A DNA stretch of 37,555 nucleotides, from contig DXGJ01000020.1 in the NCBI GenBank assembly GCA_019113985.1, forward strand, positions 73,030 through 110,584, in the 5' to 3' direction. How positions within the stretch are numbered: the stretch's first letter is position 1; each line of letters begins with the position of its first letter. This document shows positions 1 to 37,555 of the stretch, piece after piece. The stretch comes from Candidatus Levilactobacillus faecigallinarum. GTDB taxonomy: Bacteria; Bacillota; Bacilli; Lactobacillales; Lactobacillaceae. The notes beneath the pieces were generated by a model, which worked only from the letters and a program-made list of their open reading frames with translations, had not been told where the DNA came from and did no database searches. A program made the translations under genes and the position numbers.

Positions 1-1016
1 AGTGGGAGGATTCCATCGGTGTAAGCAATCGTGCTCCCCGTAACGTCCGTCGTATGAGATCCTGCCCCCACAACAGTTGCTCGAATCGTTTCAACGGACG
101 GATAAATAATCTTGTGCTTGAAGATTTGCGAATGTCGCACTGAGTGACCTAGTAACAGACCAATATCCCCGTAGTGAAATTCATCTTCCGGCAATTCCTC
201 ATTTAAACAATCCGCAACTCCGCCAGAGAAAGTAACTCCTTTGATGCTATTTTCAGGATGAAGTGCATGGTTGGTAATGAAGAGATCGAAGTAAGGACTC
301 TTCTCACCGAGCCCAATACTATTTTCCAAGACCTGTGTTAAACAGTCGACAACAGGTTGCAACTGCGTTGCCGTTACTGGCATTCCTTCATGGAGGTCTA
401 ACCCCAGCTCGGTAATCAGTTGCTTAACTTTAGGCGAAATGTACGTAATCTTGTGATCATCCGGTGTCACTTTAATTAAGCGACCACCCACATCGAAACA
501 AGCGGTATCAATGACATCCTCGTCATCAAACAAACCAAGATTACTTGTCCCACCGCCAATATCCATGTTGACAACGTTCTGGCGTTTCTTTTGTGCAATG
601 ACGTTTGTTCCAGCACCCTTACCAGCGATAATACTTTCCAAATCAGGACCCGCAGTTGCTACGACAAAATCCCCCGCATAACCACTTAATGCCTGGGTAA
701 CCGCACTGGAATTCTCTTTCCGTGCTGTTTCTCCCGTAATAATAACGGCACCCATCTGAATATCCTGCTTTTGAATCCCTGCTTTTTGATATTGTTCTGC
801 AACAAACTTCTTAATAGCGTCCGCATCAATCTGAGTTTGGGTTGCCAGCGGCGTAAAGATAATGTCGCTTTGAAAGATAACTTCCTTCTTGGAGATATTT
901 ATTCGTGGAACCGAGAACGCTGCCGCAAAGTTCTTAACCGTTAACCGCGATAGAATCAATTGCGTCGTTGAGGTTCCTAAATCAATACCGACACTCAGAA
1001 TTTGGTCATCACGCAT
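1..1016 (-). CDS. eutA: EutA, ethanolamine ammonia-lyase reactivating factor (partial, 3' end off window)
   Basis: EutA is the chaperone that releases damaged cobalamin from ethanolamine ammonia-lyase so that the enzyme can be reloaded. Reading minus from the ATG at 1016, the frame stays open to base 1 (338 codons). It begins MRDDQILSVGIDLGTSTTQL, an actin/Hsp70-like phosphate-binding start, and later shows ITGETARKEN, GPDLESIIAGKGAG and a second phosphate loop MDIGGGTSN, all typical of EutA. A GGGAGG motif lies 9 bases before the chosen ATG; an in-frame ATG two codons upstream sits too close to it. The gene follows eutW and an ANTAR-type attenuator, so its expression should depend on EutV. 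eutB/eutC would be expected beyond the left edge. Confidence 0.93.
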   Translation of the reverse strand, partial: MRDDQILSVGIDLGTSTTQLILSRLTVKNFAAAFSVPRINISKKEVIFQSDIIFTPLATQTQIDADAIKKFVAEQYQKAGIQKQDIQMGAVIITGETARKENSSAVTQALSGYAGDFVVATAGPDLESIIAGKGAGTNVIAQKKRQNVVNMDIGGGTSNLGLFDDEDVIDTACFDVGGRLIKVTPDDHKITYISPKVKQLITELGLDLHEGMPVTATQLQPVVDCLTQVLENSIGLGEKSPYFDLFITNHALHPENSIKGVTFSGGVADCLNEELPEDEFHYGDIGLLLGHSVRHSQIFKHKIIYPSVETIRATVVGAGSHTTDVTGSTIAYTDGILP

Positions 1017-1034
1017 TAGCATTGCCCTCCCTTC

Positions 1035-1156
1035 AAAAAATAGGGCTCAAGATTAAACCACTCCCATTCGTCAACAGTTCCCAAAGAAACCATTGGACTG
1101 AACGCTTGGTGGTTTGATCTTGAGCCCCATTGCTCTGGCACAACCTCAGTGTTGTG
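1035..1156 (-). promoter_or_regulatory. EutV (ANTAR) antitermination leader of eutA: two hexaloop hairpins plus terminator
   Basis: On the minus strand a first hairpin at 1139-1156 has stem CACAAC/GTTGTG and loop ACTGAG. A second at 1122-1135 has stem GAGC/GCTC and loop AATGGG. Both six-base loops carry A at position 1 and G at position 4, the ANTAR recognition signature. A terminator follows: arms 1109-1127 and 1043-1061 (19 bp, one mismatch) with a run of T (minus) at 1035-1040. The 3' arm of the second hairpin lies inside the 5' arm of the terminator, so forming one excludes the other. The first hairpin includes the eutW stop codon. Confidence 0.9.
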
Positions 1157-2597
1157 TCTTTTGATCAAACGAGAAACTAATACTCGTTCCTTCCGAAGAA
1201 GATTCAATTTTCAAACGACCCAATAATTTATCCTTAACATAGTTACGGATAATGGTTAGGCCGAGGCTTCCGGGCCGCGTGTGTTCAAGGTCAAATCCAA
1301 CGCCATCGTCAGTAATCGTTAGTGTAATAATTTCGTGCGCTACTTGGCCTTGAATAATCACGTGTCCCATTCGTTGTTGACCCTCAGGATAAGCATGCGA
1401 CACAATATTTTGCAAGATTTCATTAATAATAATTGATATCGTCACAACCTGGTCGCTGTCTACCGTAATATCCGGATCAACTTCTAAAGCAATGTTTACT
1501 TCTTGATTCTGTTCATTCAGTTGAACGAAATGTGATACTAATAACTGAATTGCCGCTTTAAGATTTGTTTCATCCTCAAGCTGCTTAGACATCAACTCAT
1601 ACGTCGATGCAATCGCCATGATTCGACTGATGCTTTCGCTAAGAACTTTCTTAGCCTCTTCACCCTCTAATCGACGTTGCTGAATTCGTAGAAGTGAAAT
1701 CACCGATTGCAAATTATTCTTGATTCGGTGATTGATTTCGCGAATCGCGACTGATTTTGAGATAATCTCTGCTTCTTTGGATTTTACATCCGTTTTATCT
1801 TGAATTAAAACCACCAGCTGCCGACTATTCTTGTTCCAGAACTTACGCTCCTTGAAGAAATAGCTAAGGTAATTAAAGCTGTGGGCTAAAAACTGTCCAT
1901 CATGATGAATTTCTTGTAATTGCGTGACAGTATCATCAAACTGCGAACCATCTAATGATAAATTCTCGTAATTCAGTCCAATGATATTTCCAATATACCC
2001 CACGCGCTGATACAAACTAATGGCCGCCCGATTTGCAAGGACAAGGTGCTTTGTTTCGTCAAAAACTAAGATAGCATCCGCCAGTTGATCCGTAATCTCC
2101 GTATCCAACTGACCAAACATCTTGAGCGTTGCCGAAACATCGTCATACGTCGATTGAACGTCAGTCCCTTGAAAGTTCTTCAAAACGCCTTCAGAAACGT
2201 CCGATTCTACAATCGTCACACCAATTGCCTTATTCTTCCGCAATATTGGATAGATTCGTTGATGAATTAAACGACGTTCCTGTGTCTCAGCCAGCAAGCC
2301 GACTGAATTCAACTTCGTTTCCAGCGTATGAAACACACCGGGCTCATTCTTCCGTAAAGCTATCTCACCAACAACCTTATCGTGATACAACGACTCACAA
2401 CATTTAGGTGATTTATGGTAAACCACCAAGGCCTGATTATTAAACGCGTTCCAAACATCGATAAAGACATCGTGGTCTTGATACTCATCGGTCTCCTCAA
2501 TCCGTTGCGCCTCTAGCGACAACGTAACGATATCCAATTCCGATAAATCCGTGTATTGGTGACACAGTTCTTCTAATCTATTCATTAGTTTACGCAT
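1146..2597 (-). CDS. eutW: EutW sensor histidine kinase
   Basis: Cytosolic sensor kinase that phosphorylates EutV in response to ethanolamine (role known for Enterococcus and Listeria EutW). No membrane segment is visible in the 483 residues. The N-terminal half is a sensor region, with a PAS-like stretch around residues 165-265. An H-box of the HisKA_2 type, REINHRIKNNLQS, puts the phospho-accepting histidine near residue 290. The ATPase part shows NEILQNIVSHAYPEG (N box), DDGVGFDL (G1) and GSLGLTIIRNYV (G2). The start overlaps the end of eutV by 8 bases, so the pair is translationally coupled; an ATG four codons downstream (2585) is an alternative start. The last codons form part of the eutA leader hairpin. 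Confidence 0.92.
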   Translation of the reverse strand: MRKLMNRLEELCHQYTDLSELDIVTLSLEAQRIEETDEYQDHDVFIDVWNAFNNQALVVYHKSPKCCESLYHDKVVGEIALRKNEPGVFHTLETKLNSVGLLAETQERRLIHQRIYPILRKNKAIGVTIVESDVSEGVLKNFQGTDVQSTYDDVSATLKMFGQLDTEITDQLADAILVFDETKHLVLANRAAISLYQRVGYIGNIIGLNYENLSLDGSQFDDTVTQLQEIHHDGQFLAHSFNYLSYFFKERKFWNKNSRQLVVLIQDKTDVKSKEAEIISKSVAIREINHRIKNNLQSVISLLRIQQRRLEGEEAKKVLSESISRIMAIASTYELMSKQLEDETNLKAAIQLLVSHFVQLNEQNQEVNIALEVDPDITVDSDQVVTISIIINEILQNIVSHAYPEGQQRMGHVIIQGQVAHEIITLTITDDGVGFDLEHTRPGSLGLTIIRNYVKDKLLGRLKIESSSEGTSISFSFDQKTQH

Positions 2598-3159
2598 CCA
2601 TTACGATTAATTCAGCAATTGCGCTCATCGACTGCCGTTTCGACATACTTAAATTTCGTAACATCTTGTAAGCCGCACTTTCGGACAAGCTGTTTTCTTC
2701 CATTAGGATTCCCTTAGCACGCTCAATAACTTTTCGTTCTTCTAGCTTTGTTGAAAGGTCGTCAACTTCATTCGAAAGTTCACGCGTTTTCTTATTGTGG
2801 GCTAGACCAAATTGTATAGTTGTGAGCAAGGATCTTTCTGAAAGGGGTTTCACTAAATATCCAACTGCACCGACTCTACCGGCAGTTTCTGTATCCTCTA
2901 GATCACTGTAAGCAGATAAATAGATAATCGAGCCAGCTAAGTGGTCCTCCATAATCTTCTTACCAGCCTTCAAGCCATCTAAGAGGGGCATTCGGATATC
3001 CATGATCACTAAATCCGGCTTTTGCTTTTGGCAAGCGTCGATTGCTTCAAAGCCATCGCCACCTTCACCAACCACCTGATAGCCTGCGTGTTCAAGAATA
3101 TCTCGAATATCCATTCGCGTAATTGGTTCGTCGTCTACAACTACTATTCGTTCACTCAT
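2590..3159 (-). CDS. eutV: EutV response regulator with RNA-binding ANTAR domain
   Basis: Antitermination protein: after phosphorylation it binds paired hairpins in nascent eut mRNA and blocks terminators. The receiver domain is at the N terminus (VVVDDEP, phospho-acceptor Asp in VIMDIRMP near residue 53, conserved K in LVKPLS). A coiled linker (about 115-140) leads to a C-terminal ANTAR domain with the typical VIERAKGILM and SESAAYKMLRNLSM segments. The ATG at 3159 has AAGGAG at good spacing; an upstream in-frame GTG at 3168 overlaps that site and is unlikely. The protein is 189 residues, normal for the family. All RNA targets visible here (1035-1156, 4455-4533, 4641-4683) match its known recognition rule. 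Confidence 0.95.
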   Translation of the reverse strand: MSERIVVVDDEPITRMDIRDILEHAGYQVVGEGGDGFEAIDACQKQKPDLVIMDIRMPLLDGLKAGKKIMEDHLAGSIIYLSAYSDLEDTETAGRVGAVGYLVKPLSERSLLTTIQFGLAHNKKTRELSNEVDDLSTKLEERKVIERAKGILMEENSLSESAAYKMLRNLSMSKRQSMSAIAELIVMDA

Positions 3160-3245
3160 GATAAACACTCCTTATCGCCATGAACCTTCTATCGGCATGA
3201 CAATGCTGTTTATACTTTAACATGCTCAACAGAATTTTCAACACA

Positions 3246-3274
3246 ATTATAAAGTGATTATCTCAATGGCTTAA
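3246..3274 (-). promoter_or_regulatory. candidate promoter of eutVW
   Basis: Minus strand: a perfect -10 TATAAT (3246-3251) with a poor -35 TTAAGC (3269-3274) at 17 bases, between the alcohol dehydrogenase stop and eutV. This fits a low constitutive supply of the regulators. The -35 match is only 3 of 6. Confidence 0.35.
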
Positions 3275-4420
3275 CTACGAAAAACTCGTTTCGAGAAGTT
3301 TGATAACATCTTCACGACTTGGTTTCCGTGGATTAGCAGCAGTTGTTCCATCCTTCAACGCAGCCTCAGCAATCTCTTCCTTAGTTTGTTCGAAGAAGTC
3401 TGACTTGATACCGTACTCGCTAAACGTAGCTGGCATCTTCAGGCGACGACGTAATTGAACGATAGTATTCATTAAGCTGCGAACAGCAATTTTAGGGTTA
3501 GCAACGTGAATACCAATCAGTCTTGCTAGATTTGCATATTTCTTAGCGGCCCGGTTTGGCTTAGCCATAACTCCGTCAGCCATCTCGGCGTTATATGCAA
3601 TAATATTTGGCATTAAGATTGTATTCAAACGACCATGTGGAATATGATATTGTGCGCCGGCTGCATGGGCAATACCATGATTCAAGCCCAGATTAACCAT
3701 GTTAAATGCCATCCCGGCAATGCAGGAGGCATCGTGCATCTTTTGACGAGCTTCCATGTCAGAACCGTTCTTGCTAGCACGTTCTAAGTAAGTGAAGACC
3801 ATTTGGAAGGCCTTCTCAGCTAACGCATCCGAGAAGTCATTGGCGTTAATTGAAACGTAAGATTCTAAGCAATGCGTTAAGACGTCCATACCAGTATCCA
3901 CAGTAATATTTTGTGGTGCAGAAGCAACCAAGTTTGCATCCAGTAACGCAATCTTTGGTAAGATTTCATCCGTTACTAATGGGTACTTGATGCCCTTCTC
4001 ACTGTTCGTAATGACGGCAAAATTCGTAACCTCTGATCCCGTTCCACTTGTGGTCGGAATCGCAATCAGATCCAAGTCTGGCTTGTCTGGCGACATTTGA
4101 TTAGCGAAGAACTTCATGCCCTTCGTCGCATCAATCGCAGAACCACCACCCACAGCGATTAAGAGGGTTGCTTTAAATGCTTGCAAAGCCTCAATCCCCG
4201 TTACTATCTTGGTAATCGGTGGATCAGGTTGAATATCAGAAAAGATTTTCACGTCATTTTGTTTTTCCAAATGACTGGTGATTTGATCAATACTCCCTGA
4301 TTTAACCATGAAGGGGTCAGTTACTAAGAAGATTCGCTGATTCTCGATACTTTCCAGACCCGTCAGAGCATCTTCACCACTCCAAATTTGGGTTTTAAAC
4401 TGTATTTTTTCCAAACGCAT
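3275..4420 (-). CDS. eutG: iron-containing alcohol dehydrogenase (EutG/PduQ type)
   Basis: Reduces the aldehyde released in the eut/pdu pathway (acetaldehyde or propionaldehyde) to the alcohol with NADH, recycling NAD+. The 381 residues are the normal size for type III metal-dependent dehydrogenases. Visible motifs: GGGSAIDATKG (NAD binding), PTTSGTGSEVTNFAVI, and metal ligands in the segments MDVLTHCLESYVS, NLGLNHGIAHAAG and HIPHGRLN. The ATG at 4420 follows GGAGG closely (AAAGGAGGTTATG). It has its own promoter and ANTAR attenuator upstream and sits between a cobalamin adenosyltransferase and eutVW. That placement makes an ethanolamine role more likely than a general alcohol dehydrogenase, though sequence alone does not separate EutG from PduQ. 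Confidence 0.88.
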   Translation of the reverse strand: MRLEKIQFKTQIWSGEDALTGLESIENQRIFLVTDPFMVKSGSIDQITSHLEKQNDVKIFSDIQPDPPITKIVTGIEALQAFKATLLIAVGGGSAIDATKGMKFFANQMSPDKPDLDLIAIPTTSGTGSEVTNFAVITNSEKGIKYPLVTDEILPKIALLDANLVASAPQNITVDTGMDVLTHCLESYVSINANDFSDALAEKAFQMVFTYLERASKNGSDMEARQKMHDASCIAGMAFNMVNLGLNHGIAHAAGAQYHIPHGRLNTILMPNIIAYNAEMADGVMAKPNRAAKKYANLARLIGIHVANPKIAVRSLMNTIVQLRRRLKMPATFSEYGIKSDFFEQTKEEIAEAALKDGTTAANPRKPSREDVIKLLETSFS

Positions 4421-4454
4421 AACCTCCTTTACGACTTATTAATAAATAAAAATG

Positions 4455-4533
4455 AAAAAAGGTGTTTTAGAAGACACTAACCCAATGTTAGTGTGTCCTA
4501 AAGCACCTTTGCTTTTTATGTACGCCATTGTAC
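4455..4533 (-). promoter_or_regulatory. EutV (ANTAR) antitermination leader of the alcohol dehydrogenase gene
   Basis: Minus strand: hairpin 1 at 4520-4533 (GTAC, loop AATGGC, GTAC); hairpin 2 at 4500-4515 (AAAGC, loop AAAGGT, GCTTT), 4 bases apart. Both loops have A1 and G4. The terminator has arms 4487-4507 and 4461-4481 (21 positions, mostly paired), a 5-base loop and a T run (minus) at 4455-4460. The 3' arm of hairpin 2 is inside the terminator's 5' arm, as expected for antitermination. Confidence 0.9.
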
Positions 4534-4560
4534 GAGATAATCAATTTTATTTACACGTTT

Positions 4561-4589
4561 ACTATAGCGCTTACATTTCGAACCGTCAA
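4561..4589 (-). promoter_or_regulatory. promoter of the alcohol dehydrogenase leader, overlapping a cre-like box
   Basis: Minus strand: -35 TTGACG (4584-4589), 17-base spacer, -10 TATAGT (4561-4566), each 5 of 6 to consensus. Transcription would start about 20 bases before the first ANTAR hairpin, so both hairpins are in the transcript. The spacer and -10 contain TGTAAGCGCTATAG, which fits 12 of 14 positions of the CcpA cre consensus. Confidence 0.7.
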
Positions 4590-4609
4590 TATAATTCTGG
4601 TTAAAACAC

Positions 4610-4637
4610 AAAAAAAGCCGCAATAAAGATTGCGGCT
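4610..4637 (-). terminator. intrinsic terminator of the riboswitch RNA
   Basis: Minus strand perfect 9-bp stem AGCCGCAAT/ATTGCGGCT with a 4-base loop, followed by seven T. It separates the small RNA from the alcohol dehydrogenase promoter. Confidence 0.93.
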
Positions 4638-4640
4638 CAC

Positions 4641-4683
4641 CATAAACACCATTGTTTATGTTCGAAGTGCACGCCATTGTGCA
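4641..4683 (-). promoter_or_regulatory. paired ANTAR hairpins of the riboswitch RNA
   Basis: Hairpin 1: TGCAC, loop AATGGC, GTGCA (4668-4683). Hairpin 2: CATAAAC, loop AATGGT, GTTTATG (4641-4660). They are 7 bases apart. Both loops obey the A1/G4 rule and both stems are perfect. Confidence 0.9.
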
Positions 4684-4696
4684 GGTAAGATTGAAA

Positions 4697-4726
4697 GCAC
4701 CCTGTCCAAGCCTCGGGACAGAATGC
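4697..4726 (-). promoter_or_regulatory. hairpin between riboswitch and ANTAR pair, candidate cobalamin-controlled stop
   Basis: Minus strand arms GCATTCTGTCC (4716-4726) and GGACAGGGTGC (4697-4707) pair over 11 positions with two G-U pairs. The following bases (TTTCAATCTT) are only modestly T-rich, so this is a weak terminator at best. It lies where the known systems end transcription early when adenosylcobalamin is bound, which would remove the EutV-binding hairpins. That role is inferred. Confidence 0.45.
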
Positions 4727-4839
4727 TAATCGAGCAATTTATCGAAAAGACCTGACTTATAGCTTGCGCTAATCACAGTGGCGGGACCGTACCGGGTTTG
4801 CACCGGTTTCCATTCGACAGATGCTTCTATTCAATTCTT
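4727..4839 (-). promoter_or_regulatory. cobalamin riboswitch
   Basis: Minus strand carries the conserved core: GGAAACCGGTGCAAACCCGG, then ACGGTCCCGCCACTGTGA (the GCCACTG loop), a short stem TAGC-GCAA-GCTA, then AGTCAGGTC, a B12-box-like segment. The 3' side departs from the usual B12 box, so the exact end is uncertain. It lies 3' of the adenosyltransferase that makes its presumed ligand. Confidence 0.85.
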
Positions 4840-4891
4840 GGCTTTACTATATCACAGCACAGATTTTTTAACCAGTACTTTAAGTAAGTAT

Positions 4892-5449
4892 TTAGTGGAA
4901 TACCTGTTGGCCATGTTCATAAAAGATTTCTGGCGTATTCGTTCGGTAGTTCATAACACGTGCCAGTGCGTAAAAATAATCAGACAAGCGGTTCACAAAA
5001 ATCAAAATCTGCGCTGGCAAAGTTGCCGTCCAATTCAAGGCGACCACTTGCCGTTCTGCACGCCGCGTAATTGTCCGACAAACCTGCAATAACGCAGAAG
5101 ACTTGCTCCCGCCAGGCAGAATGAACCGTGTGATAGGATCCGGTTCATCTTGATATTGATCAATCTTCTTTTCAATCCAGCCAACATATTTATCGTTAAA
5201 TCGCATACTATCAGCAGTTAAGTTGGGATTGGCCAAGTCCGTTCCCAGATCAAACAAACATTGTTGTAGCTGAATAAGCTCTTGCCGAATATCGGACTCA
5301 CTGTCCAATTCTGCAACTGTTAGGCCAATAAAGGTATTTAATTCATCAATTGTCCCGTAAGCCCAAACGCGATCGGAGTTTTTGCTCACCTTGCCACCGC
5401 CGACCAGTTTCGTCATTCCCTTGTCGCCAACCTTTGTATAAAGTTGCAT
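4892..5449 (-). CDS. pduO: PduO-type ATP:cob(I)alamin adenosyltransferase
   Basis: Transfers the adenosyl group of ATP to cob(I)alamin, giving the cofactor of ethanolamine ammonia-lyase and of diol dehydratase. It is also the ligand of the adjacent riboswitch. Motifs: YTKVGDKGMTKLVGG at the N terminus (ATP site), RVWAYGTIDELN, FILPGGS and RTITRRAER with the conserved arginines. The real start is the ATG at 5449 (MQLYTKVGD), which follows AGGAGG; a longer frame to 5506 has no ribosome site and runs through the terminator of its own leader. It is 185 residues, normal for the family. In the eut setting it fills the role of EutT although the fold is PduO-like. Confidence 0.93.
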   Translation of the reverse strand: MQLYTKVGDKGMTKLVGGGKVSKNSDRVWAYGTIDELNTFIGLTVAELDSESDIRQELIQLQQCLFDLGTDLANPNLTADSMRFNDKYVGWIEKKIDQYQDEPDPITRFILPGGSKSSALLQVCRTITRRAERQVVALNWTATLPAQILIFVNRLSDYFYALARVMNYRTNTPEIFYEHGQQVFH

Positions 5450-5470
5450 CGCTTTAGTCCTCCTTAATTT

Positions 5471-5537
5471 AAAAATAAAAATACACAAAGACGCCAAATA
5501 GACCACTCATCACCGAGCGAACTATCTGGCGCCTTTG
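5471..5537 (-). terminator. attenuator-like terminator in the adenosyltransferase leader, with one ANTAR-type hairpin
   Basis: Minus strand arms 5522-5537 and 5486-5501 pair over 16 positions (two G-U), followed by TGTATTTTTATTTTT. It lies between the promoter at 5555-5583 and the start codon at 5449, so it must be read through for expression. A hexaloop hairpin TGGC-AAAGGC-GCCA (5527-5540; A1, G4) overlaps the terminator's 5' arm, as in the other eut leaders. No clear first hairpin fits between promoter and this one. Confidence 0.7.
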
Positions 5538-5554
5538 CCAAACTTATCATCAAA

Positions 5555-5583
5555 AGTATAACGCTTACATCCTGAATATTCAA
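5555..5583 (-). promoter_or_regulatory. promoter of the adenosyltransferase gene, overlapping a cre-like box
   Basis: Minus strand -35 TTGAAT (5578-5583), 17-base spacer, -10 TATACT (5555-5560). The spacer and -10 contain TGTAAGCGTTATAC, which matches the motif in the alcohol dehydrogenase promoter and 12 of 14 cre positions. Confidence 0.6.
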
Positions 5584-5607
5584 TATTCATCAAACAGTTT
5601 TTATCGC

Positions 5608-6786
5608 TTATGCAGTTGCCTGGTCTACCACATTCAACCGCTTCAACGCCGGCTTCAAGAACAGCGGTGCCAAAACGGTCGCCAAAATAATCACCAAAAT
5701 CATGGCAGAGTATGCCGAATTGCTCATCAGACCAGCCTGATGGCCAATCTGGGCGGTAATCAGCCCCATCTCTCCCCGGGCAATCATCCCCGTACCAATC
5801 ACGGTACTACTGGTCATCGAGAACCCACTCAAGCGGGCCCCCAAACCACAGCCGACCAGCTTGGTTAGGCAGGCCAGAATCGTCAGGACAATAATCAACA
5901 CCAGATTATCCCCCAAGTGGGCCAGCGTCATGTTCAGCCCCACGCTCACGAAAAATACCGGGATAAAAATGGCATTTCCCAGCGGCTCCACGTGGTCCGC
6001 CAACGTTTCTCGGTACGGCGTATGAGCAACCGCGATTCCGGCAAAGAAGGCCCCAATCGCCCCGCTCAGTCCAACAATGTCCGCCAACCAAGCCATGCCC
6101 ATGCAGATCACCATCGACATAATGGTCGCACTCGACGCCATCACTAACCGCTCGCTCAAGTGCATCAGGTACGGCGCCAGCCATTTGACCAGCACGTAAG
6201 TCCCACCGAAGAACGCCACCTGTTCCAGCAAAACCAGGCCCAACGCCGGCTGACTACCAGCCGCCTCGATGCCCTGACTCGCCAGCAAACTAATCATCAA
6301 CGACAACAGGACCACACCCATGATGTCGTCGGCTACGGCCGCCCCCAGAATCGTCGCGCCTTCCCGTGTACTTAATGCGTGGTATTCCTTCAACACCGCC
6401 ACTGAAATCGATACCGAGGTCGCCGAAAAAATCACACCAATGAATAGGGCCTCAAGTGGTGTGAACCCCCACCACCAAGATACCGCCCCCATCACGGCGA
6501 CCGGAAAAATCACTCCGGACGTCGCCACGATAATAGCCGGTTTCAGATACTTCATCAGCAACTGAAGATTACTTTCCAATCCGCCCAAAAACATCAGGAT
6601 AACGACCCCAATGTCGGCAAACAGGTTCACCAAACTATTCAACTGCACCCAGTCCAGCATCGCCGGACCTATCAGGATACCCACCAGTAATTCACCAATC
6701 ACAGCGGGAACCCCCAGCCGGTTGGCAAAGTTTCCTGCCAACGTGGTCAGTACCAGAATCAAACATAGCGTTCCTAAGAAAGCCAC
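5608..6786 (-). CDS. CPA2-family cation:proton antiporter (NapA/KefB-like)
   Basis: Membrane antiporter exchanging Na+ or K+ for H+, used in pH and salt homeostasis. About 12 hydrophobic segments span nearly the whole protein. Family features include GVPAVIGELLVGILIGP early on and GAAVADDIMGVVLLS, where the Asp pair marks the ion site. It has 392 residues and lacks the C-terminal TrkA domains of KefB, so it is NapA-sized. I chose the GTG at 6786: GAAGGAG lies about 10 bases before it. The longer GTG start at 6849 overlaps a TATAGT -10 (6848-6853), so it cannot be translated from that promoter. The ion cannot be read from the sequence. Confidence 0.85.
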   Translation of the reverse strand: MAFLGTLCLILVLTTLAGNFANRLGVPAVIGELLVGILIGPAMLDWVQLNSLVNLFADIGVVILMFLGGLESNLQLLMKYLKPAIIVATSGVIFPVAVMGAVSWWWGFTPLEALFIGVIFSATSVSISVAVLKEYHALSTREGATILGAAVADDIMGVVLLSLMISLLASQGIEAAGSQPALGLVLLEQVAFFGGTYVLVKWLAPYLMHLSERLVMASSATIMSMVICMGMAWLADIVGLSGAIGAFFAGIAVAHTPYRETLADHVEPLGNAIFIPVFFVSVGLNMTLAHLGDNLVLIIVLTILACLTKLVGCGLGARLSGFSMTSSTVIGTGMIARGEMGLITAQIGHQAGLMSNSAYSAMILVIILATVLAPLFLKPALKRLNVVDQATA

Positions 6787-6872
6787 GGGCCTCACACTCC
6801 TTCGCATAAACTTTGTTTCTACCTTATGTAAACTAAAGTTACTGTCCACTATACCCCACTTTTTTTCGACGC

Positions 6873-6905
6873 AAAAGCGCCACCGGCAACTTTTCCGGTG
6901 ACGCT
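6873..6905 (-). terminator. terminator after the flavin oxidoreductase gene
   Basis: Minus strand stem CCGGTG-type arms (6895-6905 and 6876-6886) with an 8-base loop, followed by TTTT. It separates the oxidoreductase from the antiporter. Confidence 0.65.
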
Positions 6906-6916
6906 AACGGTTCATT

Positions 6917-8251
6917 TTAACTGAAGTAGGTCAAATCCGACGCCAACGTCGGGTACGCCATAATCATCTGGTTGATGTCCACTGAACTCAAGCGCTGTTG
7001 AATCACGAAATCCAGGTAGTTGATGACCTGTTCCGCCTCCGTGCTGAGCACAGCCGCACCCACGATGCGTCCACTGTCCTGCTCCAAAACGACCTTGATC
7101 CGTGCCTGCGGGTCCTGAATCCGTTGGTAACTGTACCAATGCGTCAAGTCAAGGTCGTTGACCCGGTACCGGTCCGGCTGGGTCGCCGCCTGGTCCGGCG
7201 TCACACCCAACTGCGCCAACTGAGTCTTGCCGTAGACCACCGACGGAACCACCGGATAGCGAATCGCCGCCTGTTCATCCGTGGTCAACACCTTCACCAA
7301 GTAGTCACCTTCATACCCAGCGACCGGCGTTAACTTCGGCTGTGGCCGGTCGACCACGTCCCCCAACGCAAAGATGTGCGGGTTGGTCGTTTGCAAATGG
7401 TCGTTGACCGTGACCCCACGTGACGTGGTTGCCACGCCGACCCGGTCCAAGTGCAGCTCCGCCACCACCGGCGTCCGACCAGCCGTCGCAAAGACCAGGT
7501 CCGTGGTCCACGCCTCACCATCGGCCGTGGTGACCCGGTACTGGTCGCCATCCGGCGCAACCTGGGTAATCTCCGTCCCCAAGCGCACATCGATACCGTC
7601 CTTGCTTAACCGGGCGAGCAAATCGGTGACCAGGTCACCATCAAACGCGCGTAATGGCCGCGCATTATGATGCACCAGGTGCACCCGACTCCCGGCCGAG
7701 TTGGCGATTGCCGCCAACTCGACGCCCACGTAACCGCCGCCCATCAGGGTCACGTCAGCGGGTAGCGTGTCGAGATCCAGAAAGTCGTTACTGGTTCGCA
7801 ACCATTCTTGTCCCGTAACCTGGGGCAAGCGCGGTTCCTGACCAGTCGCAATGATCACGTTGGTGGCGTTTAACTGCTGGCCGGCCACCTGTACCGTCCC
7901 ATCGACAGTAAACTGAGCATCCCCGTGGAACGTGGCGATACCGGCCCGTTCCAGCCCGGCGTGCGTCCCCGTAGGAATCTGACGGGTATACGCTCGCTTC
8001 TTGGCCATCAACGCCGCCCAGTCAATCGTCGGCGTGCCAACCAAACCATAGCCCTGCAAGACCGCACTTCGGCCCTGAGCCTCGACGGCCGCCATCAGAA
8101 TTTTCTTGGGATCACACCCGCGGTTGGGACAGGTGCCACCCCAGAGGTCCTTCTCGACCACCGCCACGTTCTGTCCCCGACCACGTAAGCCGTATGCGGC
8201 CGCCAAACCACCGGGGCCGCCCCCAATGATCACCGTGTCAAACTGTTGCAT
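6917..8251 (-). CDS. FAD/NAD(P)-dependent disulfide-reductase family protein
   Basis: Class I pyridine nucleotide-disulfide oxidoreductase fold, cytoplasmic, 444 residues. It has an N-terminal FAD site VIIGGGPGGLAAAYG, a redox pair in GGTCPNRGCDPKK (C41 and C46, the CX4C arrangement), a central NAD(P) site MGGGYVGVELAA and the FAD-contact motif FALGDV. At the C terminus, where glutathione reductase and lipoamide dehydrogenase have HPT with the catalytic histidine, this protein reads AYPT (Tyr near residue 433). It is therefore probably not a classical glutathione reductase, and its disulfide substrate is unknown. The start at 8251 has only a loose GGGTG ribosome site. It is followed by a terminator and lies just downstream of two MFS genes on the same strand. 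Confidence 0.85.
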   Translation of the reverse strand: MQQFDTVIIGGGPGGLAAAYGLRGRGQNVAVVEKDLWGGTCPNRGCDPKKILMAAVEAQGRSAVLQGYGLVGTPTIDWAALMAKKRAYTRQIPTGTHAGLERAGIATFHGDAQFTVDGTVQVAGQQLNATNVIIATGQEPRLPQVTGQEWLRTSNDFLDLDTLPADVTLMGGGYVGVELAAIANSAGSRVHLVHHNARPLRAFDGDLVTDLLARLSKDGIDVRLGTEITQVAPDGDQYRVTTADGEAWTTDLVFATAGRTPVVAELHLDRVGVATTSRGVTVNDHLQTTNPHIFALGDVVDRPQPKLTPVAGYEGDYLVKVLTTDEQAAIRYPVVPSVVYGKTQLAQLGVTPDQAATQPDRYRVNDLDLTHWYSYQRIQDPQARIKVVLEQDSGRIVGAAVLSTEAEQVINYLDFVIQQRLSSVDINQMIMAYPTLASDLTYFS

Positions 8252-8310
8252 GCCCCATCACCCTTTCAAAGTCTGTCTATCCTTGATTTTAGCACGCAAC
8301 CACCGCTTTT

Positions 8311-9567
8311 CTAAGCAGTTGGCTCGACCGGTCGGTTCCCTAAATGCCAAAAGACCGCAATCAGGACAAAGACCAGCGCCCCGGTTCCCAGGAAGATTCC
8401 CCAGGCCGGTACCCGCTGAAACAACCAGCTGTACGCCAGAATCCCCAACGGCGACGCCATCATGGTCAGCGTATTTACCGTACCGCCAATCCGTCCCAGC
8501 ATCTCAGTCGGCACCGTGGTTTGCATGTACACGGAAATCGGCGTGTTGATCAGCGCCAGCATGACCCCCAGTAGCACGGCACCGCTCATCAGGCTCACAA
8601 CGATGATCTGGTCCCCCGGCCGCCCTAGGAACAGAAGTCCTACGCCAATAAACGCACTCCCAAATATAAAGACCAACCGAAGCATCGACTTGATTAAGTT
8701 CTTAAACTCTGGCAACTTGGTCAGCACCAGGTTACCTAGCAAAATCCCAGCAGACAGGGCACTCATCACCCAGCCCAACTTCGTGTTTCCCAGATGCAAC
8801 TGCTGGATCATCACGTACGGGAGGCCAATCGTTAACGCCGCAAACAGGAGATTCAGCCAAATGGCCATCTGGACCACGAACCGCAAAACGTTATGCTGCA
8901 AAATATAGGTCAGCCCCCGCTTGAACCGCACCAACTGACCACCACCGACCGCCTCGACCAGCGTGCGGGGTTGCGGGTGAAAATGCATGCTCAGTGTGAT
9001 TACCAGTACCAGTGTTTCCGCAACAATTTCAATTTTTAGCACCCCGCCAAATCCAATCAAGGTATATAGTAGCGTCGCAATCAGGGGTGAAAACAATTGC
9101 ACACCCGAGGTCGCCGCCTGCTCGATGGCCGTCAGTGGCTTGATGTGCTCCGGATTCACCAATTCATGGACCGAAGCGGTATAACCGGTCTGGGAGAACT
9201 TATCACAAATCCCGAAGATGGTGATAATGACCACCGACGCCAATAGTTTATGAGACGTTTGAAAAATCACCAGACTATAGCCAATCAGCGAGACTAAGGC
9301 CACCAACTTACTGATTAAAATTAACGGCTTGTGCGCGTGGGTATCAATGTAGTTACTAATGGGGACCACCAGCAACAGGCCAATCACCGGGTAAATCACT
9401 TGTCCCAGGCCAAAGCTCACAGCCGATTGCGTCGCGTGCAGCAGCATCAGGCTCAACGAAAAGCTAAAAATATCACCACTCAGCGCACTAATAATGTCGC
9501 TACTGGCAGCTCGGACAATTTGAACGACCGACTGGCGATTGGTAATCATCGCAGGTGTTTTTATCAT
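8311..9567 (-). CDS. MFS efflux transporter, copy 2 of a tandem pair
   Basis: Twelve-segment major facilitator of the drug-efflux type, 418 residues, in the plasma membrane. Only a general exporter role can be argued. It is clearly more than half identical by eye to the gene just upstream (9582-10847); both contain ASSDIIS-LSGDIFSF, GICDK-SQTGYTASVHELVNPEHIKPLT and RFHPQPRT-like stretches. The ATG at 9567 has GAGAGGAG 7 bases upstream, and that site begins right after the preceding gene's stop, so the two are co-transcribed and perhaps coupled. Two extra upstream codons (to 9573) lack support. Confidence 0.85.
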   Translation of the reverse strand: MIKTPAMITNRQSVVQIVRAASSDIISALSGDIFSFSLSLMLLHATQSAVSFGLGQVIYPVIGLLLVVPISNYIDTHAHKPLILISKLVALVSLIGYSLVIFQTSHKLLASVVIITIFGICDKFSQTGYTASVHELVNPEHIKPLTAIEQAATSGVQLFSPLIATLLYTLIGFGGVLKIEIVAETLVLVITLSMHFHPQPRTLVEAVGGGQLVRFKRGLTYILQHNVLRFVVQMAIWLNLLFAALTIGLPYVMIQQLHLGNTKLGWVMSALSAGILLGNLVLTKLPEFKNLIKSMLRLVFIFGSAFIGVGLLFLGRPGDQIIVVSLMSGAVLLGVMLALINTPISVYMQTTVPTEMLGRIGGTVNTLTMMASPLGILAYSWLFQRVPAWGIFLGTGALVFVLIAVFWHLGNRPVEPTA

Positions 9568-9581
9568 AAACAAACTCCTCT

Positions 9582-10847
9582 CTACTTAACCGATTCCTCA
9601 GTGGCCGGCGTCACCCCGTCTCGTTGACGCTGCCAGAACACCAGGACCAAAATCAAGATCAGGCCCCCACTGGTCACAAAGATCGGGGTCGCCGGCAAAA
9701 ACTGGAATAGCCAACTGAACAACAAGGTACCCAACGGCATCGCCAGCGTGTTCAACGTCATCATGGTGCCGCTAACCCGTCCCAACAGCTCCGTAGGGAC
9801 CGTGCTCTGGAGGTAAACGCTCGTCGGTGTGTTGATCAGCGCCATGAAGAGCCCCTGGGCAGCACACATGGCCGCCATGCCAACGGTCACCGCCACCATA
9901 GTCCAGGTCCCCATCACCAAGACCCCCATCACCAGAAACGTCACCGCCAGGCCCGCCGTCATCAGGAGAACCGTGCGAACCAGGCGCTTAAAGGTCGGCA
10001 AGACCATCAACGCCAGGTTCCCAACCAACATCCCCGCCGCAAAGGCACTCATCACCCAGCCCAGGCGGGTGTTGCCCAGCTGCAGGCGCTGGACCAAAGC
10101 AAACGGAATTCCCACGTTGATGGCACTAAACAGGAAGTTCAAGCCCACGGCCAGCTGAACGATGAAAAACAGAACACTATGCTGGTGAATGTAGGTCAGG
10201 CCAACCTTGAACTGGCGCCACTGCCCGTTGGTCGCGGCTTCGCTGGTGGTCCGGGGTTGCGGGTGGAACCGCATGCTCAACGTTATCAAAATCACCAACG
10301 TCTCGGCCAACATTTCGATCCGGAGCACCCCGTCAAAGCCAATTAATGTGTACAGTAAGGCTGCAAGTAACGGCGATAGGAGTTGAATCCCCGCCGAAGC
10401 TGACTGCTCAATGGTCGTCAACGGCTTGATATGTTCCGGGTTCACCAGTTCATGGACCGATGCCGTGTAACCAGTTTGTGAAAGCTTGTCGCAAATGCCG
10501 AAGACCGTCACGATGGCGACCGACGCCCATAACGGCGTACGTAGGTGGTCGATCGTCAAGGTGTACAGCACCAACGCGCTCAACGCAACCAGCTTCGCCC
10601 CCAGAATCAGGGGCTTATGCGCATGCGTATCGACCAAGTTACTTAGGGGCACCACCAGCAGGAAGCCGATGATGGGGTAGATGACCGATCCTAAGCCAAA
10701 GCTGATTGCCGAATGAGTGGTATGGAGGAGCATCAGGCTCAGGGCAAAGCTGAAGATGTCACCACTCAGCGAACTAATGATGTCGCTACTGGCGGCCTTG
10801 ATAATTTGAAAAACCGATTGACGGTTCGAAATTGGGTTTGCTACCAT
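9582..10847 (-). CDS. MFS efflux transporter, copy 1 of a tandem pair
   Basis: Paralogue of the adjacent 8311-9567 gene, same fold and size (421 residues), first in a two-gene minus-strand operon. The N terminus NRQSVFQIIKAASSDIIS is strongly conserved with its twin. I prefer the ATG at 10847 (AGAAGG about 8 bases before); the ATG at 10865 is possible since AAAAGG also precedes it. It is divergent from two tandem Rgg-like regulator genes across 110 bases, which makes regulation by one or both of them likely. Substrate not determinable. Confidence 0.85.
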   Translation of the reverse strand: MVANPISNRQSVFQIIKAASSDIISSLSGDIFSFALSLMLLHTTHSAISFGLGSVIYPIIGFLLVVPLSNLVDTHAHKPLILGAKLVALSALVLYTLTIDHLRTPLWASVAIVTVFGICDKLSQTGYTASVHELVNPEHIKPLTTIEQSASAGIQLLSPLLAALLYTLIGFDGVLRIEMLAETLVILITLSMRFHPQPRTTSEAATNGQWRQFKVGLTYIHQHSVLFFIVQLAVGLNFLFSAINVGIPFALVQRLQLGNTRLGWVMSAFAAGMLVGNLALMVLPTFKRLVRTVLLMTAGLAVTFLVMGVLVMGTWTMVAVTVGMAAMCAAQGLFMALINTPTSVYLQSTVPTELLGRVSGTMMTLNTLAMPLGTLLFSWLFQFLPATPIFVTSGGLILILVLVFWQRQRDGVTPATEESVK

Positions 10848-10900
10848 GGAGGTACCTTCTCTCATAATATTTTAACCTTTTAATATAATTATCATTGTAC

Positions 10901-10929
10901 TTGCTGCCTGAAGACTTGACGTCTATAAT
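10901..10929 (+). promoter_or_regulatory. promoter of the rgg-like operon
   Basis: -35 TTGCTG (10901-10906), 17-base spacer, perfect -10 TATAAT (10924-10929), 48 bases before the first rgg-like start. Confidence 0.7.
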
Positions 10930-10949
10930 ATGGGGCAAATTCGCCCCAT
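10930..10949 (+). promoter_or_regulatory. palindrome at the start of the rgg-like transcript
   Basis: ATGGGGC and GCCCCAT, perfect 7-base inverted arms around AAATTC, directly after the -10. It overlaps the expected transcription start, so it could be an operator for autoregulation or a 5'-end RNA hairpin. No T run follows, so it is not a terminator. Confidence 0.5.
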
Positions 10950-10976
10950 CACCGGGCTTGAAAGGAGACCTGTTAC

Positions 10977-11873
10977 ATGCTTACCCTGGGTGCCACCCTT
11001 CGCCAGCTCCGTCTGACGCAGCGGTTAACACAAGATCAGCTCTACGGCGGCATCGTTTCGCGCTCATTTGCCGGCCGCCTCGAACGCGGCGACCACGAGA
11101 TCACGACCGATAAATTTTTCCTGATTTTAGACCGGCTCAACGTCGGCGCCGATGAATTTCGTTATGTTCAACAGGGTTACCAACCAACCGATGCGGCTAT
11201 CCTGGAGAGTCAGGCCGAACTGGCTTACGACCAGCAGAACTTCCCCTGGCTCCGCCACCTGGAGCAGCGCTACCGGGACAGTCAGAATCCCCGCCAACAC
11301 CAGCTAGCCGTGGTCGCCGACGTGCTGATCAAAACGTTCGGCGGCACCGGCTGGACCCCAACGCCGGGGATGGACCGCCTCTACGACCAGTTCAATCGAT
11401 GCCAGACCTGGAATCTCAACCAAATCAAGCTGGGAACCGCTTGGCTGGCAATCGCTGCCCTCAAACGCGACCCCCAGTTGGTCCTGGCCGGTATCGACAA
11501 GATGCACGCCAGTTGCGACCGCTACGTTTCGCCCAAAGCTGACCCCTTCCAGGTCATGAATCAGCGGATGGCTTTTGACATGCTGGCACTCCAAGTTCTC
11601 CTCATCACCCACCAATACCCGGCCGCTAAGGTCTTTCGGGGTCCCCTGCTGGCAACTCACCGGGAATTTCTGAACACCGATGGCGAGATTCAGGTCCAGG
11701 TGATGCTGTGCCTGTGGGCCTGGTACTTCGGCGACCCACAGGATGGCGATCACCTGGCGGCCAACTTACGGACCATGCCCATTACCCGGGGCCGCGCGAA
11801 CTTGCTCGCCATCCTCACCAGCTATCACCCGCGCGCCAACGCCTATCGGGCCAAACGGGAGGCGAACCAATGA
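10977..11873 (+). CDS. Rgg/GadR/MutR-like transcriptional regulator, copy 1
   Basis: DNA-binding regulator of the Rgg type: an N-terminal Xre-like helix-turn-helix (LGATLRQLRLTQRLTQDQLY, ending at SRSFAGRLERG, about residues 3-37) and a long alpha-helical C-terminal domain that in other Rgg proteins binds short peptides. 298 residues, usual for the family. AAAGGAG lies 9 bases before the ATG. Its stop overlaps the start of a second, similar regulator (ATGA). It is divergent from two MFS exporter genes, which are plausible targets. No short hydrophobic peptide gene was found next to it, so the signal is unknown. Confidence 0.82.
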   Translation: MLTLGATLRQLRLTQRLTQDQLYGGIVSRSFAGRLERGDHEITTDKFFLILDRLNVGADEFRYVQQGYQPTDAAILESQAELAYDQQNFPWLRHLEQRYRDSQNPRQHQLAVVADVLIKTFGGTGWTPTPGMDRLYDQFNRCQTWNLNQIKLGTAWLAIAALKRDPQLVLAGIDKMHASCDRYVSPKADPFQVMNQRMAFDMLALQVLLITHQYPAAKVFRGPLLATHREFLNTDGEIQVQVMLCLWAWYFGDPQDGDHLAANLRTMPITRGRANLLAILTSYHPRANAYRAKREANQ

Positions 11874-12757
11874 CCGGTATCGGCACCACTCTCAAGCAGC
11901 TCCGCTTGTTGCGCGGCATGACCCAGGCGACCCTTTACGGCGGCATCATCTCGCGGTCGTTCGCCGGTCGCCTGGAACGGGACCAACACACCATCAGCGC
12001 GGACAAACTGTTCGCCATCCTGGACCGGCTAAACGTTTCGGCCGATGAATTTCGGTTCATCCAAAACGGTTACCGGCCCACCACCAACCGGGCCCTTTTT
12101 ATCCGCCTACTCCGCATCTACAACCAGCAGAACTTTCCGCAACTGCGGCACTTCGACCAGACCTACCGCAACAGTCCCGACCCCGAGCAGCGCCGGTTAG
12201 CCATGGTCGCCCAGCTTCTGATTACCATCTATGACCACCTACACTGGACCATCACGCCTGAGATGACGGCCCTCTGGGAACGCCTGCAACGGGCCGACTA
12301 CTGGACGATTCAGGACTTGGTCTACGGAATGATGTGGCTTCTGCTGGCCACGGCTAAACAACGTCCCGACCAGATCCAGGCCGGCATCACCAAAATGCAC
12401 GCCAGCTGTGACCGCTACGTTAGCGACCAGGGCGACCCCCTCGCCGTGTTACGTTACCGCGCTGAATTCGACTTACTGGCCTTTCAGATACTCCTCCAGC
12501 TTCCCGATAAACAATTAGCCCGGAAGTTTCGCGCTGCCTTCACCCCGCCCCACGCCACGTATCTGATGCTAGGTAGCGAGCTGCTTTACCAGGTCTGCGA
12601 GGCCATCTGGCAGTGGTACTTTGGCGATCCGGCTAAGGGAGACGCCTACCTGGCCCTCATCAACTCGCTCAGTGACACCTATTACCTAGGGACCGACCTG
12701 CGTGGTATCCTAAAACAGTACCAGCAAATAGCGGCCGCTTACCGCCAAAATCTCTAG
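11870..12757 (+). CDS. Rgg/GadR/MutR-like transcriptional regulator, copy 2
   Basis: Tandem paralogue of the preceding gene, 295 residues. The two share YGGI-SRSFAGRLER, DRLNV-ADEFR and KMHASCDRYVS, so they arose by duplication. The start is the ATG at 11870, overlapping the previous stop by the ATGA arrangement, with GGGAGG just upstream. A longer frame beginning at 11708 runs inside the first regulator and is not real. N-terminal helix-turn-helix (about residues 3-37), then a helical sensor domain. It is followed 14 bases later by the DUF3290 gene, so it is probably in one operon with it. Confidence 0.82.
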   Translation: MTGIGTTLKQLRLLRGMTQATLYGGIISRSFAGRLERDQHTISADKLFAILDRLNVSADEFRFIQNGYRPTTNRALFIRLLRIYNQQNFPQLRHFDQTYRNSPDPEQRRLAMVAQLLITIYDHLHWTITPEMTALWERLQRADYWTIQDLVYGMMWLLLATAKQRPDQIQAGITKMHASCDRYVSDQGDPLAVLRYRAEFDLLAFQILLQLPDKQLARKFRAAFTPPHATYLMLGSELLYQVCEAIWQWYFGDPAKGDAYLALINSLSDTYYLGTDLRGILKQYQQIAAAYRQNL

Positions 12758-12771
12758 AAAGGAGTTCCCCC

Positions 12772-13218
12772 ATGACTTTTTACACTTACAGCTATCTCAC
12801 GACCCAACACGTCACTTGGCAATACGCCCGATTAGTGTTGATCATCGCGCTCATTGCCGTTTTTATCTGGTTATTCATCTACTACCTTCGCCATCGGTGG
12901 AACGTGAAATACAAGGATCTGAGTATCATCACCGGGACCATCATTCTGTTAGTCCTGGGGTTTCAAATCAACGGTCTGGTCAACCTGCACACCAGTAGCG
13001 AGACTACCGGGGCCATCACGGCAACCGTCAAGACGGTCGCCAAACGCCTCAACGTGAAACCCGCCACCGTGGCCGTTAACGCCACGGCGACCACCGATGG
13101 ACTCCTATTCAAGACCCCGCGGGGTTACTACCGCGCGGACTATAACTCGGATGGATCCGCGTTCGTGTTAGAAAAGCTGAACCTTCATCATCCCGAAATC
13201 ACACTGAAAAAGGAGTAG
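12772..13218 (+). CDS. DUF3290 membrane protein
   Basis: Small protein of 148 residues with two hydrophobic segments (about 22-42 and 53-71) and a C-terminal soluble domain outside the membrane. This is the layout of DUF3290, which in lactobacilli usually precedes a DUF421/YetF gene as here. Function unknown. AAAGGAG precedes the ATG, the gap to the previous gene is 14 bases and to the next only 3, so co-transcription is near certain. Confidence 0.8.
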   Translation: MTFYTYSYLTTQHVTWQYARLVLIIALIAVFIWLFIYYLRHRWNVKYKDLSIITGTIILLVLGFQINGLVNLHTSSETTGAITATVKTVAKRLNVKPATVAVNATATTDGLLFKTPRGYYRADYNSDGSAFVLEKLNLHHPEITLKKE

Positions 13219-13221
13219 CCT

Positions 13222-13860
13222 ATGTTCGTTTATTCAGATGTTGCGTTGAAGCTGCTCATCGGCTTCGTTTTTATGACCTTACTGATCAACTTCACCGGTA
13301 AGGGAAACCTCGCCCCGACCTCGGCCATCGACCAGGTCCAGAACTACGTCTTAGGGGGCATTATCGGTGGGGTCATCTACAACTCATCGATCACCATCAT
13401 CCAGTTCGTGATGGTCCTCCTAATTTGGTCGTTACTGATTCTGGTCATGCGGTACCTCAAGATTCACGTTCACGCGGTCGGTAAATTCATCGACGGCGGG
13501 CCCATCACCATCGTCCGGAACGGCCATCTACTGGTCCATAACTGCCTGAAGGCCAACCTGTCGGCCAAGGAAGTCGACTTCAAGCTCCGGAGCGCCGGCG
13601 TTTATCAAATCGCCGAGGTCAAACGGGCCATCGTTGAACAGAACGGTAGTCTGACGATTCTCCGCCAGGGTGACGGCGAGATTCGTTACCCGATCATCGT
13701 TGACGGTCAAATCGACCAGGACGTCTTGGAACTGATGAACCACGACGAAGACTGGCTGCTCCAGCAACTGGCCAACCACGGTATCACCAACGTCCGCGAC
13801 GTTTACATGGCAAAATACGAAAATCACGAATTTAAGGTCACCCGCTACGACCATGATTGA
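13222..13860 (+). CDS. DUF421 (YetF-family) membrane protein
   Basis: 212 residues: three hydrophobic helices in the first 80, then a soluble domain with the YetF landmarks RNGHLLVHNCLKANLSAKEV and LRSAGVYQIAEVKRAIVEQNGSL (split as LRSAGVY, then EVKRAIVEQNG). YetF proteins are widespread and only partly understood. The partner DUF3290 gene ends 3 bases upstream; GGAG sits 6 bases before the ATG. The link of this pair with Rgg-like regulators suggests peptide- or stress-responsive expression, which is inference. Confidence 0.85.
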   Translation: MFVYSDVALKLLIGFVFMTLLINFTGKGNLAPTSAIDQVQNYVLGGIIGGVIYNSSITIIQFVMVLLIWSLLILVMRYLKIHVHAVGKFIDGGPITIVRNGHLLVHNCLKANLSAKEVDFKLRSAGVYQIAEVKRAIVEQNGSLTILRQGDGEIRYPIIVDGQIDQDVLELMNHDEDWLLQQLANHGITNVRDVYMAKYENHEFKVTRYDHD

Positions 13861-13891
13861 CCCCACTACTTAGAAGGAAGTTCTATAACTT

Positions 13892-14410
13892 ATGCCTGCC
13901 GACCAACTCCATGAAACCTGGGACCTCTACGACCGTCAACTCCGGCGCGTCGGTCAACAGCTCCGCGCGGACCCGGTCGCCCCGGGACGCTACCACCTGG
14001 TGGTCAACGCCTTCATCTTTAACCACCAGAATCAGGTTTTACTGCAACAACGTGCCCTGGACAAGCTCAACTTTCCCGGCTACTGGGACACCTCCTCGGG
14101 GGGCTCGGTCAAGGCCGGCGAGACCATCGAAACGGCCATGCACCGCGAAATGGCCGAGGAATTAGGCTTCGACCACCCGGTCACCGCGGCTGACAACTAC
14201 CGGGTCACGCCCCATAGCCACTGGGTCAGTGCTTGGTTCGCCTTTCAGACAACTTGGACAACCAGCGACTTCACGGTCCAGACCGAAGAACTCCAGCGGG
14301 TCCGCTTCTTTGACCTACCGGATGCCCTGACCCACCTCCACCAGATTGGCTTTGACGACTACCACGTCGAACTCCAGGCAGCGTGGAACCACCTACAGAA
14401 CCGAAAGTAA
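13892..14410 (+). CDS. NUDIX hydrolase
   Basis: Hydrolase of nucleoside diphosphate-linked substrates, cytoplasmic, 172 residues. The Nudix box is complete: GGSVKAGETIETAMHREMAE followed by ELGF, with the catalytic Glu pair in REMAEE. The N-terminal part (YHLVVNAFIFNHQNQVLLQQ) resembles isopentenyl-diphosphate isomerase-like and YfcD-like Nudix proteins, but the substrate is not clear. GAAGGAAG lies upstream of the ATG. It is the last gene of the plus-strand operon and is closed by a strong terminator. Confidence 0.88.
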   Translation: MPADQLHETWDLYDRQLRRVGQQLRADPVAPGRYHLVVNAFIFNHQNQVLLQQRALDKLNFPGYWDTSSGGSVKAGETIETAMHREMAEELGFDHPVTAADNYRVTPHSHWVSAWFAFQTTWTTSDFTVQTEELQRVRFFDLPDALTHLHQIGFDDYHVELQAAWNHLQNRK

Positions 14411-14415
14411 CCCAC

Positions 14416-14455
14416 AAAACACCCCAACGCAGACACGCGTTGGGGTGTTTTCATC
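14416..14455 (+). terminator. intrinsic terminator of the rgg-nudix operon
   Basis: Perfect 15-bp stem (arms 14416-14430 and 14437-14451, core ACACCCCAACGC), 6-base loop, ending in TTTTC. It is symmetrical, so it may also serve the convergent phosphatase gene. Confidence 0.92.
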
Positions 14456-14521
14456 GATTGCTGTTAAGTTGATTTTGCTACCGTTGCTGTTCTAAGTCCC
14501 CAAATATTTAGGGCGCTTGCG

Positions 14522-15310
14522 TTACTTCCGAGCCGTTAAATAGTTAGCGCGAATGGCTAATTCTTGCGCACGGTTGATGTGGAGTCCCTTGTGGATGTAG
14601 TTTGCCATCGAGCCGTATTGCATCTGGACATCATCAAAGAACTGGTTCAACAGCGCTGGCTTGGCCCAGGTCACGTTCAGTTGGGTGTTGGACAGGAGGT
14701 AGTCGCGTTCAATATCCTTGCGGCTCACCCCTAAGATTGAGTAGATAATCGCCGCGGACGTTCCCGTGCGGTCCATCCCGTGGGAACAGTGGAACAGTAA
14801 GGCGCCGCGCTTTTGCTTGGCCATCTGAGTCAACAGGCGGTGATAACTCTTCTTGGCCGCGGGCTTAAAGGCCATGTCCTTGTACATGCCCTCATCATCG
14901 TTGTCGTAGTTGGAGCGGGTGCCCAGAATCGACGCCTGCATGTAGTTGACGCCCTCAAACAGGGCATCCGGCTTCTTGTGAATCTGGTCGGCCGTGCGTA
15001 GGTCCACGATTTGTCGGACGTTATAGCCCTGCGTTAACCGAGAAACGTCGGCGTCGGTGAGCTTATCCAAGGAGTCGCTCCGCAGTAAACGGCCACTCTT
15101 CACCCGTAATCCCAGACCGTAACGGCTCTTGTAACCACCCAGGTCGCGGACGTTCTCCGCACCCTCTAGGTGAATCGGCCGGTTGACCTTTTCGGAAACG
15201 GCTGGCTGTAACGGATTGCTACTGGTACTGGCGGCCAAGACGGGCGCAGCGGTACTCCCGAATAGTGCTAAGGCACACCCCAAACTGACGACTAATCGCT
15301 GTAAAGACAT
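14522..15310 (-). CDS. secreted tyrosine/dual-specificity phosphatase
   Basis: 262 residues. A signal peptide is clear: LQRLVVSLGCALALFGS followed by APVLAAS, with a cut expected near residue 27. The mature part is a Tyr-phosphatase family 3 domain: NVRDLGGY, LLRSDSLDKLT, VDLRTADQI and the active-site loop HCSHGMDRTG (nucleophile C175, R181). Acting outside the membrane, it could dephosphorylate proteins, sugars or lipids in the wall space; the substrate is unknown. GAAAGGGG lies about 10 bases before the ATG. It is monocistronic, convergent to the nudix operon. Confidence 0.87.
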   Translation of the reverse strand: MSLQRLVVSLGCALALFGSTAAPVLAASTSSNPLQPAVSEKVNRPIHLEGAENVRDLGGYKSRYGLGLRVKSGRLLRSDSLDKLTDADVSRLTQGYNVRQIVDLRTADQIHKKPDALFEGVNYMQASILGTRSNYDNDDEGMYKDMAFKPAAKKSYHRLLTQMAKQKRGALLFHCSHGMDRTGTSAAIIYSILGVSRKDIERDYLLSNTQLNVTWAKPALLNQFFDDVQMQYGSMANYIHKGLHINRAQELAIRANYLTARK

Positions 15311-15425
15311 GTATTCTAAACCCCTTTCTGAATTACTTATAGCTTATCAATCTGGTGTAAAGAAACGTTATTCAGTGTGTAGTGATTCTGTAAATCTTTC
15401 AATTACATTTTTAATAATGAGCAGC

Positions 15426-15460
15426 AAAAAACGGTACCTTCCGCGACGGTACCGCTTTTT
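15426..15460 (-). terminator. terminator between the aldo/keto reductase and phosphatase genes
   Basis: Stem CGGTACC/GGTACCG (15432-15438, 15448-15454) flanked by T runs on both strands. In the minus direction it closes the aldo/keto reductase gene; it could work both ways. Confidence 0.8.
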
Positions 15461-15468
15461 GTAAACTC

Positions 15469-16308
15469 TTAGAAATCAAATTCATCGGGGTTTGGTCCCA
15501 CCCGAAGACCAGCATTCAACGCATCAATGGCCGCCATATCAGCATCGCTGATGGTGAAGTCGAAGACGTCGGCGTTGGCCGCAATCCGGTCAGGGTTGGT
15601 CGACTTGGTGATCACCAACACGTCCCGTTGTACGTCCCACTTCAGAATCAGTTGAGCCACGGACTTACCGTACTTCTGCGCCACCTGTTCCATTACGGGG
15701 TTGCCAAACAGCTTCCCTTGGGCCAATGGTGACCAGGCCTGTAGTAAGAAGTCATGGTCGGCCGCGTAGGCCCGCATCGGTTCCTGGGTCAACAGGGGGT
15801 GAATCTCAACTTGGTTTAAGACCGGCTTGACCCGGGCGGTGGTCATCAGGTCATCGAAATGGTGTTGCTCAAAGTTGCTGACCCCGATGGCCTTGATCTT
15901 GCCCGCCAGGTAAAGGTCTTCGAGTGCTCGCCAGCTTTCGCGGTAAGCATCGTCGCCAGGCCAGTGAATCAGATACAGGTCCAGGTAATCCAATCCCAAC
16001 TTAGCCAGACTGTCGTTGTAGGCCGCGATGGTCTCTTCATAGCTCAAATGATCGTTCCAGACCTTTGACGTGACGAACAGGTCAGACCGCTGTAACCCGG
16101 TCTTCGCCAGGCCCGCCTGAATCCCAGCACCCGTGCCGGCTTCGTTACCGTAAATTTGTGCGGTATCGATCAACCGGTAGCCCTGTTGAATCGCATTGCT
16201 CACGGCTGCGGCCGTTTGATCGTCCGGAATCTGGAAGACGCCGAAACCGAATCCGGGCATCTTAACGCCATTGTTTAAGGTTAATGTGTCTTGTAAGTTT
16301 TTAATCAT
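15469..16308 (-). CDS. aldo/keto reductase (2,5-diketo-gluconate reductase type)
   Basis: NADPH-dependent carbonyl reductase with the AKR barrel, cytoplasmic, 279 residues. The catalytic tetrad is visible: D in RLIDTAQIYGNE, Y in the same segment, K in VTSKVWN and H in YLIHWPG. Coenzyme-binding elements GVSNFEQHH and ITKSTNPDRI are also present. The start is the ATG at 16308, 9 bases after GAGGAG; eleven upstream in-frame codons are unsupported. It stands alone between the LPQTN surface protein and a terminator. Substrate not predictable. Confidence 0.9.
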   Translation of the reverse strand: MIKNLQDTLTLNNGVKMPGFGFGVFQIPDDQTAAAVSNAIQQGYRLIDTAQIYGNEAGTGAGIQAGLAKTGLQRSDLFVTSKVWNDHLSYEETIAAYNDSLAKLGLDYLDLYLIHWPGDDAYRESWRALEDLYLAGKIKAIGVSNFEQHHFDDLMTTARVKPVLNQVEIHPLLTQEPMRAYAADHDFLLQAWSPLAQGKLFGNPVMEQVAQKYGKSVAQLILKWDVQRDVLVITKSTNPDRIAANADVFDFTISDADMAAIDALNAGLRVGPNPDEFDF

Positions 16309-16443
16309 GATGTCACGCTCCTCGATTGCTTTGAATGACATTAGTATACGAGGAACGTTCCCAGTCGACTAGAACGGACTTTAAAGTGCCTCAGGCACCA
16401 AATGGTAAGAAATGACTCGAATCAGGCATCCCCGCGGGAAAAT

Positions 16444-18804
16444 TTATCGCCGCCGAAACCACCAATATCCGCCTAAGGCGCCCGCCAAGCCCATTCCCAA
16501 AATCCAGCCACTATTCCGCCGCTCGTTGGTCTGGGGCAGGTCGCCCGTCAGCGAATTCTGCTGCTTAGCGGCCGCTGCCAGCGTCTGCCCCATCGTGGGC
16601 AAATCGTTGGCTGCCGAGGACTGCGGCCGCGACTGGTGTGACAAAGTTTCCAGGACATTAGTCGTATCCGGTGCGACTGGGTCTGCCGGAGCTAAAACAT
16701 GTGTCCCGGTTACTGGGCTGACCCCCACTGCTGGCGTCCCGAGTGTCGGGACATCCTGACCGCCAGTCGGGTGACTTGCACCGGCATGGGGCCGCGTCAC
16801 GGTCTGTCCCCCCTGATTGGCGCTCGAGTTGGACCCCGGTGCGGGCGAACTTGGCGTCTCTTGGGGACCCGCCTGGGAACTCCCGTTGCCCGGTGTACCT
16901 GCACCGTTCTGGCCAGGATTTCCCGGTGCATTACTGGAACTCGTTTCCGGGCTAGAAGTCGTGTTTGAGGACGTCCCGGCTTCCGACCCATGTCCCCCAC
17001 TATTACCAGTCTGATTGGAACTAGAACCGGAATCCGGTGTGGCGCTAGTGTCCGTATCGTGCGAGCTTTCCGCGGAACTGTCATCCGTCGGCTCCTCACC
17101 CGGTTCAGTCGTTGACGCACTACTATCACTGGAATCCGTGGTCACATCAGTATCCCCGTCATCGGGTTCCCCAGTGGCGTCACTAGAACTATTGTCCGTG
17201 TTTTGCTCACCATCAGACTCGCCCGTTGACGGACTACTATCGCTGTTGTCCGTGGTACCGTCAGTGTCGCCATCAGTTGTGTTCTCCGATTCGGAACTGC
17301 TATCCGTTGTGGTATCATGCACCGCCTGATACACGTAGGTGACCGTCTGTTCTTCGGCGGTCAGCTGGCCGCTGGTCGCCCCGTCGACCCGAACGAACTG
17401 GTAGCCGTCGAATTCCTGGGCCGCCGTATCGTAGTCCGCTCCGGGCTTGCCCGTGATCTCCTTTTCAGCCAGCACCTGGCCATCCGTGGTCACGTGACGG
17501 ACCTTCACGGTTGCCCCCTTAATGGTATAGGTCCCGCAGTAATCCGGGTCGTGGAACCACCCCCAGTCTAAGTCTTCTCCCAGCTCATGAACCTGCGACT
17601 CAAGGGCACTCTCAAACCCATCATCGTTTTCCTTATCCCAAACGACCCGGTAGGTTCCCGGTTCCGTCGGCGCCTGGTCCGTTTCAAACTTCAGGTTGGC
17701 GGCCGTCAGTTGATACTGCAGGCCGTCGGTCAGTTCAGCCCGATACTGCGTCGGATCAATGACAGCCGGCTGGCCATCGTAAACCTTTTCCTGTTTTCCC
17801 GTGATTTTGATGGCCAGCGTTGCACCAACGTACTGATGGGTCTGCGGCGTGGTAGTGTGACTGGTATACATCTCCTGAATGTCCCAGTTCGATAACACCG
17901 GCGCATGCTGGATCAGCGTCTCGGGTGCCTGATGCTTATCGTAAGTCGCGTATTGCCAACTATCTCGCCAGGCACTGGTCTTGGCAATGACTTGGGTCCC
18001 CTTGGCCCCCTTAAAGTTCACTTGCGGACCCAAAATCATCATGGCCATCCGCGAAAGGGTGATGCGGCCCTGCCCCTGATAGAGGAAGTACCGACAATTC
18101 GTCACGTTGCGCATATCCCAATTATGGATATCCAGAATTGGGATTCCGGATACATCCCGTAACGTCTGGGCCATACTGGTCACCCGGCTGGTATCCCAAT
18201 CGCTAAATTCCAGCACCGACGACCGACACTGCTTAAAGGTCTCGTCCATGGTGGTCACCTGACTAGTATCCCAGTTTTCCAGGCCCACCACGTCCCCCTC
18301 GACGTTCTGAAAGGTCCTGGTCAAATCGGTTACCTGCCGCGTATCCCAATCGCCGACCTGGAGCTCTGTAACCGATTCTGCGTCGGCGAAGAGCCGGTAC
18401 ATGGTGGTCACCTGACTCACGTCTAAATTCTGAGCGTCTATCTCTTCGGCTATCTCCAAATCCGCAAACATCTCGGAGGCATCCCCAATTACCCGGGCCC
18501 CCGGGTCAACGACCACGCGTTCAATCTCATCACGGAAGTCGTCCCACCACCAGCCATTGCCCCGCTTCAGGTCCCCCGCATAGATATGTAGGGTCCCCGC
18601 CTCATAGGTCACCTTGGCCGTACCTTGCTTGCCCGTCTCAACGGCATCGTCCGAGTCCGCCACCTTAGCCGCCGCATGGGCGGGCGTGACGCCCCAATGT
18701 GTTGGGAGCGTTGGCAGGGCCAGTCCCCCCAGCCCCGTCGCCAATAATAGTGTCCCCATGATTTTTAGATGACGGGGGGTCCCCGTTAGACTTGTTTGTC
18801 CCAT
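16444..18804 (-). CDS. LPQTN-anchored surface protein with BspA-like repeats and MucBP domain
   Basis: Large cell-wall protein, 786 residues. An export signal ends near APAHAA-like residues at about 45 (VTPAHAA). Then about five BspA/DUF285 leucine-rich-like repeats of the form WDTSQVTTMDETF (roughly 115-245), an MBG-like domain starting KITGKQEKVYDGQP, a MucBP-type domain (VKVRHVTTDGQVLAEKEITG), a long Ser/Thr/Asp-rich stalk with two related copies of about 36 residues beginning DGDTD, and a sorting signal LPQTNE, hydrophobic segment, WWFRRR. The ATG at 18804 has GAGGTG 7 bases before it; the longer frame to 18864 has no site. Likely an adhesin for mucus or other surfaces (inference from MucBP). 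A cre box lies in its promoter. Confidence 0.88.
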   Translation of the reverse strand: MGQTSLTGTPRHLKIMGTLLLATGLGGLALPTLPTHWGVTPAHAAAKVADSDDAVETGKQGTAKVTYEAGTLHIYAGDLKRGNGWWWDDFRDEIERVVVDPGARVIGDASEMFADLEIAEEIDAQNLDVSQVTTMYRLFADAESVTELQVGDWDTRQVTDLTRTFQNVEGDVVGLENWDTSQVTTMDETFKQCRSSVLEFSDWDTSRVTSMAQTLRDVSGIPILDIHNWDMRNVTNCRYFLYQGQGRITLSRMAMMILGPQVNFKGAKGTQVIAKTSAWRDSWQYATYDKHQAPETLIQHAPVLSNWDIQEMYTSHTTTPQTHQYVGATLAIKITGKQEKVYDGQPAVIDPTQYRAELTDGLQYQLTAANLKFETDQAPTEPGTYRVVWDKENDDGFESALESQVHELGEDLDWGWFHDPDYCGTYTIKGATVKVRHVTTDGQVLAEKEITGKPGADYDTAAQEFDGYQFVRVDGATSGQLTAEEQTVTYVYQAVHDTTTDSSSESENTTDGDTDGTTDNSDSSPSTGESDGEQNTDNSSSDATGEPDDGDTDVTTDSSDSSASTTEPGEEPTDDSSAESSHDTDTSATPDSGSSSNQTGNSGGHGSEAGTSSNTTSSPETSSSNAPGNPGQNGAGTPGNGSSQAGPQETPSSPAPGSNSSANQGGQTVTRPHAGASHPTGGQDVPTLGTPAVGVSPVTGTHVLAPADPVAPDTTNVLETLSHQSRPQSSAANDLPTMGQTLAAAAKQQNSLTGDLPQTNERRNSGWILGMGLAGALGGYWWFRRR

Positions 18805-18900
18805 CTCGCTCACCTCGTTGGTTGATTTTTTACAACCGCAGTATAGCAAAGGCCCGGAGCCCACCCCAGACCCGATTTTGGCTAAAAAATGGACTGGACC

Positions 18901-18929
18901 GTTATTGTGAGCGATTACATTTTCAGCAA
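18901..18929 (-). promoter_or_regulatory. promoter of the surface protein with perfect cre box in the spacer
   Basis: Minus strand -35 TTGCTG (18924-18929), 17-base spacer, -10 AATAAC (18901-18906, 4 of 6). On the plus strand 18906-18919 reads TGTGAGCGATTACA, fitting every position of the CcpA consensus TGWNANCGNTNWCA. CcpA binding inside the promoter would repress the gene when preferred sugars are present. Confidence 0.65.
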
Positions 18930-19139
18930 CTAGATTGTTGCCAACTTTGTTTTTTCAACGGTAACCGGTTCGTTGACGCCTTCACAAAAAAGTTTTTCCA
19001 GCGGGGGGCAGACCTGGTCCGAATTTTTACGAAAGGTGATTAAGCCCCATAACCCTTAAAACGGCTTACCGAATTATGTAATACCCTAAATTTTTGGCTA
19101 ATGGCAATAATTTATGCCACACGAACCAACTTTCCGGCG

Positions 19140-19145
19140 TATAAT
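19140..19145 (+). promoter_or_regulatory. -10 element of the serine hydrolase gene
   Basis: Perfect TATAAT, 58 bases before the ATG at 19203. No good -35 is seen at 16-18 bases, so the promoter is only partly supported. Confidence 0.4.
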
Positions 19146-19202
19146 GAAAATTATAAATTCGTTAAGTTTGCTAGTTGAGCTTACCAAGTGAGGCGACCGT
19201 TG

Positions 19203-20174
19203 ATGATTCCGAAACATTTCGTTCCAACCCAGCACCATTACCGTCGGGTGATTCTAACCACGGCCCTAGTGGTCGTTTTAAGCGTGGCGGGCATCTGGAC
19301 CTTTCAGAACCATCAGGCGCTCTCAGCCAAGACCTCACTAGCGGAAAAGACTGCCGCACAGCCAACTACCAAACAGGTCACGGCGGGACAGGCCCAACTC
19401 AAGCACCGCTTGCAACGTTACCTCGACCATGAGACGGCCGACGGGACCACCAGCATCAGCTTTTATAACCTCGGTCCGCAAAATCACACAACCGCCGCTA
19501 AGTCGGCCACGACCCGTCGGTTCTACCACCAAGGTGACCTGGCCGTCGCTAGTAACGCCCACACGCCGGAAATTTCGGCCAGTACCTACAAGCTCTTCAT
19601 GGCAGCCTACATGCTGAATCTGCACCATCAGGGTCTGCTTCCCTGGACGCCGGAAAACCAGACCGGCTTCGAGCAAATGATTGTTCACAGCGAAAACGAC
19701 TTCGCCGAGGACACCCTCAACACCTATGGCTTGGAAAGCGTCAACGCCTTCATCGGGGCCCAGAAGTGGTACGTACCGGTCTTTGTCGCCGGTAATGCCT
19801 CCCAGACCACGGCCTACAGCCTGACCCTGGCCCTCAAGGACTTGGCGTTACGGCAGGCACCGTTTAATCACCGTTCCGACCAAAAATGGCTCCTGAGTCT
19901 GATGCGTAAGCAGGTCTACCGCACCGGGATTCCCGCCGGTGCAGCTGCCGCGAACAAGGGAACCACGGTCGCTGATAAGGTCGGCTGGTACGCCGACACC
20001 AACAATGATGCCGGCATCGTCACCCTGCCCAACGGCCAACGCTATGTCCTGACCGTGATGACCCACGGCCACCTGCAGAGTGGGTTCAGTGGCTTCCCCC
20101 GCATCGCCAAAATTACCACCCATATCCAGAAGATGGTCTACGACCCCAACGTCGTGCAGAACCTAAAAAAATAG
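19203..20174 (+). CDS. membrane-anchored serine hydrolase, class A beta-lactamase-like
   Basis: 323 residues with one N-terminal membrane segment (VILTTALVVVLSVAGIW, about residues 16-32) and an extracellular domain. Penicillin-recognising motifs are in order: STYK (S127, K130) after EISA, SEN (about 163-165) and KVG (about 259-261) in place of KTG. This set fits class A beta-lactamase-like proteins, which in lactobacilli are usually wall-associated hydrolases of unknown substrate rather than resistance enzymes. The start is the ATG at 19203; a GTG five codons earlier overlaps the GAGG ribosome site. It is single and closed by a terminator shared with the convergent K+ channel gene. Confidence 0.82.
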   Translation: MIPKHFVPTQHHYRRVILTTALVVVLSVAGIWTFQNHQALSAKTSLAEKTAAQPTTKQVTAGQAQLKHRLQRYLDHETADGTTSISFYNLGPQNHTTAAKSATTRRFYHQGDLAVASNAHTPEISASTYKLFMAAYMLNLHHQGLLPWTPENQTGFEQMIVHSENDFAEDTLNTYGLESVNAFIGAQKWYVPVFVAGNASQTTAYSLTLALKDLALRQAPFNHRSDQKWLLSLMRKQVYRTGIPAGAAAANKGTTVADKVGWYADTNNDAGIVTLPNGQRYVLTVMTHGHLQSGFSGFPRIAKITTHIQKMVYDPNVVQNLKK

Positions 20175-20198
20175 CTTGCCAGTATCAAAACAACCATA

Positions 20199-20236
20199 AT
20201 GAGCCGCCCCAACACTTACAGGGCGGCTCATTTTTT
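20199..20236 (+). terminator. terminator of the serine hydrolase gene
   Basis: Perfect 11-bp stem ATGAGCCGCCC/GGGCGGCTCAT (20199-20209, 20221-20231) with an 11-base loop and six T. The second arm includes the stop codon of the convergent K+ channel gene. Confidence 0.93.
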
Positions 20237-20974
20237 ATCCTTTATGGTCAACTGATCCCGAATTGCAGCCAAGTCCCGTTTTAACTCGGCATTCTGGCGT
20301 TCAATCTCTGCTAAATGTCGCTGAAGCTTCTGGTAGTCCGAGGTGGTGTGGCGCTCGGAGAAGTAACTGGTCAGGGTGCTGGTCAGCGCCCCGATGAACC
20401 CAATCCCCACCAGCATCAACAGGGTCGCGGCCCACTTGCCGACCACGGTCTGCGGGGCCACGTCGCCATAGCCCACGGTCGTGGTGGTGGTAATCGCCCA
20501 CCAGAGCGCCTCGCCCCAGGAAACATGCTCGGCGTAGGCGTACAACGAGGCCGCCAGAATCAGGATGACCAGGCTGGTCCACAAGAGATAACCGAAGCCG
20601 TTGGTCCGCAAAAAACGCGTGATTTGGTTACGAAGCTTGCCAATGAAACCCACCAACCGAAATAGGCGAAAGAGCTGGGCCAGTTTAAACAACCGCATCA
20701 GCCGGGCCAACCGGAAGAAGCTAAAAATCGAGCTAAACGGGATAATCGCCAGCAGGTCGAAGATGTTAGTCCGAAAGAAAACACCCTTCTGCGGTGCCCG
20801 CCAGAACCGAACCAGGTAGTCCCCGGTAAAAAACACCAGAATTGCATCGTCGACCCAGGCCCAGGGACCCGAACTCAGGCTCAGCACGCCGGCCAACTCA
20901 AAAATCACCAAGATAATCGAAACGATTGCTAAGATAATGACCGTCACATGGTACCCCTTTAACCACCGTGACAT
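20228..20974 (-). CDS. voltage-gated-type potassium channel
   Basis: Inner-membrane K+ channel of 248 residues with six transmembrane segments. S4-like segment at about 88-107 with arginines every third or fourth residue (RLARLMRLFKLAQLFRLFRL), pore helix and selectivity filter TVGYGD at 166-171, then S6 (LLMLVGIGFIGALTSTL). The C-terminal 40 residues are a charged coiled coil (QRHLAEIERQNAELKRDL) that could help tetramers form. It lacks an RCK domain. The start at 20974 follows GGAGG. Monocistronic; its 3' end overlaps the terminator of the convergent gene. Confidence 0.9.
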   Translation of the reverse strand: MSRWLKGYHVTVIILAIVSIILVIFELAGVLSLSSGPWAWVDDAILVFFTGDYLVRFWRAPQKGVFFRTNIFDLLAIIPFSSIFSFFRLARLMRLFKLAQLFRLFRLVGFIGKLRNQITRFLRTNGFGYLLWTSLVILILAASLYAYAEHVSWGEALWWAITTTTTVGYGDVAPQTVVGKWAATLLMLVGIGFIGALTSTLTSYFSERHTTSDYQKLQRHLAEIERQNAELKRDLAAIRDQLTIKDKK

Positions 20975-21146
20975 GATTCCACCTCCCCAGTTAGTGACGT
21001 CCCGACGCTATCAACAGTATGACAGGTTTTCGGGAAAACGTCCGCAAATCATCCTTTATTATTATCAACTAGTTAGGTGATTGTTGAAAGGGAATTTGAC
21101 AGCCCTTTTATATTTAAGCGACGTCATCTTAGAGTGACACCTAAAC

Positions 21147-21187
21147 AAAAAACGCCGACACCATTCTTATCAATGGTACCAGCGTTT
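21147..21187 (-). terminator. terminator after the second aldo/keto reductase gene
   Basis: Minus strand AAACGC...ACCATT / AATGGT...GCGTTT with an internal mismatch, 6-base loop, then six T. Confidence 0.8.
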
Positions 21188-21249
21188 AACTATCATAACT
21201 ATGGACACGAGGTTAAGCGACCATTAGGGCCTACTCCCAAAAAAATGTG

Positions 21250-22089
21250 TTAATCAAATTCCTCATACTCATTCGGGTCCTGGCCATCGATCCGCCCATC
21301 TGGCCGGTCCAAGGCGTTGATGGCCTCGAGCTCGTCCTTGGTCAAGCTAAAGTCGAAGATGTCCAGGTTGGTCCGTTGATGCATCAAGTTGCGGGCCTTA
21401 GGAATCGGCACGATGCCCCGTTGGGTGTGCCAGCGCAGGACCACCTGGCCCACGTTCTTCTGGTACTTACCAGCCAACTGCTGAATCAAGGGTTCCTTCA
21501 AGGCCGCGCTACCACGTCCCAGTGGGCTCCAGGCTTCAGTCACGATACCGCGCCGCTGATTCTCCTGCCGCATGGTCTCCTGAACCCAGTACGGGTGACA
21601 CTCAATCTGGTTGACCGCCGGCGTCACACCGGTCTCGGTGATCAGACGGTCAAGGTGCTCCGGCTCGAAGTTCGAGACCCCAATCGAGCGAATCAGACCC
21701 CGGGTCCGGGCGTCAATCATGGCTTGCCACGCGTCGACGTAGTGGTCCCGCTTGGGTAACGGCCAGTGAATCAGGAACAGGTCGAAGTAGTCCAGGCCCA
21801 TCCGATACAGGGATTCTTGAATCGCCATGGTGGCATCGGCGTACTGGTGGTACTTGCCCGGCAGCTTCGAGGTTACGAAGAACGCCGACCGCGGTAACCC
21901 GGACCGACGAATCGCTTCACCGACCGCCCCTTCGTTGTCGTAGTTGGTCGCCGTATCCAGGCTCCGGTAGCCATCCCGAATCGCCGCCAGGATTTGGTTA
22001 ACCCCCTGACCGCCACGAATCTGGTAGGTGCCCAAGCCCATGACCGGCATATGATACCCGTCATTTAAGGTCAATTCTGGTACTTGCAT
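21250..22089 (-). CDS. aldo/keto reductase
   Basis: 279-residue NADPH-dependent AKR, distinct from the one at 15469-16308. The tetrad is visible: D in SLDTATNYDNE, Y in the same segment, K in VTSKLPG, H in LIHWPLP; also GVSNFEPEHL and IPKARNLMHQ for the coenzyme. GAAAGGATG lies 7 bases before the ATG. It follows the MFS gene 22141-23325 by 51 bases on the same strand, so the two may be one operon. Substrate unknown. Confidence 0.9.
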   Translation of the reverse strand: MQVPELTLNDGYHMPVMGLGTYQIRGGQGVNQILAAIRDGYRSLDTATNYDNEGAVGEAIRRSGLPRSAFFVTSKLPGKYHQYADATMAIQESLYRMGLDYFDLFLIHWPLPKRDHYVDAWQAMIDARTRGLIRSIGVSNFEPEHLDRLITETGVTPAVNQIECHPYWVQETMRQENQRRGIVTEAWSPLGRGSAALKEPLIQQLAGKYQKNVGQVVLRWHTQRGIVPIPKARNLMHQRTNLDIFDFSLTKDELEAINALDRPDGRIDGQDPNEYEEFD

Positions 22090-22140
22090 GTCATATCATC
22101 CTTTCGCCAACAGATGACTTTAGTCTAACGCCGTCCCACC

Positions 22141-23325
22141 TTAATGTGAACTAGTTTGCGCCCGGTGCTTGGCGATGACCCGGTTCAAAACGATGGCTAG
22201 TACCAGTGAAACGGCCGCATAGATGGCGGCACTCCAACTAATGTAGCGCAGGCCCACCACGCCCAGCATGGCCGAGGCCGTCGCCGACCCCAGCGAGATA
22301 CCAAAGTTAAAGAAGATGGAGTTCAGTGATGACGCTAGTACCGTGGACTGCGGATAGTCGCGTTCGGCGATGTTTAAGAAGTGAATCTGAATCGGTGAGT
22401 TTAAAATCGTGACGATCAGAGTCAAAATCAACAGAATCCCTAAACCAATCACCTTGTTGTTCATCCCCCATGGTAAGAGTAAGAGCAAAACAATGTCGGC
22501 CACATAAAATCGGGGCATGACCTTCAGCCCATCGCGTTCGGCTAGGGTCCCGGAGAGTCGGTTACACAGGATACTCATAATCCCAATCAAGAACAGCAAC
22601 CAGTTCAGGCTGACCGTACTGAACCCCAGGCCGATGGTCAGAATCGGTCGGATGTAGGTGTAGTAGGCGTACATGGTCGCGGCGGTAAACAGGACCAACA
22701 CGATACCCACGTAGATGCGCTTATCCCGCAGCAGGACCAGCTGATTTTTGATACTCCCCTGCACCTGTTCTACGTGCTTGGGTAACAGCCAGCCCAGTAG
22801 CACGCAGGTCACCACACTAATAATGGAGACCAGGTAAAAGGCGTCGTGCCAGCTATAACTGGTCGAAATGGCGGTCCCAATCGGTACCCCGAAGACCGAG
22901 GCGATACTGAAGCCAGCAAAGATCCAGGAGACCAGTCCGGCCCGCTTTTCGCGCGGTGCAATCGAGCTGGCGAAGGTCATAATCAGTGAAATGATGGCGC
23001 CGGCGACCATCGCCGTCAGAATACGAGAAATCAACAGAACGGCAAAGTTATTGGCCAGCCCGGTCATGGTGTTCCCCACCAGGAAGATGACCATCAACGT
23101 CATCAGCGTTTTGTACCGGCTAAACCGGTTAGTGAGAATTGTGACGAACGGCGTGCTAACGGCGTAGACCGTCGCGAAGATGGTAACCAGATAACCGACC
23201 ATCGCCACGGACACGTTCAGTTCCTTCGCAATGTCGGACAGGACCCCGACCACCATAAATTCATTGCAGCCCAACATAAAGGCGACTAAGACAAAGACAA
23301 TTGCTTGCCAACGGTACTTGTTCAT
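22141..23325 (-). CDS. MFS transporter (DHA1, AraJ/YdhP-like), copy B
   Basis: 394-residue, 12-segment proton-driven exporter. The N-terminal LGCNEFMVVGVLSDIAKELN and the motif TNRFSRYKTLMT (motif A-like) place it with sugar- and drug-efflux DHA1 carriers. The chosen ATG at 23325 is preceded by GGAGG at 9 bases; the frame open to 23508 has no site and crosses the intergenic repeat. It is closely similar to the next gene upstream (23988-25181): both have RIYLG/VGI-LILFTAA, YTYIRP and GSATAS. Probably a tandem duplication later split by insertion of repeats. Confidence 0.86.
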   Translation of the reverse strand: MNKYRWQAIVFVLVAFMLGCNEFMVVGVLSDIAKELNVSVAMVGYLVTIFATVYAVSTPFVTILTNRFSRYKTLMTLMVIFLVGNTMTGLANNFAVLLISRILTAMVAGAIISLIMTFASSIAPREKRAGLVSWIFAGFSIASVFGVPIGTAISTSYSWHDAFYLVSIISVVTCVLLGWLLPKHVEQVQGSIKNQLVLLRDKRIYVGIVLVLFTAATMYAYYTYIRPILTIGLGFSTVSLNWLLFLIGIMSILCNRLSGTLAERDGLKVMPRFYVADIVLLLLLPWGMNNKVIGLGILLILTLIVTILNSPIQIHFLNIAERDYPQSTVLASSLNSIFFNFGISLGSATASAMLGVVGLRYISWSAAIYAAVSLVLAIVLNRVIAKHRAQTSSH

Positions 23326-23365
23326 GGGACAAATCCTCCAAATTTTTTCGATGTGTTTTATGTAT

Positions 23366-23545
23366 GGTGTCGTTGTTACTTCGCTGCACTCCGCCGGCCC
23401 AGAGCTACCGTCGTGGGCACGATTCTCAAGCCCAGTAGCCCACTGGTCTCGAGAACTCGGCCTTAACCTAGGCCGGTAAAAAACACCGACCAAGGTTAAT
23501 CTCACCACGGTAGCTCAATGCCGGCTCCGTTCCGCTAACTGGGCA
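23366..23545 (+). repeat. structured intergenic repeat, unit 1
   Basis: Begins GGTGTCGTTGTT. A long stem: GCCGGC (23393-23398) with GCCGGC (23520-23525), and GAGCTACCG (23402-23410) with CGGTAGCTC (23508-23516). Inside are GTGGGCACGA (23413-23422), a hairpin around CCAGT/ACTGG, and a hairpin TTAACCT/AGGTTAA (23463-23499) whose loop contains AAAAAAC. Confidence 0.8.
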
Positions 23546-23756
23546 AAAGTATGCAGCTAAAATAACTTACAAGTTGTGGCTGATTAATTCTCGAAGTACA
23601 GAATTTTATCACGACTCAAAGCACACTGGCTCCCACAATGGCAACCATGATTTCAGTCCAACTTGTGTGGTCATTAGACGTTGCCAACTGAGTTAATCAT
23701 AAGAAAGTGGAGAGGTCGTAGTGCTTACCTTAGTGGTCCGTCCTATCAATCGTGAG

Positions 23757-23905
23757 TGGCGCGGAGCTGGCATGGCGGCACCGTGGTGTAATGATACTTA
23801 GTCGGCGTTTTTTGCCGACTTAGTATCAGGTCGAGCTTCGGAGTCGTGCCCACTACGGTGCCGCTGGGCCAGCGGAGCAGAGCGCCAACAACGACACCCA
23901 AAACA
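23757..23905 (-). repeat. structured intergenic repeat, unit 2
   Basis: Same architecture as unit 1, read on minus: GGGTGTCGTTGTT start (near 23900), stem GCTGGC/GCCAGC (23766-23771, 23868-23873) and GCGGCACCG/CGGTGCCGC (23775-23783, 23856-23864), GTGGGCACGA next to the stem, and a central 14-bp hairpin (about 23792-23827) with an AAAAAAC loop. It lies directly 3' of the MFS gene ending at 23988. Confidence 0.8.
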
Positions 23906-23987
23906 AAAAGCTAGAACCAAACACATCCTGTTTAGTCCTAGCGTACACTATCCCCGGCGAAATTGCTGAGGAAAATCGTTTTCATGG

Positions 23988-25181
23988 TTAAATTTTTGCG
24001 GTGCGGGTGGCGCGGTGCTGGGTGATGGTCCGGTTGAGGGCCAGTGAAACCACCAACGAGATGGCCGCAAAGGCCGCGGCACCCCAGCCCAGGCTGGTCA
24101 GACCAGCCGTGCTCAGGACCCCCGAAGCCGTCGCCGACCCCAGCGAGATGCCGACGTTAAAGAAGATGGCGTTCAACGCCGACGCCAGCGCCGTGGCCTG
24201 GGGATAACTCTCCTCGGCCACGTCCAGGAAGTGAATCTGAATTGGTGAGCCGCCGATGGTCACAATCAGCGTCAGAACCAGCAGTAAGGCGTAGCCAACC
24301 CATGCGTTCATCATCGCCAGTGGGAACAGCAACAACAGCACGATATCGACCACGTAGAACCGCGGCATGAACCGCAACCCATCGTGTTCCGCCAGGGTCC
24401 CGGAGAGCCGGTTACTGATAATGCTCATCACCCCGATGCCGACCAACAGCCAGTTGAGCCAGGTGGTGTTAAAGCCCAGCGTGGTGGTGATTAGCGGCCG
24501 AATATAGGTGTAGTAGGCGTACGAGGCCGCCGCCGTAAACAGAATCAGGAAAGCGCCCAGATAAATCCGCTTGTCCGTCAGCAGAACCAGCTGGTCCTTA
24601 ATCCCACCGGGCGTCTGCTTGAGGTTCCGGGGCAACAACAGACCCAGGATGATGCAGGTCACCAGGCTCAGGAGCGAAATCACGTGGAAAGCATTCTGCC
24701 AACCAAAGTGGGTACTGATGGCGGTCCCAATCGGCACGCCGACGACCGACGCGATGCTGAAACCGGCGGCCAACCAGGAAATCAGAATCGCTCGCTTGTT
24801 CCGCGGCGCAATCACGTTGGCGAACGCGATGCTCAGCGACTCGATGGTCCCGGCCACCACGGCGGTAATCATCCGCGCGGCCACGAGAACCGTAAAACTG
24901 GTGGCGAACCCGGTCAACGTGTTCCCAATCAGGAAGATGACCATCAGGGCCATGAAGGTCCGGTAACGGTTGAAGCGGTTAGTCAGCACCGTGATTAATG
25001 GCGTGGCAATCGCGTAGACCGTGGCAAACACGGTCACCAAATACCCCACCGTCGCCACGGTCACGTTCAACGAGCCCGCGATGTCGGAGATAATCCCCAC
25101 TACGATAAATTCATTACAGCCTAACATGAACGACACTAAAACAAACGATGCTGCTTGTAGTTGATACTTGGTCACGGTCAT
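23988..25181 (-). CDS. MFS transporter (DHA1, AraJ/YdhP-like), copy A
   Basis: 397-residue exporter with 12 membrane segments, paralogue of the 22141-23325 gene. Family signatures LGCNEFIVVGIISDIAGSLN, TNRFNRYRTFMA and RLSGTLAEHDGLRFMPRFYV (shared with its twin). GAGAGGAG precedes the ATG at 25181. Divergent from the ribbon-helix-helix gene at 25388. Substrate unknown. Confidence 0.88.
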   Translation of the reverse strand: MTVTKYQLQAASFVLVSFMLGCNEFIVVGIISDIAGSLNVTVATVGYLVTVFATVYAIATPLITVLTNRFNRYRTFMALMVIFLIGNTLTGFATSFTVLVAARMITAVVAGTIESLSIAFANVIAPRNKRAILISWLAAGFSIASVVGVPIGTAISTHFGWQNAFHVISLLSLVTCIILGLLLPRNLKQTPGGIKDQLVLLTDKRIYLGAFLILFTAAASYAYYTYIRPLITTTLGFNTTWLNWLLVGIGVMSIISNRLSGTLAEHDGLRFMPRFYVVDIVLLLLFPLAMMNAWVGYALLLVLTLIVTIGGSPIQIHFLDVAEESYPQATALASALNAIFFNVGISLGSATASGVLSTAGLTSLGWGAAAFAAISLVVSLALNRTITQHRATRTAKI

Positions 25182-25238
25182 GCTCCTCTCATCAAAAAGT
25201 CTCTTAATACTTACTCTACCGTACTTTTTCGGGAAAAG

Positions 25239-25312
25239 AAATGGGCCACTTCGCCTAATTTGATGCCGTTTTTTGAAAGATTATCCGCCGACCCATTTCC
25301 CAGCAAAATTAG
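25239..25312 (+). promoter_or_regulatory. interleaved inverted repeats upstream of the ribbon-helix-helix gene
   Basis: AAATGGG (25239-25245) pairs with CCCATTT (25292-25298), and CTAATTT (25255-25261) pairs with AAATTAG (25306-25312). The order A-B-A'-B' would make a pseudoknot if transcribed. This may be chance; no clear promoter was recognised in the 206-base gap. Confidence 0.3.
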
Positions 25313-25387
25313 TTCACCGATTCAAGCCTGTTCAGGTCGATATGCTGGTGGTATTCTCTGGGGCATCAGGGAAGGAAGTCTTGTGCC

Positions 25388-25813
25388 ATGACCGAGGAAA
25401 AATTTATCAAGACATCAATCAATCTCAGCCCCGTCGATGCCGGTTACATCGACATTCTGGTGGCCAAGGGGCTCTTCGCCTCGCGCACCGAATTCATGAA
25501 TTACGCCATCAAGAAGGAGCTGGAACACCACGAACTGGCCATCGACGGGTTCGTCGCCGAACAGGAACACCAACAAGCGACCCAGCATGGTGGTGAACTC
25601 CTGATTGGCAGCTACCGCTACGACGATGCCGAGATTCTCAAGCTGTTTCAGCAACACCTGATCTACAAGCAACTCATCGTGGTCGGTCTGCTGAACCTGA
25701 CGGCCGTTACCAACCAAGCCGCCCTGTTTCGGCAAATTCAAGCCATCCACGTGTTTGGTAAATTCAGCGCTAGCCCGACCGTGTTGGCCCACTACCGCGG
25801 TCGTTCAATCTAG
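25388..25813 (+). CDS. small ribbon-helix-helix-like protein, function unknown
   Basis: 141 residues. The first 45 look like a ribbon-helix-helix DNA-binding fold: a short strand FIKTSINLS, then helices VDAGYIDILVAKGLF and RTEFMNYAIKKELEHH. The rest (about 60-141) is helical and not recognised. It lies 19 bases upstream of an ABC exporter gene on the same strand, so it could be that gene's regulator. GGAAGG lies upstream of the ATG at slightly long spacing. Confidence 0.65.
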   Translation: MTEEKFIKTSINLSPVDAGYIDILVAKGLFASRTEFMNYAIKKELEHHELAIDGFVAEQEHQQATQHGGELLIGSYRYDDAEILKLFQQHLIYKQLIVVGLLNLTAVTNQAALFRQIQAIHVFGKFSASPTVLAHYRGRSI

Positions 25814-25832
25814 TCTGGAGGCGTAATGTCAC

Positions 25833-27425
25833 ATGGTTTTCAAATATTATGCCCACGGCAAGTTTTTCCTATTACATCTCTTCGGACTCCTTGCTAGCCT
25901 GGAGTCAATCATCCTGGCCTTTATCATTAGCCAACTCACCAACTACGCGACCCAGGGCAACCGCCTGGCCATCCCCGGATTCGTGGCGCTATCCCTGCTG
26001 GGGCTCCTCGCCACGTACGGTGCCCGGTTGCTCTTCAATTATCTCCAAACGGACGCCATCCGGGACGTTAACCAGCAATTACGGACCCGGGTCCTGCGCG
26101 GGATGCTCAACACGCCCGCCAAGGACCGCGCGGACGCCCTAGGATTCTTGACCAATGACTTCAAGCTGCTGGAGACCAACCGCTTCGGCGCCGAGATCAC
26201 CATCGCGATTCAGGCCTACACCCTGGTGTTCGCCCTGGGCTATGCGCTGTACCTCAACTGGTTGATCACCGGTCTGTTCCTGTTGGGGAGTTGCCTACCC
26301 ATGCTGGTCTCGAACGTCTTCCAAAAACGTCTACAAGCTGCGGCAGGCACCTGGTCGCAGGCCAACGACCACTACGTGAACCAGACCAAGGACTTCTTGG
26401 CCGGTGGTGAAACGTTGGCCCTGTATCAACGGCAGGCCAACGCAGTTCAAAAGGCGCAACCACGCATTAGCGGTCTTGAGGGGGCGCTCGCGCGGATGAA
26501 CCGGTTGAACCTAAACGTCAACGCTCACATCTCCCTGGTCGCAAACCTGGGTGCCTTCCTCACACCGTTTCTAGTGGGGACCTACTTGGTGGTGCGCGGT
26601 CAAACCACGCTGGGCGCCCTTTTTGGCATCGTCCAACTGGCCAACGCCTTCATCAACCCAATCCTGACCATCTTAGCGGCGCGTAATAACCTAGCGACCA
26701 CCAAAAAGATTGTCGCGCGGCTCAACGGCTACCTGCACGCGGCGGACCAAACGGCGGTGATTGGTCCCGCCGACCTAACCGTTCTGCGGTTCACCAACAT
26801 CACGTTGGAACGCTAACAGCACCAGTTGGTGACCGGCATCGACCTAACCCTAACGCCGGGCAAAAAGGTGGCCGTGATTGGTCGCTCCGGTATCGGTAAG
26901 TCGACCTTGTTAGAATTTTTGAAATCCGGTGACGCAGGCCACGCCCAGCAAGCCATCATCAACGGCGATCCGGTAACCGCCCAGAACCGGACCGGCCTCT
27001 TCGCCTACGCCAGCCAATCGGCGGTGATTTTCGCTGACACACTAGGCTTCAACCTGACATTGGGGGCGCCGCTGCCGCTGTCCCAGATCCAAGCGGTCTG
27101 TGATGCCCTGGACATCGGCGACCTGGTCCGGCAACGGGGACTCGACTACCCGTTAGGCGCTAACGCGGACCAACTCTCCGGCGGCCAACTAGAACGCATC
27201 GAATTGGCCCGGGCCTTATTATCCGACCGGCCCATCCTACTGCTTGACGAAATCACGGCCTCGTTGGATCAACAAACGGCGGCGGACGTCCACCGCTACC
27301 TGCTGACGTCGCCCCGAACGCTGGTCGAGGCGATTCACCACTACGACCCGGCCGACTTGGCCCAGTACGACCAGGTCATCGACTTCGATGCGTTGGTTAA
27401 TCAGACCCATCCCCTCGCCGGCTAA
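25833..27425 (+). pseudogene. ABC exporter (fused membrane and ATPase domains) broken by one in-frame stop
   Basis: One reading frame of 531 codons interrupted only by TAA at 26814-26816. Before the stop: six membrane segments of an ABC exporter (327 residues, to FTNITLER). After it, in the same frame: QHQLVTGIDLTLTPGKKVAV and a full ATPase domain with Walker A GRSGIGKSTLL, signature LSGGQLERIELARALL, Walker B PILLLDEITASLD and the H-loop EAIHHYDP. In relatives this junction reads as a strand ending in Tyr, so a TAC/TAT to TAA change is likely. No ribosome site precedes the second part. GGAGG precedes the ATG at 25833. It could be a recent loss, leaky readthrough or a sequencing error. Confidence 0.85.
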
Positions 27426-27426
27426 C

Positions 27427-27482
27427 AAAAAAGACCGATCATCCGCACCCCCCAGGGGGGTGTTACGGATAACCGGTCTTTT
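27427..27482 (+). terminator. terminator after the ABC gene
   Basis: AAAAGACCG...CACCCCC / GGGGTG...CGGTCTTTT, a long stem with small internal loops and T/A runs at both ends, so possibly bidirectional. Confidence 0.9.
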
Positions 27483-27582
27483 AGGTTTAGTTGGTTACAA
27501 ACCACTCAAGTGAAACCGTTGGCGTGGTTATACCACCCAACTTCGACGACCGAGGGTTACACTAGCTCTAACACGTCGCACA

Positions 27583-27736
27583 GATTCCTGGAGACCAGCT
27601 GGGCCCAGATAGTGAAATTGTTGTTGGTCAGCGTTATTGGCTGGCCTACAACAAGGCCGAGCTTTGAGACGCGTGCATTTTGCGCGGCTCAAAGTCGTGC
27701 CCACTATCGTCACGGCCCAGCTGGTCGGAAGGAATC
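27583..27736 (-). repeat. structured intergenic repeat, unit 3
   Basis: Nested inverted arms: GATTCC/GGAATC (27583-27588, 27731-27736), GACCAGCTGGGCC/GGCCCAGCTGGTC (27593-27605, 27714-27726), GATAGTG/CACTATC (27608-27614, 27702-27708), and an inner hairpin CTTTGAG/CTCAAAG (27662-27668, 27688-27694). On minus it carries GTGGGCACGACT next to the stem, as units 1 and 2 do. It occupies most of the 322-base gap 27426-27747, directly 3' of lpdD. Confidence 0.75.
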
Positions 27737-27747
27737 GACAGCTACCA

Positions 27748-28158
27748 CTACTTAGGCTGTTCGTTCTTCCCGTAATAAACGGGTTGCGGCGCAGACACAG
27801 GGTGGGCCTGGAGCCAATCGGCAAGTTGGCGGCCAAGCGCATCCCCCATCGGGGCCGCGGCAGCAATCTGAGCTTTGGTGATGTGGTCAACGTGGATGCC
27901 GGCCGTAATGGTGGCGCTCCCAGTCAACACGGGTTGTAGCTGACGGGCCACCCGTTCCCCCACGAAGTCATCCTTATGGAACCGACCGTCGTGACTGGGA
28001 TACTTGATGGTCTGTAGCGGCGTCTCGCGGGTCAGTGTGGTCACGTCCCCGATGTGCGGATTGGTGCCCCCGGTGACCACGACCAGCAGGTCCCGGCCAA
28101 TGATTTGCAGGTCGGCACTAATCGTGTACCCGGCCTGGGTCACGTGAAAGGTTGGCAT
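27748..28158 (-). CDS. lpdD: LpdD, gallate decarboxylase small subunit
   Basis: 136-residue protein known in Lactiplantibacillus plantarum as the third component of gallate/protocatechuate decarboxylase; its exact role is unclear. Recognisable segments are LLVVVTGGTNPHIGDVTTLT and KYPSHDGRFHKDDFVGERV. The start at 28158 is one base after the lpdB stop (TAACATG) with GGGAGGGG upstream, so the two are translationally linked. The longer frame to 28209 lies in lpdB and is not used. Confidence 0.85.
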   Translation of the reverse strand: MPTFHVTQAGYTISADLQIIGRDLLVVVTGGTNPHIGDVTTLTRETPLQTIKYPSHDGRFHKDDFVGERVARQLQPVLTGSATITAGIHVDHITKAQIAAAAPMGDALGRQLADWLQAHPVSAPQPVYYGKNEQPK

Positions 28159-28159
28159 G

Positions 28160-28723
28160 TTAATTCCCCTCCCAACGTTTGTCCGTCTCATTTTGAATCC
28201 CGAAGGCATCGAGGACCTTCATGGTCTGGTGGTTCACCAGGTCTTGAATGGTCTGGGGGTGATTATAGAAGGCGGGGATTGGTGGGATGATCTGGGCTCC
28301 CAGCTGCGCTAACTTGGTCAGGTTCTCCAAGTGAATCACACTCAGCGGCGTTTCTCGTGGGACAATAACCAGTTTACGTTGTTCCTTGATGGTCACGTCG
28401 GCGGCACGGGCTATCAGGTTCTCGCCGAACCCGTAGGCCACGCTAGCAACAGTTTTCATACTGGCGGGCACGATCACCATGCCGGCGTTTAAGAACGACC
28501 CACTGGCGATTCGGGCCCCCTGGTCGCGGTCACTGTAGACCACGTCGGCCATATCCTTGATCTGATCAAGCGTATAATCGGTTTCCAATGATAGGTTCTT
28601 GGTCGCCCAGGGACTCATCACCAGGTGGGTCTCAACGTCCGGGTTGGCCTGTAACTTTTGCAGCAGGTCGATGGCGTAGATGGTGCCGGACGCCCCGGTC
28701 ACCCCAATAATCAACTTCTTCAC
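28160..28723 (-). CDS. lpdB: LpdB, UbiX-like flavin prenyltransferase
   Basis: Makes the prenylated FMN cofactor that UbiD-type decarboxylases need. 187 residues; N-terminal KLIIGVTGASGTIYAIDLL (FMN/phosphate binding), VVIVPASMKT-like segment IVPASMKTVASVAYG, and the C-terminal VPRETPLSVIHLENL. The start is the GTG at 28723, 8 bases after GAGGAG; an upstream GTG at 28732 overlaps that site. It sits 19 bases after lpdC and directly before lpdD. Confidence 0.93.
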   Translation of the reverse strand: MKKLIIGVTGASGTIYAIDLLQKLQANPDVETHLVMSPWATKNLSLETDYTLDQIKDMADVVYSDRDQGARIASGSFLNAGMVIVPASMKTVASVAYGFGENLIARAADVTIKEQRKLVIVPRETPLSVIHLENLTKLAQLGAQIIPPIPAFYNHPQTIQDLVNHQTMKVLDAFGIQNETDKRWEGN

Positions 28724-28742
28724 GATAATCACTCCTCAATGC

Positions 28743-30218
28743 TTACTTCAGGTATTTCTGCCAGTCGGCCACTTCCTTAAACTGGGCGCGCTCGAACTGG
28801 TCCTTCATGTCAAACGGCACGGTCCCATCCAAAATCAGCTTCGACGACATCCCCTGAATCCGAATCGACTTCGGGTCATACTGCGGCCGTTCCGACGGAT
28901 CCAACGGGTGGTTCCGCATCCCCGGCAGGACCACGATATCTTGGTCCGCCTGGAAACGCGTGTTAACGGTCCACATCACGTCGTTCATATCGAAGATGTC
29001 CACGTCCTCATCGACCAGAATCACGGTCTTGAGTTCCTTGAACGCCGAGAAGGCTAGGAGCGCCGCCTGACGTTGAATCCCCTCGTCAGCTTCATCATCC
29101 TTATGAATCTGCATGATGGTCATCAGCTTACCCCCACCTGCTGGTGGATTGTACACGTTGAGGACCTTCCCGGGGATGGCCCGGTTCGTCATCTCCAGGA
29201 TGCTGGCTTCGGTGGGAATCCCGGCCATGCTGACGTGTTCTTCGGATGGACCGATAACACTTTGCATGATGGGGTTCTTGCGGTGGGTGACCGCGGTGAC
29301 CTTAATCACCTGGAGAGCTGGGTTGGCATCGCCGTCATAACCTGGGAACTCGGGCATCGCCTTACCCGTATGGGTGTTGATGTCCTCTTGGATCCGCTCA
29401 TTGGGCATGATGTAGCCTTCCAGGGTAAATTCGGACCGGGCGATGGCGCGTTCGTCGACCGTTAAGCCGGGAACTAAACCGACGGCCTCGTGGCGAATGG
29501 CGCCAGCGACCCCCAACTCGTTGTAACCCAGTGGCGTGGTCGGCGGCTCAAAGGTAGCCCCGATGGTGATGGCTGGGTCCAAACCAATGTTAATCGTCAC
29601 GGGCATGGGTTCATTGGCCGCTTCGTATTCGCTAGCAAACTTCCCAATGTGCCGGCCACCGGGCATGATGTAGATGCCTAACTTGTCCTTATCCTCGATA
29701 ACCATCCGGTGAATCGTTACATCACTCATGGTCTTGTCCTTGTTTGATCCCAGAACCACACCGACTGTGATATAGGGGCCGGCGTCTTGGGGCGTGTTGG
29801 TTGGGGCGGCGACCAGCTTCCGGATGTCAAAATCCGGGTCGGTAGCCTTGTGGACAACCTCGTGGGCCGGGGCATCGGCCTCACTCACCTCAACCGGTGG
29901 CACCGGTGCGTCGACCGCATCGTTGAGGAACTGACCCAGGGTCTGGTAGTCGTGGTGGAACATCAGACCGACCCGCTTCCGGCTGGCCATGACGCCCATC
30001 AGAACTCGGGTGCCGGGAAAGCCGGTCACGTTGTTGAACATCATGGCTGGACCTTCCTGGGTGGGCCGTTGAACGGTCCCACCAGCGCCGATGTACCGGT
30101 AAACGCCGGAAAGTTCGGCATTCGGGTCGACGGGCACGTCGGTTTCATGGTACTGTCCCGGATGTTGTTTCAGTTCATCCAAGACACGTCGTAAATCATA
30201 AGGTTGCTTATCTGTCAT
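28743..30218 (-). CDS. lpdC: LpdC, gallate/protocatechuate decarboxylase catalytic subunit (UbiD family)
   Basis: Non-oxidative decarboxylation of gallate to pyrogallol and protocatechuate to catechol, using prenylated FMN, in the cytoplasm; the last step of tannin breakdown. 491 residues, the length of LpdC from L. plantarum, which I recall as very similar. Landmarks: LSGVYRYIGAGGTVQRPTQE, VTIHRMVIEDKDKLGIYIMP, TTPLGYNELGVAGAI and the E-R-E-type region ARSEFTLEGYI, with PNERIQED after it. The start at 30218 follows GGAGG by 8 bases; the frame open to 30281 is not supported. First gene of lpdC-lpdB-lpdD, divergent from a LysR regulator. Confidence 0.95.
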   Translation of the reverse strand: MTDKQPYDLRRVLDELKQHPGQYHETDVPVDPNAELSGVYRYIGAGGTVQRPTQEGPAMMFNNVTGFPGTRVLMGVMASRKRVGLMFHHDYQTLGQFLNDAVDAPVPPVEVSEADAPAHEVVHKATDPDFDIRKLVAAPTNTPQDAGPYITVGVVLGSNKDKTMSDVTIHRMVIEDKDKLGIYIMPGGRHIGKFASEYEAANEPMPVTINIGLDPAITIGATFEPPTTPLGYNELGVAGAIRHEAVGLVPGLTVDERAIARSEFTLEGYIMPNERIQEDINTHTGKAMPEFPGYDGDANPALQVIKVTAVTHRKNPIMQSVIGPSEEHVSMAGIPTEASILEMTNRAIPGKVLNVYNPPAGGGKLMTIMQIHKDDEADEGIQRQAALLAFSAFKELKTVILVDEDVDIFDMNDVMWTVNTRFQADQDIVVLPGMRNHPLDPSERPQYDPKSIRIQGMSSKLILDGTVPFDMKDQFERAQFKEVADWQKYLK

Positions 30219-30293
30219 CTTGTTGACCTCCTCTATCAAGCTTACAAGACCCAGTTTACGAGCCCCGGCGCTTGCAAACAATTCGCCTTTCGA

Positions 30294-30309
30294 CTAACGT
30301 TATGCTTAG
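30294..30309. promoter_or_regulatory. candidate LysR operator between lpdC and the regulator
   Basis: CTAACGTTATGCTTAG: arms CTAA/TTAG around 8 bases, in the 127-base divergent gap. It is the kind of short dyad LysR proteins bind, but the arms are only 4 bases. Confidence 0.35.
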
Positions 30310-30345
30310 CAGGAATAATAGCTTATCGTGAAAGGAAGTCCTTTG

Positions 30346-31230
30346 ATGACCATTGCTGATCTCCAAGATTTTATCGTGGTTTACCAGCTGCGCAACGTCT
30401 CGGACGCCGCCGTGGAACTGAATTTGACCCAATCGGCGCTCTCCAAACGCCTCCGCAGTTTGCAGGATGAACTGGGCGTCCCCCTGATTTCGACTCGCAA
30501 TAAACGCCAATTGGTGGTCACGGAGAGTGGCGAGGTGTTTTTCCGCTACGCCCAGACCATCATGGCCCAATACCAGTTGATGCAGCGTGAACTTCAAGAC
30601 TATCAGGAACTGCGCCGCGGAACCATCCGTATCGGCAGTGTCCCGGTGATGGCCCAATACGGCCTGACCAGTAAACTAAGTGGATTTATGCAGGATTATC
30701 CGCAAATCAACCTGCACCTCGATGAACTGGAGGGTGCCGAGTTGTTGCAGCAACTGAACAACCATCAGATTGACCTGGCGATTCTCCGCGACGTCCAAAG
30801 TCAGCAGCTCAATCCCAGTCAATTCACTACTCGTAACTTGGATACCGACGAGCTCCGGGTAATCTTACCGGCCGACCATCCCCTGGCGTCCCAGTCAGCT
30901 ATCGCCATCACCGACCTTCAAGCGACCGACGTGGTCACGCTGAATCCGGGTTCGGGCGTTTATGAGCGCATCGCTGCCCTGTATCAGCAGGCGGGCATCA
31001 CGCCAAACATCCGCTTCAGCACGCCCCACATCGAAACGTTGCTAGGGATGATTGCGCACACCCAGATGGTGACCTTCCTGTTTACCAAGGCCGCGGCGCC
31101 ATTCATGTCCCCCGACTTGGTGACCCGACCGTTCACCCCACCACTCCTCAGTCACCTACAGTTGGTCGCTCCACAAAGCGGCATCGCCCCGGCCACCCGT
31201 CGCTTAATCGAACGAATAACGGACCAGTGA
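30346..31230 (+). CDS. LysR-family regulator, probably of the lpd operon
   Basis: 294 residues. N-terminal winged helix-turn-helix (LQDFIVVYQLRNVSDAAVEL, LTQSALSKRLRSLQDELG), then a linker helix and a substrate-binding effector domain (about 90-294; GTIRIGSVPVMAQYG, LRVILPADHPLA). AAAGGAAG lies 7 bases before the ATG at 30346. Divergent orientation to lpdC is the classic LysR layout, so it most likely senses gallate or a related phenolic acid and controls lpdCBD. The effector is inferred. Confidence 0.88.
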   Translation: MTIADLQDFIVVYQLRNVSDAAVELNLTQSALSKRLRSLQDELGVPLISTRNKRQLVVTESGEVFFRYAQTIMAQYQLMQRELQDYQELRRGTIRIGSVPVMAQYGLTSKLSGFMQDYPQINLHLDELEGAELLQQLNNHQIDLAILRDVQSQQLNPSQFTTRNLDTDELRVILPADHPLASQSAIAITDLQATDVVTLNPGSGVYERIAALYQQAGITPNIRFSTPHIETLLGMIAHTQMVTFLFTKAAAPFMSPDLVTRPFTPPLLSHLQLVAPQSGIAPATRRLIERITDQ

Positions 31231-31495
31231 GGCATGCTATACTGGGGACGGTGTTGGTATCTACCCCACGACCCAACCGGATATCCTAAAACCCGCCGAA
31301 CGATGGTAGCACCAACCTACCTTACGTTATCCGGTCGACTACCCAGTCTCATCATTGATTGGCGTCAACCATCAATAAACAGGCATGTTGGTCACAAGCC
31401 CTAGGATCATAGCCACCCCCCCAGCGACTCGGCGGAGCAGAGAGCCCACCAACGACAAACCCAAAATTCACCACCAAAACCAAGGAGGAACCCCC
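31231..31495. other. intergenic region with a repeat fragment and several hairpins
   Basis: No gene. It contains ACCGGATA/TATCCGGT-type arms (about 31284-31291 and 31328-31338), a CTACC/GGTAG hairpin, a TTGATTGG/CCATCAA hairpin near 31357-31377, and repeat fragment unit 4 (about 31430-31475). No intrinsic terminator for the LysR gene was recognised. Confidence 0.5.
31430..31475 (-). repeat. intergenic repeat fragment, unit 4
   Basis: Minus strand reads TTTTGGGTTTGTCGTTGGTG, then GGCTCTCTGCTCCGCCGAG. This matches the outer 5' segment of unit 2 (TTTTGGGTGTCGTTGTTGGC, then GCTCTGCTCCGC). The GTGGGCACGA core and the long stem are not recognisable. Confidence 0.55.
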
Positions 31496-31906
31496 ATGAT
31501 TCAACCCATTGTTCGTGACCCCCAGCGACTGAACCAGAAGGCGGCACCAGCAACTAAAGCTGACGCCGGCATCATTACCGACCTACTCGACACCCTGCGC
31601 GCCCACGAAGAGAACTGCGTCGGGATGGCCGCCAACATGATTGGCCAAAACAAACGCCTGATTGTGGTCCTGATGGGCGTCTTGCCTGTCGCCATGGTCA
31701 ACCCCCAAATCACCAAGAAGGCCCAGCCCTTCGACACGCAGGAGGGCTGTCTCTCACTTATCGGCGAACGACCAACCACCCGCTACCAGACCATTACGGT
31801 CCGTTATCAGAACCAACAGTTCCAGTCCCAAACGCAGGAGTTCACCGGCTTCATCGCCCAAATCATCCAACATGAAATCGACCACTGCAACGGCATCGTT
31901 ATCTAG
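31496..31906 (+). CDS. peptide deformylase-like protein
   Basis: 136 residues with the three deformylase motifs in order: GMAANMIG (motif 1), EGCLSL (metal-binding Cys) and HEIDH (metal-binding His pair and catalytic Glu). In motif 1 true deformylases read G-L-A-A-P-Q; here the Gln that stabilises the intermediate is Met. Such short Def-like proteins are common next to a main def gene in lactobacilli and their activity is uncertain. The ATG at 31496 follows AAGGAGG; the longer frame from 31385 crosses the repeat. 21 bases before a sugar acetyltransferase gene, probably co-transcribed. Confidence 0.85.
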   Translation: MIQPIVRDPQRLNQKAAPATKADAGIITDLLDTLRAHEENCVGMAANMIGQNKRLIVVLMGVLPVAMVNPQITKKAQPFDTQEGCLSLIGERPTTRYQTITVRYQNQQFQSQTQEFTGFIAQIIQHEIDHCNGIVI

Positions 31907-31927
31907 GATTTTGAAAGGAGCTTTTCC

Positions 31928-32539
31928 ATGTCTGAACGCACAAAAATGTTGGCGGGTCAGCTCTACGACCCCAGCGACCCCGAACTCGCCGGGCAACGCT
32001 TAGCCGCCCACCGCTTATGCCAACAATTCAACCAAACCTTTGAGGAACAAACCACGGAACGGCAGGCCCTCATCGATCAACTGACGCCCGACCACCGACC
32101 CGGTGTTTTCTTCCAAGGACCCATTTTTTTGGACTACGGCTTAAACACCCACGTCGGCGAAAACGTGTACGCCAACGTGAACCTAACCGTCCTCGATACC
32201 TGTGACGTCACTATCGGCGACAACGTGATGCTAGGCCCTAACGTGACCTTGGCCACGCCAATGCATCCCCTGCGCTATCAACAACGCAACTTGCGGTCCC
32301 GGGCCGATGGTCGCCTGTACGACCTGGAGTACGGCAAACCCCTGACGATCGAAGCCAACTGCTGGCTGGCCAGTAACGTCACGGTCTGCGGCGGCGTGAC
32401 CATCGGCGCCGGCAGTGTGATTGGTGCCGGGAGCGTGGTCACCCGCGATATTCCCGCCAACTCGCTAGCCGTGGGAAATCCCTGCCGGGTGGTTCGGCCC
32501 ATCACGGCGGCCGACACCCTACCTGAACCGCATCCTTAA
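31928..32539 (+). CDS. sugar O-acetyltransferase (LacA/Maa type)
   Basis: Acetyl-CoA-dependent acetylation of a sugar hydroxyl, cytoplasmic trimer. 203 residues: an N-terminal Maa-type helical part (MLAGQLYDPSDPEL), then left-handed beta-helix hexapeptide repeats (GENVYANVNLTVLD, IGDNVMLGPNVTLAT), the catalytic His region PMHPL, and the C-terminal IGAGSVIGAGSVVTRDIPAN with AVGNPCRVVR. AAAGGAG lies 7 bases before the ATG. Follows the deformylase-like gene by 21 bases. Confidence 0.9.
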   Translation: MSERTKMLAGQLYDPSDPELAGQRLAAHRLCQQFNQTFEEQTTERQALIDQLTPDHRPGVFFQGPIFLDYGLNTHVGENVYANVNLTVLDTCDVTIGDNVMLGPNVTLATPMHPLRYQQRNLRSRADGRLYDLEYGKPLTIEANCWLASNVTVCGGVTIGAGSVIGAGSVVTRDIPANSLAVGNPCRVVRPITAADTLPEPHP

Positions 32540-32584
32540 CCGGATAAATCGCTGACCCCCTAACACGTTAATTGCCGCCAATCC

Positions 32585-32613
32585 TTGCCAGCACCGGGTT
32601 TATCAACTAGAAT
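32585..32613 (+). promoter_or_regulatory. promoter of the crcB pair
   Basis: -35 TTGCCA (32585-32590), 17-base spacer, -10 TAGAAT (32608-32613), each 5 of 6. The leader has a GCGGT/ACCGC hairpin but no fluoride riboswitch core. Confidence 0.7.
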
Positions 32614-32672
32614 AAAGACCTTGTGTGTTTTATTACGGCGGTGCACCAACCAACCGCGTTAGGAGCCTTCTC

Positions 32673-33056
32673 GTGAAAAAAATTGTCGCCATCTTCGTTT
32701 GCGCATTCGTTGGCAGTGCGTTACGGTACCTCTTGACCCCCATCGGAGATCCCAACCATCTCCTGACCATCATGGCCATTAACGTGATTGGGTGTTTCTT
32801 TTTGCCCCTGGTGACCGGCGCGCTACCCTTAATTTTACCGGTCGCGCCCCACGTGGTCACCGGCCTGAGTGTCGGGTTGGTGGGGAGTTTCACCACCTAC
32901 TCCACCTTTAGCGTGGACACGGTCCACCTGTTACAACAACACGCCTACGGCCCTGCCGTCCTTTATGTCAGCGGCACCCTCCTCCTGGGCTGGCTCGCGG
33001 CGAGTCTGAGTCTGCGAATCGCCAAACACCTGGTGAAGGAGGACCGTGGCCTATGA
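32673..33056 (+). CDS. crcB1: CrcB/FluC fluoride channel subunit 1
   Basis: Small membrane protein of 127 residues with four helices, exporting fluoride. Motifs: GSALRYLL near the start, INVIGCFFLP (conserved Asn), and GLVGSFTTYSTFSVDT (the Phe/Thr-rich pore segment). The real start is the GTG at 32673, with AGGAG 7 bases before it; the ATG at 32625 lacks a site. The stop overlaps the next crcB start (ATGA), so the two subunits are coupled, as expected for a heterodimeric FluC. Confidence 0.92.
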   Translation: MKKIVAIFVCAFVGSALRYLLTPIGDPNHLLTIMAINVIGCFFLPLVTGALPLILPVAPHVVTGLSVGLVGSFTTYSTFSVDTVHLLQQHAYGPAVLYVSGTLLLGWLAASLSLRIAKHLVKEDRGL

Positions 33057-33409
33057 TGACATTCTTAATGGTCTGCCTCGCTGGCTCGTTCGGCGCTTGT
33101 TCGCGATTCGGCATGAATTACCTAGGGAACATGTTATTTTATGACACCTACCTGCCCTTACCGACGCTAGTCATCAACGTCTTGGCCTCGTTTCTCTTAG
33201 GTTTCGCGGCGGGGATGTTGCCCGCGACCTCGATTCACTTCCAGGTCATTAGCGGTTTCTTCGGTGGGTTCTCGACCTATTCGACCTTCACCACCGAATT
33301 CACCAACCTGATGCACGACTTCCCAAAAGTCGCAACCGGCTACATCGCCTTGTCGATTGGTCTGGGAATCGCCGGGGCCGCCCTGGGATTCGGCATCGCG
33401 CGCCTCTAA
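33053..33409 (+). CDS. crcB2: CrcB/FluC fluoride channel subunit 2
   Basis: 118 residues, four membrane helices: GSFGACSRFGMNYL, TLVINVLASFLLGF (conserved Asn) and GFFGGFSTYSTFTTEF (pore Phe and Thr/Ser). Starts inside the stop of crcB1 with GGAGG about 10 bases upstream. Followed by a terminator, so the pair is its own unit. Confidence 0.93.
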   Translation: MMTFLMVCLAGSFGACSRFGMNYLGNMLFYDTYLPLPTLVINVLASFLLGFAAGMLPATSIHFQVISGFFGGFSTYSTFTTEFTNLMHDFPKVATGYIALSIGLGIAGAALGFGIARL

Positions 33410-33421
33410 TCATGATATAAC

Positions 33422-33462
33422 AAAATGCCACCGCCCGAATTTCTGGGTGATGGCATTTTTTT
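33422..33462 (+). terminator. terminator of the crcB pair
   Basis: AAAATGCCA...CCC / GGG...TGGCATTTT with an internal bulge, 8-base loop, seven T. Convergent with the alpha-galactosidase gene, probably shared. Confidence 0.9.
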
Positions 33463-33470
33463 CGTAACGG

Positions 33471-35702
33471 TTAAAGTTGACCGTCGACGGCATCGATGAC
33501 CAGGAGCTGAGCACTAAAGTCGGCCGATTGCTCGACCCCCATGGTGCTCTGTAGCTGTTGCGGGATGAATAGGCCTGCGTGCATCAATTCGTCGCCGTAT
33601 AGCGGCTGTTCGCGACCGCTCACTAAGTAACGTTGGTCGGCCAACAGTCCCCGGAGTTTCAAGCGCGAGTACGCCGGGTTGGGCTCGTTTAGAATCTGGT
33701 AACGCGCCGCAACCGCGTGGCGTTGATCGGCGCTGACCACGATCCAACTCCCCACGTTGCGGTCGCCGGTAAACGGATTGTCGATGCGGTAGAAGGTCCC
33801 CTGCTGGAACAGCTCGCGGTGCTGTTGATAAAAGGTGATCTGTTCCTTGATTTGAGCCTTCTCTTCGGCGGAACACTGGGTCACGTCGAGCTCGTATCCC
33901 AGGTCACCGAAGTAGGCGACCGCCGCTCGGGTAGATAACGGCGTGATGCGCCCGGTCTGGTCGTTCGGAACTGCCGAGACGTGTGCGCCCATCATGGCCT
34001 GCGGATAGGCATACGAGGTCCCATACTGAATCCGCAGGCGCTCGATGGCATCGGTATCGTCGCTGGTCCAGGCTTGGGGCGCGTAGGCCATCATGCCCAG
34101 ATCGAACCGACCACCCCCGGAGGCGCAGGATTCGAAGAGGACCTGCGGGTGGGCCTGGGTCAACCGTGCGTACAACTGATAAACGCCGAGCATGTACCGG
34201 TGCATGAACTCCAGCTGACGGTTCGCTGGTAAGGTCGGCGTGAAGGCTTCGGTGATGTTACGGTTCATGTCCCACTTGATGTAATCCAGCTGGGCCGCTT
34301 TGATGATGCCATCGATCTTGGTAAACAGAAAATCGACCACGGCCGGATTGGCCATGTCGAGTACGAATTGATTCCGACTAGGCGTTGCCTGCCGGCCCGG
34401 CGTGCGGACCAGCCAGTCCGGATGTTGGTCATACAGGTGACTCGCCAATGAAATCATCTCTGGTTCGAACCAGAGACCAAATTGCATGCCCAGCCCGTGA
34501 ACTTGCTGGCTAAGATGGTCCAGTCCCTGCGGTAGTTTCGCCAGGTTAACGTCCCAGTCACCCAGTGAGGTGGTGTCGTCGTTCCGTTTACCGAACCAGC
34601 CATCGTCCAGAACAAACAATTCGACACCCAGGTCGTGCGCCTGTTGGGCAATCGCCAGAAGTTTTGTCTCGTCGAAGTCGAAGTAGGTCCCTTCCCAATT
34701 ATTGATCAGGACCGGCCGCGGCTGTTGCGCAAACCGCGGGTTGACCAGATGTTGCTGGTAACACTGCCCCATCTGTTGGCTCAATTGGTTCAGCCCCCCG
34801 TCAGTATAACTGAGGATTGCCTCGGGCGTTTGAAAGTCTTGGTCGGGAGCTAGGTACCAGCCGAACTCAGTAGGATTGATGCCCAGCAACACGCGGGTGG
34901 TCCGCAGGTGATCGACCTCGACCTGGTCCAGGAAGTTTCCCGAGTAGACCAGGTTAAACCCGTAGGCCGTCCCCTGGTCCTCGTTGGTCTGTGGCCGGGC
35001 CAAGATGATCCCCGGATTCTGCTGGTGACTAGAGGCGCCGCGCAGGCTACCAACACTCTGAATCCCACTACGGAGCGGCGTCCGAACCAAGTGGCGTTCG
35101 CGGGCCCAACTACCTGAGAACTGGAGCAGGTCGTAATCGGCATCGGGCAGGTCCAGATCAGCACTTAATGCTCGGTTCAGGACCACGGGTTGGTCACCCT
35201 GATTCACGAAGCGACTACTGCGCACAATCACGTCTTGATGGGGAAAGACCGTGTAGGCCAATTCCACGACCAGTTGGCTGACGGCATCCTGTAGCGTGAC
35301 CACCAGGGTCTCTGCGTCGTCGTGGGTGTCATCGAAAGTCGACGGCAGGTCGGTCAGACGTTGTTTCCCCGCGATGATTCGGTAGTCACGATACACCAGT
35401 TCGCTGATGCGACTACCGTCCGGTGCTAAGACCTGGTAGGCCGGGTCCCGGAAGTCCCCTTTGCCAAAGCTACCATATTCTTGTTTCTCCGAACCAGGTT
35501 GGAAGTTCGGCGTGTCGAGTTTCCAGGCCGGCGTTGCGCCATGGGGTTCCGACTGGGTCAGTTCAGGATACGCAGCTTGGGCGTGAAGCTTGGCCCCATA
35601 ATAGAGCTGTCCCAGTTCGCCGTTCGCCATCACGTGGAAGAGATAACTACTGTGATCAGTCTGCAGGTGAAACAAGTCCGTTTGTACCAAAATTGCCATC
35701 AT
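33471..35702 (-). CDS. melA: alpha-galactosidase, GH36
   Basis: Hydrolyses alpha-1,6-galactosides such as melibiose and raffinose, cytoplasmic (no signal peptide), 743 residues, normal for lactobacillal MelA. N-terminal beta domain; catalytic barrel with VLINNWEGTYFDF, VLDDGWFGKR, WFEPEM, nucleophile D478 in YIKWDMNR, CASGGGRFD, and acid/base D548 in WTSDDTD. Two adjacent ATG codons (35702, 35699) follow GAAAGGA. A perfect cre box lies about 50-65 bases upstream, so catabolite repression by CcpA is expected. No transporter gene is adjacent. Confidence 0.95.
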   Translation of the reverse strand: MMAILVQTDLFHLQTDHSSYLFHVMANGELGQLYYGAKLHAQAAYPELTQSEPHGATPAWKLDTPNFQPGSEKQEYGSFGKGDFRDPAYQVLAPDGSRISELVYRDYRIIAGKQRLTDLPSTFDDTHDDAETLVVTLQDAVSQLVVELAYTVFPHQDVIVRSSRFVNQGDQPVVLNRALSADLDLPDADYDLLQFSGSWARERHLVRTPLRSGIQSVGSLRGASSHQQNPGIILARPQTNEDQGTAYGFNLVYSGNFLDQVEVDHLRTTRVLLGINPTEFGWYLAPDQDFQTPEAILSYTDGGLNQLSQQMGQCYQQHLVNPRFAQQPRPVLINNWEGTYFDFDETKLLAIAQQAHDLGVELFVLDDGWFGKRNDDTTSLGDWDVNLAKLPQGLDHLSQQVHGLGMQFGLWFEPEMISLASHLYDQHPDWLVRTPGRQATPSRNQFVLDMANPAVVDFLFTKIDGIIKAAQLDYIKWDMNRNITEAFTPTLPANRQLEFMHRYMLGVYQLYARLTQAHPQVLFESCASGGGRFDLGMMAYAPQAWTSDDTDAIERLRIQYGTSYAYPQAMMGAHVSAVPNDQTGRITPLSTRAAVAYFGDLGYELDVTQCSAEEKAQIKEQITFYQQHRELFQQGTFYRIDNPFTGDRNVGSWIVVSADQRHAVAARYQILNEPNPAYSRLKLRGLLADQRYLVSGREQPLYGDELMHAGLFIPQQLQSTMGVEQSADFSAQLLVIDAVDGQL

Positions 35703-35752
35703 ATTCAGTCCTTTCGAGGTGTTACCCCTAGGATACCGAAGTTAACCGGATT

Positions 35753-35766
35753 TGTAACCGATTACA
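35753..35766. promoter_or_regulatory. cre box upstream of the alpha-galactosidase gene
   Basis: TGTAACCGATTACA fits every position of TGWNANCGNTNWCA and is nearly palindromic. It could also be an operator of another LacI-family regulator. Confidence 0.8.
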
Positions 35767-35770
35767 GTCC

Positions 35771-35805
35771 AAAATAAAAAAGATTCCCCGACTGTTTGGG
35801 GAATC
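35771..35805 (-). terminator. terminator of the EamA transporter gene
   Basis: Minus strand perfect GATTCCCC/GGGGAATC (35798-35805, 35782-35789), 8-base loop, then TTTTTTATTTT. Confidence 0.93.
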
Positions 35806-35833
35806 CGCTTGTTTGCGACTTAGATGATTACGA

Positions 35834-36742
35834 TTAACCAATGCTTTGCGCGGTGTCTCGGGTCGGGAGGGCTTGCAAGAGGGTGGTCGCAATGATACAC
35901 AGGCCCCCTAGGATCTCGGCCCCGGTAATGGGTGTCCCCAATAGCGTGACAGCCAGGACGGTCGCCGTCAGGGGTTCAAACGCGCTCAACATCCCGGTGG
36001 TGCTGGGCGAGAGGCTTTCCAGACTCTTGAGATATAGCAGGTAGGCCAACATGGTGCCCCCGATAACGATAAACGCGATGCCCCCAATCACGGTCAAATT
36101 GACCACCGGTAAGCGGGTCGTGGCCAGGGTCCAACTAAACGGGAGACTGCCAATCAACATTGCCCACCCCACGACCAGCCGAGCATCATAACTGGCGAGG
36201 AGTTTCCGCGGTAATAGCGTATAAGTGGCGGAGCTAACCCCTGCTAACAGTCCCCAGAAGAGGGCCAGCGGCGCCAGGGCCAACTTGGTGAACTGCCCGT
36301 TGGTGACCAGTAGGTAGGTGCCAAAGAGGGCAATCACAATGGAAATCATATCGACACGCCGCGGCCATTGGCGCTGGGCCAATGCCAAGTAGCCAGTAAT
36401 AAACAGTGGCCCCAGGTATTGAAGCACGGTCGCCGTCGGAGCATTACCGTAATAAATGGCCAGGAAGTAGGTCAATTGTGACGGCACCATGCCCAGGAGG
36501 CTGAAAATCACCAGAAGGGCCGCTGCTCGCCAGTCGCGCCAAAGCGACCAAACTTGTCGACCATGCTTTGCCGCGTACCAGATGAGGAGCAGTAGCCCGG
36601 CCAATGAGAGCCGTACGCCCACTAACCAGAGCGTTGGAACCTGATAGCGACTAAAGGCGGCTTGAGCCGCGGTTCCCGAGGCTCCCCACAGGATTCCCCC
36701 GCTAATGACTTCCGTTAACCCCAACCGTCGATTCCGTTGCAT
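35834..36742 (-). CDS. EamA-family (DMT) transporter
   Basis: 302-residue membrane protein with ten hydrophobic helices in two EamA repeats (about 10-135 and 150-290). Typical segments: GGILWGASGTAAQAAF, PTATVLQYLGPLFITG, and near the C terminus LSAFEPLTATVLAV. DMT carriers export amino acids or other metabolites; the substrate cannot be read here. I chose the ATG at 36742; a GTG nine codons upstream is possible, and neither has an ideal ribosome site (AAAGGG close before the ATG). Single gene with its own terminator. Confidence 0.87.
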   Translation of the reverse strand: MQRNRRLGLTEVISGGILWGASGTAAQAAFSRYQVPTLWLVGVRLSLAGLLLLIWYAAKHGRQVWSLWRDWRAAALLVIFSLLGMVPSQLTYFLAIYYGNAPTATVLQYLGPLFITGYLALAQRQWPRRVDMISIVIALFGTYLLVTNGQFTKLALAPLALFWGLLAGVSSATYTLLPRKLLASYDARLVVGWAMLIGSLPFSWTLATTRLPVVNLTVIGGIAFIVIGGTMLAYLLYLKSLESLSPSTTGMLSAFEPLTATVLAVTLLGTPITGAEILGGLCIIATTLLQALPTRDTAQSIG

Positions 36743-36961
36743 GTGCCCTTTTCCCCTTCCGTTTGCCACTCAAAAGGGACTGAGCGCGTTCGCCCAATCC
36801 CTTGCGAGGTGTATCAATTCTATTTGTCATATCTAACTTAATCTCGTGCTCATTTTTTTAACCGACACACTATTTAGGCGCAGATCAAAGGTTACGAACA
36901 CGCTAAGATGCCCTACTGTGGGCTTCTGTATGCCATTGAAAACGAACTTAATCGTCCGATA

Positions 36962-37034
36962 AGCCGCTTATTGGATTTGAACCAACGACCTCTTCCTTAC
37001 CATGGAAACGCTCTACCTACTGAGCTAAAGCGGC
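36962..37034 (-). tRNA. tRNA-Thr (GGU)
   Basis: 73-base cloverleaf on minus: acceptor GCCGCTT/AAGCGGC, D-arm TAGCTCAGTAGGTAGAGC-like, anticodon loop ATGGTAA (anticodon GGT), T-arm GGTTCAAATCC. CCA is not encoded. Downstream of the 5S gene with its own promoter. Confidence 0.96.
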
Positions 37035-37042
37035 ATAAGTCC

Positions 37043-37071
37043 ATTATCACTGAAAAGTTCTCGGCTGACAA
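37043..37071 (-). promoter_or_regulatory. promoter of tRNA-Thr
   Basis: Minus strand -35 TTGTCA (37066-37071), 17-base spacer, -10 GATAAT (37043-37048), each 5 of 6. The expected start is within a few bases of the mature tRNA 5' end. Confidence 0.7.
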
Positions 37072-37206
37072 TAGGGAACGTTTAGAAAAGTGCCAAAATG
37101 TCCCGAATCCACGAAAATTTCGAGCAACTTTCCCGGTTGGTCAAAATCGGGGCTGCACTGCCGTTGATACCAGCTATACTATAAACGCCTATCGCCGCAA
37201 AACGGC

Positions 37207-37235
37207 ATAAAAAAAGAACCCATCACTGGGTTCTT
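37207..37235 (-). terminator. rRNA operon terminator
   Basis: Minus strand AAGAACCCA/TGGGTTCTT, loop of 4, then seven T, just after 5S rRNA. The tRNA is therefore a separate unit. Confidence 0.92.
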
Positions 37236-37241
37236 CAGGTT

Positions 37242-37358
<117 letters not shown>

Positions 37359-37428
37359 CTATTGAGAGCTTATTCCCTCAAAACTAGATATTACCAATTT
37401 ATTTTCCATTTGAGAACACCAATCACTT

Positions 37429-37555
37429 GGTTAAGTCCTCGACCGATTAGTACTGGTCCGCTCCACACCTCACGGCGCTGCTACTTCCAGCCTATCTACC
37501 TGATCATCTCTCAGGGGTCTTACTTCCATATAGGAATGGGAAATCTCATCTTGAG
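37429..37555 (-). rRNA. rrl: 23S rRNA, 3' end (partial)
   Basis: Minus strand ends with ACTAATCGGTCGAGGACTTA then ACC, the standard Lactobacillales 23S 3' end, and continues past the right edge. The 70-base spacer to 5S holds nothing notable. Confidence 0.95.

Follow-up and report, generated by a model that had tools for sequence, protein, structure and literature searches.

A predicted cobalamin riboswitch-controlled decoy RNA for the antiterminator EutV in eut loci of Lactobacillaceae

A minus-strand RNA spanning 4839-4610 of the window, i.e., of the whole analyzed stretch of 37,555 nucleotides, is most probably (at a rough probability of 0.86) a riboswitch-controlled sponge of the EutX/Rli55 type for the antiterminator EutV. 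The observation itself, comprising an aptamer, paired hexaloops, and a terminator that does not overlap them, is confirmed, and the analysis establishes the parts together with their arrangement, conservation, and co-occurrence with EutV. The interpretation as a decoy is supported by those of its parts that are testable in sequence. EutX was reportedly described in Enterococcus faecalis by DebRoy in 2014 and Rli55 in Listeria by Mellin in 2014. No mention of an EutX-like RNA in lactobacilli was found in the open-licence literature; with the present loci, the sponge-RNA design now appears to extend to food and gut lactobacilli, and their compact layout may provide a small natural scaffold for studying the switching of a protein-binding RNA by an adenosylcobalamin (AdoCbl) aptamer.

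The window is part of a draft genome (G000; 1.76 Mb, 72% complete) of the same genus as genomes G011 and G030, and the genes on its minus strand are ordered eutT, decoy RNA, eutG, eutV, eutW, and eutA. The neighbouring genes of the decoy RNA are as follows:

4892 to 5449, minus strand: eutT, PduO-type ATP:corrinoid adenosyltransferase (TIGR00636, 202.7 bits; cut-off 108.45)
3275 to 4420, minus strand: eutG-like iron-containing alcohol dehydrogenase (matched by 17 family models, each below its cut-off)
2590 to 3168, minus strand: EutV response regulator with ANTAR output domain (PF00072 and PF03861 over cut-off)
1146 to 2597, minus strand: EutW sensor histidine kinase (PF12282 and PF07568 over cut-off)

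The eutG-like assignment is additionally based on gene order, which equals the eutT-G-V-W-A-B-C order of the locus tags listed for L. brevis ATCC 14869 (PMC11086012). Beyond the window, the adjoining part of the contig (L016) continues with eutB, eutC, two BMC-domain proteins, and an aldehyde dehydrogenase, and further on with a phosphate propanoyltransferase, eutH, eutQ, and a PduV/EutP-family protein; a CbiQ-type cobalt transport gene is located downstream of the eut genes at 3524-4429 of L016. The best solved relative of EutV is 6wsh/6ww6 (E 3.6e-76). Seven EutV positions are described as RNA-contacting in the portion of the source at hand, namely K143, 147 (printed L147), R168, M172, N173, R175, and R177, and by eye four of the seven (K143, R168, M172, and R175) are identical in the EutV of the window, while position 147 is R (K in the aligned chain) and N173 and R177 are both S. 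The three non-identical contact residues would count against the decoy model.

The decoy RNA is composed of the following features:

4846 to 4854, minus strand: extended -10 element TGATATAGT, candidate promoter of the decoy RNA (pattern TGNTANNNT across loci)
4692 to 4838, minus strand: AdoCbl (cobalamin) riboswitch aptamer (RF01482, 91.5 bits; gathering threshold 50)
4697 to 4726, minus strand: last aptamer hairpin (P13), proposed AdoCbl-stabilized terminator (inside the Rfam alignment; predicted -16.3 kcal/mol)
4668 to 4683, minus strand: predicted ANTAR-target hexaloop hairpin 1, TGCAC-AATGGC-GTGCA, loop AATGGC
4641 to 4660, minus strand: predicted ANTAR-target hexaloop hairpin 2, CATAAAC-AATGGT-GTTTATG, loop AATGGT
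4610 to 4638, minus strand: predicted intrinsic terminator of the long form, a 10-pair stem (4638-4615) and a T run

The original prediction had read a cobalamin riboswitch on this strand and had proposed an Rfam search as its check, a score below threshold counting against it; the RF01482 alignment is full length (1-149/149; E 4.4e-16) and its score lies above the gathering threshold. The aptamer constitutes the 5′ part of the predicted decoy RNA, as in sponge-type RNAs, and at the genome level EutV and EutW are encoded together with eut leaders that bear the matching hexaloop motif. The TGATATAGT element is likely the promoter of this RNA, which would place its 5′ end at ~4839. In 11/11 Lactobacillaceae loci the TGNTANNNT pattern precedes the aptamer start, at -15 to -19, and it is present in 7.2% of shuffled 30-base stretches; the decoy promoter is missing from the output of a consensus promoter scan of the window. 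These 11 loci, i.e., the window, L007, L008, L009, L010, L017, and L039-L043, form the layout set to which such counts refer.

Both decoy stems are perfect, with C-G closing pairs, a 7-base linker, and A1 and G4 in both loops, and the hairpins begin 13 bases past the last aptamer hairpin. Hexaloop pairs were defined by two Watson-Crick stems, each of at least 4 pairs; a stricter version demands 5 or more and C-G closure. Across both strands of the window, the 4-pair rule is passed by three pairs: the decoy, 4533-4500, and 1156-1122. Shuffling of the minus strand (60 shuffles) gave a mean of 0.03 pairs and none if C-G closure was demanded of both stems, and under the stricter version 20,000 shuffles of the 75 bases behind the aptamer gave no pair. 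The two perfect hairpins with A-N-N-G-N-N loops proposed from the sequence at first were borne out at 4683-4668 and 4660-4641. The terminator, likewise proposed to be physically apart from the second hairpin, is separated from it by a gap of two bases, and both hexaloop stems and the terminator stem (4638-4615) coexist in the predicted fold, in which the energy model places an extra A-U pair inside the second decoy loop. The linker length falls within the working range of 5-12 in E. faecalis, where a linker of 3 or 14 impaired induction, according to the accessible part of the source (PMC3369931).

The hexaloop motif recurs in leaders of the neighbouring genes:

4561 to 4589, minus strand: separate promoter of the eutG leader, TTGACG-17-TATAGT (promoter scan)
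4455 to 4533, minus strand: cis ANTAR leader of eutG, hexaloops at 4533-4500, hairpin 2 inside the terminator
1028 to 1156, minus strand: cis ANTAR leader of eutA, hexaloops at 1156-1122, hairpin 2 inside the terminator
about 5504 to 5540, minus strand: probable cis ANTAR leader of eutT, loops AAAGGC and GGTGAT, inside the terminator hairpin

The first hexaloop of the eutA leader overlaps the end of eutW. In the predicted minimum-energy folds of the eutG and eutA leaders, the terminator is formed and the first hairpin alone persists, so that the claimed overlap of hairpin 2 with the terminator in these two leaders, and its absence in the decoy, withstood the folding analysis. The decoy resembles the eut cis ANTAR leaders of E. 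faecalis in its paired hexaloops, A1 and G4, and short linker, whereas hairpin 2 of those leaders overlaps the terminator stem and that of the lactobacillus decoy does not, as far as the available sections of the sources describe them (PMC3369931; PMC8934654). The eutT leader goes beyond the two leaders first described; in the window the first base of its second loop is G in place of A, and L007, L008, L017, and L042 have counterparts with A1 and G4.

Across the layout set, the unit of aptamer, hexaloops, and terminator is located upstream of eutV on the same strand in 11/11 loci, at a distance of about 1.5 to 3.4 kb. In all 11 loci, the hexaloop stems begin 13-20 bases past the last aptamer hairpin and a terminator-like U-run follows at +75 to +90, counted from the end of the aptamer. 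A1 and G4 are present in both decoy loops in 10 of the 11, the exception being L017 of the L. brevis-like genome G015, whose second decoy loop reads GATGGT and so has G in place of A1; the missing A1 counts against the decoy model, as A1 matters in E. faecalis. An alignment of 31 hexaloop pairs was compiled from decoys and leaders, from which an overlapping second pair of L042 was removed and to which the rule-failing L017 decoy was added. Both sides are changed at 6 of the 8 base pairs; the 100% pairing in this alignment is largely a matter of selection because 30 of the 31 rows were picked for being paired. In L042 (G338), eutV and eutW appear as shorter frames, which could be a sequence error, and the aptamer, decoy, and leaders are intact.

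The riboswitch co-occurs with EutV. ANTAR family matches at E ≤ 0.001 were obtained in 22 of 397 Lactobacillaceae genomes, which were divided in this analysis into 11 strong matches (at least 67.7 bits), taken as EutV-type, and 11 weak ones (below 25 bits), four of the latter reaching the cut-off only together with neighbours in frame. RF01482 matches at E ≤ 0.001 occur in 17 of the 397 genomes and exceed the threshold in 11 (Infernal, with stricter filters), and these 11 genomes are identical with the 11 strong-EutV genomes. Locus L044 (G307) is outside the layout set and inside this count of 11; it is an eut contig that by eye is Enterococcus-like, in a draft assigned to Lactobacillaceae, and is probably a binning contaminant. 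Conversely, L008 (G030) is inside the layout set and outside the 397 genomes. Genome G089 bears a second RF01482 match over threshold (L112, 52.8 bits). A hexaloop pair was found on either strand in 0 of 8 other cobalamin-riboswitch loci (L112 and seven below threshold), and the same rule recovered the decoy in 10/11 eut riboswitch loci, the miss being the L. brevis-like locus. Furthermore, the aptamer is present in 20/20 stretches taken from 55 EutV-positive Lactobacillales genomes, in 6/6 loci of named genomes in which most of the EutV length is covered, and in 9/10 additional sources, the tenth (L016) being the part of the window's own contig that ends before the aptamer. L094 (G440) has three in-frame stops in its eutV frame and nonetheless an AdoCbl aptamer of 104 bits. 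A mobile eut locus was considered and rejected: among EutV-like proteins in a plasmid collection, 13 records at E ≤ 1e-20 were retrieved, none from lactobacilli.

A covariance model was built from the 31 pairs and run on 14 genomes (E ≤ 1, best 150 candidates per genome). Among these candidates 40 matches were obtained, of which 31 are in eut loci and include many training rows; six weak ones lie elsewhere in EutV-positive genomes (E 0.0105 to 0.84), and three are in genus members without EutV (E at least 0.235). All 30 matches below E 0.005 among the best 150 candidates per genome are in eut loci. The three matches in the window genome (E 2.6e-6, 2.9e-6, and 2.7e-4; best 150 candidates) are all of this locus and hold by construction because they are training rows, the informative part being that there is no other at E ≤ 1. 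Outside the eut locus, no match at E ≤ 1 was found among the best 150 candidates in the window genome (72% complete), G015, G011, or G030. The eutT leader of the window was not recovered within the best 150 candidates, and eutT leaders of relatives were. Control of pdu by EutV was rejected as a candidate, no model match being found at pdu in the L. brevis-like G015 (best 150 candidates).

The layout can be compared with those of the known sponge RNAs, with Enterococcus-, Listeria-, and Streptococcus-type loci labeled as such in this analysis and L011 and L076 counted as one locus. According to the accessible parts of the sources, the long EutX or Rli55 RNA soaks up EutV without AdoCbl, and early termination with AdoCbl frees it (PMC5821096; PMC8079631), the short form of E. 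faecalis EutX ending at the aptamer's own last hairpin (PMC5821096). As in the lactobacilli, no separate terminator between aptamer and decoy is found by the terminator rule in the six Enterococcus-type loci (L011, L012, L044, L075, L077, and L078). By contrast, the first decoy loop is at +85 to +96 from the aptamer end in these six, where the choice of decoy loops is a reading made here, and at +13 to +22 in lactobacilli, and a terminator directly behind the decoy is present in 11/11 Lactobacillaceae loci and, by the terminator rule, in none of the six. Rli55 is likewise a riboswitch-led RNA with an ANTAR element and sequesters EutV when B12 is absent, although its forms of about 200 and 450 nt differ from the about 150 and 230 predicted here, within the part of the source available (PMC8079631). 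In three Listeria-type loci (rli56 present), a separate strong terminator lies at +28 and the hexaloop at +165 or +166. The decoy layout is therefore tighter in lactobacilli than in the Enterococcus- and Listeria-type loci.

By analogy with EutX, the following mechanism is proposed. The decoy RNA would be transcribed from its own promoter and, without AdoCbl, polymerase would pass the aptamer to yield a long form of ~230 bases, whose two free hexaloop hairpins would bind activated EutV; with EutV held by the decoy, the terminators ahead of eutT, eutG, and eutA would stay closed. With AdoCbl, the last aptamer hairpin would be stabilized and transcription would stop at ~4690, leaving a B12-dependent short form of ~150 bases that lacks the decoy. 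Ethanolamine would cause EutW to activate EutV, and the freed EutV would open the eutT, eutG, and eutA leaders, the net result being an AND gate for substrate (ethanolamine) and cofactor (AdoCbl). Because eutT precedes the decoy and shares its strand, read-through from an induced eutT could yield extra decoy and dampen the response.

Of all steps in the proposal, support is weakest for the switching point because the U-tract behind P13 is modest in the window (UUUCAAUC at 4696-4689, 4 U of 8). The P13 of the window fails the terminator rule, which 7/11 Lactobacillaceae loci pass at this hairpin. UUU directly follows the last aptamer hairpin in 10/11 loci, which is compatible with, and not proof of, an EutX-like termination there. 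The U-tract was rejected as proof of termination since U counts do not separate the eut riboswitches from seven other cobalamin riboswitches, which have 3 to 6 U of 8 after the last hairpin (seven of the eight other loci compared; L110 omitted for its short flank).

An unlikely reading is a compact lactobacillar EutX with the decoy pressed on the aptamer and the RNA 5′ end paired to the bases between the two, in which AdoCbl gates the access of EutV through the fold of the completed RNA; if true, this would make a reversible, post-transcriptional sponge, instead of or besides a transcription stop. Decidedly unlikely is the proposal that AdoCbl does not end transcription and that the bound aptamer, closed by pairing of the RNA 5′ end (AAUUGAAUA) with UUCAAUU after the last hairpin, hides or distorts the first hexaloop and so keeps EutV off the full-length RNA. 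The mere 13-20 bases between that hairpin and the hexaloop stems in 11/11 loci would suit masking of this kind, as would Furfurilactobacillus rossiae, which is almost without a U-tract (3 of 8), and the 10/11 loci with UUU argue the other way. The 5′/3′ complementarity is better in matched than in exchanged species (73 of 20,000 permutations as good, relatedness uncorrected). However, in whole-RNA folding the native partner ranks first in 3/11 species and second or third in three more, that of the window ranks 9th of 11, and the mean of expected closing pairs is 6.7 for native against 4.3 for exchanged partners. With shuffled links, the native value is reached at most twice in 40 in six species and 4 to 11 times in 40 in the other five. 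In the non-lactobacillus group, a wide-window pairing test that included promoter sequence gave no matched excess (mean -9.3 against -9.9 kcal/mol for exchanged). The closing helix is present in the predicted fold of the window, but together with both hexaloops, and is hence not exclusive with them. As the switch, this outer helix was set aside, pairing energies being in favour and in-context folding mixed, and it is retained here as a minor alternative and a feature that may exist; the 5′/3′ pairing is plausibly a closing helix.

An ordinary cis riboswitch, in which the aptamer governs read-through into the eutG alcohol dehydrogenase, is very improbable. In the window, L010, L040, and L042 (the loci with listed frames), the aptamer does precede eutG on its strand, but eutG is set apart by the terminator at 4638-4615 and by a further promoter that has an ANTAR leader of its own. 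In L040, about 1.5 kb with a 114-aa ORF separates the decoy from the eutG leader, and the five Streptococcus-type loci carry aptamer and eutV on opposite strands; action in trans, as the sponge reading has it, is thus the natural one. That the decoy pair is itself an antiterminator target, with EutV letting polymerase past 4638-4615, is extremely improbable, for the motif is identical in kind to the cis leaders but does not overlap the terminator, and all three hairpins fold jointly.

Genome G015, which carries decoy locus L017 (RF01482, 99.1 bits), is probably L. brevis, given an alcohol dehydrogenase near-identical to solved structures, from which it differs by one residue and which we take to be those of L. 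brevis. For L. brevis ATCC 14869, RNA-seq showed 116 genes to change with ethanolamine and AdoCbl together, among them eutT, G, V, W, A, B, and C, against 14 with ethanolamine alone and none with AdoCbl alone (PMC11086012). This pattern fits the decoy model, and the decoy RNA would offer a mechanism for the joint response. The match is incomplete, as pdu and apf were also induced, which the decoy RNA leaves unexplained, and eutH showed no significant change by qPCR (PMC11086012). The words riboswitch, sRNA, small RNA, and antiterminat are absent from the main text of that report. Since L. brevis is culturable, the decoy model is directly testable there.

CcpA cre-like boxes overlap the -10 elements of two leader promoters in the window, both on the minus strand: ATGTAAGCGCTATAG at 4576-4562 (2 mismatches) that of the eutG leader, and ATGTAAGCGTTATAC at 5570-5556 (by eye) that of the eutT leader. 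The eutG box is retained in 8/11 Lactobacillaceae loci (at most 2 mismatches). The cre consensus is loose and is fitted with at most 1 mismatch by 18 other places in the window. The position of the two boxes suggests catabolite repression, and in L040 a further cre-like box, ATGAAAGCGTTACAT, lies within the decoy promoter region.
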